A stretch of 64,000 nucleotides of DNA, taken from Desulfocarbo indianensis. GTDB taxonomy: Bacteria > Desulfobacterota > Desulfarculia > Desulfarculales > Desulfarculaceae. How positions within the stretch are numbered: the stretch's first letter is position 1; each line of letters opens with the position of its first letter. The DNA lies in the NCBI GenBank assembly GCA_001184205.1, contig LBMP01000001.1, forward strand, positions 601,365 to 665,364. Direction: 5' to 3'. The notes under the pieces were generated by a model. That model was not told where the DNA came from, did no database searches, and was given only the letters and a program-made list of their open reading frames with translations. Shown piece by piece: positions 1-64,000 of the stretch. The position numbers and the translations under genes were made by a program.

Positions 1-150
1 ACTGAACGCCCACTGAACCCTGCCCGTTTCGCATCCCCCCGTCAAGTCGGCCCCAGGGAGAGGCCCAGGTTAGCGGCGCGCTCCGCCGGGGCAAGGCCCC
101 CCGGAAGCGCCGGCTCGCCGTATCCCTTTAATCAGTGGTAGAATAGCGCC

Positions 151-483
151 ATGAGCCTTGACTACAGCGAGATAATCCAGGGGCCGCCCGGCAAGGTGGC
201 CCAAGACCTCAGACGGCGTTTGGCCGAGCTTAGGGCCGGCTGGCCCGCGCTTAAAACCGGCGTCACCTCCGACCCGGAGCGCATGCTGGACACCCTGCGC
301 CAGGGCGGGTTTTCGCCCGCCATGAAGCTTTTGTGGGTGAGTTATTCCGCGGCCCAGGCCAGGGAGATGGGCGAGCTGCTGCGCGCCTGGGACGAGAGCC
401 TTTTCGCCCTGGACCCGGCGCTGAACTGGGAGGCCGAGGCGGCCCTGGGCTTGAGCTATTACGTCTTCGCCGCCCTGGGTTGA
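151..483 (+). CDS. Hypothetical protein (110 aa)
   Basis: Unrecognised small soluble protein with no signal peptide or membrane segment. It is Leu/Ala-rich and looks largely helical. The ATG has only a weak upstream ribosome site, so the start is provisional. It converges on the minus-strand gene ending at 495 with 11 bases between them. Nothing in the sequence or the neighbours gives a role. Codon use is G/C-ending like most of the window, which favours a real gene over noise. Confidence 0.55.
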   Translation: MSLDYSEIIQGPPGKVAQDLRRRLAELRAGWPALKTGVTSDPERMLDTLRQGGFSPAMKLLWVSYSAAQAREMGELLRAWDESLFALDPALNWEAEAALGLSYYVFAALG

Positions 484-494
484 GCCGCCCGTTT

Positions 495-1193
495 TTACAT
501 TTCGAGAAACGTGGCTAGCTTGCGAAATAGCCCGGAAATTATAAAATGTCCTTCCGCGTCCAGTGTATCAAGATATCCTGTAATTGAAGTCACCAGGCCC
601 GTCCGCTCCAGCCGTTGTAAGTAAAACCTTACTTCTTCCTCTGGTAGATCAAAACCACTCAATATCCTTTTCCATCCTTTTTCCTTTTCCCACTCGGTGA
701 TATGCGCATCTTCGGGCGGCCCATCTTTTTGCACCCGGTATAGCGCTTTCAAGATTTCCAATTCGGTGGGCGTTATTTCAGCGAGGATGCTCAGGTACGT
801 CTCCGGGTCGTGTTGTGGTTGAGGCCAAGTTGTGGCCGCCCCTAAAAGAACCCTTGCGTAGATTTTTACTTTTTCCCTGCTCCTGGTGCGGGCCGCCGCA
901 TCCATGGCCATAATCGCCAAGTCGAAAAATTCTTCCGTATTGAAAAAATCTTTGTTTATTTTTTTATTGTCTATTTCTTCAATCTGTTTTTTAAGCTCTT
1001 CAAACAAACCCATTATGCGCTTACGGGTTATTTCGCTCCCTTTTGATTTCAGCCAAGCGTCAAGAGGGCCGCCCAAATACGGTATGGCTGTCACAAGCGC
1101 TTGTAGGGCCCATTTTTCGCCATAGCGTTCCCACGCTTCTTCCGCCGCTTCATTTGTGGCGCGGACGATCGCCTGTTCGGTATCCTCACTCAT
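495..1193 (-). CDS. Hypothetical protein, AT-richer than its neighbours (232 aa)
   Basis: Cytoplasmic, charged, mainly helical protein. I chose the ATG at 1193 over an in-frame ATG 18 codons upstream because a purine-rich ribosome site (AGGGGG) lies just before it. Residues about 35-75 form a Lys/Glu-rich helix and the C-terminal 70 residues resemble a winged-helix unit. Small proteins of this general look occur singly across bacteria without assigned function, so the family is unknown. Its A/T-ending codons differ from both flanking genes, which suggests recent acquisition. Confidence 0.7.
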   Translation of the reverse strand: MSEDTEQAIVRATNEAAEEAWERYGEKWALQALVTAIPYLGGPLDAWLKSKGSEITRKRIMGLFEELKKQIEEIDNKKINKDFFNTEEFFDLAIMAMDAAARTRSREKVKIYARVLLGAATTWPQPQHDPETYLSILAEITPTELEILKALYRVQKDGPPEDAHITEWEKEKGWKRILSGFDLPEEEVRFYLQRLERTGLVTSITGYLDTLDAEGHFIISGLFRKLATFLEM

Positions 1194-1324
1194 ACGCCCC
1201 CCTAAACGCTTGCCGGTTTTCCGGCGGGTTGTTATTGTCCCTTTCAAGATATTAAGCGGGTTGGCTCGTCATGCACAACCAGCCCTGTTTCCATTCCCCG
1301 CTAACCCCGTATCGGGAGATCCTC

Positions 1325-1717
1325 ATGAGCGACGATCTGAAAGCCAAAACCGCGGCCACCGCCGAAACCCTGTTCGCGGGCTATAAGGGCGAGCGGCCCT
1401 ACGAGCTTTGGCGGGCCTTTGACAAGGGCCTGGCCAAGGACATGAGCCTCTACATAACCGGCCAGATGTACGCCCGGGAAAAGCTGCCCCATCCCACCCG
1501 CCAACTGGTGGCCATCGCCTCCCTGGCCTCCCTGGGCCATGTGGACGAACTGCGCCTGCATGTCTACGCCGGTCTGCAAGTGGGTCTGAAACCGGAAGAG
1601 GTGGCCGAGGCCATTTTCCAGGTGGGCACCTATGCCGGCGTGCCCAGGGTGAACCAGGCCCTGGCCGTGCTCAAGGAGGTGCTGGAAGCGCGGGGGCAGT
1701 GGCCCCTGGGCGGCTAA
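1325..1717 (+). CDS. Carboxymuconolactone decarboxylase-like protein (130 aa)
   Basis: Small all-helical protein of the CMD/AhpD superfamily. The core around residues 45-115 has the family pattern: a helix ending in HPTRQLVAIASLASLG, then HVDELRLHVYAGL, then a helix-turn running to GTYAGVPRVNQAL. The Cys pair that gives AhpD members peroxidase activity is absent, so it resembles the decarboxylase type. Substrate is unknown. The ATG at 1325 follows a GGGAG site; an in-frame ATG at 1271 adds 18 residues without family character and was not used. Confidence 0.8.
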   Translation: MSDDLKAKTAATAETLFAGYKGERPYELWRAFDKGLAKDMSLYITGQMYAREKLPHPTRQLVAIASLASLGHVDELRLHVYAGLQVGLKPEEVAEAIFQVGTYAGVPRVNQALAVLKEVLEARGQWPLGG

Positions 1718-1731
1718 ACGCCCATCCCTCA

Positions 1732-1763
1732 AGAAAAGCGCGGAGCCCCGCACGGGGGCTCCG
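1732..1763 (-). terminator. Rho-independent terminator (minus strand)
   Basis: A 9-bp stem (CGGAGCCCC, 1741-1749, with GGGGCTCCG, 1755-1763) and a 5-base loop. Read on the minus strand it is followed by CGCTTTTCTT. It lies between converging genes and would end transcription of the two small membrane-protein genes at 1831-2336. Confidence 0.55.
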
Positions 1764-1830
1764 GCCCTCGCAGCCGCAAGGGACCGGACCTTCCCTACCT
1801 TTATCAAGCGGCGGGTTCGCCCGCCCGGGT

Positions 1831-2157
1831 TTACTGCGGGGGCTCCAGGGGCCTTTGCGCCGGCGTATCATCCACCGTGGGCCAGCGCACAAAGGCGAAG
1901 CGCCAGACCGCCGCCACGTAGACCAGCGGCATGAATAAATACAGCCATTGCCTGGCGCTGAAGTGGAGTTCCTGCCCCAGTTGCAGATCCTCGGGCGGCA
2001 GGGACCGCGCGAAAAACACCGGCCCCAACAAGGCCAGGCTCACCAGGGCCCACAAGGGGTTCAGCCCGGCCTTGCGCACCACCCGGAAATGCAGATACAC
2101 GTACAGGCCCGCCGTGATCCAAAAAAAGGCCTCATTGGCAATGGAACCGCCCAACAT
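1831..2157 (-). CDS. Small membrane protein (108 aa)
   Basis: Three likely membrane segments (about residues 8-24, 35-51 and 72-90), no known domain, and a proline-rich polar C-terminus. Its ATG overlaps the stop codon of the preceding gene (TAATG at 2155-2159), so the two are translationally coupled. Both share a motif in which a basic residue precedes AGLNP, which suggests they are related or act together. Function unknown. Confidence 0.6.
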   Translation of the reverse strand: MLGGSIANEAFFWITAGLYVYLHFRVVRKAGLNPLWALVSLALLGPVFFARSLPPEDLQLGQELHFSARQWLYLFMPLVYVAAVWRFAFVRWPTVDDTPAQRPLEPPQ

Positions 2158-2336
2158 TATGAACGGCCTCCCCGCGCCGTGGGCCAGGCCTTGAAGCCCA
2201 GCAACAGGGGCAGGAGGAGCACTCCCAGGCCGGGGACCAGCAAGAGGCCGGCCAGGTATGGGTTGAGGCCCGCCCGTTTGCAGATCCGCCAGGCCGGATA
2301 GGCCAGCAGAAGAACGTACAGATAATAATCCAGCAT
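2157..2336 (-). CDS. Small membrane protein (59 aa)
   Basis: Two hydrophobic segments (residues 4-17 and 29-47) around a short basic loop containing KRAGLNPYLAG. I placed the start at the ATG at 2336, which follows AAGGAAAGG; a longer in-frame start adds 14 residues that overlap the cpoB stop. Its stop overlaps the start of the next gene. The layout (short loop, two helices, downstream partner) looks like a small inner-membrane complex, but no family is recognised. Confidence 0.6.
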   Translation of the reverse strand: MLDYYLYVLLLAYPAWRICKRAGLNPYLAGLLLVPGLGVLLLPLLLGFKAWPTARGGRS

Positions 2337-2374
2337 GGTGGCCCTTTCCTTGATCCGGGCTGCGGCGCCGCGGC

Positions 2375-3157
2375 TCACAGCTTCTTGAGCATCTTCTTGG
2401 CGGCGTCGGCCTGGCTGGATTTGGGATACGCCTTGATCAGGCGATTGAGCACTATCTTGGCGGTGCGCTTATCGCCCAATTCCCGGAAGGCCATGCCTTG
2501 TTTCAGGAGCGCCGCGGGCGCCTTGTTGCTTTTGGGGTATTGCTTGACCACCTGGTTGAAGGCCAGAATGGCCTCCTCGTAGCGCTTCTGGTCGTACAGA
2601 ATATCCCCCACCCAATATTGGGCGTTGTCGGCCAGGCTGGATTTGGGGCCCTTCTTGACCACCTCCTCGAAGCGTTCGCGGGCGGCGTCCAGGGAGCCCT
2701 TTTTGCGCAGCTGGTGAGCCAGGTTGTATACGTCGCTCAGGCTCTGGGGCTTGGCCTCGGCCGCCGCCGGCCTGGCCGAGGGCTGGGCCGCGGGTTTGGC
2801 CGCCGCGCCGCCCTTCATGCCCAGATGCTCCTCCAGGCGGGCCACCCTGCCGGCCAATTCCTGGGCTTCGACCTTTTGGGCCATGGCCTGTTCGGGAGCC
2901 ATGCCCAGGCGGTGGGAATTCTCCTCCACCCGCCCCCGGAGGTCGGCCATTTCCTGGCGGAGGGTCATGATCTCGGCCTGCAGCTCGGCCTGGGGCCTGC
3001 GCGCGGTTTCCAGCTGTTTTTCCAGCCGGTCTATCTTTTGGCGGTTGTAGTAGACTTGGCTCTGCAGGGCGCTGAACTGATCGGGCTCCACGCTGGCGCA
3101 ACCGGCCGCGGAAATGGCCAGCGCCAGGACCAAGAGCCAGCGCAATTTGTCAGGCAT
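2375..3157 (-). CDS. cpoB: Tol-Pal coordination protein CpoB (YbgF), lipoprotein form
   Basis: Periplasmic protein that in Enterobacteria couples Tol-Pal constriction with peptidoglycan synthesis. Residues 1-20 are a signal peptide ending in a lipobox (AISAAGC), so it is probably lipid-anchored, unlike the soluble E. coli protein. Residues 27-110 form a heptad-patterned coiled coil for trimerisation. A Pro/Ala linker at about 118-135 leads to three TPR units (about 140-260) with the usual ALLKQGMAFRELGDKRTA pattern. It is the last gene of the tol-pal operon; a strong hairpin separates it from pal. Confidence 0.9.
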   Translation of the reverse strand: MPDKLRWLLVLALAISAAGCASVEPDQFSALQSQVYYNRQKIDRLEKQLETARRPQAELQAEIMTLRQEMADLRGRVEENSHRLGMAPEQAMAQKVEAQELAGRVARLEEHLGMKGGAAAKPAAQPSARPAAAEAKPQSLSDVYNLAHQLRKKGSLDAARERFEEVVKKGPKSSLADNAQYWVGDILYDQKRYEEAILAFNQVVKQYPKSNKAPAALLKQGMAFRELGDKRTAKIVLNRLIKAYPKSSQADAAKKMLKKL

Positions 3158-3196
3158 GGGTCATTCGCCTCCCCAAGAAAAATTCACGGCCTTGAC

Positions 3197-3239
3197 CGCA
3201 TCCGGGAGCCCGCCGGCCATCGGGCCGCTCCCGGACGCG
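3197..3239 (-). promoter_or_regulatory. Intercistronic hairpin between pal and cpoB
   Basis: Arms CGCATCCGGGAGC (3197-3209) and GCTCCCGGACGCG (3227-3239) pair with one mismatch, and the 17-base loop can pair further. No T-run follows in either direction. It could stabilise the pal message or lower cpoB expression. That role is inferred. Confidence 0.5.
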
Positions 3240-3252
3240 GGGCTCCCCCATT

Positions 3253-3789
3253 TTATTTGATCACGAAATGCCCTCGGCGGTTGGCCGCGTAGGCCTCCTC
3301 GCTGGTGCCCATCACCAAGGGCCGTTCCTCGCCGTAGCTCACCGTCTCCAGGCGGTTGGGCGCGATGCCCATGGCCTCCAGATAGGCGGCGGCCGCCTTG
3401 GAGCGCTTCTCGCCCAGCGCCATGTTGTAGGCGTTGGAGCCGCGCTCGTCGCAATGGCCTTCCACGATCACCATCAGGGCCGGGTTGCCGCGCATGTACT
3501 CGGCTTTGTCGTTGAGTGTCTGCTTGGCCTCGGCCGAGAGATCGTAGCGGTCGTAATCAAAATGGATATCCTGATTCACGAAGACCTCGCGCAGCTGGGA
3601 GGCGCGGGCCTCCTGCTCCTGGAGCTGGGCCTCGCGCAGCCGGCGCTGGCGCTCCGCCTCCAGGCGGGCTTGTTCCTCGGCGCTCAGCTGGCCGCCCGGC
3701 GCCGCCACCTGTTCCTTGCCGCAGCCCGCGGCCAGGCCCAAAGACATGACCAAGGCCGCCACCGCAATCACCACCAAAAACTTTTTCAC
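3253..3789 (-). CDS. pal: Peptidoglycan-associated lipoprotein Pal
   Basis: Outer-membrane lipoprotein that binds peptidoglycan and TolB. I chose the GTG at 3789 because AGGAGG lies 7 bases upstream and it gives a clean signal peptide with lipobox LAAGC; an in-frame ATG 22 codons earlier has neither. After a charged, Gln/Glu-rich helical spacer (about residues 25-65) comes an OmpA domain with HFDYDRYDL, VEGHCDERGS and NMALGEKRSKAAAAYL, the diaminopimelate-binding signature. At 178 aa it has the usual Pal length. Confidence 0.95.
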   Translation of the reverse strand: MKKFLVVIAVAALVMSLGLAAGCGKEQVAAPGGQLSAEEQARLEAERQRRLREAQLQEQEARASQLREVFVNQDIHFDYDRYDLSAEAKQTLNDKAEYMRGNPALMVIVEGHCDERGSNAYNMALGEKRSKAAAAYLEAMGIAPNRLETVSYGEERPLVMGTSEEAYAANRRGHFVIK

Positions 3790-3870
3790 CTTGTCGCCTC
3801 CTCGATCTTTCTTGTTTATCTTTTGCGGGCGCCGAGACGGACTTGAAGACGTCACCCGCGCCTGCCGTTA

Positions 3871-5202
3871 TCAATCCAGCGGCCGGCTAACCCCCCGGGG
3901 CGACCAGGCCGGATCGGTCTGCTCGCCGGGGAGATTGGTCAGCCGTCTTATGGGTTGGCCGTTGGCCGTCATCACGTAGATCTGGTAGCGGCCGGTCTGG
4001 CGGCCGGCATAGGCGATCAGCCTGCCGTCCGGCGACCAGGTGGGGTCCTCGGCGCCGCCGTAACCGCTGGTCAAGACCTGGGCCCCCGAGCCGTCGGGCT
4101 TGATGGTGACCACCTGGAACACCCCGTCGTCCATGGCCTGGAAGGCGATGCGGTCGCCCCGGGGCGACCAGTCCGGCGCGGCGCAATACTTATAGCCGAA
4201 GGTGAGCCGCCGTTGCTGGCCGCTGGCCAGGTCCATCACGTAAATCTGGGGGGAGCCGCCCCGGTCGGAAACGTAAGCCATCTGCTTGCCGTCCGGGCTG
4301 AAGCTGGGCGCCACGTCGATGCCCCAGCCGTTGGTCAGGTGTTTCACGATTTGGCCGGCTATGTCCACCAGGAAGATATTGGTGCGGCCGGTGTGGCTCA
4401 TGCTCACGGCCAGGTTGTTGCTGCCCGGCTGGAACACCGGGGTGAGGTTCACGCCGGGCTTGTTGATCACCAGCTTGCCGCTGCCGCCGGCCAGGGCCTG
4501 CACGAATATCGCCGGGCGTCTCTTCTGGTAGGAGCTGTAGGCCAGGAGCCTGCCGTCGCCGGACCAGCCGGGATAAAGGCTTATGTCGCCGTGGCTGGTC
4601 ACCTTCTTGATGCTGGAGCCGTCGAAGCTCATCAGATAGATTTCCTTGACCGCGCCCTTTTCGCCCTGGCGGGACCCCACGAAAGCTATCTCGGTGCTGA
4701 ACACCGAGCGCTCGCCGGTGATGGCCAGCATCACCTCGTCGGCGAAGCGGTACATCATCATGGGCAGATCCGCCCGCACCCCGTCGTAGCGGCGGCCGGT
4801 GAGGAGCCGGCGCTCCACCACGTCGTAGAGCCGGCATTCCATGGTCAGCCCCTGGCCGCCGGTCTGATAGGAGCAGGCGATCATCAGCTCCGCCCCCACC
4901 TTGGACCACATGGCGTAGTTGACGCTGCCCGGCTGGGGCTTGCCGATGAAGCCGCGGGGGTCCAAGATGTCGAACAGCCCGGTGAAGGAAAGCGCCTTGG
5001 AGAGTATCTCGTTGCCTTCGGCGCCCACCGCGTCCGGCGCGGCGCCGGCCAGGGGCTGGAACTCCGGTATGGCCAGGGGCAGGCGGCGCGAGAAGGGCTG
5101 GGTCACGTCTATGTAGACCCTGGCCCAGGCCGAACCGGCCATGACGATGAGGGCCGCCAATAAAGCGCCGATGATTACTAGGCTGCGTGGACTTGGTCGC
5201 AT
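3871..5202 (-). CDS. tolB: Tol-Pal translocation protein TolB
   Basis: Periplasmic beta-propeller that shuttles between Pal and TolA. Signal peptide at residues 1-27 (cut after GSAWA), an alpha/beta N-terminal domain to about residue 170, then six WD40-like repeats each carrying a PxWSPDG-type motif (for instance SFSPDGKQMAYVSDRGG). Length (443 aa) is normal. The start follows GAGGAG. It sits between tolA and pal as in most proteobacterial operons. Confidence 0.95.
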   Translation of the reverse strand: MRPSPRSLVIIGALLAALIVMAGSAWARVYIDVTQPFSRRLPLAIPEFQPLAGAAPDAVGAEGNEILSKALSFTGLFDILDPRGFIGKPQPGSVNYAMWSKVGAELMIACSYQTGGQGLTMECRLYDVVERRLLTGRRYDGVRADLPMMMYRFADEVMLAITGERSVFSTEIAFVGSRQGEKGAVKEIYLMSFDGSSIKKVTSHGDISLYPGWSGDGRLLAYSSYQKRRPAIFVQALAGGSGKLVINKPGVNLTPVFQPGSNNLAVSMSHTGRTNIFLVDIAGQIVKHLTNGWGIDVAPSFSPDGKQMAYVSDRGGSPQIYVMDLASGQQRRLTFGYKYCAAPDWSPRGDRIAFQAMDDGVFQVVTIKPDGSGAQVLTSGYGGAEDPTWSPDGRLIAYAGRQTGRYQIYVMTANGQPIRRLTNLPGEQTDPAWSPRGVSRPLD

Positions 5203-5212
5203 GGTCTCCTCG

Positions 5213-6049
5213 TTATCCGGAAATGTCCTCGGCCCTGAAACGCACCCCCACCTCGTGCACCCTCTCGTGCAGCCCGGCCGGCAAGGGAGGGTAGGGCGCG
5301 GCCCTTTCGGCCGCGCGCAAGGCCGAGGCGTCGAAGCGGCCGTTGCCGGAACCCTGCTCCAGCCAGACCCGATCCAGGCCGCCGTCCTTGCGTATGCGCA
5401 TCACGATCACCGCCACCAGGCCCTTGTGCTTGCCCACCAGGGCCTCGGGCAGCACCCAGTTCTGGCGGATGCGCTCCCATAGCTGGGTGTAGTAGAGCTG
5501 AAAGCGCAGGTTCAATTCGCTGCCGCCGCCGCCGGCCTGCCCGGCCGCGCCGGCCATGGCCCCCCGGCTCTGCACCTTGCTTTCCAGGCGGGCTATGGCG
5601 TTTTCCACGGCGCGCTCCTCGGCCACCTTTTGGCGCAGTCGCTTGAGGCGCTTTTCCAGCTCCCGGCTCTGGTCCTGGCTGGGCTCGGGCTTTTTGCGCT
5701 CCAGGCGCTTGGGCTTGACCGCCTCCTTTTGGGTGGCGATGGCCTCCTTCTTGGGCTCCGGCTTGGGCGCGGGCTTGGGTTTGGCCACGGGTTTGGGTTC
5801 GGGCTTGGCCGCCGGCTTGGCCGCCGGTTTGGGCGCGGGCGCAGGGGCCGGCGCGGGCAGGCGCGGCGGCCCGCCCACCAGATTCACGTTATAAACCGGG
5901 GCGAATATCTCGCGCCGGCTGGGGCCCCAGCCCGGCCAGAACACCAGCATGACGATAATCAGCAGGTGGACTCCCAGGCTGACCAAGATACCCCAGCCCA
6001 GCTGTTCGCCCACTGGGGGCATCAGCCATCGGGTCAGGGTGGCGGTCAA
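5213..6049 (-). CDS. tolA: Tol-Pal energy transducer TolA (TonB-like)
   Basis: Inner-membrane-anchored protein that transmits TolQR energy to TolB/Pal. One membrane helix (about residues 17-40), then a Pro/Ala/Lys-rich periplasmic arm (about 60-105), a charged helical stretch (110-165), a Gly-rich hinge and a C-terminal TonB/TolA fold with LYYTQLWERIRQNWVLP. The start is TTG at 6049, overlapping the tolR stop by 4 bases. At 278 aa it is shorter than E. coli TolA because domain II is compact. Confidence 0.88.
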   Translation of the reverse strand: MTATLTRWLMPPVGEQLGWGILVSLGVHLLIIVMLVFWPGWGPSRREIFAPVYNVNLVGGPPRLPAPAPAPAPKPAAKPAAKPEPKPVAKPKPAPKPEPKKEAIATQKEAVKPKRLERKKPEPSQDQSRELEKRLKRLRQKVAEERAVENAIARLESKVQSRGAMAGAAGQAGGGGSELNLRFQLYYTQLWERIRQNWVLPEALVGKHKGLVAVIVMRIRKDGGLDRVWLEQGSGNGRFDASALRAAERAAPYPPLPAGLHERVHEVGVRFRAEDISG

Positions 6050-6483
6050 GATTTTTTCTTTTTCTTGGGCGCGGGCACCTTTTCCGGCTCGGTGACCATG
6101 CCCAGGTTCTCCACGCCCGCCTTGCGGGTCTGGGCCAACACCTGCACCACCGTGCCGTAGGCCACGTCCTTGTCGGCGCGCAGATAGACCCTGGTGCCCG
6201 GTTTACGGGCCACGATGTTCTTGATTTTATCGGCCAGGCCCTCCACCTCCACCGGGAACTCGTCCAGGAACAGCTTGCCCTCGCGGGTCACGCTGAGCAT
6301 GAGAAGCTCCTGATCCTGCTTGAGGGCGCCGGCATCGGTTTCAGGCAATTTAACGTCCAAGCCCTGGACCATCATGGGCGCGGTGACCATGAAGATGATC
6401 AACAGCACCAGCATGACGTCCACCAGGGGCACCACGTTTATCTCGCCCATGAAGCGGCCCTTGCCCGTGGATACGCCTGCCAT
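6046..6483 (-). CDS. tolR: Biopolymer transport protein TolR (ExbD family)
   Basis: Subunit of the proton-driven TolQR motor. A single N-terminal helix (about residues 18-40) carries the conserved Asp in NVVPLVDVMLVLLIIFMV, which handles protons. The periplasmic domain ends with ADKDVAYGTVVQVLAQTRKAG, typical of the family. The poly-Lys C-terminus overlaps the TTG of tolA, so translation is coupled. Confidence 0.93.
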   Translation of the reverse strand: MAGVSTGKGRFMGEINVVPLVDVMLVLLIIFMVTAPMMVQGLDVKLPETDAGALKQDQELLMLSVTREGKLFLDEFPVEVEGLADKIKNIVARKPGTRVYLRADKDVAYGTVVQVLAQTRKAGVENLGMVTEPEKVPAPKKKKKS

Positions 6484-6557
6484 GACTACGCTACTCTCGC
6501 CATATTAAGCGCGGCGGTATGGGCTCGAGCCCCCTCTTGCCCGCGCCGCTGGGGGAT

Positions 6558-7379
6558 TTAAGTAAGGGAAGCGGCCGCGGGGGAGCCCATGCCCGCCGGA
6601 CGCACCGCCTCCACCGGAGGCCCCTGGCGGCGCATGACGTCGCGCTCCACCAGGTTGAGGAAATCCTGGCTGAAGGAATCCATCTCCGCTTCCAAGACCT
6701 GCAACCTGCGGTTGAAATGGTTGAAGAACACCACCGCCGGGATGGCCGCGAAAAGGCCGGTGGCCGTGGCCACCAGGGCCTCGGCGATGCCGGGGGCCAC
6801 CGTGGCCAGGTTGGCGGCGCCGGTGGAGCCGATGGAGCGGAAGGAATCCATGATGCCCCACACCGTGCCGAACAAGCCGATGAACGGCGCGGTGTTGGCG
6901 CAGGTGGCCAGGAAGGTGACCGCCTTGTGCAGGCGGGTGGTCTCCGAGGCCTGGCCTCGGGACATGGCCCGTTTCAGGTTGTCCACCACCTCGCGGGGCA
7001 GGCCGGCGTCGCCGGAAAGCCGCATGACCTTGCCCAGCTCGGCATAGCCCAAGCGGAAGACGTGGGCCAGGGGGCTTTGGGTGAGGTTCCGCGTCTGGCT
7101 GTAGGCCGAAGACAGGCTGCCGCATTCCCAGAACAGGTTCTCGAATTCCCGGTTCTCCTTGCGCGCGGCGCGTATCACTTTGAATTTAGTGAATATTACC
7201 GCCCAAGACAGAACCGAGAACAGGACCAGCAGCCAAAGCACCACCTGCACCACCGGCCCGGCGCTTATGACCAGCTGCCATACGTCGGTGCCCCGGCCGT
7301 CCCCCAGGGGGGCCTGGGCGGCCCAGGCGGTTTGGCCAAAGGAGATGCTATCCAGAAATCCCAAGATATAGTTACTCAT
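6558..7379 (-). CDS. tolQ: Tol-Pal motor subunit TolQ (MotA/TolQ/ExbB family)
   Basis: Five-subunit scaffold of the TolQR proton channel. It has an extended N-terminus (residues 1-35), a first helix around 40-62, a large cytoplasmic loop, and two C-terminal helices with the signature NTAPFIGLFGTVWGIMDSF and GIAEALVATATGLFAAIPAVV. At 273 aa it is about 40 residues longer than E. coli TolQ, the excess being at the ends. It is the first gene of the operon, with a promoter-like sequence 30-60 bases upstream. Confidence 0.93.
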   Translation of the reverse strand: MSNYILGFLDSISFGQTAWAAQAPLGDGRGTDVWQLVISAGPVVQVVLWLLVLFSVLSWAVIFTKFKVIRAARKENREFENLFWECGSLSSAYSQTRNLTQSPLAHVFRLGYAELGKVMRLSGDAGLPREVVDNLKRAMSRGQASETTRLHKAVTFLATCANTAPFIGLFGTVWGIMDSFRSIGSTGAANLATVAPGIAEALVATATGLFAAIPAVVFFNHFNRRLQVLEAEMDSFSQDFLNLVERDVMRRQGPPVEAVRPAGMGSPAAASLT

Positions 7380-7407
7380 GTGTATACTATCCCATCATAT
7401 TGGGGTA

Positions 7408-7437
7408 ACTATAGGCATATCGGGGATTCAAAGTCAA
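7408..7437 (-). promoter_or_regulatory. Sigma-70-type promoter for tolQ
   Basis: On the minus strand, TTGACT (7432-7437), an 18-base spacer and TATAGT (7408-7413) lie just before tolQ. The match is good and the position fits the operon start. It would give a very short leader. Confidence 0.55.
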
Positions 7438-7640
7438 GAATGGCAAGGCTCCCCTCGCCTTGGGTCACCCTTGGACCGATTCTACGGCACCTCAAGGCAT
7501 TTCGCCAGGCGGCCTGCGTAAAAAATCTTTTAATTTTCCATCTTTAATAAGAATTTTTCTTAGCGCGTCTTGCTTTCCTATCGGCTTGCCGGCGGGCCGG
7601 ACAACCGGTAGGCTTTTGCCAAGGGGCAAGGAGACCATTC

Positions 7641-8279
7641 ATGCGGCGCGTAAAAGGACTTTTTCTGGATCTGGACGGCACCCTGGCCGACAGCATGCTC
7701 ATGCTGAAGCGGGTTTTCAGGAATTTCCTGGAGACCCACGGCGTCGCGCCCCAACCGGCCGAGTTCCGCGACATGTCCGGTTTCCGGCTTTTCGACATCA
7801 TGGTTTATTTGAAAGAGCGCCACGCCCTGCCGCAGGACCCGGCCGCTCTGGTGGACGGCTATCTGGCCCTGGTGGGGGACCGCTATCAGGAGGAGGCCGC
7901 CCCCACCCCCGGGGCGCGCCGCCTGCTGGAGGCGGCCCGGCAGCGGGGGCTTTACGTGGCGGTGGTCACCTCCTCGCCGGGCCAGGTGGCGCGCGACTTT
8001 CTGGAGGCCCACGGCCTGACGGGCTTCGTCTCCGGCCTGGTCAGCGCGGACAATGTGAGCCAGGGCAAGCCCCATCCCGAGCCCTTTCTCAAGGCCCTGG
8101 GCCTGGCCGGGCTGGAGCCCGCCCAGGGACTGGCCGTGGAGGATTCCACCGCCGGCGCGCAAAGCGCCCTGTCCGCCGGCCTGAAAACCTATCTCATCGG
8201 CGTGCACGAGCCCCCGCCCCAGGTGCCGGGCGCGGCCGGCCGCATATCGCGCCTGGACGAGCTGGTCAGCCATCTCTAA
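7641..8279 (+). CDS. HAD-superfamily hydrolase, phosphoglycolate phosphatase/beta-phosphoglucomutase-like
   Basis: Phosphatase with the HAD core: nucleophile motif FLDLDGTLADS (Asp10 and Asp12), a helical cap (about residues 20-85), motif II VVTSSP (about 112), motif III lysine in GKPHPEPF (about 147) and motif IV VEDSTAGAQSA (about 169). The sequence shows the catalytic set; the substrate, probably a small sugar phosphate, cannot be told. AAGGAG lies 8 bases before the ATG. It diverges from tolQ and precedes the TM2 gene by 69 bases. Confidence 0.85.
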   Translation: MRRVKGLFLDLDGTLADSMLMLKRVFRNFLETHGVAPQPAEFRDMSGFRLFDIMVYLKERHALPQDPAALVDGYLALVGDRYQEEAAPTPGARRLLEAARQRGLYVAVVTSSPGQVARDFLEAHGLTGFVSGLVSADNVSQGKPHPEPFLKALGLAGLEPAQGLAVEDSTAGAQSALSAGLKTYLIGVHEPPPQVPGAAGRISRLDELVSHL

Positions 8280-8348
8280 GTCCTTCGGCCCGCCGGCCGG
8301 GCGCCGGGGGGGCCAAGGGACGTCACCTATAAGCCAAGGGAGCGCATC

Positions 8349-8741
8349 ATGCCCAATGACACGCACAGCAAGAGCATCGGCTACATACTTTGGATCTTCG
8401 GCTTCACGGGCTCCCACCGTTTCTACTTCGGCAAGCCCATCTCCGGGACCATTTACTTTTTCACCTTCGGGCTGTTTCTGATCGGCTGGATCGTGGACCT
8501 GTTCCTGATCCCCTCCCTGGAGCGGCAGGCCGAGCTTCGCTTCCGCCCCGGCGCGCTGGATTACAACCTGGCCTGGATACTCCTCACCTTCCTGGGCGTC
8601 TTCGGGGTGCACCGCATGTACATGGGCAAATGGCTCACCGGCATTCTGTACCTTCTCACCGGCGGCTTTTTCCTGATCGGCTACATCTACGACTACTGGA
8701 CCTTGAACGATCAGATCACCGTGTTGAACGCCAAAGCCTGA
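8349..8741 (+). CDS. TM2 domain membrane protein with two TM2 units
   Basis: Two successive TM2 domains (about residues 8-55 and 75-122), each a pair of short helices with a tight turn. The signatures GSHRFYFGK and GVHRMYMGK are conserved, and each second helix reads LIGW or LIGY followed by an aspartate. Role in bacteria is not established. GGGAG lies 6 bases upstream of the ATG. It probably shares a transcript with the HAD gene. Confidence 0.85.
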   Translation: MPNDTHSKSIGYILWIFGFTGSHRFYFGKPISGTIYFFTFGLFLIGWIVDLFLIPSLERQAELRFRPGALDYNLAWILLTFLGVFGVHRMYMGKWLTGILYLLTGGFFLIGYIYDYWTLNDQITVLNAKA

Positions 8742-9146
8742 CGAACCCCGGCGGCTTTTACATAAAAGAACACCCGCCCGGGAGGCTGCCTTGCGGCCGT
8801 CTCCCTGGCGGGCGTTTGCGGTATATTCGGTTTTTCCGCGGGCGGAGCTTTCAGGCCGGCTCTGGTTCCTCGGGCCCGGCAGCGCCCGTTTGCTCCTGGC
8901 GGCTTTTGGGGACCGGCCTCGCCTTGGGTCGGTTTCATCAAGCCCGGCCGCCCCGTTAGTCCGGCGGCTTCTTTGAAGCCGGCAACGCTTTTCAGCCCGG
9001 TTGCGCTGAGCGTCTTATTTTACGCCCCCAAGCCCGACTTCGCCCTCGCCCTTAAGCCGCCGTCCGCTTCCCGGCCCCTCGCTTCCAGGCCCCTCGTCTA
9101 CAAGCCCTTTCCGCCAAGCCCCTTACGCGTCACCCCTCCACCGGAT
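8742..9146. other. Convergent intergenic region with degenerate 15-nt tandem repeat
   Basis: 405 bases between the ends of the TM2 gene and acsE, with no plausible gene. From about 9050 to 9126 there is an array of roughly 15-base units, for example CGCTTCCCGGCCCCT (9065-9079) followed by CGCTTCCAGGCCCCT (9080-9094) and then two decayed copies. It would be purine-rich in an acsE transcript. Confidence 0.55.
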
Positions 9147-10025
9147 TTACATATTCATCCAGGAGTCGGAGTAGAGGGTGTGGCCCAGGATGACGCGGGC
9201 GCCGCGCACGAAGAGCTTGGCGGTCTCGTCGCTCACCTCATCGGGAGAAGTGATCTCGCCGTCCTGCACCTTGTGCACCACCTCGACCAGGTCGGGGCGG
9301 TTGCCGCGGGCGATTTCCAGAATCAGCTCGTCCTCGTAGTCGGCGATGCAGGAGAACATGCCGGCGCGCTCCAACATGATCATGAATATCTGGTTCAAGG
9401 GCTCCCGCCAGGGGGTGCCGTTGGAGATGTTGGAGAGGCCGTTGGTGGATTTGGCGCCCGGAGCGATGTCCTGCAGCATCATGGTGAAGTTGAGGGTGCT
9501 CATGAGCTGCGGCTGCTGAATGTTGACCGGGGTGATGATGGGGTCAACAAAGATTTTCTCGTTGGGGATGCCGGCCTCGTTCATGGCGTAGACCAGCTCG
9601 ACCGCCAGGGAGGCGCGCTCGTTCTCGTCGCGGGGCAGGCCATCGGGGCCCCACAACAGGGCGATGACTTCGGCGTTGTACTTGGCCACCATGGGAATCA
9701 TGGCGGTGTAACGCTCGGGCCGGGCCATGACGGAGTTGACCAGGGCGGTGCCTTTGTGCACGGCCAGGCCGGCCTCGATGGCCTCGATGTTGGAGGTGTC
9801 CAGGGCCAGGGGGATGTCGGTCACCACCTCCTGCACCGTCTTGACCACCCACTCCATGAGCTCGGGACCGCCCTTGCGTGCGGGCCCCAGGTTGATGTCG
9901 ATCCAATCCACGCCCGCCGCCGCCTCGGCCTTGGCCAAACGCTGGATAGGCTCAGGGTTGCGGTCTTTGAAGGCCTGACCGATCTCCTTCTTAATAACGT
10001 TGAGATTCTCGCCGATAATCTTCAT
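9147..10025 (-). CDS. acsE: Methyltetrahydrofolate:corrinoid/iron-sulfur protein methyltransferase AcsE
   Basis: Transfers the methyl group of methyl-tetrahydrofolate to the cobalt of the corrinoid iron-sulfur protein (AcsCD), the entry to the carbonyl branch. TIM-barrel pterin-binding domain: GENLNVI at the N-terminus, DWIDINLGPARK (about 40-51), PLALDTSNIEAI (about 72-83) and the pterin-site motif NGLSNISNG (about 195-203). It is about 30 residues longer than the Moorella enzyme, the excess being C-terminal. AGGGGG lies before the ATG. It is last in the acs cluster, 383 bases from acsC. Confidence 0.92.
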   Translation of the reverse strand: MKIIGENLNVIKKEIGQAFKDRNPEPIQRLAKAEAAAGVDWIDINLGPARKGGPELMEWVVKTVQEVVTDIPLALDTSNIEAIEAGLAVHKGTALVNSVMARPERYTAMIPMVAKYNAEVIALLWGPDGLPRDENERASLAVELVYAMNEAGIPNEKIFVDPIITPVNIQQPQLMSTLNFTMMLQDIAPGAKSTNGLSNISNGTPWREPLNQIFMIMLERAGMFSCIADYEDELILEIARGNRPDLVEVVHKVQDGEITSPDEVSDETAKLFVRGARVILGHTLYSDSWMNM

Positions 10026-10408
10026 GGGTTACCCCCTAGCGCTCTATTTTAGCGTTTCCAGCTTCGGCTAACTTTTACCGAAGAGCTTCAGCCTTTGGGG
10101 CGGCGCGGGCGCGGGGCTTTTTAGGCCCCTCGCCCTTGTCCGCATTACTCACTTATATTTTCAGCCAGCATGGGCCCGTCGACATGATCGCCGTTGGAGC
10201 CGCCGCTTAAATAAGCGTTGGCTTATGGCCGCGGAGACGGCCGGGCTTGGGCTCTCCTTTGGGGACCAGCTCTCGCCCCAGGCGCCTTCCCCGCTCACCT
10301 TCCCCGCTTACCGCGTCCTGCTCACCGTCCTGCTCACCGTTCCGTTTACGGTCCCGCTTGCAGCCACTCCTTAAGGCCCCGAGTCGCTTCCCGGTCGGCG
10401 CCTAATGA
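10026..10408. other. Intergenic region behind acsC with degenerate tandem repeat
   Basis: No gene seen. From about 10284 to 10365 there are five to six degenerate 12-14-base units of the type CCTTCCCCGCTCA / CCGTCCTGCTCA. On the transcribed minus strand they read GGTGAGC followed by GGA or GGG. The rest is featureless GC-rich sequence; the acsE ribosome site is at its left end. Confidence 0.5.
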
Positions 10409-11746
10409 TCAGGCGGACCATTCCTTCAGGAACTTGGACAGGTGCGCGGCCTCGCGCGGGCCGATCTGCACGTTCCAGCCGGGCAGCTCCTCTTCCAGGT
10501 CGCCGGCGATGGCCGCCGCATAGCCCGGAATAATAATGGACTTGTGGCCGATTTTCTCCTCGATGCCGCTCTTCTTGACGAACATGCCCACGTCGTCGCC
10601 AGAGAACTTGCCGGCGGCCCAGGCGGTCATGACCGACAGGCCCTCGGTGTCCTTTATGAGTAGCCAGGTGGGCACCCGCGAGGACTCGATTTCGCCGGAA
10701 ACGATGAAGTAGGTAAGGGAGAAATTGGTGGTCACGGCCATGGGGCTGTCGGCGTTGGGTCCGCCGATCTCGTAGATTCCCTGGGTCACGGTCATGGGCC
10801 GCTGCGGATCGGTGAAGATGTTCAGCCGCTCCAGAAGAAGCGCGAACACGCTTTCGGCGGTGAGGTCGTCCATCACCACGATGCCGGCGTATTTGGGAAT
10901 CATGAGCGCCGCGGCCACGGTCTGCTCCTGGATGGTTTCGCCCATCTCGCAGGCGAAGCAGATAGTGGGGAAGCCCACGGTGCGGTCGTTATTCAGGGCC
11001 GCGCGGCGCACGGCCACGTTGTCCTGGAAAGCGCCCTTGAGGTCGCGCGCGCCGGCGTCGATGACCATGTCCTTGTAGCCGGCGTCGATCAGCTCTTTGG
11101 TAAGCGCCACGACTTCGTCGATGTTGGCGCCCTTCACGGCCAGGGGGCAGCCGCACTCATGAGCCAGGGCGGCCATTTTGTCCAGGTTGGCCGCGGTGCC
11201 CGCGTACAGCAGGGGCTTCTTGTCCTTGGCGGCCTTGGCCGCGCCTTCCATGACGGCCACGTCCTCGCAGCCCAGGATCAAGGAGAAGTCGCTGTTGTCG
11301 AGCACCGCCTTCACCGCCGCCTCGAACTTGGCGGCGTCGCCGGACTCGCATTTCACGAAGACCAGTTCGGGGCGCAGGTTGAGGCCCACGCGCTCCCACT
11401 GGAATTTGGTCCAGGCCTTTACCTTGTCGGCGATGTCGCCATCGGTGTCGCGCACCGTGCCGGCGATGCCGCAGGGATTGAAAAAGGTCTTTTCATGGCG
11501 GAAAAGCACCGTCTCGCCGCCCACGGTGAGGGCGGTATCGCCATAGCCGAACTTAACCGGACGGATGGGGGGGGCGCTGGCTTCGGCCAGTTGCTCCCGG
11601 GCCTCATCCGAGACGTAGGGGCAGGTGTCCAACTCAGCCTTGCCCGCGGCCAGGTTCATGGCGAAGGCCAGGCAAGTGGGCACTCCGCACTCCCCACAGT
11701 TGGTTTTAGGGAGAAGTTTGAAAATCTGTATGCCGGTCAGAGCCAT
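10409..11746 (-). CDS. acsC: Corrinoid/iron-sulfur protein large subunit AcsC (CdhE)
   Basis: Gamma subunit of the corrinoid iron-sulfur protein, carrying the low-potential [4Fe-4S] cluster that reactivates cobalt and, with AcsD, the cobamide. Cys17, Cys20, Cys25 and Cys42 (TNCGECGVPTC and TCPYVSDE) match the cluster ligands of the Moorella protein at the same numbering. A TIM barrel follows, then a C-terminal B12-binding domain (about 330-445) ending in NVQIGPREAAHLSKFLKEW. 445 aa is the usual length. The start follows AAGGAG. Confidence 0.95.
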   Translation of the reverse strand: MALTGIQIFKLLPKTNCGECGVPTCLAFAMNLAAGKAELDTCPYVSDEAREQLAEASAPPIRPVKFGYGDTALTVGGETVLFRHEKTFFNPCGIAGTVRDTDGDIADKVKAWTKFQWERVGLNLRPELVFVKCESGDAAKFEAAVKAVLDNSDFSLILGCEDVAVMEGAAKAAKDKKPLLYAGTAANLDKMAALAHECGCPLAVKGANIDEVVALTKELIDAGYKDMVIDAGARDLKGAFQDNVAVRRAALNNDRTVGFPTICFACEMGETIQEQTVAAALMIPKYAGIVVMDDLTAESVFALLLERLNIFTDPQRPMTVTQGIYEIGGPNADSPMAVTTNFSLTYFIVSGEIESSRVPTWLLIKDTEGLSVMTAWAAGKFSGDDVGMFVKKSGIEEKIGHKSIIIPGYAAAIAGDLEEELPGWNVQIGPREAAHLSKFLKEWSA

Positions 11747-11842
11747 GCTCCACTCCTTCCCGAATATCCCGCAAACATATAGTGGTCCGTTTATAAAAGG
11801 GGGCCCCCTGGGCCGGGGGCCCCCCGTGAGTAGTTGCCACAG

Positions 11843-14059
11843 CTAGCCGGTGATGGGCTCCATGGTCAGGGCGGGATGACCCACCTTCTGCAGGAATTCC
11901 ATCACGGTGGCCTCGTCCACGCCTACGGTCTCATCGGCGATCTTGTCGATCAGGTCGGGCATGCCCAGTTCCTGACCGCGGCGCTCCAGGCCGGCCCGCA
12001 GCTCTTCCTTGAGGCTCTTGGGCATCCACACCATCCGGAGCAGGCCGCCGTCGCCGGCGACGAATTTGCGCTGGACGATGTTGTATTTGGAATGGCCCAC
12101 GAAGCCCGGGCTGGACTGGCCGCCGCCCATGACGCCCGCCAGGGTGGTGAACTTCATGCCGCAGGGGGTCTCGCCCGTGTAGTCGCGATGCACGGTCATG
12201 ATGCCGTTGCAGCCCGGCAGCACCGCCGCGATGCACTCGCAGCAGCCGCAGGTGGTCATGGGCTCGTACACGATGCTGTAGAAGTTGTACTGAGGTATCT
12301 TCTGGCGCGAGGCCTTGTACACGAAGTCGTTGACGCCCTTGAACATGCCAAGCTTGGCGTCCAGGACCTCGCCCTTTTGCACCGGCTGGTTGGGGCCGGT
12401 GGGGTTGATTTCATAGGAGGCCTTGCAGTCGAACCAGTTGTAGGCGCCGCAAAGGCCGGTGCGCTCGGGGCTCACCACGCAGACGTGGGAGGGCGCGAAG
12501 GACTGGCAGAGGGTGCAGGAGTAGAAAGTCTCCTCGTCCTCGTCGGTCATGTTCTCCACGCGCTCGTCGCGCTGCTTGTACATGGCCCTGGCTTTTTCGG
12601 TGAATTTCTTGACATCGGCTTCATTGGTGTAGAGGGTGACCTCGACCTTGTCCAAGATGCTGCCGAAGTCCTTGTGGAACATGTCGTGCAGGATCTGGCC
12701 GACGTGCTTGAGCTCGAAGCCCTTTTCCACGGCGGGGCGGCCCAGGCGGATCCAGGCGATGTCGCGCTGGCCGATGTGCATGATGCCCTGGGCGTAGTTG
12801 ATCAGGTGGTGAATCTGGCGCTCCAGGATGGGCTCGAAGTCGGGCTGCATCTTGCGGCCCGCCACCTTGACGCCGATTCCCAGGGGCAGCCTGCCGCCCT
12901 TGTCGCCCAGGTCCTTGATGTCCTTGCCGATCACGGTGACCTTGTTGTCCTCGATCTCGTCCATGTCGGCCATTTCCACCAGCTCGGTGGCCTGGGTCTT
13001 GCCGCCGCCGAACTCCACGAAGAGGTCGTCCTTGCGGATGCGCTCACCCTCGAAGGCCGCGCCGTAGCTCAAGGGGATGTCCACCTTGGTCACCACGGTC
13101 TTGAGGCCGCGCACCTCCACCGATTTTTGCACCATCTCCTCGTGGGCGATATTGCCCACCACGTGCTCGTAGGTGCAGACGCCGGTGGGCAGAATCTCGG
13201 GGATGTCGGTGTCGGCGATGGTGGGGAAGCCCCAGTTCACGCAGCCGGCCGCGTTGGCCGCCCATTCGGCGCCCACGTCGCCCAGGGCGTTGATGAAGGC
13301 GAACACGCGGTCCTTGTTGTATTGCAGGATGCGCTTGTAGTCGCCGGGTTTCACGCCGCCGAAGGCCATGGCCGCGCGGTTGGCGAAGCCGAGCGCGAAC
13401 ACCGCGCCGGAGATATCCGGGCTGAAAGGCACCAGGCGGGTGTTCCAGCCGATCTGGATGCCGGCCTCGATGAGCTGCTCGGTCAGGCTGGTGCCGTTCT
13501 GGTTGGCGCACATGAACACATAGAGGTTCCGGCGCTGGTAGTCCTCCACGATCAGCTTGGCGGTTTCCACATCCGGGGCCGCGCCCACCATGGCGGCGAA
13601 GCCCGGAGCGGAACCGTCCACGAACTCCACGCCGCGTTTACGCATCACGACGTCGTCGGCGGCGCCCAGCCAGATCTTGCCGTTTTCGATGTCACAGGTC
13701 TCGGAGTGATAGTAGAAGTCGGGGTCGTCCACGTAACGGATGGCCTCGAAGATTTCCTCGGCGAACAGGGCGGACATGCCGGCGTCCAGCAGGGGCCCCA
13801 GGTAGGGTAGATGGTTGAAGTTCTTCACGTGATAGGGCAGAAGCTTGCGGGCGATTTTGAGAACCTCGCCGGCTTCCTTCAGGTTCCTAACCGGAATGCC
13901 CAACAGGGAGTAAATGATGGGAAGGAAGTAGCCGGTGTTGGGAAACTCCAGCTTTTGCTCGGGCCCGTATTGTTCCAGGGCCCGCTTGTACATGCCTTCC
14001 ACTTTTCCGACGATATTGTAGGCGCCTTGGATTGCGGCGAATGCTACTAGTTTGGACAT
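11843..14059 (-). CDS. acsB: Acetyl-CoA synthase AcsB (CdhC)
   Basis: Condenses the methyl group from the corrinoid protein, CO from AcsA and coenzyme A into acetyl-CoA at the nickel A-cluster. The [4Fe-4S] ligands are Cys515, Cys518, Cys527 and Cys537, and the Cys604-Gly605-Cys606 motif holds the distal nickel. All lie exactly nine residues later than in the Moorella enzyme, so the active site looks complete. The N-terminal domain that docks to CO dehydrogenase is present (738 aa, full length). It is 42 bases downstream of acsA and probably co-transcribed. Confidence 0.97.
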   Translation of the reverse strand: MSKLVAFAAIQGAYNIVGKVEGMYKRALEQYGPEQKLEFPNTGYFLPIIYSLLGIPVRNLKEAGEVLKIARKLLPYHVKNFNHLPYLGPLLDAGMSALFAEEIFEAIRYVDDPDFYYHSETCDIENGKIWLGAADDVVMRKRGVEFVDGSAPGFAAMVGAAPDVETAKLIVEDYQRRNLYVFMCANQNGTSLTEQLIEAGIQIGWNTRLVPFSPDISGAVFALGFANRAAMAFGGVKPGDYKRILQYNKDRVFAFINALGDVGAEWAANAAGCVNWGFPTIADTDIPEILPTGVCTYEHVVGNIAHEEMVQKSVEVRGLKTVVTKVDIPLSYGAAFEGERIRKDDLFVEFGGGKTQATELVEMADMDEIEDNKVTVIGKDIKDLGDKGGRLPLGIGVKVAGRKMQPDFEPILERQIHHLINYAQGIMHIGQRDIAWIRLGRPAVEKGFELKHVGQILHDMFHKDFGSILDKVEVTLYTNEADVKKFTEKARAMYKQRDERVENMTDEDEETFYSCTLCQSFAPSHVCVVSPERTGLCGAYNWFDCKASYEINPTGPNQPVQKGEVLDAKLGMFKGVNDFVYKASRQKIPQYNFYSIVYEPMTTCGCCECIAAVLPGCNGIMTVHRDYTGETPCGMKFTTLAGVMGGGQSSPGFVGHSKYNIVQRKFVAGDGGLLRMVWMPKSLKEELRAGLERRGQELGMPDLIDKIADETVGVDEATVMEFLQKVGHPALTMEPITG

Positions 14060-14101
14060 ATCTTAATGGTCCCCCTTTCCTAAGAGGTTGGCACGGCCCG
14101 C

Positions 14102-16138
14102 TTACGCGGCGTCCAGCTTCTGCCGGTCGGCCATGTCCATAAGCACGCGCTCTTTACCCTTGTCGAGGCCCAGAGCCTTGCGCTTCTTGTCAATGTGCTT
14201 GATCATCTTCTGGGCGTGCTCGTAGGGGTCAACCACGAGGTCCCACATGCCGCCGTATATGTCTTCCAGCTCCTCGAAGAGGTATTTCTGGAAACGCGGG
14301 GCGCCGGTCACCGGCAGGCCCACGCCAAAGACGGTGTACACGCCGGCGGTCACGAAGTAGTGGCCGATGCTGATGGCTTTCTCGCTCATCCACTCGGGGG
14401 CGGAACCGGCCGCGGGCAGGTCGGAGATGTCCTTGCCCAGACCGCCGGCCTTGACCACTTGGGTGGCCGCCATGAGGATGCGGCTGTTGTCCACGCAGGA
14501 GCCCATGTGCAGAACCGGCGGGATGCCCACCGTCTCGCAGACCTCGGCCAGGCCGGGACCGCAGTAGACCTTGGCGGCCTCAGGCGTCAGGAGGCCGGCC
14601 TTGCCGCAAGCCATGGCGTTGCAGCCGGTGGTCAGCACTATGACGTCGTTCTTCAGGAGCTCTTTCACCACGATCAGGTGGCCTTCGTCGTGGGTGGTGC
14701 GGGCGTTGTTGCAGCCCACCACGCCGCCGATGCCCCGGATGCGGCCGTTGATGATGTTGTCGTTCAGGGGCCAATAGGAGCCGCGGAAGGTGCCGCCCAG
14801 GTGGTAATTGATGGCCTCGTAGCTGAAGCCCACCACCATCTTCTCCTTGGCGGCCGGGATCATGGCCTCGGCCTTGCGGTTGGGGAAGTTGTCAATGGCG
14901 GTCTTGACGATCTTCTTGGCGTCTTCCAGGGCGTGGTGCTCGTCGAACTCGATGTGCACCGTGTCGCCGGATTCGATCATGGCCCGCGGGTTGGTGGTGA
15001 TCACCTTGGTGTGGTAGCACTGGGCCACGTTGGCGATGTTCTCCATGATGCACTGCACGTCCACCACCATGGCGTCCAGGGCGCCGGTGACGATGGCCAG
15101 TTCCTGCTGGAGATAGTTGCCCGCGATGGGCATGCCGTGGCGCATCAGGATCTCGTTGGCGGTGCAGCACATGCCGGCCAGGATGATGCCCTTGGCGCCC
15201 TTCTGCTTGGCGTAGTCGAGCATCTCGGGCGACTGGGCGGCCACCACGATCATCTCGGACAGAAGCGGCTCGTGGCCGTGCACGATGATGTTCACGTGAT
15301 CGGCCTTCAACACGCCCAGGTTGATCTCGCCCTGAGTGGGATAGGGGGTGCCGAACAGGATGTCCTGCAGGTCGGTGGCGATCATGGAACCGGCCCAGCC
15401 ATCGCCGATGGCGGCCCGGCTGCACTGCTTGATGATGTTTCTGTAGTCCTGGTCCACGCCCATGTGGGTGCGGTGCATGATCTCCACGATCTCGCGGTCG
15501 ATGCCGCGGGGCACCACGTCCAGGTCCTGCCACAGCTTATAGCGGGCCTCGGGGGCGCGTTTGGCGTAATAAATCTCGCCTTCCTGCTTGCCCCATTCGG
15601 CCAGGGCCTTTTCGCCCACTTCAACGGCGATCTCATAGACGTCGCGCTCCTGCTCCTGGCCGTCCACGATAACCGTGGTGGCCACCTCGAAGTCGGGCGC
15701 GATCTCCAGGAGCTTCTCGATGTCCTGGATATGGTAGTCCTCGGTCTCCCGGCGGGCGGCGGCCAGGAACACCTCGGCCACGCCGCGGCCGTGATCGGAG
15801 TGAGCCGCGGCTCCGCCGGCCACCATGCGGGCGAAGTTGCGGGCGGCGATGGTCTCCGGCGTGGCGCCGCACAGGCCCTTGCGCTCGTCCTTGCCCTCGA
15901 TGCCCTTCTTGGGCAGGGGCAGGCGGCAGGGGCCTTGCGAACAGTTTTTGCAGCAGGTGCCCTGCTCGCCGATGTTGCAGGGCTTCATGGTGATGGCGCG
16001 GTCGAAAATGGTTTCAACGCCATCCTTGGCCGCCTTTTCCAGCATCTGCTGGGTGGCGGGGTCCACGGTGACTTCCCTGGGGTTTACCGTCTTTTTGGCC
16101 TTTACCTCGGCCTTTGCTTTGATCTCGTCTGCCGACAT
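14102..16138 (-). CDS. acsA: Anaerobic carbon monoxide dehydrogenase catalytic subunit AcsA (CooS type)
   Basis: Nickel-iron enzyme interconverting CO and CO2 and feeding CO to AcsB. Clusters D and B are shown by Cys54, Cys62, Cys63, Cys66 and Cys71 in PCNIGEQGTCCKNCSQGPCR. C-cluster motifs include AAAHSDHGRG, VGCNNART, TTGCNAMACGKAGLL and HMGSCVDNSR. 678 aa is normal for the ACS-associated form. It starts with a Lys/Ala-rich segment. GAGGAGG precedes the ATG. Confidence 0.97.
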   Translation of the reverse strand: MSADEIKAKAEVKAKKTVNPREVTVDPATQQMLEKAAKDGVETIFDRAITMKPCNIGEQGTCCKNCSQGPCRLPLPKKGIEGKDERKGLCGATPETIAARNFARMVAGGAAAHSDHGRGVAEVFLAAARRETEDYHIQDIEKLLEIAPDFEVATTVIVDGQEQERDVYEIAVEVGEKALAEWGKQEGEIYYAKRAPEARYKLWQDLDVVPRGIDREIVEIMHRTHMGVDQDYRNIIKQCSRAAIGDGWAGSMIATDLQDILFGTPYPTQGEINLGVLKADHVNIIVHGHEPLLSEMIVVAAQSPEMLDYAKQKGAKGIILAGMCCTANEILMRHGMPIAGNYLQQELAIVTGALDAMVVDVQCIMENIANVAQCYHTKVITTNPRAMIESGDTVHIEFDEHHALEDAKKIVKTAIDNFPNRKAEAMIPAAKEKMVVGFSYEAINYHLGGTFRGSYWPLNDNIINGRIRGIGGVVGCNNARTTHDEGHLIVVKELLKNDVIVLTTGCNAMACGKAGLLTPEAAKVYCGPGLAEVCETVGIPPVLHMGSCVDNSRILMAATQVVKAGGLGKDISDLPAAGSAPEWMSEKAISIGHYFVTAGVYTVFGVGLPVTGAPRFQKYLFEELEDIYGGMWDLVVDPYEHAQKMIKHIDKKRKALGLDKGKERVLMDMADRQKLDAA

Positions 16139-16447
16139 GAGAGGTTCCTCCTCTTCTGTAATGGAAACTAGCCCCCTCTCGCTGGTTAACTTGGCCGCCG
16201 GGATGCTAATGGCCCGGCTGGGTGTATGGGTTGACCCTTCTCCTCCCCACCTTTGAGGCGCCTGCGGTGTATTTGGCTCGGTTGTAAGGCTTATGGGGTT
16301 GGGGCCTGATCGCCTCTTATCCCCAATCGCCCGGCGCCCCGGCTAAATTAATGGGCTTGTGGCATTCAACGCCTTGCCCCACCCGCCCGGCGTTCACGCC
16401 TGGCCGCCCGGCTCCCGGGGTGGGGGAGGGGGCGGCGCTTAAACGGC
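16139..16447. other. Intergenic region between acsD and acsA
   Basis: 309 bases between two co-directional acs genes. No gene, terminator with a T-run or clear promoter is seen. The part next to the acsD stop (about 16370-16440) is C/G-rich with short repeated CCGCCCGGC-like words, a weaker version of the arrays behind acsC and acsE. Confidence 0.4.
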
Positions 16448-18004
16448 TTACTTTTTCAAGACGCCTTCGCCACGAAGGCGCCAGCGGTTCAGCGAACGCA
16501 GAATGTAATCGGCGTCAGGACCGGCGATGCCGGCCTCACGGGGCTCGCCGTACTCCACGCCCTCCTGGGGGCCCTTTGCATGGGCTGCCTCGGCCATCAT
16601 ACGTTTCTCCTTTTCCTCGCGGCGCTTGGCGCGCAGCGCTTGCAGATCGGCCAATTCCTTGTCCTTGCGACCTGCGCGAGCCTTTTCCTCGGCCTCTTCC
16701 TTGGCCTTCGCTTCCGCGGCGGCCTTGGCCTTGGCCTGTTCCTCTGCTTTCTTCTTGGCCTCCGCCTCGGCCTTGGCCTTGGCTTCGGCGTCCATCTTTG
16801 CCTTGGCCTCGGCTTCCGCCTTGGCCTTGGCGTCGTCCACGGCCGGCTTAGGCGCGGCGGCGGCGGGCGCTGCCGGTGCGGCGGCCGCGGGCGCTGCCGG
16901 AGCGGCGGCGGGCTTGGCCGCGGCCGGTGCGGCGGCGGGTTTGGGCGCCGCGGCGGGTTTGGGCGCCGCGGCCGGAGCGGCGGCGGCGGGCTTGGGCGCG
17001 GCGCCTATGGCGGCCACCTGGCCGTGCTCGCCGGCGATGCTTTCCACCCGCTTGGAGGGCTCGGCCATCATCTGATCCAAGAAGCCCTTGATCAGCTTCA
17101 CGGTCTCGGGATGGCGCAGAATAAGAAGGTCGCTGCCGGCCATGAGAAGGGCCACCGCCTCGGTGGCCTCCATCAAGACGCCCCGCCAGGCGCTGTCGCC
17201 CAGCTCGGGAGCCTCTTCGTTGCTAAGCTTGGCCTCCTTGGACTTCCACACCTCGTTGCCCACGTTGTTGATGAAGGGCAGGATCAGCTTGTCGTCTTCC
17301 TGCACCAGGGCAGCCATGCGGATGCGCTCCATCACGGAGTAACAGTACTCCATGCCGTAGCCCAAACCGCCGGTGGTGGGGTCGATGACGAGCTTCTCCA
17401 TGGGGACGCCCAAGTTGCCCAAAAGGATGTTGAGCTGCTTGGCCAAGTTGACGTCGATGGGGCTGGAAGAGATCAAAGACTGCTTGAAGCCCAGAGCTGC
17501 GGCGCCCACCTGCTTGTGGTTGTCCTCATCCACCGGGCCCAATAAAAGGTTTTTGCCTTCATGGTCCTCGGCGATCTTCTTGAGCACCTCGGCGTCCTTG
17601 TTGGCGTTGGCCGAACCCCAGACGATGACCGGGACGTCCACCGCGCCTAAAACCTTGCCCACCGTCTCGGAAGCCTTCTCGGGCGGCGCGTCGGCTCCGT
17701 TGGGGTCGGTGGACTTGAGCTGCAGGACGATGGCCTCCGCGCCGTACTCGTCCACGCACTTCTTGGCCCAGGCGCCGGGATCGCCCAGGATACCGGCGAA
17801 AGGCTTGGTGCAAGCCTCCGGCCAGTCTTCCGGTTCCATGTCCCACACCTCCATGGCCGTCACGGGCCGCTTTGGCATGGCACCCTCCCAGGTGTGGAAG
17901 GGATAGCAGTTTTCGCCGCCAACGGTTATGGCTTTATCGCCCTGACCGACGGTTACCTCCAAGATTTTCCCGGAGTAGGAGACAATGGGAAGTTCAAACG
18001 CCAC
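16448..18004 (-). CDS. acsD: Corrinoid/iron-sulfur protein small subunit AcsD (CdhD) with long low-complexity tail
   Basis: Beta subunit of the corrinoid iron-sulfur protein; it pairs with AcsC to cradle the cobamide that carries the methyl group. Residues 1 to about 325 are the normal TIM-barrel protein (LLLGPVDEDNHKQVG, VIDPTTGGLGYGMEY). An unusual extension follows: an Ala/Pro/Lys linker (about 334-389), a KAEAEAKAK-type charged helix (about 390-470) and a short ordered-looking tail ending RWRLRGEGVLKK (about 475-518). Moorella AcsD is only about 320 aa. The start is GTG at 18004 with GGAGG 8 bases upstream. Confidence 0.93.
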   Translation of the reverse strand: MAFELPIVSYSGKILEVTVGQGDKAITVGGENCYPFHTWEGAMPKRPVTAMEVWDMEPEDWPEACTKPFAGILGDPGAWAKKCVDEYGAEAIVLQLKSTDPNGADAPPEKASETVGKVLGAVDVPVIVWGSANANKDAEVLKKIAEDHEGKNLLLGPVDEDNHKQVGAAALGFKQSLISSSPIDVNLAKQLNILLGNLGVPMEKLVIDPTTGGLGYGMEYCYSVMERIRMAALVQEDDKLILPFINNVGNEVWKSKEAKLSNEEAPELGDSAWRGVLMEATEAVALLMAGSDLLILRHPETVKLIKGFLDQMMAEPSKRVESIAGEHGQVAAIGAAPKPAAAAPAAAPKPAAAPKPAAAPAAAKPAAAPAAPAAAAPAAPAAAAPKPAVDDAKAKAEAEAKAKMDAEAKAKAEAEAKKKAEEQAKAKAAAEAKAKEEAEEKARAGRKDKELADLQALRAKRREEKEKRMMAEAAHAKGPQEGVEYGEPREAGIAGPDADYILRSLNRWRLRGEGVLKK

Positions 18005-18072
18005 AGCAACTTCCTCCCAAGTTTAGAGGTTTGGTCACCTTCATGGTGAATGAGTACCACCACCACAGGCGG

Positions 18073-18095
18073 CCGCCGGATATGCTGTCCGGCGG
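18073..18095 (-). promoter_or_regulatory. Hairpin in the acsD leader
   Basis: CCGCCGGA (18073-18080), a 7-base loop and TCCGGCGG (18088-18095) pair perfectly. It lies between the putative acs promoter and the acsD start and has no T-run, so it is more likely a leader structure than a terminator. Confidence 0.45.
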
Positions 18096-18175
18096 CGGGG
18101 TTTAGGGCGCCTCTTGTGAGGGCTGGTACATAGTCCGCCGAAAAAAAAGTTCTGTTACCTACTTATAACGAAAAC

Positions 18176-18210
18176 GACACCACGCTATTACATGTAGAAC
18201 AGGGTGTCAA
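18176..18210 (-). promoter_or_regulatory. Putative acs operon promoter inside an inverted repeat
   Basis: On the minus strand a perfect TTGACA (18205-18210), a 17-base spacer and a weaker TAGCGT (18182-18187) form a sigma-70-type promoter about 180 bases before acsD. GACACC (18176-18181) and GGTGTC (18203-18208) form an inverted repeat that brackets the core promoter, as expected for a regulator binding site. The regulator is unknown. Confidence 0.55.
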
Positions 18211-18271
18211 GCAAAAACCAAATAATTGCACATCTGATCGGTTAATGCTTTGTTTATCCAGACTAAACCTA

Positions 18272-19030
18272 TTAATGCCCTGCAATCACCCGGTCAAAAA
18301 TATCATAGGCGGAGGCCACCACCGGATTTTCCGCGGGCAACTTGCTGATGGGCTTGCCCGAGAGATCCCACTGGGCCAGCTCATCGTCGTCGGGCAGCCA
18401 GCCGGCCAGCTTGAGCCCCATTTCCTCCACGGTTTTGAGAAGCTCCGGGGAGGGCTCGCCGCGCACCATGCTGAGGATAAGGTAGCATGGCCCGGCCAAC
18501 ACATTCATTTCCCTGGCTAATTCGGCCACGCGCTTGGCGGCGGTGAGAGAGCGGCGCGAGGGATCGGAAACCACGAAAAGAAATTCCATGTGCGCCGTGG
18601 TCACCCGGCTGATGTGCTCCATGCCGGCTTCGTTGTCGATGACCAAGTATTTATAATTATTAGCCAGTTTATCCATGGCCGCGGTGAGGAGGTTGTTGGC
18701 GGCGCAATAGCAGCCCGCGCCCTCGGGCCGGCCCATGGCTATCAGGTCGAAGCCATTGTCCTCCACCAGGGCCTGGTTGACCCGCATCTCGATGAAAATA
18801 TCCTTGGTCATGTTGGGATTTTGGGCGGCGGTGGATTTCATTTCCTCGCGCGCCTCGCCCAGGGTGGCCTCTACCGTGAGGCCCAGTACTTCGTTGAGGT
18901 TGGTGTTCGAATCGGCGTCCACCGCCAGAACCGGCGTCATGCCCTTATCCACCAGGTAGCGCACCAAAAGGCCGGCGGTGGTGGTCTTGCCCACGCCGCC
19001 CTTGCCGGCCACCGCTATATTGATAGCCAA
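18272..19030 (-). CDS. cooC: CO dehydrogenase/acetyl-CoA synthase nickel-insertion ATPase CooC (AcsF type)
   Basis: MinD/ParA-like P-loop ATPase that loads nickel into CO dehydrogenase or acetyl-CoA synthase. Deviant Walker A AGKGGVGKTTTAG is at residues 7-19, a VDADSNTNL motif at about 41-49, and a Cys-rich turn GAGCYCAANN at about 112-121, as expected for metal-linked dimer contacts. I place the start at TTG 19030 because AAAGGAG sits just upstream and the protein then begins LAINIAVAGKGG; an ATG 18 codons earlier gives a non-family extension. It lies immediately upstream of acsD. Confidence 0.88.
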   Translation of the reverse strand: MAINIAVAGKGGVGKTTTAGLLVRYLVDKGMTPVLAVDADSNTNLNEVLGLTVEATLGEAREEMKSTAAQNPNMTKDIFIEMRVNQALVEDNGFDLIAMGRPEGAGCYCAANNLLTAAMDKLANNYKYLVIDNEAGMEHISRVTTAHMEFLFVVSDPSRRSLTAAKRVAELAREMNVLAGPCYLILSMVRGEPSPELLKTVEEMGLKLAGWLPDDDELAQWDLSGKPISKLPAENPVVASAYDIFDRVIAGH

Positions 19031-19107
19031 TGCTGTCTCCTTTGTGCCGCCCCTCGCCCCGGGCGGCCTCTTGCGTCCGTTCATCGGCGCAGGTTATCTA
19101 ACTTACT

Positions 19108-19126
19108 GGTTATTTTCATCATAACC
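19108..19126. promoter_or_regulatory. Inverted repeat between cooC and dnaA
   Basis: GGTTAT (19108-19113), a 7-base AT-rich spacer and ATAACC (19121-19126) form a perfect inverted repeat in the 191-base divergent region. It could be an operator for either gene. No DnaA box matching the consensus was found here. Confidence 0.35.
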
Positions 19127-19221
19127 ATAATGAAAAACTCCCGGACTTTCAAGTCTTTTGATATCCGGGCGGCCTGGCCTGCGTTAGGAATACTTGCCTT
19201 CAATGGGGGCTTGCCGCTAAT

Positions 19222-20700
19222 ATGTATGCGGAACCAACGCTTATCAGCATGAGCACCTGCCCTTTTCATTGGGGGGCCTTTCAAGTTTTGCCAGCAGACG
19301 ACCGCCAATACGCGCCCCCGGTGGATGATGCGCCGGCAAGCGCCCAAAGCCTGTGGTCAGAGGTGAGCCAACGCCTGCGGGCCGGCATGAACGCCCAGGA
19401 ATACGAGACCTGGTTCAAGCCGGTGGCCCTGCGGGTGGACGGCGACCAGGCGGTCTTGGTGGTGCCCAATCATTTTTTCAGCGAGTGGATCAAGGAGCGC
19501 CACGCGGAATCCCTGACCAGGGCGCTCAGGGAAACCACCGGCCGCAGCCTGATGATCTCCTTTGAGCTGAAATCCGGCGAGACAGGCCAGTCCCTGGAAA
19601 AAGAGGCGGGACCGCAACGCCTGGAGGCGGAAAGCGATAAACCAGAGGCGTCCAATCCCTTGGCGCCGCGCTACACCTTCGGCACCTTCGTGGTGGGCCC
19701 CTGCAACGAATTGGCTCACGCCGCCTGCCAGGCGGTGGCCGACCACCCCGGCCGACAATACAATCCCCTTTTCATCTTCGGCGCGGCCGGCCTGGGCAAA
19801 ACCCATCTGCTCAGCGCGGTGGGCAACCACATCCTCAAACGCTTCCCTTCTCATAAGGTGGTCTACTGCTCCACCGAGGTATTCACCAACGAACTGATCC
19901 AGGCTGTGCGTTTCGACGGCATCAATTCCTTCCGCGACAAATACCGCCAGGTTGACGGCCTGTTATTGGACGATATCCAGTTCTTGGCGGGCCGCGAACG
20001 GACCCAGGAAGAGTTTTTCCATACCTTCAATGCGTTATATGAATCGGGCAAGCAGATAATCCTCACCTCCGACAAGATGCCACGGGACATTCCCGGCCTG
20101 GAAAAGCGTTTGCAGACCCGTTTCGAGTGGGGATTGCTCACCGACCTGCAGCCGCCGGACGCGGAAACCAAGGTGGCCATCCTGCAGGCCAAGGCCGCCG
20201 AGCAGGGGGTGGATCTATCGCGGCAGGTCTGCTTTTTCCTGGCCAGCCAGCCGGAGAGCAACGTCAGGGTGTTGGAAGGCTATCTGACCCGCATCATCGC
20301 GGTGAGCAACTTCCAGGGGGTGGAGGTCACCCTGGATCTGGTGCGCCGGGTGGTGGGCCCCATGCTGTCGGAGCGCCAGGTCAACCTGGAGGAAGTGCTT
20401 TTGGTGGTGGCCCGCAACTACGGCATCAAGGTGACCGACATCAAAAGCTCCCGCAAGACCCGCGACGTCACCCATCCCCGCCAGGTGGCCATGTATCTGG
20501 CCCGCCGCCTGACCAGGGCCTCGTTTCCCGAGATAGGCAAGGCCTTTGGCAACAAGGACCATTCCACGGTGGTCAAGGGGATGAAGAAGCTGGAGCGCCT
20601 GCTTCTGGAAACCCCGGAAGAGGCCGAAAGGGTGCGCTCCCTGGAAAGAATCCTCCGGGAAGGCGGGGCCGCCGCCGAGGCGCGGGGGATCAATGGTTGA
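19222..20700 (+). CDS. dnaA: Chromosomal replication initiator DnaA
   Basis: Initiator AAA+ ATPase that binds DnaA boxes and opens the origin. Domain I begins at about residue 42 ([13 protein letters not shown]). Domain III has Walker [12 protein letters not shown] and Walker [13 protein letters not shown]. Domain IV has the box-binding helix-turn-helix with [16 protein letters not shown] and [14 protein letters not shown]. The N-terminus before domain I is unusually long (about 40 residues) and no strong ribosome site is visible, so the true start may be an ATG at 19249 or a GTG at 19321. Confidence 0.95.
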
Positions 20701-20876
20701 GAAACCAGCGGCGCCGAGGCGCGGCGGTGGAAAGGTGGAAAAGCCGGTGGAAAACCGGTCGGCCCGCGAAACCCATTGCCCGCCGCCTCAAAAGCCGATT
20801 CAGCGGGGTTATCCACCTAACTCACCGGCCTAGATGATTGCTATTAAATTTAAGAAAAAAGAATTATCAATATAGG
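20701..20876. other. Candidate replication origin (oriC) behind dnaA
   Basis: Four DnaA-box-like sites cluster just after dnaA: GGTGGAAAG (20726-20734), GGTGGAAAA (20734-20742), GGTGGAAAA (20746-20754) and TTATCCACC (20809-20817). Each differs from TTWTNCACA or its complement by one or two bases. They are followed at 20832-20875 by a strongly AT-rich stretch suited to unwinding. This box-cluster plus AT-rich order next to dnaA is what bacterial origins look like. Confidence 0.6.
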
Positions 20877-21675
20877 GCGCCCCAGGCGGCGCAGGAAAGA
20901 AAGCGGGAAGAGAAAAGTCAGGGAAGCGCGGGGAAGAAAAGAGTCCGGCACCAGGCCCAGCCGCAACCCGCCCCCGCGATGAACGCTCGAAGAAGCTCTC
21001 TGAAAAGCCGTCCTCGTCTTGGCAGCGCCCCGGTGAGCGTCTCTAACCAACTCGAAGCGCTCTTATGTATCCATCCCTGGTCGTGAGCCGCCAATCTGGC
21101 CGGGCGAGATATAGCTAACCGTCGTCCTCCATTCCCGGCATCCTCATCCATCGTATAACTTAGTTATAATACGCGTCTTTTACCTAAAAACTCCAATTCA
21201 AGGCATCCCCGGGCGTCTATCTTCCCGGCTATCGCGTCTCCCTTGCTTTTCGCGCTGAGTAAGCAAAGCGGGCTTGGACCTCTGGTCTTCTCTGGATAAT
21301 GAAATGGTCAGCCGCTCGCTTTTCCATCTTCAAATCGGCAAGCATCGCGCTCAAGCGCACAAATTTTACCGCCCCGTACGGTTAAGAATTGCCATTCCGT
21401 TATTGAAAATGGTACCTTCCCTTTACCATCTTTCATTTTTGATACTTGACATACAGATGGCGATAGCTAGATTATAGCTATGATTATTTAACGGTATACG
21501 GAATTAATGATCCCACTTCTTTGAATCCCGCTTCTCGGGGATCGTCTTGCTGCTAGACGAGTGATTACCATCTGGTGTTTTGGCTTTCGACCATTTGCCG
21601 CTGGTTTGATTGGCGGCCAGCCAAACCCGTTGACTTTTGTCAGGTTGGCCAGCCATAACTTGAGGAGCGAAGCCG
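20877..21675. other. Long non-coding region between the origin and a chemoreceptor gene
   Basis: No credible gene. 20890-20950 is purine-rich. ATAACTTAGTTAT (21155-21167) is a perfect 13-base palindrome embedded in TATAAT-like sequence. A promoter lies at 21446-21473 and gives the chemoreceptor a leader of about 190 bases that contains GGCCAGCC-type inverted repeats (about 21610-21655). The AT-rich parts (21150-21200, 21360-21500) could also belong to a bipartite origin. Confidence 0.5.
21446..21473 (+). promoter_or_regulatory. Sigma-70-type promoter for the dCache chemoreceptor gene
   Basis: TTGACA (21446-21451), a 16-base spacer and TAGATT (21468-21473). The -35 is perfect and the -10 fair. 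It is the best promoter-like sequence upstream of the gene at 21676. Confidence 0.45.
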
Positions 21676-23484
21676 ATGAAATTAAGCCTGCGCAACAAGT
21701 TCATGTTTCCCACCCTGGCCCTGATCCTGGTGGGCCTGGGCGTGGCCTCCTTGGCCAGTTTTTACAATGCTTCCGGTTCCTTGGAAAAGGCGTATAAAGA
21801 ACAGGTGCGTTCCACAGCCGACGCCACCGCCGGTCAGATATCTTCCTGGCTGGCGGACCGGGCCGTGGAAATAAAGCTTTTGGCCAGCAACAACATGTAC
21901 GGCACCGCCACCATGGCCTCGGCCACCATGGCCCACAAGGTGGTCAGCAAGGAATTGAAATCATATCGGGAAGCCAAGCCCTATTATGAAATATTCGTCC
22001 TGAGCGACAACGTCGGCATCCTGCGCGCGGCCTCCGACGAGAGCGTGCTGGACAAGATAACCATAAGCGATCGCGAATATTTCAAAATCGCCATGCAGGG
22101 CAAGCTAAACTTCTCGGAACCCATCATGAGCAAGGCATCGGGCCAGCCGGTGGTTTCCATAGCGGCTCCGATTTTACGGGGCGATACCGTCACCGGAGTC
22201 TTGTTGGGAGTCTTGGATTTGTCCGCTTTCACCGGCCAGTTCATCGATAACCTGCGGGTGGGCCAGAGCGGTTATGTCTACCTGATCAACCATACCGGGC
22301 AAGTGCTGGCCTATCCCGACAAAAAGGAAATACTCAAACTTAATATCGGCCAATACGATTTCGGCCGGGAGATTCTGGCCAAAAAGAAGGGGATGATAGA
22401 CTACGAATTCAAAGGCCTCGAAAAAATAGCCGCCTTCGCGCCGGTGGAGGGCCGTGATTGGATAGTGGTGGCCTCGGCCAATACGGAGGATCTTTTGGCG
22501 CCGGCCAGGGAATTGGGTCTGATCAACCTGGTGATCGCCTTGCTGGTGCTGGTGGTGGGCGCGGTGGTGATCTTCCTGGTGGCCCGCTCCATTACCAAGC
22601 CGGTGGATTTGATAATCACCGAGTTGAATCAAGGCTCGCATCAGGTTTCCGGGGCTTCCGACCAGGTCTCCGCCGCCAGCCAAAGCCTGGCCCAGGGCAC
22701 CAGCCAGCAGGCCGCTTCCCTGGAGGAGACCGCGTCCGCCCTGGAGCAGATGGCCTCCATGACCAGGCAGAACGCTGACAACGCCGGCCAGGCCGACGGC
22801 CTGATGCGCCAGACCAGCGAGGTCATGCAAAGAGCCGCCCATTCCATGCAGGAAATGATGTCATCCATGGCCGAGATCAGCCATGCCTCGGAAGAAGTTT
22901 CCAAGATAGTCAAATCCATCGATGAAATCGCCTTCCAGACCAATCTGCTGGCCTTGAACGCGGCGGTGGAGGCGGCCCGGGCCGGCGAAGCCGGGGCGGG
23001 ATTCGCGGTGGTGGCCGACGAGGTCCGCAACTTGGCCATGCGCGCGGCGGAAGCGGCCAAGAGCACCGAGAGCCTCATCGAAGGAACCGTGGCCAAGGTG
23101 AAGCACGGCGGCGAGATTATGGAACGCACCAACAGGGAATACGGCGAGGTGAGCGACAACAGCCTCAAGGTGGGGGAACTGGTGGGCGAAATCGCCGCGG
23201 CTTCCAAGGAGCAATCCCAGGGCATCGACCAGGTGAGCAAGGCGGTCAGCGAAATGGACGCGGTCACCCAGAAGAACGCGGCCACCGCCGAGGAATCGGC
23301 CTCGGCGGCCGAGGAGCTTTCCGCCCAGTCGGCGGTGATGCTGGAGGTGGTGGAACGCCTGGACGCCCTGGTCAAGGGAGGCGAGGCCGGCGTCGGCCAA
23401 GGCGCTTCCATCTACGCCACCCTTGAAGACGAGCCGGAAATAAAGGACCGGCGGAACCTGCTGCCCTGGAAAAGGAATGATTAA
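21676..23484 (+). CDS. Methyl-accepting chemotaxis protein with extracytoplasmic dCache-type sensor
   Basis: Chemoreceptor. Helix 1 (about residues 8-30), then a periplasmic double-Cache domain with [11 protein letters not shown] and [21 protein letters not shown], typical of small-molecule sensors, then helix 2 (about 278-302). A standard HAMP domain is missing or very short; the coiled coil begins almost at once. The signalling tip [20 protein letters not shown] is fully conserved and binds CheA/CheW. The ligand is unknown. The ATG follows GAGGAG. It separates dnaA from dnaN, which is unusual. Confidence 0.92.
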
Positions 23485-23825
23485 TAGCCTTATCTGAAGG
23501 CTCAGCGGCCAGACCAACGCGGCGCGGTCTCCTCTTAGGAATCGGCGCCGCGTTTTTTGAAAGCGCTTTATAATCTGGAGTTGGGCCGTTGGCGGCGTTA
23601 TGGTGGGAATAGGGCCGGCCATGCCATCACAGCGTGTTTCAGCATGGGGGTCCTTGCCATAAGGTTTTAGTAACCGGCTGGTTAGTGGTTAGATAATTCA
23701 AGACGCCACCCTGGCCTGGCGGCCTGGCGAGAGCGGTATTTTACATGCTGAAGCTTGTCAGGCCGGGGGTTTGTGAGGTATGGTAGGCTTTCAAAAGCAC
23801 TAACTTAAACAGGGGTGGAAACTCC
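23485..23825. other. Intergenic region before dnaN
   Basis: 341 bases holding the chemoreceptor terminator (23516-23558) and then mixed sequence with no clear gene. The dnaN promoter is probably in the last 150 bases, but no strong -35/-10 pair was found. Confidence 0.4.
23516..23558 (+). terminator. Rho-independent terminator after the dCache chemoreceptor
   Basis: AACGCGGCG (23516-23524) pairs with CGCCGCGTT (23546-23554) and runs into TTTTTT. The loop is long (21 bases) but the 9-bp GC stem and the T-run are clear. Confidence 0.7.
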
Positions 23826-24941
23826 ATGGAACTGACCGTAAAGAAAGACGACCTGGCCAAGGGGCTGGCCAAGTCCCAGTCCGTGGTGGAGCGGCGCACC
23901 TCCATGCCGATTCTTTCCAACGTGCTCTTGGAGGCCGAGGGAGAGAATATCACCGTCACCGCCACGGATCTTGAAACCAGCTTCCTGGGGTCATACCCGG
24001 CACGGGTCAGCAAGCCGGGCAGGCTTACGGTGCCGGCCCGCAAGCTCTATGAGATAGTCAAGGAGCTTCCTTCCGAAGAGGTGTATCTCAAGGAAAAGGA
24101 AAACTCCTTCCTGCATATTTCCGGTGGGCGGGCCAATTATGATTTGGTGGGGCTTTCGGCGGAAGATTTCCCGGAGTTGCCCCAGGTGGACGGCATGCCG
24201 GAGCTGCTCTTTGACGGAGACCTCCTGGCCGAAATGATCGAGAAAACCATCTTCTCCATCAGCCAGGAGGAAACCCGTTTCAATCTGGCCGGCTTGTACG
24301 TGCAGAAGCGTAAAAAAGACGAAGGCCCGCGTCTCAGGTTCGTTTCCACCGACGGCCATCGGCTGTCTTTGATCGACCGCGAGGTCTCCGGCCTGGATGA
24401 CTTCAACCTGGAGGAAGGGGTGATAATCCCCCGCAAGGGCGTGGCCGAGATGCGGAAACTGGCCGAGGAGGGCGGCGAACTGGCCCTGGGGCTCAGCCAA
24501 AACTTCGCGGTGGTCAAAAAAGACGAAGTGCTGCTGATGCTTCGCATGCAAGAGGGTTCCTTCCCGGATTATGAAGTCGTGGTCCCCAAGCACATCAAGA
24601 AGCAGGCGGTGGTCAACCGCCAGGCCTTCGCCGACGTGCTGCGGCGCATGGCCATCATGGCCACCGACCGCTTCCAGGGCGTGCGCCTGGACTTCAAGAG
24701 CGGCCTTTTAGAGGTGGTGAGTCAGAACCCGGATTTGGGCGAGGCCCGCGAAGCCTTGGAAATGGATTACGACGGCGACACTTTGAGCGTTGGCTTTAAT
24801 GCGCGCTATTTCCTGGACCTGTGCTCGGCCATGCGCTCCGAGGAGATAAGCCTGGGATTCGTGGACGAGCAGAATCCTTGCGTGATCACCGGCGAGGCCG
24901 ACACGGGTTTCTTAAGCGTTATCATGCCCATGCGCCTCTAA
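23826..24941 (+). CDS. dnaN: DNA polymerase III beta subunit (sliding clamp) DnaN
   Basis: Ring-shaped processivity clamp. Three repeated clamp domains fill the 371 aa, the usual length, with MPILSNVLLEAEGENITVTATDLE near the N-terminus (shown in part), FVSTDGHRLSLID in the middle and the C-terminal VIMPMRL that closes the ring and forms part of the client pocket. An upstream GGGGTGG acts as ribosome site. The gene follows dnaA on the same strand, but with a chemoreceptor between them and no recF after it. Confidence 0.95.
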   Translation: MELTVKKDDLAKGLAKSQSVVERRTSMPILSNVLLEAEGENITVTATDLETSFLGSYPARVSKPGRLTVPARKLYEIVKELPSEEVYLKEKENSFLHISGGRANYDLVGLSAEDFPELPQVDGMPELLFDGDLLAEMIEKTIFSISQEETRFNLAGLYVQKRKKDEGPRLRFVSTDGHRLSLIDREVSGLDDFNLEEGVIIPRKGVAEMRKLAEEGGELALGLSQNFAVVKKDEVLLMLRMQEGSFPDYEVVVPKHIKKQAVVNRQAFADVLRRMAIMATDRFQGVRLDFKSGLLEVVSQNPDLGEAREALEMDYDGDTLSVGFNARYFLDLCSAMRSEEISLGFVDEQNPCVITGEADTGFLSVIMPMRL

Positions 24942-25028
24942 GGGGGCTGGCTGAGGCTTGGGTGCGGTACGAGCGGCGTCTTAGGGAGTATAGCTGGCTT
25001 AACTAGCATATTTAGTTAAATAAAGAAG

Positions 25029-25064
25029 GCCCCCCTCCGCCAAAGTGACGGGTGGGGGCTTTTC
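25029..25064 (+). terminator. Rho-independent terminator after dnaN
   Basis: GCCCCC (from 25029) pairs with GGGGGC (25054-25059), with further partial pairing inside, followed by TTTT. The stem is imperfect in the middle. Confidence 0.55.
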
Positions 25065-25127
25065 CATGATAGCGCGTCGGCAAGAGGCTTGTTAAACGAT
25101 TGTTGAATAAGGGGCCCTGTCGATGGA

Positions 25128-25167
25128 GCTAATTAAACGAAACCGCTTGTTTTGTTTAATTAGCCGC
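25128..25167. repeat. Left copy of 40-bp inverted repeat flanking fic
   Basis: This 40-base AT-rich element has near-palindromic arms (GCTAATTAAAC and GTTTAATTAGC). Its reverse complement matches 26424-26463 with one mismatch. It lies 44 bases past the Fic stop codon. No T-run follows, so it does not look like an ordinary terminator. Confidence 0.8.
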
Positions 25168-25210
25168 ACAAATATAAAAAAATACAAAAATTATAAATAA
25201 TTAGCCAAGG

Positions 25211-26350
25211 TTATTCCCCAAGAATATCAAGATAGTCCTTATAAATAAAAAATCTATAACGTTCCGATATATCTTTTTGATATAATAAGTTATTTTCTAA
25301 AAATCTTTTAATAACGTTATTAGCACCTTGGTAACTGCAGGCAAGATGTGAACTGGCTAACTTTACATCCAACACCGGATTAATAAACAGTAAATCCAAC
25401 AACTTTTGAGCTAATTCGCTTCTGCCGCCGACCAGTTGGCGGTGTTCGTCGCGGAGATTTTGTATTTTACGCGCTTTATCCATAGCTTCTTTAGCAACAT
25501 CGCGCACGCCATTTAAGAAGAAAAGAAGCCAAGCTTCCCAAGACCCTTGATCTCTGACGGCTTGCAGGCGTTCATAATACTCCTGTCGATGCTTTTTGAA
25601 GTAGTAGGATAGATAAAGCAGGGGACGCTTTAGGGTACCTTGCCAACATAGTAAAAAGGTGATGAGAAGTCTTCCCATACGTCCGTTTCCATCTAAAAAG
25701 GGATGTATGGTTTCGAACTGGGAGTGGGCCAAGCCGCATTTTAACAAAGGCGGCAACGGGTTCTGATCGTGTAAAAAAGATTCCAACTCACCCATTATTT
25801 TGTTTATATCCTGATGAGGAGGTGGAATAAAGACCGCGTCGTTCATAGAACCCCCAGTGGGGCCTATCCAGTTTTGGTAACGTCGGAATGATCCGGGGTC
25901 TTTTTCGCTCCCGCGTACTCCTTCAAGTAATTTAGCGTGGATTTCTTTTAAAAGACGGCTTGAAAGGGGCAACGAAGCCAACCTTTCCAATCCGAAATTC
26001 ATGGCGGCCACATAATTGGATACCTCTTTGGTGTCCTCAGGGTTGTCACGCCGCACCCTGCCAGCTTCATATTCCAGGAGATCGGTTAGAGACGCTTGAG
26101 TGCCTTCTATTTGTGAGGAGTAGACGGCTTCCTTTCGTACATACATCCGAATAAACAGGTCCGGGTTTGGTAAAAGTTCGGTGGCTGAATCCAGCCTGCC
26201 GATGGCCCGATCCGCTGCCGAAAGCATGTCAAGCAGTTGGGGCGACAAAACCAAAGGAGGGTCCGGCGGCAAAGGTTTAGGAATAAATGCTTGATATCCA
26301 GTTAGTTGTTTTATATAAACTCCAGCGCGGTCTGACGTTTGGTGTGGCAT
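25211..26350 (-). CDS. Fic family protein with N-terminal inhibitory helix
   Basis: Likely AMP-transferase that adds AMP to a protein hydroxyl. The N-terminal Fic_N domain carries the inhibitory motif SSQIEGTQ (about residues 78-85), whose Glu blocks ATP binding until relieved. The catalytic loop is HPFLDGNGRMGR with His216. The C-terminus (about 310-379) is a winged-helix-like unit, common in this class, which may bind its own promoter or a target. Codons are much more A/T-ending than in neighbours and the gene sits between 40-bp inverted repeats, so acquisition is likely. Confidence 0.92.
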   Translation of the reverse strand: MPHQTSDRAGVYIKQLTGYQAFIPKPLPPDPPLVLSPQLLDMLSAADRAIGRLDSATELLPNPDLFIRMYVRKEAVYSSQIEGTQASLTDLLEYEAGRVRRDNPEDTKEVSNYVAAMNFGLERLASLPLSSRLLKEIHAKLLEGVRGSEKDPGSFRRYQNWIGPTGGSMNDAVFIPPPHQDINKIMGELESFLHDQNPLPPLLKCGLAHSQFETIHPFLDGNGRMGRLLITFLLCWQGTLKRPLLYLSYYFKKHRQEYYERLQAVRDQGSWEAWLLFFLNGVRDVAKEAMDKARKIQNLRDEHRQLVGGRSELAQKLLDLLFINPVLDVKLASSHLACSYQGANNVIKRFLENNLLYQKDISERYRFFIYKDYLDILGE

Positions 26351-26421
26351 CCTATGTTCTTCTCACAATGAGTTCATGAATTAATTCACCATAAAATATT
26401 ACGATTTGATATGTAATAATA

Positions 26422-26468
26422 GCGCGGCTAATTAAACAAAACAAGCCGTTTCGTTTAATTAGCCGCGC
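26422..26468. repeat. Right copy of inverted repeat flanking fic
   Basis: GCGCGGCTAATTAAAC at one end and GTTTAATTAGCCGCGC at the other make a near-perfect palindrome. The inner 40 bases (26424-26463) are the reverse complement of 25128-25167 except for one base in the loop. It lies between the Fic start and the stop of the selenoprotein gene. Confidence 0.8.
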
Positions 26469-26509
26469 GGCGGGACCTCTAATTAAAGCCTTGTTTAGTA
26501 AGGCGGGCG

Positions 26510-27079
26510 CTACAGCAAGCGATAGGGCAGCATGCGGTGGGTCCATTCGCTGTCCGGGTAGCGGGAGGCGATATCCTGCTGGGCCGCCTTGAGCACGCCG
26601 GGGTCTTTTTCCAGCCGGTATTTGCTCACAGCCCCCAGATACACCGATTCCGGGGCCGCGAAGCTGCCCGGACACTCTTTAAGTATTTGCTCGAACAAAG
26701 ACCGGGCCTCGGTGAACTGGGCGTGGGCAAAGAAAACCTTGGCCTTCATGAGCATGAGGGCGGGGATGAACTGCGCGGGCTCCAGAAAGCCCACCACCCG
26801 CTGATGCTCATGGCCGTCTGAATCCAGCGCCAGCAGGGTGGGCGTCCAGCGCAGGAAAAAGGCGTCGGCCCTTTCTCCGTTGGGGGAAAGGCGCAGGGGA
26901 ACGAAGTTGGCGCTGATGAAGTCCTGTACTTTTTGGTCGGGATACGTGACCGCACCCATCTGCTCGCAGCCGATTCAGCCCGGCAGGTAAAAATCTAATA
27001 ATACTGGTAATTTTCTCATCTTGGCCTCTGTCAAGGCCTGATGCCAGTCCTCGAACCATTGTATTTTACTATCGGACAT
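26510..27079 (-). CDS. Thioredoxin-fold selenoprotein with UxxC motif and TPR-like tail (189 aa, TGA read as selenocysteine)
   Basis: Probable thiol/selenol oxidoreductase. Translation from the ATG at 27079 (AAAGGAG 5 bases upstream) gives MSDSKIQWFEDWHQALTEAK, then LPVLLDFYLPG, an in-frame TGA at 26975-26977, then IGCEQMGAVTYPD and an uninterrupted frame to 26510. The TGA falls exactly where the thioredoxin CxxC first cysteine belongs, giving Sec35-Ile-Gly-Cys38. The cis-Pro motif WTPTLLALDSDG and family text continue on both sides. Residues about 110-189 resemble a TPR-like helical tail. Read as a stop, the TGA would leave a 149-aa fragment lacking the active site. Confidence 0.82.
26948..26977 (-). 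promoter_or_regulatory. Putative bacterial SECIS hairpin after the UGA
   Basis: Directly after the UGA (26975-26977) the mRNA can form a 6-bp stem GGCUGC (26966-26971) with GCGGUC (26948-26953), using two G-U pairs, around a 12-base loop ending AUGGGU. Bacterial selenocysteine insertion needs such a hairpin just downstream of the UGA for SelB binding. Position and size fit; pairing strength was not computed. Confidence 0.5.
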
Positions 27080-27147
27080 GACGTCTCCTTTCGGTTTTAT
27101 AAAAGTATAACGTGACAGGAGAAACACGCTATCCTGAACAGGTAGCC

Positions 27148-27170
27148 CGAATAACGCATGGTGTTATTCG
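27148..27170. promoter_or_regulatory. Inverted repeat CGAATAAC-N7-GTTATTCG
   Basis: CGAATAAC (27148-27155) and GTTATTCG (27163-27170) are perfect inverted copies with a 7-base spacer, 69 bases upstream of the selenoprotein start. This is typical geometry for a dimeric repressor site, or it could be a hairpin in the leader. Confidence 0.45.
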
Positions 27171-27205
27171 TAAACGAATTGTAATAAAATAATTGCCCAT
27201 TGCGG

Positions 27206-27233
27206 TTGTGATAACGATTATGAATGTTATACT
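27206..27233 (+). promoter_or_regulatory. Promoter for the CZB chemoreceptor, overlapped by an inverted repeat
   Basis: TTGTGA (27206-27211), 16-base spacer, TATACT (27228-27233). ATAAC (27211-27215) and GTTAT (27226-27230) form an inverted repeat inside the promoter, echoing the one at 27148-27170, so a shared regulator is possible. Confidence 0.45.
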
Positions 27234-27417
27234 AACTTACAAATCAAAATAATGCCCGCTCGAAGAACAGGCCCGCCCAGCAAGGAACGACTTCCCAACA
27301 GTGACTGCCAACAGAAGCAAGCGCGCCTGAGCTGTTGTTTAAGTAAAAACTATAACAAACAGCCGAAACAAACTTAAAATCTTGGAATGATAGATAAACA
27401 TCAATGGAGTATTCCAT

Positions 27418-29262
27418 ATGGGCAACTTTGGGCTAAGCAGCAAACTTTATATAGGTTTCGGAGTGGTGGTGGTGATCCTGGCCCTGGTGGGGGGTAACGC
27501 GTATTTTTCCCTGGGACGCGTGACGAATAGCGGAGAAAGCGCGCTGAAAAGCAGCGTCGACAGCCGTTTCATGACCGAAAAAGAAGGCGATCACCTGCGC
27601 TGGATTAATAAGTTGCAGAATCTCTTTCTGCAGAACCAGGAATCGCTGGATGTTCAAAAGGACCCGCACTTGTGCGAGTTGGGTAAATTCATCTACGGAA
27701 AAGAGGCCGCGGCCCTGGCCAGGGAAAATCCCGAGCTGGCTAAATTATTTGAGCAAATAAAGGAGCCGCACAGCAAGCTGCATGAATCGGCTGAATTGAT
27801 CGGCGAAGTCTGGAAGCGTGATCACCCCGGCCTGGCCATTACTTTGGCCGAGCGCCTGGACGATCATCGGCGCTGGGCCGGGGCCTTGGCCAATTCATTG
27901 CTGACCAATACGGAAATAACCGTGCAGATGGACCCCGGCCAATGCGCCTTTGGTAAATGGCTGGCCGGCGATCAAGCGCAAAAGCTGATGCAACAGTGGC
28001 CATGGTTCAAGGAAATGGTGGCCGAGCTGATAAAGCATCACAACCGGCTGCACGAAACCGCTAAAGAGATTAAGCAGGCTCAACTGCCCGAAGAGCGGTT
28101 AAAGATATATGAGGAAGCAACCCTTCCCGAGTTGGAGACCTTGGCGGGCCTGTTCGGCAAGATTCAGGCCAGGGAAAAAGCGCTGGAGGATGCCCAGCTG
28201 AAGGCCAGGGATATCTTCCTGCAAAAGACGCTGCCGGCCCTGGCCGAGACCCAGGAAAAACTAAAGGCGATCATCGCCGATTTGATTCAAAGGCAAAACA
28301 CGGCGCAGAAAGACATGCAGGATACCGCCGCTTGGTCCAAATACGCATCCTTGGCCGCGGCGGGCCTGGGAATCATGGTGGGATTGCTATTGGCCTTTTT
28401 CATAACCAGGTCCATAACCAAGCCTATAAATAGAGTGGTGGAAGGGCTGTCGGAGGGCTCCGATCAAGTAGCGTCGGCTTCCCGGCAGGTGTCCTTATCA
28501 AGCCAAAGCCTGGCCGAGGGCTCTTCCGAGCAGGCGGCGGCCCTGGAAGAGACCTCGTCCTCTTTGGAAGAGATGGCCTCCATGTCCCAGCAGAACGCCG
28601 AAAGCGCCAGCCAGGCCGACACCCTCATGAAAGAGACGGTGCAGGTGGTGACCATGGCCAATAAATCCATGAACGACTTGAAAGAGGCCATGAACCGCAT
28701 TGACGAGGCCAGCGGGGAAACCTCCAAGATCATCAAGACCATCGACGAGATAGCCTTCCAGACCAATCTTTTGGCTTTGAACGCGGCGGTGGAGGCGGCC
28801 CGGGCGGGCGAGGCCGGGGCGGGTTTCGCGGTGGTGGCCGACGAGGTGAGAAGCCTGGCCATGCGGGCGGCCGAGGCGGCCAAGAACACCCAAACCCTGA
28901 TAGAGGGCAATCTGCAAAACATCCAGCAGGGCAGCCGGATCGTGGTGGACGCGGACCAGGCCTTCAGCCGGGTGGAGGAATCATCCACCAAGGTGGCCGA
29001 GCTGGTGGCCGAGATAGCCGCCGCCACCGAGGAGCAGAACCAGGGCATCGCCCAGATCAACGCCGCCACCTTGCAGATGGACAAGGTGACCCAGCAGGTG
29101 GCAGCCGGCGCCGAGGAATCGGCCTCCGCCTCGGAGGAGCTGTCCGCCCAGGCCGAATCCATGCAGGAGCTGGTGGCCGACCTGGTGGGTTTGGTGGAGG
29201 GCAAGAGCAGCCGCCGCGAGGTGGCCTACCAGGATAGGAAAGCCCTGCCATACCATGAATAA
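27418..29262 (+). CDS. Methyl-accepting chemotaxis protein with two tandem extracytoplasmic CZB-like domains
   Basis: Chemoreceptor. Helix 1 at residues 10-30 and helix 2 at about 308-331 enclose a sensor made of two CZB-like (chemoreceptor zinc-binding) units. Unit 1 has His59 (DHLRW), Cys86 (CELGKF), His118 and His122 (HSKLHESA). Unit 2 has His150 (DHRRW), Cys176 (CAFGKW), His208 and His212 (HNRLHETA). The 3His/1Cys ligand spacing is the same in both. CZB domains are usually cytoplasmic and single. A long helical region (about 215-305) follows. The signalling tip [20 protein letters not shown] is intact and HAMP is absent or very short. Confidence 0.92.
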   Translation: MGNFGLSSKLYIGFGVVVVILALVGGNAYFSLGRVTNSGESALKSSVDSRFMTEKEGDHLRWINKLQNLFLQNQESLDVQKDPHLCELGKFIYGKEAAALARENPELAKLFEQIKEPHSKLHESAELIGEVWKRDHPGLAITLAERLDDHRRWAGALANSLLTNTEITVQMDPGQCAFGKWLAGDQAQKLMQQWPWFKEMVAELIKHHNRLHETAKEIKQAQLPEERLKIYEEATLPELETLAGLFGKIQAREKALEDAQLKARDIFLQKTLPALAETQEKLKAIIADLIQRQNTAQKDMQDTAAWSKYASLAAAGLGIMVGLLLAFFITRSITKPINRVVEGLSEGSDQVASASRQVSLSSQSLAEGSSEQAAALEETSSSLEEMASMSQQNAESASQADTLMKETVQVVTMANKSMNDLKEAMNRIDEASGETSKIIKTIDEIAFQTNLLALNAAVEAARAGEAGAGFAVVADEVRSLAMRAAEAAKNTQTLIEGNLQNIQQGSRIVVDADQAFSRVEESSTKVAELVAEIAAATEEQNQGIAQINAATLQMDKVTQQVAAGAEESASASEELSAQAESMQELVADLVGLVEGKSSRREVAYQDRKALPYHE

Positions 29263-29321
29263 CGCCCTGCCGGGGAGAGAATCCCCTCCAGGCGGCGATA
29301 CCAACAGACAAGCTAAACCAA

Positions 29322-29358
29322 CGCAGCGGCCTTCCTGATGGGGGCCGCTGCGGTTTTT
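29322..29358 (+). terminator. Rho-independent terminator after the CZB chemoreceptor
   Basis: CGCAGCGGCC (29322-29331) pairs perfectly with GGCCGCTGCG (29343-29352), followed by GTTTTT. A 10-bp GC-rich stem with an 11-base loop. Confidence 0.8.
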
Positions 29359-29427
29359 ATTTCTTTTGTCGCGGGTCTAATGCCCCGAAGCCTGCTTCGG
29401 GGTGGTTCATTTAGACCGGTAGTTGGC

Positions 29428-30018
29428 TCAGCCCGCCAGGATTTCGCTCAAGCCGCGCCGGATGATGCTCACCGCGAACGCCGCTAAAAGCAGCGCCACT
29501 ATCTTGGAGACCGCGCGCAGGCCTTTCAGCCCCAGCCATTGGGCCAGGCGCTCGCCCAGGCGCAGCAGCAGATTCAAAAGAGCCAGGTTGACCAGCAAGG
29601 CGGCCAGGGTCATGGCCCAGCCCGAGGAATCCATGAGGATGAGAAGCGCGGTGATGGCGGCGGGGCCGGCGATCAAGGGCAGGCCCAGGGGCACCACCGC
29701 CGCGTCTAGGCAAGGCCGCGTCTGGGCGTCTTGGGCCACCACCAGATCCCGCACCGCCAGGGCCAGCAGGATCACGCCGCCGGCGATCTGAAAGTCCGCC
29801 TGGGTGATGCCGATGGCCCCGAACACCAGCTTGCCCAAGAGCATGAAGCCCACGCATACCGCCGCGGCGGTGATGGTGGCCTGATTGGCCGCGGCCCTGC
29901 GTTCGGCGGGTTCCGCACCGGCGGTGAGCCCCAGGAAAACCGGCACCATGCCCAGGGGGTCCAGGGCCACGAAAAGCGGTATCCAGGCCAAAAGGAAATG
30001 GTGCAACAACTCCGCCAT
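29428..30018 (-). CDS. MarC family integral membrane protein
   Basis: Six-helix inner-membrane protein of the MarC/UPF0056 family. Hallmarks are the N-terminal FVALDPLGMVPVFLGLT, IAGGVILLALAVRDL in the third helix and GLPLIAGPAAITALLIL in the fourth. The transported substrate is not established; MarC itself is not a proven antibiotic exporter. I chose the ATG at 30018 (GGAG 6 bases upstream) over one four codons earlier. It stands alone, divergent from the pentapeptide-repeat gene. Confidence 0.88.
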   Translation of the reverse strand: MAELLHHFLLAWIPLFVALDPLGMVPVFLGLTAGAEPAERRAAANQATITAAAVCVGFMLLGKLVFGAIGITQADFQIAGGVILLALAVRDLVVAQDAQTRPCLDAAVVPLGLPLIAGPAAITALLILMDSSGWAMTLAALLVNLALLNLLLRLGERLAQWLGLKGLRAVSKIVALLLAAFAVSIIRRGLSEILAG

Positions 30019-30152
30019 GAGGGGCTCCATTCCAACGGGGGTTCTTATTCAATGATATGCCCGGCAAGGAAAGCCGGCAAAGGAGCCAAGGCTCACCGGC
30101 GGACATGCTACAATGGCCGCACTTTTCACTCACATGAGAGGGATAGGCGGCT

Positions 30153-31337
30153 ATGAGGAGCATGGGCAACTTGGGGTGCGCCACGGCGCTTTTGGCGGCG
30201 CTGGTTTTTTGGGCGGCGGTCGGTTGGGCCGGGGCTGATGATAAAAACTACACGGCCAAGGACGAACAAGACTGGCAAGGGAGGCTTCGCGACAGCACCG
30301 CGATCAACCAGGCCGACCTGTACGAGATTCTCCACTTGCATAAATTGTGGCTGAAAGGAAACAAGAAGGAGGGAAAACAAGCGGATTTAAGCGGAGCCGG
30401 TTTAAGTGAAGCCACTTTATGGGGAGCTGATTTAAGTGAAGCCGATTTAAGCGGAGCTAATTTGTTTGGAGCTGATTTATCTAGAATCGATTTAGGTGAA
30501 GCCAATCTAAGAGAAGCCGACTTAAGGGGAACCAATTTAGGTGAGGCCGATTTGAGCGGAGCCGATCTGAGTGGCGCCAACTTAAGAAGAGCCGATTTGA
30601 GCGGAGCAGATTTAAGAGGAGCCGATCTGAGCGGAGCAGATTTATCGCTTGCCGACGTCACGGAAGCGATATTCGAAACAAAAGCGGGAATAATTACCAA
30701 TATTCCGTCAATGGCTACCACCATTAATTTATGGACCATTACATATTATGACTCTCCGCATGGTTTGGTGGAACTCCGGGACGCTTTCAAAAGGGCTGGC
30801 ATGCGCCAGCAGGAGCGGGAGCTGACCTACGCCATCAATCACAATCGGCGACTCAAAGAAGACGAGGCCATCTGGAGCTACGCGCAATGGTTTTTGTTCG
30901 AGTTTCCGGTCGGCTGGGGCATGAATCCCGGCAGGCCGCTTTTGATCATGGCCGGGTTCATACCGGTTTTCGCGATAGTCTATTTTCCGCCCATGGGTGT
31001 GGGCCGCTGGGCCGGCGGCGCGGTGTGGCTGCGCTGGCGCCCGGAGCGTCGCGTCCGCCGCAACGAGCTCAATCATCCCCAAATGCTCAAGAGACAAACG
31101 CTCAAGAGCCAGGGCCTGAAACGGGCCGGCTGGGCGCTTTATTTCTCCATATTGTCCGCGTTTCATATCGGCTGGCGGGACCTCAACGTGGGAAACTGGA
31201 TATCCCGCATGCAGCCCAGGGAATACACCCTGCGGGCCCGCGGCTGGGTGCGCACCGTGTCCGGCTTGCAGTCGCTTTTAAGCGTGTATCTCCTGGCCCT
31301 GGCCGTGTTGACCTATTTCGGCAGGCCCTTTGAATAA
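30153..31337 (+). CDS. Pentapeptide-repeat protein with signal sequence and C-terminal membrane region
   Basis: Signal peptide (residues 1-27), a helical lead-in (28-75), then about twenty pentapeptide repeats of the A(D/N)LSG type (76-175) forming a right-handed beta-helix, a linker domain (180-250) and two or three membrane segments (about 265-283, 322-340, 370-388). The repeat sits outside the cytoplasm if the signal is used, which is uncommon. The repeat DNA uses many TTA and TTG leucine codons while the rest of the gene uses CTG. Function unknown; possibly an envelope sensor or scaffold. Confidence 0.85.
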   Translation: MRSMGNLGCATALLAALVFWAAVGWAGADDKNYTAKDEQDWQGRLRDSTAINQADLYEILHLHKLWLKGNKKEGKQADLSGAGLSEATLWGADLSEADLSGANLFGADLSRIDLGEANLREADLRGTNLGEADLSGADLSGANLRRADLSGADLRGADLSGADLSLADVTEAIFETKAGIITNIPSMATTINLWTITYYDSPHGLVELRDAFKRAGMRQQERELTYAINHNRRLKEDEAIWSYAQWFLFEFPVGWGMNPGRPLLIMAGFIPVFAIVYFPPMGVGRWAGGAVWLRWRPERRVRRNELNHPQMLKRQTLKSQGLKRAGWALYFSILSAFHIGWRDLNVGNWISRMQPREYTLRARGWVRTVSGLQSLLSVYLLALAVLTYFGRPFE

Positions 31338-31478
31338 GGCCGCTTGAGGGACGCCGGGTCCTGAAAGAGCTTGAGGCGGCCAGAGGCGGGCGGCGACTCA
31401 AGGCCGCAACCGGCCGCTTCCCGGCATCTGCCCGGCGCCGTGTCAGCCTCTCGTTAGGGGATGTTCGAGCCGCCGGCT

Positions 31479-32192
31479 TCAGGACGCGGCCCCGGCTTCC
31501 ACCGCCACGATGAGGCGCTTGCCTTCCTGCAGCACCCGGCCCGAGGCCTTGAGCCCCTTCATGGCCCTGGTGATGCTCACCCGGTGGGCGCCGGCCAGGA
31601 AGCTGAGTTCCTCGTGGGTGAAGGGCATGGCGATCACCAGGCCCTTTTTCTCCGGGATGCCGTGCTCACGGGCCACGTTGACCAGCACCTGATAGAGGCG
31701 CTCCTCCAGGTTGGTCAGCGACAGGGAGCCCACCCGTGAAAACAGCCAGTCGATGCGGCGGGAGAGGTTCTTGATCACCTGCAAGCCCAGGCGGGGGTGG
31801 GCCAGCACCAGCTTCTCAAAGTCCTCCCGGCTGAAACCGCAGGTGAGGGAGTCTTCCAGGCACACGGCGGAGACCGGCAGGTCGCCGGGGTCGTTGAGCA
31901 TGTTCTCGCCCAGAAAATCGCCGGCCTTGCGGATGTCCAGGGTGAACTCCGAGCCGTCCTCGCCCAGCTTGGTCAGCTTGGCCCGGCCGCCCTTGATGAG
32001 AAACATGGTGTCCGCCGGATCGCCCTGGCGGAAGATGAGCTCGCCGGCCCCGTATTTGCGGCGCTGGGCCGCCTGGGAAAGCGCCTCCAGGTCGCCGGCC
32101 TCCAGGTCCTGAAACAGCCAGAGGTGGCCCAGGCAGGTGGGCGACAACTCGAGGCCGGGACCGGCCAATTCCTCGCATTTGCATGACGCCAT
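31479..32192 (-). CDS. Crp/Fnr family transcriptional regulator
   Basis: Cyclic-nucleotide-binding-like domain (about residues 24-140, with GELIFRQGDPADTMFLIKGG) and a C-terminal Crp winged helix whose recognition segment is FTHEELSFLAGAHRVSITRAM (shown in part). It lacks the full cAMP pocket signature RxS/T, so the effector is unclear. Cys4, Cys6 and Cys20, plus two Cys near 110 and 117, could hold a metal or Fe-S cluster as in Fnr, but the spacing is not that of E. coli Fnr. It may control the two redox genes just upstream on the same strand (32314-33438). Confidence 0.88.
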   Translation of the reverse strand: MASCKCEELAGPGLELSPTCLGHLWLFQDLEAGDLEALSQAAQRRKYGAGELIFRQGDPADTMFLIKGGRAKLTKLGEDGSEFTLDIRKAGDFLGENMLNDPGDLPVSAVCLEDSLTCGFSREDFEKLVLAHPRLGLQVIKNLSRRIDWLFSRVGSLSLTNLEERLYQVLVNVAREHGIPEKKGLVIAMPFTHEELSFLAGAHRVSITRAMKGLKASGRVLQEGKRLIVAVEAGAAS

Positions 32193-32313
32193 GTCACCCT
32201 CTCGTGAACGGGATATCGGGGCCGCCGGCTGGCCGCGCCTTATAAAAGCATACTGGCTTCCGGCCCCGGCGGCCTGGAAAAACCGCCCAGGGCCGGAAGG
32301 CAGCCGCCGGCCG

Positions 32314-32721
32314 TCAGCCCATGTCCACCAGGGGCCGCGCGCCGGTCACCTTGAACACCACGCCGGCCTGGATCATCTTGGCCGCATCCGGCCCCAGCTT
32401 TTCCGCCAGGGCCGCCCGGATGGCGTCCACCACCGGGCCCTGGCGCTGGATTTCCGTGGCCTCCAGGTAGAGGCGGTGGCCCGGCGTCTGGAAATCCACC
32501 GGGGCCTTGGTCACCACGAAAAAGGCGGCCTTGGGGTTTTCCTCCAGGTTGCGCAGGCTGCGGTTTTCGCCCAGCCCCATGACCAGCTCGCCTTTTTCGT
32601 TGAGCTGGGGGGTGCCGAAATAGGCGACGTTGGGCTGGCCCGCGGCGTCGGCGGTGGCCAAAACGCCCACCCGGCCCGGCTGGTTGATCATCTGTCTCAC
32701 GGATTCATCGATTTGGGGCAT
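32314..32721 (-). CDS. Pyridoxamine 5'-phosphate oxidase-like flavin-binding protein
   Basis: Split-barrel FMN-binding fold of the PNPOx-like superfamily (135 aa). Motifs include RVGVLATADAAGQPNVAYFG near the N-terminus and KAAFFVVTKAPVDFQ in the middle. Most short members are flavin or F420/heme-binding proteins rather than true pyridoxamine oxidases, so the reaction is open. A strong AAGGAGG ribosome site precedes the ATG. It lies 63 bases after the flavodoxin-like gene, likely in one operon. Confidence 0.85.
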   Translation of the reverse strand: MPQIDESVRQMINQPGRVGVLATADAAGQPNVAYFGTPQLNEKGELVMGLGENRSLRNLEENPKAAFFVVTKAPVDFQTPGHRLYLEATEIQRQGPVVDAIRAALAEKLGPDAAKMIQAGVVFKVTGARPLVDMG

Positions 32722-32784
32722 GCTGTTTCCTCCTTAAATGGCGCGGAGTTTTAATACTTGCCATGTTCAAGGGCCGGTGAGGGC

Positions 32785-33438
32785 CTACATGGCAAATTGT
32801 TTGCGCATGGCCTGGCCCAGTTCCCGGCCCAGGTCCAGGCCCTGTTGCCAGACCTCGGCCTGGTCTTCCGCCCGGCTGAACTTTTCCGGGGTTATCTTGG
32901 AATCCTGGCCGAAAACCCAGGGCAGGGCGCTCATGGGACAGGTCTCCCCGTATCCGCAGACCATGCATTCGGGATTGCCGGTGACCTTCACCTGGCCCAA
33001 GAGGTTCATGCCCTCCATCTCCAGGGCCTGGCTCACCTGGGCCGCGGCGTTGTCCAGGCCCGGAATGCCGCGGCCGATGCCGGTGGCCACCACCACGGCC
33101 AGCTTGCCGCGGTTGAGACCGTTCTGGTGGCGCAGGCTGAAAAGGCGCTCCAGGAAAGACCTGGTGAAGGCGTCGGCCCCCGCGTAGGGGCTGTAACAGC
33201 CCACCACCAGGGCGTGGGCGCTTTTGATTTTTTCGGCCAGGGCCGGAAAATCGTCGTTCACCTTGCAGACATTATCCTTTTTGCAGCCCAGGCAGGCAAG
33301 GCAGGGCTGCACCTTCAGCTTGGATAGCTTGACGAATTCATAGGGCCTGCCGCTGGCTTCGCAAATGGCCTGCACCATGCGGTCGGTGTTGGAGTTTTTG
33401 ATGGGGCTGCCGGAAACGGCGATGATCTGGGCCTGCAT
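32785..33438 (-). CDS. Iron-sulfur flavoprotein / NADPH-dependent FMN reductase family protein
   Basis: Flavodoxin-fold electron carrier. FMN-binding P-loop SGSPIKNSNT is at about residues 9-18. The loop CLACLGCKKDNVCKVNDDF (about 46-64) gives a compact Cys pattern typical of iron-sulfur flavoproteins in strict anaerobes. Two more Cys pairs occur at about 159-168 (NPECMVCGYGETCP). Partner and substrate are unknown. GAGGAG precedes the ATG. It faces the winged-helix ferredoxin gene across 409 bases. Confidence 0.85.
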   Translation of the reverse strand: MQAQIIAVSGSPIKNSNTDRMVQAICEASGRPYEFVKLSKLKVQPCLACLGCKKDNVCKVNDDFPALAEKIKSAHALVVGCYSPYAGADAFTRSFLERLFSLRHQNGLNRGKLAVVVATGIGRGIPGLDNAAAQVSQALEMEGMNLLGQVKVTGNPECMVCGYGETCPMSALPWVFGQDSKITPEKFSRAEDQAEVWQQGLDLGRELGQAMRKQFAM

Positions 33439-33847
33439 GACTTCTCCTCGTGGGTTGGATTGCCTGTTTGATTTTGTCTCAGCCTAAGCCCGGAAAAAGC
33501 GCCGCGTCTGTAGCCGGGGCTACCAAATAAAAAATTTTTTAATGCCAGAGTATGCGAACAAGGGGTGAGCCGGCCGGTGGCCATGGATATTATTTTAATA
33601 AATACAGCCAGTTAGCCGTGGCGGCCGGCGCTGGGGCGGCGGGTCGGAAAAGATAAAACGGGTAGTAAAAAATATGCTTGACTTTGGGCGGCGGATTGGC
33701 TTAACTTGGGGGCTTAGCGCTGAATGCCCCTCTCCCGTACGGGGAGGGGCTGCGCTTTCCGCCGCGAACAAGCCCAAAAGGGGGTTTTCAGCGGCGGCCA
33801 GAGCGGAAACCAGAGGGCGGCTTTTTATGTGCCAGGCTAAGAATACC
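33439..33847. other. Divergent region with promoter and leader hairpin
   Basis: 409 bases with no convincing gene. AT-rich sequence at 33525-33680 is followed by the promoter and hairpin described at 33678-33750. An open frame runs in from 33674, but it would start upstream of that promoter. Confidence 0.45.
33678..33750 (+). promoter_or_regulatory. Promoter and strong leader hairpin for the winged-helix ferredoxin gene
   Basis: TTGACT (33678-33683), 17-base spacer, TTAACT (33701-33706) form a fair promoter. About 20 bases on, GCCCCTCTCC (33726-33735) pairs with GGGGAGGGGC (33741-33750) around a 5-base loop. No T-run follows, so it is a leader structure. Confidence 0.45.
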
Positions 33848-34903
33848 ATGGAATCCCACGAGCTACTAGCCCGGCACCTGGATCAGGCTCCCCTGGGAGC
33901 GCCGCTCACCACGGAGCTGGTGGAGATAGTAGGGGCGCTGTTCACCGCCGAGGAGGCGGAGCTGGCCGCCGAGCTTCCCTTCAAGCCGGCCAAGCTGGAA
34001 AAGCTGGCCGCCGATCTGGGGCGCGAGGCCGGCCAACTGGGCCGGATGCTGGAAAAAATGGCCGACAACGGCCTGGTTTACCAGAACGGCGACCGCTTCG
34101 GCCTGCTGCCCCTGGTGCCGGGCATGGCCGAAACCCAGTTCATGGACGGCCGGGTGAGCGACGAAAAGCGCAGCCTGGCCAGGCTCTTTGAAAATTATTA
34201 CCGCCCCGGCATCGGCCAGGCCATGGTCAGCCGGCCCCTGCCCTACAGCAGGGTGATAGCCCTGGACAGGGTGGTGGAGAACCGCCAGGGCATTTTGCCC
34301 TATGAACAGGCGGCGCGGGTGGTGGAGGAGGCCTCTTTCCGGGCGCTGACCAATTGCTACTGCCGGCAGCAAACGGAACTCTTGGGCCGGGGCTGCGGCC
34401 ACCCCAAGGACGTCTGTCTCTTGTTCGGGCCCTTTGCCCGCTTTGCCGTGGAAAAGGGCTGGGCCCGGGAGGTGGACCGGGAAGAGGCCCTGAAGACCCT
34501 GGAACGGGCGGCGCGGGCCGGCCTGATCCACGTGAGCGACAATTTGGCCCAGGGCGCCAACTTTCTGTGCAATTGCTGCGGGTGTTGCTGCATGTTTCTG
34601 AGGACCATCACCAGCCTGAAAGCCCCCGGCGCCGTGGCCCCGGCGGGGTTTTTGGCGGAGGTGGACCGGGCCGAATGCACCGCCTGCGGAGCCTGCCTGG
34701 AGGCCTGTCAGGTGGGGGCCGTGCGCCAGGAGGGTGACGAGCCGGCCACGGTGGACCCGGATGTGTGTCTGGGCTGCGGCCAATGCCAAGCCGCTTGCAG
34801 CTTCGGGGCCATCAGTATGAGCCGCCGGGGCGATTTGCCGGCGCCGCCGGCCGATTGGCTGGAACTGAACCGCCGGCTCCTGGAAGACCGCGAAGGAAAA
34901 TAA
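33848..34903 (+). CDS. Winged-helix protein with Cys clusters and C-terminal 2[4Fe-4S] ferredoxin domain
   Basis: Residues 1 to about 90 look like a winged-helix unit (KPAKLEKLAADLGREAGQLG, EKMADNGLVYQNGDRFGL). The middle has two Cys groups, NCYCRQQTELLGRGCGH (about 168-184) and NFLCNCCGCCCMFL (about 237-250). Then two [4Fe-4S] motifs follow, CTACGACLEACQVGA and CLGCGQCQAACSFGA (about 276-325). It may couple redox state to another partner or be an electron-transfer subunit; proteins like this are widespread in sulfate reducers without a fixed role. I chose the ATG at 33848 because upstream in-frame starts lie in or before the promoter and hairpin. Confidence 0.8.
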   Translation: MESHELLARHLDQAPLGAPLTTELVEIVGALFTAEEAELAAELPFKPAKLEKLAADLGREAGQLGRMLEKMADNGLVYQNGDRFGLLPLVPGMAETQFMDGRVSDEKRSLARLFENYYRPGIGQAMVSRPLPYSRVIALDRVVENRQGILPYEQAARVVEEASFRALTNCYCRQQTELLGRGCGHPKDVCLLFGPFARFAVEKGWAREVDREEALKTLERAARAGLIHVSDNLAQGANFLCNCCGCCCMFLRTITSLKAPGAVAPAGFLAEVDRAECTACGACLEACQVGAVRQEGDEPATVDPDVCLGCGQCQAACSFGAISMSRRGDLPAPPADWLELNRRLLEDREGK

Positions 34904-35338
34904 GTTTTTATGCGCCCGCGGCTTGCCGCCGGGCAAAGCGTGATTAAGTTGTTATATAGCGTTGGCTTAAGCCGGCGGCTCCTTTAAGGGCGAGCCAGGC
35001 GAGACCGGGGACCCCAAGGCCCCAAAAGGAAAAGAGAAAACCACCAGCCGCCATTGCCGGGCTCGAGGGGGTCAATAAAACGAAGCCCCAAAACCATAGG
35101 GAAGCGAAGGCTTATCGGCGGCTCTTAAAAACAAGGCATGGAGGGGAGGCCAACCCCAATCCGCTTTAGCTCAGCTTGGCGCCAAGAAAGAGGCCCGCAT
35201 ATATTAAAGCAAGGGCTTTAACCTAATAAGCGCGCTGGCCGGCGGAGCAAGGCAAACCAAAACCTCCATTGATCTCGTGGCTCAAAACGCCTGGAAAAGG
35301 TTGCGAGGTTGATGGAAGAGCTCAAGGAAGAAAAAGTC
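34904..35338. other. Intergenic region before the sigma-factor gene
   Basis: 435 bases, purine-rich in the middle (about 35010-35150), with no recognisable gene, RNA or repeat family. The sigma-factor promoter should lie here, but no strong pair of boxes stands out. Confidence 0.35.
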
Positions 35339-36418
35339 ATGGCTGACATAGCAGAACGCTCCAGCGATCTCAGCCTGGATACGCCGGTCACCTATTTTAA
35401 AGAGGTGGAAGGGCGGGATCTCTTGACCCCGGAGAGGGAGATAGAGCTGGGCCAGACCATCTTGGAGGGCCGCGAGGTCATCTTGCACAAAAGCCTGGAG
35501 ATTATCCGCAAGGACAAGCACTCGCGCGATACCTGCGACCGCATCGAGTACTGGCTGGAGGATAGCCACAAGTCTCCGCTTTCGGTGGAAGACATCATGG
35601 CCGAGGCCAAGGAGAAGGTCTATCATTGCTCCAAGCGCCTGAAGCCCACCAAGAAGATGGCCAAGCTCATCGACGAGATCGAGCGCGCCAGGGGTCAGGT
35701 GGAAACCGCGGTGCAGGAGATGGTGGAGGCCAACCTGCGCCTGGCGGTCAGCATAGCGAAAAAGTATACTTTCAGGGGCCTTAGCTTCGCCGACCTCATT
35801 CAGGAAGGCAACATCGGCCTCATGAAGGCGGTGAACCGCTACGACTACCGCACCGGCTACCGCTTCAGCACCTTCGCTTCCTGGTGGATACGGCAGACCA
35901 TAAGCCGCGCCATCTACGATCAGGCGCGCACCATCCGCATCCCCATCCACCTGCTGGAGCTCAGGTCCAAGTACTTCCGGGTCTATTACGGCCTTCTGAA
36001 GGAGCTGGGCCGCGAGCCTTCCCCCAAGGAAGTGGCCGAGCGGGTGGGCATCGACGAGGCCAAGGTCAAGGACCTGGTCAACCTCACCCTGGACTCCACC
36101 AGCCTGGAGACCCCGGTGGGCGACGACGGCGACGAGCTGGGCGATTTCATCGAGAACACCGACGCCGAATGCCCCTTCGAGGCGGTGGGCGAGAGCGAGA
36201 TGCAGGACCACCTCATGGAGGCCCTGGACACCCTGGACGCCCGCGAACGCCGCATCTTGGAGATGCGTTTCGGCCTGGGCGACGAAGACGAGCACACCCT
36301 GGAGGAAGTGGGCCAGGTGTTCAACCTTTCCCGCGAGCGGGTGCGCCAGATCGAGAAAAAGGCTCTCCAGCGCCTGCGCCATCCCAACTGGCGTCACCTG
36401 GAAGACCACGTGGGCTAA
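35339..36418 (+). CDS. RNA polymerase sigma factor, sigma-70 family (RpoD/RpoS-like group)
   Basis: Directs RNA polymerase to a promoter set. Region 1.2 (about residues 20-45) is separated from region 2 by a charged insert of roughly 75 residues. Region 2 has GLSFADLIQEGNIGLMKAV and YRFSTFASWWIRQTISRAI; region 3 has LGREPSPKEVAERVG; region 4 has TLEEVGQVFNLSRERVRQIE and ends by RLRHP. At 359 aa it is shorter than a primary RpoD, so a group 2 (stationary/stress) sigma is most likely. The ATG at 35339 follows AAGGA; ATG 35312 is an alternative. Confidence 0.92.
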   Translation: MADIAERSSDLSLDTPVTYFKEVEGRDLLTPEREIELGQTILEGREVILHKSLEIIRKDKHSRDTCDRIEYWLEDSHKSPLSVEDIMAEAKEKVYHCSKRLKPTKKMAKLIDEIERARGQVETAVQEMVEANLRLAVSIAKKYTFRGLSFADLIQEGNIGLMKAVNRYDYRTGYRFSTFASWWIRQTISRAIYDQARTIRIPIHLLELRSKYFRVYYGLLKELGREPSPKEVAERVGIDEAKVKDLVNLTLDSTSLETPVGDDGDELGDFIENTDAECPFEAVGESEMQDHLMEALDTLDARERRILEMRFGLGDEDEHTLEEVGQVFNLSRERVRQIEKKALQRLRHPNWRHLEDHVG

Positions 36419-36451
36419 GCCCGACCTTTAAGTAAACACTAAAACCACAAT

Positions 36452-36482
36452 GCCCGTCCCTGAAAGGGGGCGGGCTTTTTTT
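36452..36482 (+). terminator. Rho-independent terminator after the sigma-factor gene
   Basis: GCCCGTCCC (36452-36460) pairs with GGGGGCGGGC (36466-36475; one G unpaired or wobble) and is followed by seven T. Clear stem plus T-run. Confidence 0.82.
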
Positions 36483-36657
36483 ATGTGGCGAAACGCGGTG
36501 ACCGCTGTTTTCCCATAAAAACACCTGATAGCCGCATACCATTACCTTTTTGTTATAATCGGTTGCTTGCTCCGTGCTATTATGCAAGTTGCTAAATTCT
36601 TATCGGCTGGCCCGGAAGAGCGGCAGTATAGGCGTCTGATTAAATTAAAGGGGAAAC

Positions 36658-39311
36658 ATGCCTGCCCATTCACCCTTTGGGAAATATTTACGGTCAGCGT
36701 CGGCTGGCCTTTTATTCTGCCTTTTTTTAGCCGGGCCCGCATTGGCGGCGGATTTCGTCTGGGTTGGCGCTGGCGGCGGAGGCGACGGATCATCGTGGGA
36801 TGATGCCTTGAACTGGGACCTGGCAGCCGGCTTTCCGGGCGCTGGCGATACCGTAAGGTTCAATTCAAACGCCGCCGTGACCCTGGGCGCGGACCGCGTG
36901 GTCGATGCGGTGTACCTCGCGACACAGGACACGGCCTTTGACGGCGGGGAAGCTTTTTACTCACCACCGCCACCCTGACCGACATGGGCGCCGATTCACT
37001 GACCATGTCCAGCGCGGGCGATAATTTAATTATCACCAGCGGTCTTGACCTGCAAAACAGCGGGTTTCTTTTAAATGGTCCGGGCGCATTCACGGTTCAA
37101 GGCTCCGACACCTTTGATTGCGGCTCGGCAGGATACCTGGAACTGAAAAACGGCGCCAGGCTCAACCTGAACGGCAACCAGACTATCGGCCTGACTACCG
37201 ACTCCCCCCTGTGGGGCTCTGGCACTGGAATCAGTTTGTCAAACGGCGCCACTCTCACCTTGACCAAGCCAAGAACAGGTTGGGGTAATTACGAAGGAAA
37301 TATCAGCGGGAACGGCAACCTGGCCCTTGATTTATCAGGTCGGTATGGCATGACCGGTTCCCACAGCTACACCGGTTGGACCTGGATCATAAGCGGCGAC
37401 CTTGAACTCATGGGCGCCAGAAGAGGTGTTCTTCCCAGCAGCACGACCCTGCAAATAGAAAGCGGCGCCCAACTAAGTCCCACCAGGGAAACCGTGACCG
37501 GCCTAAGCGGGGCGGGCACCATCAATATATGTGGTATGGCGAAACCTTCACCGTGAACCAGGCATACGATAGCACCTTTAGCGGGGACATTGACGATGAA
37601 GACGGCGATGGGTTGTTTCGCAAAACCGGAACCGGCAGCCTGACCCTCACCGGCACCGTATGGTTTTCAGACGTGCGGCTTTCAAACGGCGCCCTGGTGA
37701 TTAACGGCCTCGTGCGACGTACCGTCTGGATATATAACGGCACCCTGTCGGGCACCGGGGCCATCAGCCGTCTGTATCTCAACGGCGGCACCCTTTCTCC
37801 GGGCAACAGCATCGGCGCCCTTTCCATAACCTGGTGCTGCGATTTGGACGCGGGGACATATTTGGTCGAGGTCGACCGCGGCGTGGCCGACAAGTTGGAT
37901 GTGAATGGTCTCGTTTCTATTAACAACACTTTGGACGTAAGGGGAGTTCCGTATAAGGGCTATCGGTTCATTATTATAAGCAACGACCAACATGATGCGG
38001 TGACCGGCGCCTTTGCCGGCCTGGCCGAGGGCTCCACCATTACCGCGGGCGGCGCTAAATACAGACTCAGTTACGCGGGCGGCACCGGCAACGACGTGAC
38101 CCTGACCTCGCTGGGACCTGTGAGCGGCGGGGGCTCCACCCCCACGCCCGAACCCGACCCCGAGCCCGAGCCAACGCCCGACCCGCCGGCGGCGCCCCAG
38201 GTTTCCCAGGGCTCCGGCCCCAGCCCCACGGGCTCCCTGAACGGGCCGGCCCTCACCTGGCCCCACGTGGACGGCAGCAACTTCTACCGAATCTACCGGG
38301 CCGCCTGCCCCACCTGCCCCAAGGAGCAGGTGGGCCGGGTGGCGGGCACCAGCTTCACGGACGAGAGCGCCCGGCCGGGCGGGCGATTTCAACGGCGACG
38401 GGGTCATGGACCTTTTGTGGTGGGACCCGGACACGGGCGGGCTCTCCATCTGGTACCTGAACAGCGGCGCGGTGCAGAGCGTCGGCTCACCGGGCGCTGG
38501 CCTGGACATCGGCCAATGGCTTTTGGTGAACACCGGCGACTTCAACAATGACGGCGTCTGGGACCTCTTGTGGTGGAACCCGGAGACCGGCGCGGCGGCC
38601 ATTTGGTACCTGACCGCCACGGCGAATTCATCCGGCGGCATGGGCTTCCAAGCCTCCGACCAGGCGGGGGACATCACCGGCAACGTGACGCTATCCTATG
38701 GCGGCGACCTTAACGGCGACGGCCGGACTGATTTAATCTGGCGCGACTATGCCGGCGGCGAGGTCACGCTGTGGCTCATGGGCGAGGATGGCAAGCCGAG
38801 CCTCAACGGCCCGCCCAGCCTGGCCGATGGTATGGCCGAGGGCGGCCGGCCCGGCGTGACCGGCTCCCTGGAATGGGTCCTGCGCGGCGCGCACGACCTG
38901 AACGCCGACGGCAAGGCGGACCTGGTGTGGCAGCACGCCACGGACGGCCGGGTGGTGGTCTGGCTCATGGATGGCAGCCAGGCGCTGAGCTTCCAGGAAT
39001 ACCAGCGCGGCGAGGCCGCCAACTGGCGGGTGGCCGGCTTGGGCGACCTGAACGGCGACGGCCGGGGCGATCTGCTCTGGCGCAACGATGGGGACGGGCG
39101 CTTGCAGGCCTGGCTCATGACCGGCGGCGATCCCGCCTATGAAGAGCGGGACATGGCCCTGAGCGGCGGCGACGCGGCGGCCTGGCAGGTGAAGGCGGTG
39201 GGTGCCTTCTGCCGCGTGGGTTGCGCGGAGGCGTATTGCAAGCATGCCGAGAGCGGGGCCGCGAGGATAGTGACCTTGGACGGCGGGGAGTTTAATCTGG
39301 CGGCTGAGTGA
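36658..39311 (+). pseudogene. Broken gene for a large secreted beta-helix/FG-GAP repeat protein
   Basis: One gene appears to be cut into four frames. It begins with a signal peptide (36658, ending AGPALAAD), then autotransporter-like beta-strand repeats such as GTGSLTLTGTV, then a Pro-rich TPEPDPEPEPTPDPP linker, a fibronectin-like piece (VDGSNFYRIYRA) and FG-GAP/VCBS repeats (GDLNGDGRTDLIWRD) to 39311. Frame changes fall at the G4 run 36946-36949, at a TGTG duplication near 37529-37533, and near 38371-38395, where part of the fibronectin-like unit seems lost. Reading across each break restores family text. Three lesions make inactivation likelier than sequencing error. Confidence 0.75.
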
Positions 39312-39428
39312 GGGGGAACTGCGTACTTGATAGGGTCCGTCCTCAATTGATGGGGGCGGGCCTTTTGTTTTGGTTGAGTCAGGATTAGTAAAAAAAGAAG
39401 AAGAGAAGAAGAGAAAGGCAGAGATTCC

Positions 39429-39473
39429 GGGGGGGAACCCTTGTCTTTTTCGGAAAAGAAAGGGTTCCCCCCC
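39429..39473. repeat. G-run palindromic repeat, copy 1
   Basis: GGGGGGGAACCCTT (39429-39442) pairs with AAGGGTTCCCCCCC (39460-39473) over 14 bp. It is followed by a C-rich tail GGTCCCCCCCTCCCAAAG. Copy 2 at 39820-39862 has the same arms, and its matching tail is on the other side. Confidence 0.75.
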
Positions 39474-39819
39474 GGTCCCCCCCTCCCAAAGAAAAGCCAT
39501 GAGCCCGTGCAGGGGTTGAGGGGGTGTTGGGGGCGGAGGGGAGAGAGTGGAGCGGGTGAAGAGGTAGGCTTTGGGGGGTGGTTGGGGAAGTGGGGGGATT
39601 CGACGGAGTTTTTATTTTGTCGAAGGTTTCATCAGATTAGGTTGTGTTTTTTGGGGGGGCAGAGAAAGAAAAAATTATCGTGACGGGCGCTGGTGACTAT
39701 CAGACGGTTTCTTTGTTCGGCTGGCGGTTTGGTGGGGTGCCCGTTGTTGACGCACGCTCTGGCTTAAATAATCATCATGAATGTGAGAGCCTCATAGTTT
39801 TTCTTGGGGAGGGGGGTTT

Positions 39820-39862
39820 GGGGGGAACCCTTTCTTTTACTGTAAATGAAAGGGTTCCCCCC
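39820..39862. repeat. G-run palindromic repeat, copy 2
   Basis: GGGGGGAACCCTTTC pairs with GAAAGGGTTCCCCCC, and with one mismatch the pairing continues into the AT-rich loop for about 20 bp in all. The flank CTTGGGGAGGGGGGTTT (39803-39819) is the inverted counterpart of the tail of copy 1. Confidence 0.75.
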
Positions 39863-39996
39863 AAGCAGAAAACATGAAGGCAGAAATACCGGGTGGGGAC
39901 CTCCCAAACCGAGCTTTGCTGAGGGGCTGAAGCATGCCGAAACCAAAGATGTATAATCAACCCATAAAAAGAAACCTCATGCCATGGAGCCGCGTC

Positions 39997-40368
39997 ATGA
40001 TCAAAAAGGTTTTCATAATCCCGGCGCTGATCGCTGTCTTGTGGGTGGCCCTGGTTTACACCGCCCATGCGGAGACCCGGGTTTACGTGCATTTCTTCGT
40101 GGTGCCCATTCCCAGCCAGGACGGCACCAAGGATGAGATGGCGGCCCTCAGGCGGAAGCTGATCGAACTGGCCGGCGGCTATACCGAGCTGGGCATGGCC
40201 CAGGGCGGCTCCCAGGAGGAGGACGGCAGCCTTGAGACCAGCTACAGCATGGCCTTTATCGTATCCGCCTCCCGCAACATAACGGCCGACCTCGAGGAAT
40301 ACGTGCCCCTGCACTTTCCGGTGCAGAAGCCTTTTATCTTGGTATGGCAGGCCGGCCTGAACCAATAG
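39997..40368 (+). CDS. Small exported protein (123 aa)
   Basis: A signal peptide (about residues 1-25, ending TAHA) precedes a compact alpha/beta domain with no recognised family. Features are ETRVYVHFFVVPIPSQDG near the mature N-terminus and a hydrophobic strand PFILVWQAGLNQ at the end. I chose ATG 39997 (GGAG 7 bases upstream) because it gives the clean signal peptide; an ATG 21 codons earlier does not. It overlaps no other gene and is 9 bases from the next ATG, so the two are probably an operon. Confidence 0.65.
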   Translation: MIKKVFIIPALIAVLWVALVYTAHAETRVYVHFFVVPIPSQDGTKDEMAALRRKLIELAGGYTELGMAQGGSQEEDGSLETSYSMAFIVSASRNITADLEEYVPLHFPVQKPFILVWQAGLNQ

Positions 40369-40377
40369 GAGGCCATG

Positions 40378-40887
40378 ATGAAGGCGGCGGCTGAGGCGCG
40401 TTACATAAACAAGCCATGGCGGCTTATGGCCGTGGCGCTTGCCATGCTGTTAATGGCGGCCTGCGCCGCCACCAATCAATTCGGCCCCGACGCCCCGCTG
40501 GTGCGGGTGCGGATAGATGGCTACGCCCAGCCCATGGCGCCGCCCGAGACCGCGGGCGAGGTGACGCCGGTGCGCTGGGATTGGGGATTGTATCTGGTGG
40601 AGGCCGGCGGAGACTTGCGCAAATTGAGCGAGCTTAACGGAACCCGCACCACGGTTTTGATAAGGAATCCCCTCTCGGCCAGCGGCGAATTCCGCGTGCC
40701 GCCGGGCCGCCACACGGTGCGGCTTTTGGTGGAGGCCTACCAATATTATTACATCGGCCTGTTCCCCGCGCCCCAGAGCCTCTTGTTCTTTCAGCGGGAT
40801 TACCGCCTGGATCTGGCCCCTGGCCAACGGGGCGAAATCCGGGCCCGGCCGGGCGGGCCGCCGCCCGGCGAACCGCCCGCCGATTGA
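40378..40887 (+). CDS. Hypothetical lipoprotein (169 aa)
   Basis: Signal peptide with lipobox LLMAAC (mature Cys near residue 29), then a mainly beta domain with VRVRIDGYAQPM and a strand FRVPPGRHTVRLLVEAYQYY that resembles PEGA-like surface domains. The C-terminus is Pro/Gly-rich. AGGAGG sits two bases before an ATG at 40375 and five bases before the ATG at 40378; the second spacing is better. It follows the exported protein at 39997, suggesting a shared envelope role. Family not recognised. Confidence 0.65.
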   Translation: MKAAAEARYINKPWRLMAVALAMLLMAACAATNQFGPDAPLVRVRIDGYAQPMAPPETAGEVTPVRWDWGLYLVEAGGDLRKLSELNGTRTTVLIRNPLSASGEFRVPPGRHTVRLLVEAYQYYYIGLFPAPQSLLFFQRDYRLDLAPGQRGEIRARPGGPPPGEPPAD

Positions 40888-41041
40888 CCACGGAAAAGCG
40901 GCGGCCCTATTTGACCAGCCAACGAAGGTTGGCGTGGGCCAATAACTGCCAGGTGGTCTGGTCATAGGAAAACACCGTGAGGCGCTGGGCCGGGGCAAGT
41001 CCGGCCAAACCATGTCTCTTTTAACGGCGTACCGCCAAATC

Positions 41042-41070
41042 AAAAAGCCCCGGCCCTTAAAGGCCGGGGC
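41042..41070 (-). terminator. Rho-independent terminator of the TRAP/CoA-ligase operon
   Basis: GCCCCGGCC (41047-41055) pairs with GGCCGGGGC (41062-41070). On the minus strand the stem is followed by TTTTT (41042-41046). It ends the operon whose last gene stops at 41167. Confidence 0.82.
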
Positions 41071-41166
41071 GCCATGAAAGCGGGCGCGCTTAACGCGGGG
41101 CCTGGGTCCTTTTCCTCGCCAAGCCCGAGCCCATGCCTAGCCGCCCTTGGTTCGGAAGGGTGATTG

Positions 41167-42660
41167 CTATTTTTGGGTGACGGAGCGCCGCAGCTCGCGT
41201 TTTAAAATCTTGCCGGCCGGGCTGGTGGGCAGGCTGGCCACGGCCACGAACTCCTTGGGCGACTTGAAGGAGGCCAGGCGCTCCCGGCAAAAGGCCTTGA
41301 GCCCGGCCGGGTCCAGCTCGGCGCCGGGCTTGAGCACCAGGTAGGCGGTGACCCGCTCGCCGTATTCCGCGTCGGGCAGTCCGATCACCGAGCACTCGGC
41401 CACCTCCGCCCGCTGATAGAGCACCTCCTCCACCTCGCGGGGATACACGTTCTCGCCGCCGGAGATGATGAGGTCCTTCAAGCGGTCCACGATGAACAGA
41501 TAGCCCTCCTCATCCAGGTAGCCAACGTCGCCCGAATGCAGCCAGCCGCCCTTGAGCGCCTCGGCGGTGGCCTGGGGGTTGTCCAGATAGCCTTGCATCA
41601 CGTTGCGCCCCCGCACGCAGATCTCGCCCTCTTGACCGGCGGGCAGACTGTTGCCCGCCGCGTCCTGGATGCACACCTCCACGCTGCCCGCCGGGGTGCC
41701 CACCGAGCCCGCCTTGTGGCGGTGGTAATGGTTATAGGTCACCAGGCTGGCGGTTTCGGTCATGCCGTAGGCCTCGTGGATGTCAAGGCCGGTGAGCTGG
41801 CGCCATTGCAGCACCACCTCCCGCGCCATGCTGGCCGCGGCGCTGAAGCAATAGCGCACCTGGGCCAGCCCGGCCTTCAAGTCCGGCACCTGCAAAAGGC
41901 GCACGTACACCGTGGGCACCGCATAAAGCTTGGTGACCTTTTGCTCGGCGATGACGCCGAGCACCCGCTCCAGGTCGAAGCCGGGCAAAAGCACCAGGCC
42001 GCCGCCGGAGGCCACGGTGGCGTTCATGATGTGCATCTGGCCGAACACGTGGTTGAAGGGCAGAAAGCACAGGGCCCGGTCCTCATGGGTGGAGCGCTCG
42101 TGGTGGGCCACGTTCAAAACCGCGCTCACGGCGTTTTCATGGCTGAGGACCACGCCCTTGGGCGCGCCGGTGGTGCCGCCGGTGTAGAGCACGCAGGCCG
42201 GGTCCTGGGGATCGCGCTCCAGGGCGGCCAGGGGGGCGGCGGCCTTTTGCAGAAGAGCGTTGAAATCCAGATCGCCCTCCGGGCAGATGATCCATGGCAG
42301 GTCTTGGCGGGCCTGGCTTGCGGACAGCTCCGCCCGGCGCTGGCCGGTGGTGAAAAGCGCCCGGGGGCGGGCGTGGGCCAAAAGCAGCTCCAGCTCGCGC
42401 GGGCTCAAAAGGTGGGAAAGGGTGACCGCCACCGCGCCCGCCTTGAGGGCCCCGAAATAGAAGGCCAGCCAATCAACGGAATTGGGGGCGCAGAGCGCCA
42501 CCTTGTCGCCGGGCCGGATGCCCAGCTTTTTCAGGCCGGCCCCGGCCAGACCGGCCAGGCGGTCCAGCTCCGCGTAATCATAGCCGCGGCCGGCGTCCCA
42601 CACCGCCAGGTTATGACCCAGGAAAAGGGCGGAACGTTCCAGATTGCACGCCAGGTTCAT
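41167..42660 (-). CDS. AMP-forming acyl-CoA ligase
   Basis: Activates a carboxylic acid with ATP and CoA. The adenylate-forming signatures are all present: P-loop YTGGTTGAPKG (about residues 159-169), HEAYGMTE (about 294-301), GEICVRG, the hinge DRLKDLIISGGENVYP and the catalytic lysine in SPAGKILKRELR near the C-terminus. 497 aa is a normal length. The substrate, an aliphatic or aromatic acid, is not visible from motifs. It lies 13 bases after dctM, which suggests it activates the acid imported by the TRAP system. Confidence 0.9.
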   Translation of the reverse strand: MNLACNLERSALFLGHNLAVWDAGRGYDYAELDRLAGLAGAGLKKLGIRPGDKVALCAPNSVDWLAFYFGALKAGAVAVTLSHLLSPRELELLLAHARPRALFTTGQRRAELSASQARQDLPWIICPEGDLDFNALLQKAAAPLAALERDPQDPACVLYTGGTTGAPKGVVLSHENAVSAVLNVAHHERSTHEDRALCFLPFNHVFGQMHIMNATVASGGGLVLLPGFDLERVLGVIAEQKVTKLYAVPTVYVRLLQVPDLKAGLAQVRYCFSAAASMAREVVLQWRQLTGLDIHEAYGMTETASLVTYNHYHRHKAGSVGTPAGSVEVCIQDAAGNSLPAGQEGEICVRGRNVMQGYLDNPQATAEALKGGWLHSGDVGYLDEEGYLFIVDRLKDLIISGGENVYPREVEEVLYQRAEVAECSVIGLPDAEYGERVTAYLVLKPGAELDPAGLKAFCRERLASFKSPKEFVAVASLPTSPAGKILKRELRRSVTQK

Positions 42661-42673
42661 GACAGTCTTTCGC

Positions 42674-43975
42674 TCATTTCATGTGAGAGGGGATGAAGGT
42701 GGCCAGCTCGGGAACGGCGATGAGCAGGCCGATGGCCAGCGCCGCCGCCGCCATGAAGGGCCAGATCCCCTTGAATATGGTGTTCATGGGAATATCGGAA
42801 GCCACTCCGCTTATCACGAAAACGTTGAGCCCCACCGGAGGGGTGATGAGCCCTATCTCCAACACCATCACCATGATAACCCCATACCAGATGGGATCGA
42901 AACCCAGAGTCTGCACCACGGGGAAAAGAATGGGGGTGGTGAGGATCATGATGGCGAAGCAATCCATGACGCAGCCCAGGGCCACGTACAGAAGCAGGAT
43001 GCCCAGGAGGATCAAATGGCGGGGCCAGGGCAGGCCGCCCAAAAGATCGGCCAGGTGCATGGGAAGCTGGGTCACCGCCAGGAAGCGGGAAAATATCTCG
43101 GCGCCGATGATGATGAGGAAGATCATGGCCGTGGTCTTGCCGGTGGCCATGAGGCAGTCCAGCACGGTGCGGGCGTTCAGCTTTCCCTTGCACAGCGCGA
43201 TGACGAAGGAGCCGAAGGCCCCCACCCCGGCGGCCTCGGTGGGGGTGAACACCCCCAGGTAGATGCCGCCTATCACCAGAACGCACAGGGCCAGCATGCC
43301 CCACACCCCGGCCAGGGAGCGCATTCTTTCCCGCAGGCTGAAATGTTCGCCCGGCGGGCCCAGCTCGGGTTTCAGGCGGCATTGCACATAGACCGTGGCG
43401 ATGAAAAACCCCGACAGGATCACGCCCGGAATCACGCCGGCCATGAACAGCTTGCCGATGGATTCCTCGATGATGATGCCGTAGATCACGAAGCCGATGC
43501 TGGGCGGGATGAGGATGCCCAGGGTGCCGCCGGCGGCCACGCTGCCCGAGGCCAGGCTGGGGTCGTAGCCGAACTTGCGCATCTCCGGCAGGGCCACGGT
43601 GCCCATGGTGGCGGCGGTGGCCAGGGAGGAGCCGCTGATGGAGGAGAACCCGGCGCAGCCCACGATGGTGGCCATGGCCAGGCCGCCGGGGCGATGGCCC
43701 AGCCAGGTGTGCACCGCCTGGTATATCTCGCGGCTGATGCCGGAAACAAAGGCGAACTGGCCCATGAGCACGAAGAGGGGGATGACGCTGAGCATGTAGG
43801 AGGAGCCGGAGGAATAGGGCGTCAGCCCCAACACCGCCAGGCTGGCCTCCAGGCCCACCACCTGGGCGTAGCCCAAAAAGCCCACCAGGGCCAGGGCCAG
43901 GCCGATGTTCATGCGCAGGGCCAGGAGAACGAATAAAAGAACGATCCCCGCCAAACCCAAGCTTTCGGGAGACAT
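42674..43975 (-). CDS. dctM: TRAP transporter large permease subunit (DctM type)
   Basis: Sodium-driven importer subunit with about twelve membrane helices (433 aa). Signatures include GHRPGGLAMATIVGCAGFSSISGSS (shown in part), ILIPPSIGFVIYG and FTPTEAAGVGAFGSFVIA. I set the start at ATG 43975 with GGAGGA 7 bases upstream; a much longer open frame upstream overlaps dctQ in another frame and is not coding. Its ATG is 2 bases from the dctQ stop, so expression is coupled. Confidence 0.93.
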   Translation of the reverse strand: MSPESLGLAGIVLLFVLLALRMNIGLALALVGFLGYAQVVGLEASLAVLGLTPYSSGSSYMLSVIPLFVLMGQFAFVSGISREIYQAVHTWLGHRPGGLAMATIVGCAGFSSISGSSLATAATMGTVALPEMRKFGYDPSLASGSVAAGGTLGILIPPSIGFVIYGIIIEESIGKLFMAGVIPGVILSGFFIATVYVQCRLKPELGPPGEHFSLRERMRSLAGVWGMLALCVLVIGGIYLGVFTPTEAAGVGAFGSFVIALCKGKLNARTVLDCLMATGKTTAMIFLIIIGAEIFSRFLAVTQLPMHLADLLGGLPWPRHLILLGILLLYVALGCVMDCFAIMILTTPILFPVVQTLGFDPIWYGVIMVMVLEIGLITPPVGLNVFVISGVASDIPMNTIFKGIWPFMAAAALAIGLLIAVPELATFIPSHMK

Positions 43976-43977
43976 AT

Positions 43978-44448
43978 TTATTCCTCCCGCCGCCAGGCCC
44001 TGGCGATGTCCCGCGCGAGCTCCCAGCACATGGCCGCGCAACCCGCGGCCACCAGGAACACGAAGGGCGCCACCGGGATGTGCAGGGTGCCGGAGTATTC
44101 CTTCATAATCAAAAGTTCCCAGCCCCGCTCCAGGGTTTTCCAGGTGATGAGCCCCAAGACGACGAGAGAGGCCAGGCGGTTGAGGATATCCACCCGCCGC
44201 CGCCAGGGGGCGGGCAGGCCGCCCACCACCAGGTCCACGGCAACGTGCGCCTTTTCCTGCTGGGCCAGGCCCAGGAAGCAAAAGACCACGATGACGATCA
44301 TGAACTCGGTCAGCTCCAGGGCCCCCAGGATGGGCTGCTGGAAGATGTAGCGGCCGGCCACGTCGGCGGTGGTGAGCAGCATCATCAGAAAAAGAACCGC
44401 GGCTCCCAGATAGGCCAGAATCTTGCTCGGCTGGTTGGCTTTGGACAT
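43978..44448 (-). CDS. dctQ: TRAP transporter small permease subunit (DctQ type)
   Basis: Four-helix partner of DctM (156 aa), with the family text LGALELTEFMIVIVVFCFLGLAQQEKAHVAVDL (shown in outline) in the second and third helices. The start at ATG 44448 follows GGGAG; an upstream in-frame extension is Pro/Arg-rich and unlike the family. Located between dctP and dctM as usual. Confidence 0.9.
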   Translation of the reverse strand: MSKANQPSKILAYLGAAVLFLMMLLTTADVAGRYIFQQPILGALELTEFMIVIVVFCFLGLAQQEKAHVAVDLVVGGLPAPWRRRVDILNRLASLVVLGLITWKTLERGWELLIMKEYSGTLHIPVAPFVFLVAAGCAAMCWELARDIARAWRREE

Positions 44449-44600
44449 GGCGCTCCCTTTCGGGGGTGTGGGGAGTTTTGCCGGTATTGCGCGCGGGCCC
44501 GCCGGAAACGGCCGCCGAGGCAGCCGGGAGAGGTCGCTTGGGCATCGCCCCCAGGAAGGACGAGGCTTTTCGCCGCTGCGGCGGCGTCCCGGCGGTTCTC

Positions 44601-45617
44601 CTACTTGGCCTTGCTGTGGCCCAGGAGGAGCATGGCCTCGTTCAGCACCGCCTTGCCGGGCAGTCCCTTGGCCTCCATGTCCTGGGCCCATTTGTCCCAC
44701 AGCGCCTGGGTTTCGGTTTTCCACATCAACCGCTCCTCCATGGAGAGCGTGGCGACCCTCATGCCCTTTTCGACCGCCTTTTCCTTGGCCACCAGTTCGG
44801 CCTGGTCAAAGGCCTTGCCCGCCCTTCGGCTCATGGCCAGGCCGCTGTGGGCCTCGATGGCCTTTTTAACCTCGGGCGGCAGGGAGTCGAATTTCTTCTG
44901 GTTCATGACGATGGCCATGTTCAGGGAGTAGAGGGTCACTTCGGTGGCGAAGTGGGTGACGTCCTCCTGTTTGAAGGCCACCAGGCCCTCATAGGAGATG
45001 GTGGTGCCGTCGATGACGCCGCGCTCCAGGGCGGGGTAAACCTCGGGCACCGGCATGAAAACCGGCACCGCGCCCACGATGGTCAAAGCGCCGTTGGCAA
45101 AGGGGTTGGTGCAGCGCATCTTGAGCCCCTTCATGTCGCCCAGGGTGTTGACCTGCTTCTTGACCGTGAAGACGTGGGCCGGGCCGTGCTGGAAGAGCCA
45201 GAGCACCTTGACGTCCTTGAATTCGTCCCCCAGGTATTTCTCATAAACCTTCCACAGGGCGGCGCTGGTCTCCTCGGCGGTGGTGAACATGAAGGGCAGC
45301 TCGAAGACCGAGCTGAGCAGGAAACGGCCCGGCGCATAGGAGAGGATGGGGAAGGAAAGGTCGGCTATGCCCTTGGCCGCCATGTCGTAATGCTCCGGCG
45401 GCTTGCCCAGGGCCCCGGAGGAAAATATGGTGACCTTGAAATCGTGGCCCGAGGCCTTGGCGATCTCCCGGGCCCAAGGTTCGATGACCTGTTTGTGCTG
45501 CACGTGGTTGGGGGCCATGAAGGAGGCCAGTTTGAGGTTGATTTCCGCGGCGGCGGCCATGGAGGCCATGGCGGCGACCGCGGCCGCGAACACAAAAACG
45601 AAGAAACATTTGCGCAT
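44601..45617 (-). CDS. dctP: TRAP transporter solute-binding protein (DctP type)
   Basis: Periplasmic receptor delivering an organic acid to DctQM. Signal peptide 1-23 (cut after MAAAA), then the DctP fold with LGDMKGLKMRCTNPFANGALTIVGA, in which the Arg of LKMRCTNP is the conserved carboxylate anchor, and PEVYPALERGVIDGTTISYEG. 338 aa is typical. The ligand carries a carboxylate by family rule; its identity is unknown. First gene of the dctPQM-ligase operon, divergent from the GntR gene. Confidence 0.92.
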   Translation of the reverse strand: MRKCFFVFVFAAAVAAMASMAAAAEINLKLASFMAPNHVQHKQVIEPWAREIAKASGHDFKVTIFSSGALGKPPEHYDMAAKGIADLSFPILSYAPGRFLLSSVFELPFMFTTAEETSAALWKVYEKYLGDEFKDVKVLWLFQHGPAHVFTVKKQVNTLGDMKGLKMRCTNPFANGALTIVGAVPVFMPVPEVYPALERGVIDGTTISYEGLVAFKQEDVTHFATEVTLYSLNMAIVMNQKKFDSLPPEVKKAIEAHSGLAMSRRAGKAFDQAELVAKEKAVEKGMRVATLSMEERLMWKTETQALWDKWAQDMEAKGLPGKAVLNEAMLLLGHSKAK

Positions 45618-46083
45618 GACTCATACCTCCCAAAGGTTTGAAGGAGCCCGTGGCCGGCTCCGGGCAAGCTGGTCCCCCTGCCAAGGGGAAGCCTCTTGGA
45701 CGGAGCGGTTTTCCGGGCGGGCCGGCCAGACGGCGGCCCTGTTATGGCATTTTTTTCAAGCCGTCCGCCGCGCCCCCATCTCCCTGGCTTGCGCCGGACG
45801 GCTCCAAAGAAAACCTATTGGAACGGACTCGCGGTGATATGAATCATGTTGCCGACGCCCTTTAAGCCCTGTATGCAATCTTTGCCGCTGGCGCGCGTCG
45901 CCCGGCGGCCGGGCGCTGCTCCCGGCCCTGTTCAGGGCCCCTTGCGCGCTACTTGGGTGTATTATGGTCTTGCATCAGATGATTTAATGGTCCTACATTA
46001 ATCAAACGGACCAAAGCCTGTCAACCGCTTTTTTTCTTCCACGGGAAGCGATTTGAAAGTATGTATTAGGCCAGGGAGGGTTG
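45618..46083. other. Divergent regulatory region of the TRAP operon and GntR gene
   Basis: 466 bases without a gene. The right 120 bases are AT-rich and hold the operator-like inverted repeat at 45988-46013 and repeated ATGGTC words (45964, 45987). The left part is GC-rich leader of dctP. Confidence 0.5.
45988..46013. promoter_or_regulatory. Putative GntR operator
   Basis: TGGTCC (45988-45993) and GGACCA (46008-46013) are inverted with a 14-base AT-rich spacer. FadR-type GntR proteins bind TGGTC/GACCA half-sites, usually closer together, so the exact site may use other half-sites nearby. It lies 71 bases before the regulator's start. Confidence 0.4.
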
Positions 46084-46812
46084 ATGCCTGATTTCAGACC
46101 CATAAAGCAGACCCGCGCCTCGGAGGAGGTGCTGGCCCAACTGAAGGAGGCCATTTTGCGCGGCCAGGTGAAGGCCGGCGAAAAACTTCCTTCGGAACGC
46201 GAACTTACCGAGCAATTCCAGGTGAGCCGCGGCGTGGTGCGCGAGGCCATCCGGGTATTGGAAATGACCGGATTCGTGACCATGAAACAGGGCCCTTCCG
46301 GCGGGGCCTTTGTCACCGGCCTCAACTTCGACCAGCTCAGCAACGGCTTCTTGGACATGTACCTGGCCAACAAGCTCACCATTCCCGAGCTGAATCAGGT
46401 GCGCCTGCACATTGAGCCGGAGATGGCCCGCCTGGCGTCCCAGCGCATCACGCCAGCCTTTCGCCTGCGCCTGGAAAAGGCCATCGCCGCCGAGCGCGCG
46501 CCGGTGGATTCCTATGACGAGCGCATGGAGCGCATGACCGAGGTGCATTTCATCCTGGCCGAGATGTGCGGCAATTATCTGTTCGAGGCCATAGACAACG
46601 CCCTGATCAAGCTGACCCACCAGATCGTGGACGCGGTGAAGCCGGAAGACCACGACGCCCTGCACGGAGCCGGCGAGCACGACGAGATTGCCCAAGCCGT
46701 GATAGAGGGCGACGGGGAAAAAGCCGCAAAGGCCATGCGGGCCCACCTGGAAAAATTCTGCCAGGAGCTGAGCCGGGTGGATTTGATATACAAGGGACTC
46801 ATGAAATACTGA
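46084..46812 (+). CDS. GntR-family transcriptional regulator, FadR/FCD subfamily
   Basis: The winged helix (residues about 10-75) reads AILRGQVKAGEKLPSERELTEQFQVSRGVVREAIRVLE (shown in outline), textbook GntR. The FCD effector domain (about 95-235) has the metal-binding histidines: FILAEMCGNYLF-type text and EHDEIAQAVIEGDGEKAAKAMRAHLE. It most likely senses the TRAP substrate or its CoA ester and represses the divergent operon. The start is ATG 46084 after GGGAGGG; it is followed closely by the aminotransferase gene. Confidence 0.92.
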   Translation: MPDFRPIKQTRASEEVLAQLKEAILRGQVKAGEKLPSERELTEQFQVSRGVVREAIRVLEMTGFVTMKQGPSGGAFVTGLNFDQLSNGFLDMYLANKLTIPELNQVRLHIEPEMARLASQRITPAFRLRLEKAIAAERAPVDSYDERMERMTEVHFILAEMCGNYLFEAIDNALIKLTHQIVDAVKPEDHDALHGAGEHDEIAQAVIEGDGEKAAKAMRAHLEKFCQELSRVDLIYKGLMKY

Positions 46813-46824
46813 GGCGGAGGCGTG

Positions 46825-48186
46825 ATGAGGCAGAGCCGGAGGGGGTTTTTCAAGACGGCGGCGGCTTGGGGCTGCGCCCTGGGGTTGCAACCCTTAAGCA
46901 AATCCATCGAGGCCATGGCGGCCGGCCCCCAGGAGGGGCGGGAATTCTGGGAGATGGTGCGCCGGCAATACTTCAGCCTGTCCCCTGATTACATCTACAT
47001 GAACAACTCCACCTTCGGCGCCACCCTGAATCCGGTGGCCAGCCGCATGCGGGAGGTTCAGCAGCTCTTTTCCCAGGGCCTCTACGTAATGCGCTTTCTG
47101 CGCGAGATCGTGTTCCAGCTTCCCGGCATCTACACCCGCCTGGCCCGGCTGATCAACGGATACGACCAAGAAGGCGGCAAATACATCGGCCTGGTGGACT
47201 CGGTGACCGAGGGCATGTCCCTGGCGGCCAACGGCTTGAACCTGGGCTCGGGCGACGTGATCCTCACCACCGACCACGAGCACACCGGCGGCTTCACCTG
47301 CTGGTCCCTGCAAAAAGACCGGCGGGGGGCCAAGGTGGTGGAGGTGCCCCTGGTGGAGGGCGGCTACGGCCGGGAAGACTGGCGGGCCAGCTTTTTGGAC
47401 CGCTTTGAAGCGGCCCTGGCCTCCCAGCCGGTGAAGGCGGTCTCCTTCAGCTACATCACCTGCTCCACCGGCCACGTGCTGCCCGCCCAGGAGCTGTGCG
47501 CCCTGGCCCGGCGCTACGGGGCCGTGAGCGTGGTGGACGCGGCCCAGGCATTCGCCGTGCATCAACTGGACTTAAAAAGCCTGGACTGCGACATCATGGT
47601 GATGAACGGCCATAAATACCTGGGCGGGCCCATCGGATCGGGGTTCCTTTGCGTGCATCCCCGGCGGCTGCAGAGCCTCGATGGCTTCTGGCCCACCGTG
47701 GTGGACGACAACGTTTATTACCCGCAGCAGCTTTCGAGCAACCGGCCCTATCAAAAGGGCGGGGTGCGCTCCTACACCAATCTATTGCCCCTGAGCGAGG
47801 CCCTGGCCTTTTACGAAGAACTGGGAGCGGAGCTGGTCCACAACCGCTTGTACGCCATGGGGCGCTGGCTGCGCACCGGGCTATCGCGCTATGGCGACGC
47901 CTTCCAAATATTGACCCCGCGCCAGGAAGGCCAGGCCGTGGTCATGACCTGCTTCCGGGTGGCCGGCGCGTCTTCCTCCAGCGTGGTGGACGCCCTTTCC
48001 AGCCAATACGGCCTGGAGGTCAAGCACGCCGAGGAAGGCGGAGCCGACGCGGTGCGGCTCTCGCCCCATTACTACAACACCGGGGACGAAATGCTGGCCC
48101 TGGCCCGGGCGCTGTGCCAGATAGCCGGAGTGCCCCTGGAGACCTGGCTGGAGGACAATCCCCTGGACGGCCTGCCCCTAAGGTGA
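46825..48186 (+). CDS. Tat-exported class V aminotransferase-fold PLP enzyme
   Basis: PLP enzyme of the class V/isopenicillin-N-epimerase-like group. The Schiff-base lysine is in VMNGHKYLGGPIGSGF (about residue 260) and the PLP-phosphate and ring contacts lie in VTEGMSLAANGL and VVDAAQAF. The N-terminus is a twin-arginine signal, QSRRGFFKTAAAWGCALGL, then a spacer, so the folded holoenzyme should be exported, which is rare for PLP enzymes. Start is ATG 46825 with GGAGG upstream, 12 bases after the GntR stop. Substrate unknown; it may process the compound taken up by the TRAP system. Confidence 0.85.
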   Translation: MRQSRRGFFKTAAAWGCALGLQPLSKSIEAMAAGPQEGREFWEMVRRQYFSLSPDYIYMNNSTFGATLNPVASRMREVQQLFSQGLYVMRFLREIVFQLPGIYTRLARLINGYDQEGGKYIGLVDSVTEGMSLAANGLNLGSGDVILTTDHEHTGGFTCWSLQKDRRGAKVVEVPLVEGGYGREDWRASFLDRFEAALASQPVKAVSFSYITCSTGHVLPAQELCALARRYGAVSVVDAAQAFAVHQLDLKSLDCDIMVMNGHKYLGGPIGSGFLCVHPRRLQSLDGFWPTVVDDNVYYPQQLSSNRPYQKGGVRSYTNLLPLSEALAFYEELGAELVHNRLYAMGRWLRTGLSRYGDAFQILTPRQEGQAVVMTCFRVAGASSSSVVDALSSQYGLEVKHAEEGGADAVRLSPHYYNTGDEMLALARALCQIAGVPLETWLEDNPLDGLPLR

Positions 48187-48324
48187 GGCGAAAAAATAGC
48201 GGTCCGCGAGCAGAATCGCGGTCCGCTATTTATCTATGCGGGCCAAACAGCCAGCGGGCAAAGGGCTTTTCAGATACAGCCGGCCCGATATGGCGCAAGG
48301 CCGAGGAATGCGTCTAACGGCCTA

Positions 48325-48528
48325 TCATTGCCGCATCTTGCATTCCTTGTCCCATTCGGGACAGACTTCCTCCATCTTTTTTTGATATTTGGCCTGGCAT
48401 TCGCCGCACTCAAGCTCCACGTTGGGCACCTCGCCGAAACGTTTCTTGATTTCCTCGGGAGAAAGGTGGCTCACCGCGCTGCAGCCGCATTGGGGGCAGG
48501 CGTTGACTAACTTGTATTTTTTACTCAC
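48325..48528 (-). CDS. Small zinc-ribbon-like protein (67 aa)
   Basis: CPQCGC (Cys11, Cys14, Cys16) and CGEC (Cys41, Cys44) give two knuckles for one zinc, and two more Cys occur near the C-terminus. The rest is Lys/Glu-rich. The start is GTG 48528 with AGGAGG 6 bases upstream, a strong signal that this is a real gene. Function unknown. Confidence 0.7.
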   Translation of the reverse strand: MSKKYKLVNACPQCGCSAVSHLSPEEIKKRFGEVPNVELECGECQAKYQKKMEEVCPEWDKECKMRQ

Positions 48529-49015
48529 GCGATTCCTCCTGTTCAGAAATCATATGATTCTGGCGCGGCCGGGCTCGCGGCCGCGGGCCATATAAAAAAG
48601 ATTATCACCTGGAAGCGGCGCCGGCAATGGCGGCTGGGCCGCGCATGGCAATCGGTGGCCAAGACGCCGCATCAGCGGTTGTTGAAAAATCCCCAAGCGA
48701 ACGCCAGCCCGCTGATCGAATAGCAATGCGGGGCGAAGACGGCGGCGGCAGGATCAAGAGCGTTCGGCCTGATAATCAAAAGGGCCGCCCCATAACCGAG
48801 GCGGCCGCCATGGCCTTGGCAGCTTGACTGCCGGGAACGGGTCCGAAGTTCACCGGGCCCGCCGTTCAGGGCCCGCGGTCACAAGACCGGGATTCACCAG
48901 GCCGGGCTCCCAGGGATCATCAGGCCGGGATCACTGGGCCAGGGACGTAGGGCCTGGTTCGCAAGAACCAAACTCATGAGGACGGGGCCGCGATGCCGGG
49001 GTCACGGGCCGGGGT
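48529..49015. other. Intergenic region behind gyrB with degenerate repeats
   Basis: 487 bases without a gene. The right half (about 48846-48960) is an array of decayed 14-15-base units such as ATTCACCAGGCCGGG and ATCACTGGGCCAGGG. GGTTCGCAAGAACC (48956-48969) is a small hairpin. The left half is featureless. Confidence 0.5.
48846..48960. repeat. Degenerate 14-15-nt tandem array at the gyrB 3' end
   Basis: Units include GTTCACCGGGCCCGCC, GTTCAGGGCCCGCG, GTCACAAGACCGGG, ATTCACCAGGCCGGG and ATCACTGGGCCAGGG. They share a TCAC core followed by GGCC and GGG. Similar but not identical arrays lie behind acsE (9050-9126) and acsC (10284-10365). Confidence 0.55.
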
Positions 49016-51801
<2,786 letters not shown>

Positions 51802-52254
51802 ATGAAACGGACTAAAAGCATAGTTGCCCTGTGTATGGCCCTGATGCTCTGTCTGTGCTGGTCGGGCCTGGCCCTGGCCGCGGAGGCAAAAGCCAAAGAC
51901 CCCGCGGCCATGGAAAAAATGGAAAAGAAGGCCCCGGTAAAGGCCGAGAAGAAGGCCACCGCCAAGGCGGAGAAGAAGGCGACCAAGGCCAAGGCCGATA
52001 AGAAGGCCGCGGCCAAGAAGGCGGACATGAAGAAGGCCAAGAAAAAGGCCGAGCCGCCCAAGCCGGTGAACATAAACACCGCCAGTGAAAAGGAGCTGCA
52101 GCAGCTCAAGGGGGTGGGGCCCAAGACCGCCAAGGCCATCGCGGATTACCGCAAGAAGCACGGCGAATTCAAGAGCGCCGAAGACCTGATGAAGGTGAAG
52201 GGCATCGGCAAGAAGACCCTGGGCAACAACAAGGACCTGATCAAGACCAAGTAA
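51802..52254 (+). CDS. Exported helix-hairpin-helix (ComEA-like) protein with Lys/Ala-rich linker
   Basis: Signal peptide (residues 1-27, ending GLALAAE), then a Lys/Ala-rich segment (about 30-88) and one HhH-pair domain (NINTASEKELQQLKGVG, AKAIADYRKKHGEF, MKVKGIGKKTL) at about 90-148. This is the DNA-binding fold of ComEA, the competence receptor, but no membrane anchor is seen, so it would be periplasmic or secreted. The basic linker also suits nucleic-acid or anionic surface binding. No competence genes are nearby. AGGAG precedes the ATG. Confidence 0.85.
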   Translation: MKRTKSIVALCMALMLCLCWSGLALAAEAKAKDPAAMEKMEKKAPVKAEKKATAKAEKKATKAKADKKAAAKKADMKKAKKKAEPPKPVNINTASEKELQQLKGVGPKTAKAIADYRKKHGEFKSAEDLMKVKGIGKKTLGNNKDLIKTK

Positions 52255-52276
52255 CATATCTTAGCCGCCAAATACC

Positions 52277-52309
52277 AAGCGCCGCCTTCCCGTGGGAAGC
52301 GGCGCTTTT
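52277..52309 (+). terminator. Rho-independent terminator after the HhH gene
   Basis: AAGCGCCGC (52277-52285) and TTCCC pair with GGGAA and GCGGCGCTT (52299-52307), one bulge, then TTTT. The arrangement can also work in reverse. Confidence 0.75.
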
Positions 52310-52389
52310 CTTGCGCCCCAGGCCGGCCGCCCAAGCGCGAGCCACGCGGAATCCCTGGACACACGGCCGGGCTGCGCTATTATTGGCCC

Positions 52390-53376
52390 ATGAACAACCC
52401 CGGCATGAAATGCACCCGCTGCCGCGGGCCGGCCAACCACCGCTTTCCCCAACACAACGTGCGCTTCTGCGACGCCTGCCTGGAGGTATTCATTCAGCGC
52501 CAGGTGGAAAAGGCCATCAAGAAATTTAACATGCTGGCTCCGGGCCAGAAGGTGGTGGCGGCCATCAGCGGGGGCAAGGACTCCCTGGCCCTTTGGCAGC
52601 TCCTTATCGACCTGGGCTACGACGCCCTGGGCCTGCACCTGACCCTGGACCTGGGCCCCTTCAGCCAAAAATCCCTGGAGGCCAGCCAGGCCATGGCCCA
52701 GCGCCTGGGCCGGGAGCTGGTGGTGAAAAGCCTTCCCCAGCTCACCGGGCAAAACCTGGAAGACATCGTGCGCGCCAACCGCCGCGAGTTCTGCTCGGTG
52801 TGCGGCACCCTGAAGCGCCACTTCCTCAACAAGCTCTGCCTGGAGCTGGGCGCGGATACCCTGGCCACCGGCCATCATCTGGACGACGAGGCGGGCAGGC
52901 TGTTGGGAAACCTGGTGAGGGGGCATCAGGAATATCTGGACCAGCAATGGCCGGTGTTGGAGGGCCTTAAAAGTGACGAGGGAACCGGCCTGGCGCGCAA
53001 GGTGAAGCCCTTGTGCCGGCTCGCGGGATCGGAGATTAAATCCTACGCCAAGAGCAAGGACCTGCCCGCGGCCTATGGCAAATGCCCGCGCAGCAAGGGA
53101 GCCACCCTGCCTTTTTATCAGGAGGCGGTGGATATTTTGGAAGAGCGCATGCCGGGCACCAAGCGGGAGCTGTATCTGGGCTTTTTACGGCGCAAGGGCG
53201 GGCCGCCGCCGCCGCCCCGGCCCGGCGGGGCCTGCGAACGTTGCGGAGCGCCCACCTATCTGGATTTGTGCGCGGCCTGTCGGCTCTTGCTGCGGGCCGA
53301 GGAATGGGTCCAGGAGAAAAAGGCCCCGGCCGGGCCAGGGGCGGACCAGGGGGCGGCCAAGGGGCATGAAATTTAA
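52390..53376 (+). CDS. ttuA: tRNA-5-methyluridine(54) 2-sulfurtransferase TtuA
   Basis: Replaces O2 of uridine 54 in the T-loop of tRNA with sulfur, using a [4Fe-4S] cluster. The N-terminal zinc finger CTRCRG...CDAC (residues about 7-30), P-loop AAISGGKDSLALW (about 56-68), cluster Cys in REFCSVCGTLKR (about 134-145) and KCPRSKG (about 233), and the C-terminal zinc finger CERCGAP...CAAC match the Thermus enzyme closely in order. The fold and ligands are seen; the tRNA target is inferred from the family. No ribosome site is obvious. TrmFO lies 7 kb away. Confidence 0.9.
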   Translation: MNNPGMKCTRCRGPANHRFPQHNVRFCDACLEVFIQRQVEKAIKKFNMLAPGQKVVAAISGGKDSLALWQLLIDLGYDALGLHLTLDLGPFSQKSLEASQAMAQRLGRELVVKSLPQLTGQNLEDIVRANRREFCSVCGTLKRHFLNKLCLELGADTLATGHHLDDEAGRLLGNLVRGHQEYLDQQWPVLEGLKSDEGTGLARKVKPLCRLAGSEIKSYAKSKDLPAAYGKCPRSKGATLPFYQEAVDILEERMPGTKRELYLGFLRRKGGPPPPPRPGGACERCGAPTYLDLCAACRLLLRAEEWVQEKKAPAGPGADQGAAKGHEI

Positions 53377-53908
53377 ACGCGGGCCGGAGTTCGATCCCCA
53401 GGCCGATCTGGCGGCCATAGCGGACCTGGCCCAGGCCTGGCGCAGCCAGTTCCGGCCGGCCAAGGTGACCTTCGCCAGCTCCCATTTCCAGGCGCGTTTG
53501 GAGGAACTGAGCCAGGCCCACGCCTTCCGCCTCTATCTGGTCACCAGGCCCGATAAGCCCGTCCCCCTGGCCATCCTGCATCCCCTGACCCAGGACGAGG
53601 TCATGCTGCTTTTGGCGCTGTCGCCCCTGGACGGGGAGGACCTGGCCCGGCCCCTGGAAATGAGCCCTCACGAAAAAAGCCAATTGATGGCGGGGGCCCC
53701 CGAGGAGCCCTCGGGCCGGGGAGTCTATCCTTTTCTTCTGGGCGAGCCCCAAGGCATGGCCATCCTGGACCTGGAGCCCGAGGGCCTGGTCTTGACCATG
53801 AGCAAATGGGGCCATCTGAACCTGTTGGAGCCGGAGCCCCTCTTGGCCCAGCGCATGCGGCGCCTGGGCGCGCAGATAAACCGACTGGCCAAGCCCCGGG
53901 AATCCTGA
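53366..53908 (+). CDS. Hypothetical protein overlapping ttuA (180 aa)
   Basis: Starts at ATG 53366 inside the last codons of ttuA (11-base overlap), so it is probably translated with it. It has no signal peptide or membrane segments and begins MKFKRGPEFDPQADL. It is rich in Leu/Glu with a Pro-rich middle; no family is recognised. The short spacer between AAGGGG and the ATG implies re-initiation. Its coupling with TtuA hints at an RNA-modification or quality-control role, which is only a guess. Confidence 0.6.
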   Translation: MKFKRGPEFDPQADLAAIADLAQAWRSQFRPAKVTFASSHFQARLEELSQAHAFRLYLVTRPDKPVPLAILHPLTQDEVMLLLALSPLDGEDLARPLEMSPHEKSQLMAGAPEEPSGRGVYPFLLGEPQGMAILDLEPEGLVLTMSKWGHLNLLEPEPLLAQRMRRLGAQINRLAKPRES

Positions 53909-53945
53909 GGTGCGAGCCCCTGGCCTTACCCCTGGCCTTAAAGCC

Positions 53946-53975
53946 AAAAAAGCCGGCCCCCGTTGGGGGCCGGCT
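53946..53975 (-). terminator. Rho-independent terminator of the PEP-CTERM gene
   Basis: AGCCGGCCCCC pairs with GGGGGCCGGCT around a GTT-type loop. Read on the minus strand the stem is followed by TTTTT (53946-53950). It lies 23 bases past the stop of the gene at 53998. Confidence 0.8.
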
Positions 53976-53997
53976 GAAGGCTGGCCGAGGCTGGCGC

Positions 53998-54750
53998 CTA
54001 ACTGGTCTGAATGAAAACCCGCTGGCGCTGGCGGGCGAAGAAAACCAGGGACAGGCCCAAAGCCGAGGCCAAGAGAGCCAGGCTGGCCGGCTCCGGAGTG
54101 GCGTGGGCGTCGGGAATGCTCACCTGCCCGCTGACCACGCTGGTCTTGACGGTGCCCGAACCCTTGTTCAAGCTGCGGACCAGGTCCTTGTTGGTGGCCA
54201 CGTACATGGTGAAATCGGCGGCGGTGGCGGACGAGATGTCGGACAGCACGGACTGGCCCAGGGAATCGTCGTACCACATATTGGTTAAAGTGCCGGTGAG
54301 GGTGAAGCCCATGCCGTCGGCGGCCATGGTAATGGTGGAGAGATTCAATAAGCCGCCGAACAAGGCGCTGCCATAGGAGGGGGTATAGGGATCGGCGCCC
54401 GCCTGCCAAACATTGAATTCGTTGTTGTAATAGGGCAGGGAGAAGCCCGACCGGAAGTCATAGGTCTGGCCGTAACCCAGAGGGTATTCGCCATAGCCCA
54501 CGGCGTCCCAGAAATTGAAGTCCGAGAAGCCGGCTTGCTGGCCCGTCACCGGATCGCCCGCCGAGCTGGCTCCGGTAATATAGCTGGCGTTATGTGACCA
54601 GTAGCCCCTCGAGTTAACCGAGCCCGAGCCCAACTTGGGGCCGGAGGAGCCGAAGTCAAAAGATATGACGCTGGCTTGAGCCGCGGGCGCCAAAATCAGA
54701 GCAGCGGCCGCCAAAACCAGGGCGGCTATTGTAAGCAGGGTCTTGTTCAT
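53998..54750 (-). CDS. PEP-CTERM sorting domain protein
   Basis: Exported surface or matrix protein (250 aa). Signal peptide residues 1-26 (cut after AAQA). The body is Gly/Ser/Tyr-rich and beta-like (SGFSLPYYNNEFNVW). The C-terminus is a PEP-CTERM tripartite tag: TPEPASLALLASALGLSLVFFARQRQR (shown as motif, helix and basic end), the substrate signal for exosortase. No exosortase gene is in the window, so sorting enzymes must be elsewhere. Such proteins usually attach to exopolysaccharide. Confidence 0.85.
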   Translation of the reverse strand: MNKTLLTIAALVLAAAALILAPAAQASVISFDFGSSGPKLGSGSVNSRGYWSHNASYITGASSAGDPVTGQQAGFSDFNFWDAVGYGEYPLGYGQTYDFRSGFSLPYYNNEFNVWQAGADPYTPSYGSALFGGLLNLSTITMAADGMGFTLTGTLTNMWYDDSLGQSVLSDISSATAADFTMYVATNKDLVRSLNKGSGTVKTSVVSGQVSIPDAHATPEPASLALLASALGLSLVFFARQRQRVFIQTS

Positions 54751-54751
54751 T

Positions 54752-54978
54752 TGACACCTTCCTCGTTCGGAGGCAAAGCGGAAGCCTCAAGCGTTTCCCA
54801 AGCGATGCCTTAAATATCATCATTTTCTTGCCAATCGGCAAGGGATTTGAGAATACCTCCTCAATTTGTCACCATCCCCTTCGGCGGCAAAGGGAGGCGT
54901 CGGGTATTTTTCCAAGTTACACTATAAATATCGTCATCTTTTTGGTAATTGGCAAGTGAATTGAGAATGTCTCGCGTT
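54752..54978. repeat. Tandem 114-bp duplication upstream of the PEP-CTERM gene
   Basis: About 100 bases from 54759 recur 114 bases on (54873), with no offset change across the pair. Anchors are TTCGG at 54766/54880, TAAATATC at 54811/54925 and TTGAGAAT at 54847/54961. Within each unit lies an inverted repeat, perfect in the first (TTGCCAATCGGCAA, 54829-54842) and decayed in the second. This is the promoter and leader region of the gene starting at 54750. Confidence 0.7.
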
Positions 54979-55134
54979 TTTTTGCGGGGCTGGGCCGGCA
55001 AATTGAAAGCGCCCGCCCAACAAAGCGAAAGAAATGGAAATAAAAATTACCCATATGCATTTTGAGGGCGGCGCACCCGCCGGAATTGCGTGAAAAAGCC
55101 GGACTTGGCTGATTCCGTGAGCCATAATGGGCGC

Positions 55135-56094
55135 ATGAACTTTTTGCGGAAAACCTGGCACGGAGCCTTGGGCGCGGCTATCCTGGGCGGCGCCACGGCC
55201 CTGTCCCTGGCGCAGGTGGCCTGGGTGCGCGCCTGGTATTACCAACTGGCCTGGTGGGGCTATATCCTGGTGGTGGACGCGGTCATCAAATACCGCCAGG
55301 GCAACAGCCTCATAAGGGACCGGACCGGGGCCTTCGGCGTCATGTTCCTGGCCTCGGCGTTTTTCTGGTTCGCCTGGGAGCTGGTCAACCTCAGGCTGGG
55401 CAATTGGCACTACCTGGGCGTGGCGGAAGAAATCTGGCTGCGCTGGCCCGGAGCCTTTCTGGCCTTTGCCACGGTCTTGCCCGGAGTGCTGGAAACCTAC
55501 GAGCTGCTGGGCTCCCTGGGGGTGAGCTGGGGCTCGCGGGTCAGACCCATTTCGGCCTCGGATGCATGGCGGCCCTGGTTTATTACCGTTGGTATAATAA
55601 TGTTCGCCTTGCCGCTAATATGGCCGAGGCTTTTCTTCCCCCTGGTCTGGGGGGCCTTGGTTTTCCTCCTGGAGCCTATCAACCACCGGCGGGGAGCCAA
55701 GAGCCTCATGAGTTATTGGCAGGCGGGCGACCTGTCGCCCTTTATCCGGCTGCTTCTGGCGGGGCTGGTCTGCGGGCTGCTTTGGGAATCCTGGAACTGG
55801 CTCTCGGCCGCGCGCTGGGAATACGCCATTCCCTATCTGAATGAACCCAAATTGTTCGCCATGCCCCTGGCCGGCTTTGGCGGCTTTCCGCCTTTCGCGG
55901 TGGAGTGCTATGTGTTTTTCGCTTGCGTCAGCCTCTTGCGCGGGGGCAAGGGCTGGGAGGCGGACGATTATGACCAGGCCGGGGGCAGGCCCGTTCCCGC
56001 CTGGCTGGGCTGGGCCTTGGGGATCGGCTCCATCATCTTCGCCGCCGGGATGCTTGGCCTCATAGACCGCTATCTGGTAAAGAGCTGGTCTTAG
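55135..56094 (+). CDS. Integral membrane protein of unknown function (319 aa)
   Basis: About eight membrane helices with aromatic-rich turns such as AWYYQLAWWGYILVVDAVIK, SAFFWFAWELVNLRLGNWHY and LLWESWNWLSAARWEYAIPY, each pairing Trp with acidic residues. This pattern occurs in uncharacterised membrane proteins of deltaproteobacteria; I cannot name a domain. The start may instead be the GTG 45 bases upstream. It ends 44 bases before rimO and could share its transcript. Confidence 0.7.
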   Translation: MNFLRKTWHGALGAAILGGATALSLAQVAWVRAWYYQLAWWGYILVVDAVIKYRQGNSLIRDRTGAFGVMFLASAFFWFAWELVNLRLGNWHYLGVAEEIWLRWPGAFLAFATVLPGVLETYELLGSLGVSWGSRVRPISASDAWRPWFITVGIIMFALPLIWPRLFFPLVWGALVFLLEPINHRRGAKSLMSYWQAGDLSPFIRLLLAGLVCGLLWESWNWLSAARWEYAIPYLNEPKLFAMPLAGFGGFPPFAVECYVFFACVSLLRGGKGWEADDYDQAGGRPVPAWLGWALGIGSIIFAAGMLGLIDRYLVKSWS

Positions 56095-56138
56095 GGGAGG
56101 CCTTGGCATAAACCGCCCCGGAAAGATTACGCATCGAA

Positions 56139-57464
56139 ATGAGCTTGAAAACCTTTTACTTGCGCCAAATGGGCTGCGCCAAGAACCTGGTGGAGGGCGA
56201 GCATCTGGCCGGCCTTTTGCTGAGCAGGGGCTGGCGGGCGGTGGAAAGCCCGGCCAAGGCGAGCGCCCTCATCGTCAACACCTGCGGCTTTATTCAACCC
56301 GCGGTGGAGGAGTCCCTGGCCGCCATTCTGGAGCTGGCCGCGGGCAAGCGCGAGGGCCAGCGCCTGGTGGTGGCGGGCTGCCTGGTGGGGCGCTACGGAA
56401 AGAAGCTGGCCGCCGCCCTGAAGGAGGCGGACCTTCTGGTGTCCCCCGGCCAGGTGCCCCGCCTGGCCGAGCTTCTGGAAGGGATGGACCTGGGCGCAAA
56501 AGAGCGCCTGGCCATGGGGCCGGCCAGGGGGATTTTCGGCGCGGAGCATCCCAGGGCCCTTTCCACCGGGCCGGGCTGGGCTTACTTGCGCCTGTCCGAC
56601 GGCTGCGGCAACCGCTGCGGCTTCTGCACCATTCCGGCCATTCGCGGCAAGCTCCGCTCCCGACCCATGGAAGATATCTTAGGCGAGGCGCGCCGGCTGG
56701 CCCAGGCGGGGGTCGGGGAGCTGAATCTGGTGGCCCAGGACCTCACCGCCTATGGTTCCGACCTGGGGGTCAAGGCGGGAGTCGCAAGACTTCTCCCAAA
56801 ATTAGCCGCCATAGAAGAACTAAAATGGATAAGATTATTATATCTTCACCCGGACAGCGCTGACGGTGATTTGCTCCGCATAATGGCCGCCACACCCAAG
56901 GTGCTGCCCTATTTCGATCTGCCGGTGCAGCACGTGGCAGATCCGGTTTTGCAAATGATGCGCCGCAAAAAGTCGAGCGCCCAGGTGCGGGAGCTGGTGG
57001 CCCAGGTGCGAGAGCTGGTTCCGGGGGCGGTTCTGCGCACCACCCTCATGACCGGCCACCCCGGCGAGGGGGAAGCGGAGTTCGCCCAACTGACGCGGTT
57101 CGTGGAGCAGACCCAGTTCGACCATCTGGGCTGTTTCGCCTTTCAACCCGAGGCCGGCACCCGCAGCGCCAGGCTGGCCAGGCCGCCCGCCAAAGAGGCC
57201 AGGGCCCGGGCCAGAAAGATCATGTCGCTCCAGAAAAAAATCAGCCGGGAGCGGCTGCGGGAGTTGCGGGGCAGGGAAATGGAATGCCTGGTCCTGGGGC
57301 CGCACCCGGACAGCGACCTGGTCTGGCGGGGACGCCTGGCCAGGCAAGCGCCCGAGGTGGACGGCGAGGTTATCATCACCGAGGGCTCGGCCCCGCCGGG
57401 CGGCATCACCCGCTGCCTCATAACCAAGACCCATGCCTACGACGTGGAGGCGCGCCTTTTGTGA
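56139..57464 (+). CDS. rimO: Ribosomal protein S12 methylthiotransferase RimO
   Basis: Radical-SAM enzyme that adds a methylthio group to Asp of ribosomal protein S12. N-terminal cluster ligands are Cys13, Cys49 and Cys81; the radical-SAM triad is Cys156, Cys160 and Cys163 in CGNRCGFCTIPAIRG, the RimO form. A TRAM domain closes the protein (about 375-441). 441 aa is standard. The family also includes MiaB, but the GCAKN text and the FDLPVQHVADPVL stretch favour RimO. Confidence 0.93.
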   Translation: MSLKTFYLRQMGCAKNLVEGEHLAGLLLSRGWRAVESPAKASALIVNTCGFIQPAVEESLAAILELAAGKREGQRLVVAGCLVGRYGKKLAAALKEADLLVSPGQVPRLAELLEGMDLGAKERLAMGPARGIFGAEHPRALSTGPGWAYLRLSDGCGNRCGFCTIPAIRGKLRSRPMEDILGEARRLAQAGVGELNLVAQDLTAYGSDLGVKAGVARLLPKLAAIEELKWIRLLYLHPDSADGDLLRIMAATPKVLPYFDLPVQHVADPVLQMMRRKKSSAQVRELVAQVRELVPGAVLRTTLMTGHPGEGEAEFAQLTRFVEQTQFDHLGCFAFQPEAGTRSARLARPPAKEARARARKIMSLQKKISRERLRELRGREMECLVLGPHPDSDLVWRGRLARQAPEVDGEVIITEGSAPPGGITRCLITKTHAYDVEARLL

Positions 57465-57567
57465 GCGCCTATATATAATGGAAGGGGCCGCCAGGACCGC
57501 GGCGCGGCTGAAAAGCGAAACTCGCCGGGATATAAAACAAAAAACCTTTATTAGCCAGGGGCGGACC

Positions 57568-58941
57568 ATGCCGGACGAAAAACCAAAACCCATCAAGGCC
57601 CGCCGCTGGCTGCCCAGACTTGTCCTCATAGCGCTGCTGGCCGCCCTGGCGGGCTGCGCCTTGCCGGACCGGCGCATCGCAGACCTTGCCGAGCTGCCCC
57701 AGGCCGCATCCTGGTATCAGGCGCGGGAGGCGGGCGCCGCCTGGGCGGTCAAGCCGGGTTTTCAGGCCGGCCTGATGCGCCAGTGGAGAGTTCTGTGGTT
57801 CTCGCCCTGGCTCAACCCGGATGCACAGGCCGGCGCGGACCGGATAAAGGCCGATGGCGAGGCGTTTTTGGAGAAACCAGGGGTCGGCGAGAACCTTTTG
57901 ACGCGCCAGGAACCCTATTATTCGGCCATGATAAATAACTGTCAGTGGAAAAAATATCCTAACGCCGGCTGGAAAGCGATTTCTCTGACCGGAGCCCATT
58001 TGCGGCTGCTGCCCAGCGAAAGGCCGGTCTTTTCCTCGGAAAAATCAGGCGAGGGCTTCCCTTTTGACCGCCTGCAGCAGACCTCGCTGCCGCCCAACAC
58101 GCCCTTGTTCGTGCATCACCTCAGCCGGGACAAGGCCTGGTGCCTGGCGCAGACGCCCTTGGCCTGGGGGTGGCTGCCCATGAGCCAGGTGGCGGCCATG
58201 ACAGATGAGCAGATCCGGCAATGGATGGCGCCGGAGCTTATGGCGGTGACCGGGGAGGAGGCCGACCTGGAGACCCTCACGGGCCGGCATCTGTTCAAGG
58301 CCTCCCTGGGGGCGGTATTGCCCTGGGCCGGGCAGGAGGGGGAGCACTGCCTGGCGCTGGCCGCGGTGGCCGACCACCAGGGCCGGGCCGTGCTGCTGAG
58401 CGCGAAGCTTGCCAAAAAACAAGGCGTTAAAATGCCCTTGACCCTGGAGGCCCGCCAGGTGGCCGCCCTGGCCGACAAGCTAATGGGGCAGCCCTATGGC
58501 TGGGGCGGCATGTTCGGCCAGCGGGATTGCTCGGCCACCATGCGGGATTTGTTCACGCCCTTCGGCCTTTGGCTGCCCAGAAATTCCACGGACCAGGCCA
58601 AGGAAGGCGGCTGCTTCATAAGCCTGGCCGGCCTGGATGGCGAAGAGAAAAAGCTGGCCTTGCAAAAAGAGGGCGTGCCCTTTCTGACCCTGGTCTGGCT
58701 GCCGGGCCACATAATGCTCTATATCGGGGATTGGCAGGGAGAGCCCCTGGTGCTGCACAACGCCTGGGGCCTGCGCACCACGGGAGGCGGCCTGATAATA
58801 GGGCGGGCGGTGATAACCACCCTGGAGCCCGGCAAGGAGCGGGCGGACCTGACCCGGCCGGAGGGCCTGCTTATAAACCGGGTGGAGGGCTTCACCCGGT
58901 TGGCGCCGGACCAGGCCTTGCGGCCCGGCGATGGTTCCTGA
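57568..58941 (+). CDS. NlpC/P60 family lipoprotein peptidase with SH3 domains
   Basis: Cell-wall endopeptidase, probably cutting peptidoglycan cross-links or stem peptides. Lipobox LAALAGC puts the mature Cys at residue 30. An N-terminal stabilising domain and SH3-like domain fill about 40-290. The NlpC/P60 domain has Cys321 (QRDCSATMRDLF), His381 (PGHIMLYIG) and His397 (VLHNAWG), so the catalytic set is complete. The start at ATG 57568 gives the clean lipoprotein signal; an open frame from 57433 adds unrelated sequence. 457 aa. Confidence 0.88.
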   Translation: MPDEKPKPIKARRWLPRLVLIALLAALAGCALPDRRIADLAELPQAASWYQAREAGAAWAVKPGFQAGLMRQWRVLWFSPWLNPDAQAGADRIKADGEAFLEKPGVGENLLTRQEPYYSAMINNCQWKKYPNAGWKAISLTGAHLRLLPSERPVFSSEKSGEGFPFDRLQQTSLPPNTPLFVHHLSRDKAWCLAQTPLAWGWLPMSQVAAMTDEQIRQWMAPELMAVTGEEADLETLTGRHLFKASLGAVLPWAGQEGEHCLALAAVADHQGRAVLLSAKLAKKQGVKMPLTLEARQVAALADKLMGQPYGWGGMFGQRDCSATMRDLFTPFGLWLPRNSTDQAKEGGCFISLAGLDGEEKKLALQKEGVPFLTLVWLPGHIMLYIGDWQGEPLVLHNAWGLRTTGGGLIIGRAVITTLEPGKERADLTRPEGLLINRVEGFTRLAPDQALRPGDGS

Positions 58942-58982
58942 AAGCGGCCTTACGGCATCCAAAGAGAGTGGCGGAAACAGGC

Positions 58983-59384
58983 TCAAGCGGCGGGGCGGGC
59001 GTGGGCGCGCAAAAACTCGATGACCGTCCTTTGGGAAGCGTGGTTGCCGGCCACCTCGTGACTGAGCGCGGCCAAATCCTTGGGGTCGGCGTCCAACTCG
59101 ATATCGTGCAGATATAGAAAGAACACGGAGGCCATCACCGCCACCCGGCAGTTCCCCTGGTTGAAGGGCCGGTGATGAACCAGGTGGAACAGGTAGGCCC
59201 CGGCCATCTCGAAAATATCCCGGTAGGTATAGCCGCCGCCCAGCTTGGTGCCGGGCAGGGCGAGACAGGCCCGCAGCTGTCCCAACTGGCGCTGGTCTGG
59301 CGGAGGCGCGCCGGGAATCTGATCCTGGTGGATGGCGAGCACCTCTTCCAGGGTCAGGAACTGGATGGAGGCGTCAGTCGCCAA
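58983..59384 (-). CDS. Doc-family toxin (Fic fold) with altered catalytic motif
   Basis: Toxin of the death-on-curing family. Length (133 aa) and the surrounding text LFHLVHH...RVAVMASVFFLYLHD fit Doc. The usual HxFxxGNKR motif reads RPFNQGNCR here: the catalytic His aligns with Arg and the Lys with Cys, though two His residues precede it. Doc normally phosphorylates EF-Tu. Its ATG overlaps the antitoxin stop by 11 bases, so they are coupled and the antitoxin comes first. Activity is in doubt. Confidence 0.8.
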   Translation of the reverse strand: MATDASIQFLTLEEVLAIHQDQIPGAPPPDQRQLGQLRACLALPGTKLGGGYTYRDIFEMAGAYLFHLVHHRPFNQGNCRVAVMASVFFLYLHDIELDADPKDLAALSHEVAGNHASQRTVIEFLRAHARPAA

Positions 59385-59601
59385 GGGTTTCGAAGGCCTC
59401 TCGATAAAGAGGGCCCGAAGATTTCAGGAAATAGGCCAGGGACGCGGCGCGGTCTCCCCGCCGGGATGGCGTGATGGTCAAAGAGCGGCCATCGGTGGTT
59501 ATCTCCAGCGGCGTCTCGGACGAGATGTTCAAGAGCTCCAGAATGGGCTTATCGATAACCAGGGCCATGCTGTTGCCATGGCGCGTCAGCTTTTTTATCA
59601 C
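59374..59601 (-). CDS. AbrB/MazE-type antitoxin
   Basis: Small DNA-binding antitoxin (75 aa). The swapped-hairpin AbrB/MazE fold is seen in KKLTRHGNSMALVIDKPIL and EITTDGRSLTITPSR; the C-terminal tail (about 46-75) should wrap the toxin. Start is GTG 59601, with AGGAG 8 bases upstream; a longer frame without such a site continues upstream. Doc toxins are classically paired with Phd antitoxins, so an AbrB-type partner is a less usual pairing. Confidence 0.82.
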   Translation of the reverse strand: MIKKLTRHGNSMALVIDKPILELLNISSETPLEITTDGRSLTITPSRRGDRAASLAYFLKSSGPLYREAFETLGD

Positions 59602-59951
59602 AAGAGAGGCTCCTATCAATGCCTGGGACGGCGGGCACAGCTGGTTCCCCTGTGCGCTTCTTGTGTATACATTGGGATAGCTGAAGGGCTCTGTCAAGGA
59701 AAAACTAGCATAACGTATAGGTTAAATCCATATCTTTTTCTGAGCACAGTTGTGGTTTAATGCAGAGCGTCAGTGAAAAGAATTAGACATAAATATCCTG
59801 CCCCAGCTCGTCAGACTCACCGGTTCGCAACCCATCATAGTTTAACCGAACAAAATGGCAAAGCGAAATTTCAAAAATGTTTGTTTTGCTCGGTGACGGC
59901 GAGACCGGTCGGAATATAATTCACAGGCGCTCTTTTGACCACGGGAACGGC
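59602..59951. other. Intergenic region between antitoxin and trmFO
   Basis: 350 bases without a gene. It holds the operator-like sites for the antitoxin (59635-59671) and, between 59690 and 59870, AT-rich sequence with no recognised element. Confidence 0.4.
59635..59671 (-). promoter_or_regulatory. Operator-like palindromes upstream of the antitoxin
   Basis: GCACAG (59635-59640) and CTGTGC (59650-59655) are inverted; TGTATACA (59664-59671) is a perfect palindrome that overlaps a TATACA -10-like word on the minus strand. Toxin-antitoxin operons usually autoregulate through such sites. The -35 could not be placed with normal spacing. Confidence 0.45.
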
Positions 59952-61295
59952 CTATGCCAGCAGCGGAGGGGCCTCGGCGGGTTTCAGGCCCTGGGCGGCC
60001 ATCCAGGCCAATAGATCGCCGAAGGCGCGCCGGGCCAGGGCGCGCCCGCGCTCTTTCTTGGGCAGGCGCTGGGCCAAGGGCGGCAGCAGGCCGAAGTTTA
60101 TGTTGGAGGGCTGAAAGCTTTTGGCCTCTTGGTTCATCAGGTGGGTGATCAGCCCGCCCAAGGCGGTGGTGGGAGGCGGCGTCAATAAAGGCTCGCCGCT
60201 TAAAAGGCGCGCCGCGTTGAGGCCGCACAAGAGGCCGCTGGCCGCTGATTCCACATAGCCCTCCACCCCGGAGAGCTGGCCGGCTATGAAGACCTGGGGC
60301 GCGGCCCGCAGGGCGAGCTGGGGCGTAAGCGCCCTGGGCGCGTCCAGGAAGCTATTGCGGTGAATCGAGCCCAGGCGGGCGAACTCGGCCCCGGCCAGGG
60401 CGGGAATGAGGCGGAAGGCCTGCAACTGGGCCGCGTGGGTCAGCTTGGTCTGAAAGCCCACCAAATTCATGAGGCGGCCCCCCAGGTCTTCCTTGCGGAG
60501 CTGCACCACCGCAAATGGCCGCCGGCCGCTGCGGGGGTCCTCCAGGCCCACCGGTTTCATGGGGCCGAAAAGCAGGGTTTTCTCGCCGCGGGCCGCCATT
60601 ACTTCTATGGGCAGGCAGCCTTCGAAAAAGCGCGGGGATTCGAAATCGTGCAGGGGCACCTGCTCGCCGGTGGTGAGCGCCTGGTAAAAGGCGCTGAATT
60701 CCTCGCGGCTCAAGGGGCAGTTGAGATAATCGCCCACACCGGGCTCGGCGTAGCGGTCCTGCCAAAAGGCCCGCGACATGTCCACGCTGTCGGTCATGAC
60801 GATGGGAGCTATGGCGTCGTAGAAATGCAGGCTGCCGCCGCCGGCCAGTTTGGCGATGTTTTCGGCCAGGGGGCCATCGGTGAGGGGGCCGGTGGCCACG
60901 ATGCTTACCCCCGAGGCGGGCAGCTCCTCCACCCGCCCGGCCTCACGGCTGATGAGCGCATGGGACGAGACGGCGTTATCCAGCCGGGCGGCGAAGCGTT
61001 CCCGGTCCACGGCCAGGGCCTTGCCGGCCGGCACCGCCGAGGCGCGGGCCGCTTCGATGAAATGGGATCCCAAAACAGCCATCTCGGCCTTCAAAAGGCC
61101 CACCGCGCTGGCGGGATCGGCCGAGCGCAGGGAATTGGAGCAGACCAGCTCGCCCAGAAGGGGAGAAGCGTGGGCGGGGGAAAAACGGGCGGGCTTCATA
61201 TCCACCAGCCGCACCGAAACGCCGGCCCCGGCGGCCCGCAGGGCGGCCTCGCAGCCGGCCAGGCCGCCTCCTATTATAAGTAGCTCCGCTGCCAT
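59952..61295 (-). CDS. trmFO: Folate-dependent tRNA (uracil-5-)-methyltransferase TrmFO
   Basis: Flavin and folate enzyme that makes 5-methyluridine at tRNA position 54. Rossmann FAD motif [16 protein letters not shown] is at residues 6-21, with family motifs [31 protein letters not shown] and [17 protein letters not shown]. Length is 447 aa, as usual. I chose ATG 61295, since an in-frame extension of about 60 codons lacks family character. A neighbour by about 7 kb is TtuA, which thiolates the same nucleotide. Confidence 0.94.
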
Positions 61296-61495
61296 GCCGA
61301 GAGAGATTACCACAGCCGGGGAGCGGCGGCCAGGATGCTTGACAGCCCTAACCCTTAGGTCCATAGTTGGAATTAAGCGGGGTCTGAAGGCTCCACGGAA
61401 CGGCGGAGGGGCTTTATCGGCCCGCGCAAGAAGGCGGATTCCACTCACGCCGTTTCGGCGTTGGATAATAATTACCATAACTGTAACCGGTCAAG

Positions 61496-61541
61496 AAGAC
61501 CGCCAAGGCCATTTTTCAAGCAATGGTCAAGGCGGTCTTTT
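61496..61541 (+). terminator. Terminator/attenuator hairpin in the nikK leader
   Basis: AAGACCGCC (61496-61504) pairs with GGCGGTCTT (61531-61539), followed by TTTT, with further partial pairing of GGCCAT and ATGGTC inside. It lies 23 bases upstream of the nikK start, and no plus-strand gene precedes it, so it can only act on the transcript of the nickel transporter or stop stray transcription. Confidence 0.55.
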
Positions 61542-61563
61542 CTGTTCAAATCGGGGGACCAAG

Positions 61564-62328
61564 ATGAAAAAGACCTTGCTCGTAGGCTTCCTGCTGATCG
61601 CGGCCTTTTGGGCGGCCGCTCCGGCCAGCGCCCATTTCGGCATGATAATTCCCGACAAGAACCTCATGGAGCGGCCAGGGGAAATAACCCTGGAGTACCG
61701 CTTCTGGCACCCCATGGAAAATAGCGGCATGAGCCTGGTCAAGCCCAAGGCGGCCGGCGTGGCCCTGGGCGAGGAGCGCGCGGATTTGCTTGCCTCCCTA
61801 AAGGAGCAAAAAGAAGGCAACGCCACCTTGTGGAGCGGCTCCTACCAGGTCAAAAAACCCGGCGATTATATCTTCTACATGGAGCCGCAGCCCTATTGGG
61901 AGCCGGCCGAGGATTGCTACATCATCCATTACACCAAGACCATCGTGGACGCGCTCAACGCGGAGGAGGGCTGGGACCAGCCCTTGGGGCTTAAGATGGA
62001 AATAGTTCCCCTCACCAGGCCCTATGGCCTGTGGGCGGGCAACTCCTTCACCGGCAAGGTGCTGTTCAAGGGCGCACCCCTGGCCAACGCCGACGTGGAG
62101 GTCGAGTTCTACAACAACAAAGGTGAGATGGAGATTCCGGCCCCGGTTTTCGTGACCCAAGTGGTGCGCACCGACGCCAACGGCGTCTTCACCTTCACCA
62201 TGCCCTGGGGCGGCTGGTGGGGATTCGCGGCGCTGACCACCGACGACCAAAAGATGCAAAAGGACGGAAAGCCCAAAAACGTGGAATTGGGCGGCGTGCT
62301 CTGGATCTATCTGCAGCCTGTCAAGTAA
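61564..62328 (+). CDS. nikK: DUF4198 periplasmic component of nickel ECF transport (NikK type)
   Basis: Exported protein (254 aa) with signal peptide 1-23 (cut after PASA), which gives a mature N-terminal HFGMIIPD whose free amino group and His can bind metal. The DUF4198 body has [35 protein letters not shown] and [18 protein letters not shown]. Such proteins are found beside NikM-type permeases and pass nickel to them. The start ATG 61564 is set by the signal peptide, as the frame is open far upstream. Confidence 0.85.
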
Positions 62329-62416
62329 ACCATAGGGAAGAATCCCGCTTTAAAGCCGCCAGCCAGGAGCTTTTAGAAAATCGCCATGGGCCGGCGGCAA
62401 GACCAAAGGGATTGAC

Positions 62417-63025
62417 ATGCATATTTCCGAAGGAGTTCTGACCGCGCCGGTTTTGGCCTCGGGCGCGGCCTTAAGCGTCGTGGGATTGGCCATCGGCTTG
62501 AAGAAACTGGATTACGAGCGTCTGCCCCAGACCGCTATCCTGGCGGCGGGCTTTTTCGTGGCTTCCCTGGTGCACGTGCCCATCGGCCCGGCCAAGGCCC
62601 ATCTGGTGCTCAACGGCCTTTTGGGCCTGCTCTTGGGCTGGTCCGCCTTTCCGGCGATATTCGTGGGATTGGTTCTGCAAGCCGTGCTTTTTCAATACGG
62701 GGGGCTCACCTCCCTGGGGGTCAACACCTTTTCCATGGCCTTTCCCGGCCTGGTGGCCTGGTGGCTTTTCGGCCGCTTGATAAGCCGCGGCGGGGCAGTT
62801 TCCGCGGCGGCTTCCTTTGGGGCGGGCTTCTTGTCCGTGCTCTTTTCGGCCTTGATCGTGGCCGCCGCCCTGGCGCTCTCCGGAGAGCAATTCATAACCG
62901 CGGCGGAGCTGATCGTGGTGGCCCATTTGCCCATAATGGTGGTGGAGGGTCTTTTGACCGCGGCCATCGTTTCCTTCCTGAGCCGGGTGAGGCCGGCGCT
63001 GTTGGCCAACGGAAAGGCGGGATAG
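62417..63025 (+). CDS. nikM: ECF transporter substrate-binding permease NikM/CbiM
   Basis: Membrane substrate-specificity component of a nickel or cobalt ECF importer (202 aa, about six helices). It starts MHISEGVLTAPVL: the N-terminal Met-His pair is the metal site, with further His in LVHVPIGPAKAHLVLNGLLG. Nickel rather than cobalt is inferred from the NikK-type neighbour and the nickel enzymes elsewhere in the window. AAAGGG precedes the ATG. Confidence 0.88.
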   Translation: MHISEGVLTAPVLASGAALSVVGLAIGLKKLDYERLPQTAILAAGFFVASLVHVPIGPAKAHLVLNGLLGLLLGWSAFPAIFVGLVLQAVLFQYGGLTSLGVNTFSMAFPGLVAWWLFGRLISRGGAVSAAASFGAGFLSVLFSALIVAAALALSGEQFITAAELIVVAHLPIMVVEGLLTAAIVSFLSRVRPALLANGKAG

Positions 63026-63031
63026 CCGATC

Positions 63032-63640
63032 ATGGGCAAGCTCTGCATGGCCCTGGCGGGGTGGCTGCTCCTCTTGTTGCTGGCCGCCCCGCCGGCGGCG
63101 GCCCACAAGGCCAGCGTTTTCGGCTACCTGGAAAACGGCAGGATAATGGGGGAGGGCTATTTCCCGGGCGGCGGCAAGGCCATGGGCTGCAAGGTGGTGC
63201 TCTTGGACGCTTCCGGCAAGGTCCTGGCCGCAACGACCACCGACGGCAAGGGAGGCTTCAGCCTCCCAGCGCCCCAGGCCAAGCCGCCGTTAAAGCTGGT
63301 GCTGAACGCCGGCATGGGCCACAAGGGGGAATACACCCTCACCGCCAAGGACCTGGGCCAGGCGGGGGAAAAGCCCCAGGCGGTCAAGCCGGGTGAAGCG
63401 GCCCGCGGGTCAGGTGAAAAGACCGCGCCCGGCCCGGCGGCGGGCGGGGAGGGAGTAAACGCTTCCATGATCCAGGAGGCCGTGGAAAAGGCCCTGGAGC
63501 AAAAGCTGGCTCCCTTGACCGCGCAGATCGCCAAGATGAACGCCGAGCGCCAGGTGGGGCTATCGGATATAATTGGCGGCATAGGCTATATAATCGGCCT
63601 ATTGGGACTGGCGGCCTACTTCAAAAGCAAAAAGCGCTAA
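63032..63640 (+). CDS. nikL: ECF nickel transporter accessory membrane protein (NikL type)
   Basis: Signal peptide residues 1-24 leave a mature N-terminal HKASVFGYLENG, again a His-led metal-type terminus. A carboxypeptidase-regulatory-like beta domain (about 25-110) follows, then a linker and one C-terminal helix (about 175-196). Six bases separate it from nikM. It likely helps hand over or admit nickel; its exact role in these systems is not settled. Confidence 0.8.
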   Translation: MGKLCMALAGWLLLLLLAAPPAAAHKASVFGYLENGRIMGEGYFPGGGKAMGCKVVLLDASGKVLAATTTDGKGGFSLPAPQAKPPLKLVLNAGMGHKGEYTLTAKDLGQAGEKPQAVKPGEAARGSGEKTAPGPAAGGEGVNASMIQEAVEKALEQKLAPLTAQIAKMNAERQVGLSDIIGGIGYIIGLLGLAAYFKSKKR

Positions 63641-63795
63641 CGCGCGCGCGGGCTGATTAGGTTTAAGGCGGACGCCGCGCGGCGCTTGACCAGGCCGCAG
63701 GCCCGGACCGCCCGCTGGGAAAAGCGAGCCATAGACCGTTTCCGCAAGATTATCTTAACCAGGGCCGAAAAGCCCGGCGCCTCGATTGTGGCAAT

Positions 63796-64000
63796 ATGCA
63801 CCTGGAAACCTTCGCCCATGGCGATTCGCTGATTCACGCCCTTGACCCCCGCGCCAAGCTACTGGCCGCCCTGTTGTTCAGCGTGGTGGTGGGTATCAGC
63901 ACCACATCAAGCGTGTTGTGGGCTGGCCTATGCCTAGCGGTTGTTTTATTGTTGGCCGCCAAGCTCCCCTGGCTGGCCCTCTTGAAAAGGGCCCTGGCGG
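63796..64000 (+). CDS. nikQ: ECF transporter transmembrane component CbiQ/NikQ, cut by window end
   Basis: The frame from ATG 63796 runs open to the window edge (68 codons) and reads MHLETFAHGDSLIHALDPRA, then KLLAALLFSVVVGIST, the standard start of CbiQ/EcfT coupling subunits. The ATPase NikO should follow outside the window. 155 bases separate it from nikL; no promoter stands out there. Confidence 0.85.
   Translation, partial: MHLETFAHGDSLIHALDPRAKLLAALLFSVVVGISTTSSVLWAGLCLAVVLLLAAKLPWLALLKRALA

What the first reader, a model, noticed from the sequence alone, without database searches (positions are those of the whole stretch)
26510..27079. Hidden selenoprotein: thioredoxin-fold UxxC protein read through an in-frame TGA
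A TGA at 26975-26977 interrupts a gene that otherwise reads as one thioredoxin-like protein from ATG 27079 to 26510. The TGA stands exactly at the first cysteine of the CxxC motif and Cys38 follows three residues later. The start has a strong ribosome site and both sides continue the same family text. A hairpin can form right after the codon (26948-26971). Normal gene calling would leave a fragment without its active site. Selenocysteine is common in anaerobic deltaproteobacteria.
Basis: partly seen in the sequence, partly recalled or inferred. Interest (0 to 1): 0.88.

Follow-up and report, generated by a model that had tools for sequence, protein, structure and literature searches.

The report
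Selenocysteine-containing thioredoxin-like protein, real
A gene that looks broken by a stop codon is in fact an intact gene for a thioredoxin-like protein carrying the selenium amino acid selenocysteine, and the same recoded stop and RNA signal recur in many relatives; it is real, but it very probably belongs to a selenoprotein family already known since the mid-2000s.

Summary
The finding is real. The minus-strand gene 27079-26510 reads as one 189-residue protein if the TGA at 26977-26975 is decoded (U35-I-G-C38). The genome has selA, selB, selD and tRNA-Sec(TCA). In a stop-tolerant sample of 395 genomes of the phylum, 79 of 90 hits of at least 145 aligned positions carry exactly one in-frame TGA and none a TAA or TAG. 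Among 177 distinct members read, all 154 TGAs fall on this column; 21 of the other 23 have Cys there. A SECIS hairpin follows at 26957-26940, 24 nt after the TGA, with a GUCA loop; RNAalifold finds it unaided and it covaries. Closely related pairs are under purifying selection on both sides of the TGA. All 22 Sec-form genomes tested have SelB. The protein is a DsbD-gamma-like thioredoxin domain plus a short TPR tail. It is very probably the catalogued selenoprotein family 'thiol:disulfide interchange protein' (PF13098, UxxC; Zhang 2006 and later reviews), so it is a new member of a known kind. NCBIfam has no dedicated model, so gene callers would tend to keep only the 149-residue fragment.

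The parts
26510..27079 (-). Complete CDS, 189 aa plus TAG stop, thioredoxin-like UxxC selenoprotein with TPR tail
26975..26977 (-). TGA codon read as selenocysteine, residue 35
   Evidence: U in 154 of 177 members read, Cys in 21
26966..26968 (-). Cys38, second active-site residue of UxxC
   Evidence: invariant column in both alignments
26940..26957 (-). bSECIS hairpin: 7-bp stem GGGUGCG/CGUAUCC, loop GUCA, apical loop 24 nt after the UGA
   Evidence: model constraints in PMC13188914
27085..27091 (-). Ribosome binding site AAAGGAG
   Evidence: sequence
26756..27079 (-). Thioredoxin domain, residues 1-108 (PF13098; nearest solved relative DsbD C-terminal domain)
26840..26842 (-). Pro80 of the invariant Thr-Pro, position of the thioredoxin cis-proline
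26513..26755 (-). C-terminal helical TPR-like tail, residues 109-189

Best explanation
The gene encodes a full-length 189-residue, probably cytoplasmic, thioredoxin-like selenoprotein. SelB and Sec-tRNA(UCA) decode the UGA at codon 35 as selenocysteine, directed by a bSECIS hairpin 24 nt downstream. U35 and C38 form the redox pair. By analogy with thioredoxins and the DsbD gamma domain, Sec would be the attacking nucleophile and Cys38 the resolving residue (inferred). The short TPR tail probably holds a partner or substrate (inferred). Shown: open frame, conservation, SECIS covariation, Sec machinery, and selection in relatives. Inferred: actual Sec insertion, reductase activity and partner.
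For: Sec machinery: selB 393 bits against cut-off 242, tRNA-Sec with TCA anticodon, selA 606 bits, selD which itself has an in-frame TGA. Homologues carry TGA at the same codon. In a stop-tolerant phylum sample 79 of 90 long hits have one TGA, none a TAA or TAG. Among 177 members: 154 UxxC, 15 CxxC, no TGA elsewhere. The SECIS hairpin is found unaided by RNAalifold, 4 of 6 pairs with double changes; 5 of 7 pairs with double changes, above all 500 shuffles. Purifying selection on both sides of the TGA in four closely related pairs, dN/dS 0.05-0.25. All 22 Sec-form genomes tested have SelB; all 4 tested genomes without it hold non-Sec forms. TGA is an ordinary stop for 21 of 53 ORFs of the window.
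Against: No direct evidence of selenium. SECIS energy in the window sequence alone is modest (z = -1.88), and 3 of 46 members do not show the hairpin as their own MFE fold. One further pair gave dN/dS 0.42 and 0.57 (L010/L012), a more distant pair for which this simple estimate is less reliable.
Confidence: 0.96

Rival explanations
1. Real stop: a pseudogene, or a gene whose product is only the 149-residue C-terminal piece starting at 26959.
For: A plain ORF list gives exactly this fragment.
Against: The 34 codons before the TGA are conserved and under purifying selection in related pairs, the TGA recurs across a whole phylum at one column, and the SECIS covaries.
Confidence: 0.01
2. TGA is reassigned genome-wide or is read as tryptophan or another amino acid by leaky readthrough.
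For: None found; readthrough without Sec is possible in principle.
Against: TGA ends 21 of 53 long ORFs in the window. Homologues have Cys, never Trp, at this column. A SECIS and full Sec machinery are present.
Confidence: 0.01
3. On function: the protein is a Sec form of the CnoX/YbbN chaperedoxin, a thioredoxin-TPR holdase that also reduces its clients and passes them to GroEL (compatible with the best explanation, a rival only to a simple reductase role).
For: Best Foldseek match is YbbN. The model has a thioredoxin domain followed by TPR helices. Caulobacter CnoX has an active CxxC (PMC8129009).
Against: TPR part is about half as long (189 aa in all against 282-285), TM-score only 0.38, and no sequence match to YbbN in the PDB search. 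The thioredoxin domain is closer to DsbD gamma.
Confidence: 0.15

Closest known systems
Selenoprotein family 'thiol:disulfide interchange protein' (Zhang 2006 PMC1794560; 'Trx-like 2', cd02953, in PMC2398784; PF13098, UxxC, WP_011366075.1 in PMC13188914)
   Same: Pfam PF13098, UxxC motif, Sec form in Geobacter and Syntrophus. In the 5,136,364-bp genome taken to be G. uraniireducens, listed in 2006 with one such protein, this is the only PF13098 gene with an in-frame TGA.
   Different: No difference shown; the reference protein could not be aligned here. The held text of the two reviews does not mention a TPR tail.
DsbD C-terminal (gamma) thioredoxin domain
   Same: Closest solved relatives by sequence, E about 1e-8.
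   Different: No membrane or N-terminal domain, no signal-like N terminus, Sec for Cys, TPR tail.
CnoX/YbbN chaperedoxin
   Same: Thioredoxin domain plus C-terminal TPR.
   Different: Much shorter TPR part; UxxC rather than the SxxC of E. coli or CxxC of Caulobacter.
VPGUxxT thioredoxin-like selenoproteins (NF041383, NF041382)
   Same: Thioredoxin-like N terminus with Sec.
   Different: Scores far below cut-off (34.9 bits against 275) and keeps Cys38.

Membership tests
Bacterial selenoproteins | In-frame UGA at a redox position where homologues have Sec or Cys | tested here: met
Bacterial selenoproteins | bSECIS: loop of 3-9 nt, G in its first two positions, 16-37 nt after UGA, stem of at least 4 bp, MFE at most -7.5 kcal/mol | tested here: met
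   window: loop GUCA, 24 nt, 7 bp, -9.8 kcal/mol; covariation in 46 members; criteria
Bacterial selenoproteins | selA, selB, selC and selD in the genome | tested here: met
Bacterial selenoproteins | Selenium in the protein | not testable with these tools
   needs mass spectrometry or 75Se labelling
Thiol:disulfide interchange selenoprotein (PF13098, UxxC) | PF13098 domain over gathering score with UxxC | tested here: met
   39.2 bits against 27; U35-C38
Thiol:disulfide interchange selenoprotein (PF13098, UxxC) | Present as the single Sec-form PF13098 gene in a genome for which the family was reported | tested here: met
   G472, identified as G. uraniireducens only by its recalled length
Thiol:disulfide interchange selenoprotein (PF13098, UxxC) | Alignment with reference WP_011366075.1 | not testable with these tools
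   sequence not held
DsbD | Membrane and periplasmic domains around the gamma domain | tested here: not met
   match confined to positions 459-569 of 574, 46 bits against cut-off 330
[quoted passage not shown]
   thioredoxin plus only about five C-terminal helices, 189 aa; TPR description
CnoX/YbbN | Holdase activity and transfer to GroEL | not testable with these tools
   biochemical
VPGUxxT thioredoxin-like selenoprotein | NF041383 or NF041382 score over cut-off | tested here: not met
   34.9 against 275 and 14.6 against 350 bits

The most novel reading that the evidence does not exclude
A phylum-wide, Sec-dominated minimal 'selenochaperedoxin': a CnoX-like thioredoxin-TPR protein whose active site uses selenocysteine to repair thiols of client proteins in anaerobes exposed to oxygen, with lineages that have switched to Cys or lost the active site.
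Probability: 0.12. Interest if true: 0.55.

Novelty: new member of a known kind. Interest (0 to 1): 0.3.

Why it matters
It confirms that a plain ORF list would truncate this gene and lose its active site, and that the same risk applies to a family found in about a fifth of sampled genomes of the phylum, with no dedicated NCBIfam model. A covariance model of its SECIS with a Sec-aware profile would recover it. The Cys forms in Geobacteraceae genus g264, whose tested members keep SelB, give a natural Sec/Cys comparison.

Tried and rejected
Plasmids: no match. Rfam: nothing in the window. Conserved gene neighbourhood across the phylum: none among the 47 loci; only dnaN linkage in 5 loci, all of the window's own family. 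Other TGA readthrough candidates in the window were listed; by eye none looked like a coherent second case, but they were not searched against families. Literature search for selenoproteins in Desulfarculus: none held.

Full report
Observation. On the minus strand the frame from ATG 27079 runs to TAG 26512-26510 with a single interruption, TGA at 26977-26975, residue 35 of 189; Cys38 follows, giving U-I-G-C. AAAGGAG ends five bases before the start. A standard ORF list keeps only 26959-26510, 149 residues, without the active site.

Machinery. The window lies at G000:C1:601365-665364. The genome has selB over the curated cut-off, a tRNA-Sec that ARAGORN reads with anticodon TCA, selA and selD, itself with an in-frame TGA. 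TGA is also an ordinary stop: 21 of 53 non-overlapping ORFs of at least 100 aa in the window end in it, so this is not a reassigned code.

Homologues. In the window's own family (by named contigs Desulfarculus-like: L210 and L236 share contig lengths with G007 and G011) five further genes carry the TGA at the same column and one (G003) has Cys. A stop-tolerant search of 395 genomes sampled from the phylum found 90 hits of at least 145 aligned positions: 79 with exactly one TGA, 11 with none, no TAA or TAG (my tally of the table). Within the class, full-length members were seen only in the window's own family, so the spread is patchy. In Geobacteraceae 39 of 48 genomes have it. Of 177 distinct members read, 154 are UxxC, 15 CxxC, 6 CxxS and 2 others, and no member has a TGA elsewhere; this set includes loci found by a TGA pattern, so its proportion is biased, but the column agreement is not. 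Named carriers include Geobacter sp. AOG1, Geomobilimonas luticola, Desulfofustis glycolicus and MAGs labelled Nitrospirae, Nitrospinota, Planctomycetota and Poribacteria (MAG labels not checked).

SECIS. Forty-six Sec members align without gaps after the UGA. RNAalifold, given no structure, returns one hairpin at columns 21-38, window 26957-26940. Counting the 7-bp version, 91% of cells pair, five pairs have changes on both sides, and no shuffle of 500 reaches this (shuffles do not remove relatedness; the slid controls fall to 24-72% paired, though the slide by -2 has a higher covariation score from one pair). In 43 of 46 the MFE fold of the 48 nt after the UGA meets the published bSECIS constraints on loop, stem and spacing (constraints from PMC13188914; loop limit relaxed to 14 in the script, but the hairpins shown for these 43 have 4- or 6-nt loops). 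The window hairpin folds at -9.8 kcal/mol.

Selection and Sec/Cys exchange. In four closely related pairs dN/dS is 0.05-0.18 before and 0.06-0.25 after the TGA; a fifth, more distant pair gave 0.42 and 0.57. All 22 tested genomes with the Sec form have SelB over cut-off, against 11 of 15 with non-Sec forms, and the four lacking it (G339, G252, G334, G424) all hold non-Sec forms. In Geobacteraceae genus g264 every hit listed lacks the TGA; the 12 read are CxxC and no longer have the CGTAYCC 3' arm of the SECIS stem (by eye), and the six g264 genomes tested keep SelB. Members of family f63 have CxxC, CxxS, TxxS or ExxS sites, consistent with Sec loss and decay.

Protein. Pfam gives Thioredoxin_2 (PF13098) over cut-off and a weak TPR tail. 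The nearest solved chains are the DsbD C-terminal domain. The AlphaFold2 model (mean pLDDT 87.8, although about 70 around the active-site loop) is a thioredoxin fold followed by helices from residue 101. Foldseek ranks YbbN/CnoX first, E 2.9e-6 but TM 0.38, and VIA-align matches the two halves to TPR and thioredoxin structures separately. There is no signal-like N terminus (by eye), so I expect a cytoplasmic protein. No gene neighbour is conserved across the phylum, so partners cannot be read from context.

Comparison with the known. Zhang et al. 2006 list a selenoprotein family 'thiol:disulfide interchange protein' with three members, in Syntrophus aciditrophicus, Geobacter metallireducens and G. 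uraniumreducens; reviews place it in PF13098 with UxxC. In G472, whose contig length of 5,136,364 I recall as that of G. uraniireducens, the only PF13098 gene with an in-frame TGA is a member of the present family. So this is very probably the catalogued family. It has no dedicated NCBIfam model: the best NCBIfam scores of six members are far below cut-off. The TPR tail does not appear in the held text of the two reviews searched for it.

Verdict. The finding is sound and useful for annotation, but of a known kind. Mechanism beyond Sec insertion (reductase, repair or chaperedoxin) is inference.

Noticed in passing
window 26422-26468: Near-perfect 21-nt inverted repeat with a 5-nt loop just downstream of the selenoprotein gene, possibly a terminator or a small mobile element.
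   Followed up: no
window 25211-26350 (-): Fic/DOC-family gene directly downstream; a protein with a similar start also follows the homologue in L011 (G007).
   Followed up: partly
window 18272-24941: dnaN, dnaA and a ParA-like gene lie within about 9 kb, so the gene sits near the replication origin; dnaN linkage recurs in 5 loci of the window's own family.
   Followed up: partly
L048 (G000:C1:157070-157993, -): selD of the same genome also has an in-frame TGA and is itself a likely selenoprotein.
   Followed up: partly
L019 (G020:C185): A second, secreted-looking thioredoxin-like protein with UIYC read through a TGA, outside the full-length family.
   Followed up: no
L285, L286, L288-L297 (Geobacteraceae genus g264): Every listed member of this genus lacks the TGA, and the 12 read use Cys, although the six genomes tested keep SelB: a lineage-wide Sec to Cys switch.
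   Followed up: partly
L115-L121, L126, L127 (family f63): Full-length relatives with decayed active sites (CxxS, TxxS, ExxS) beside one CxxC.
   Followed up: no
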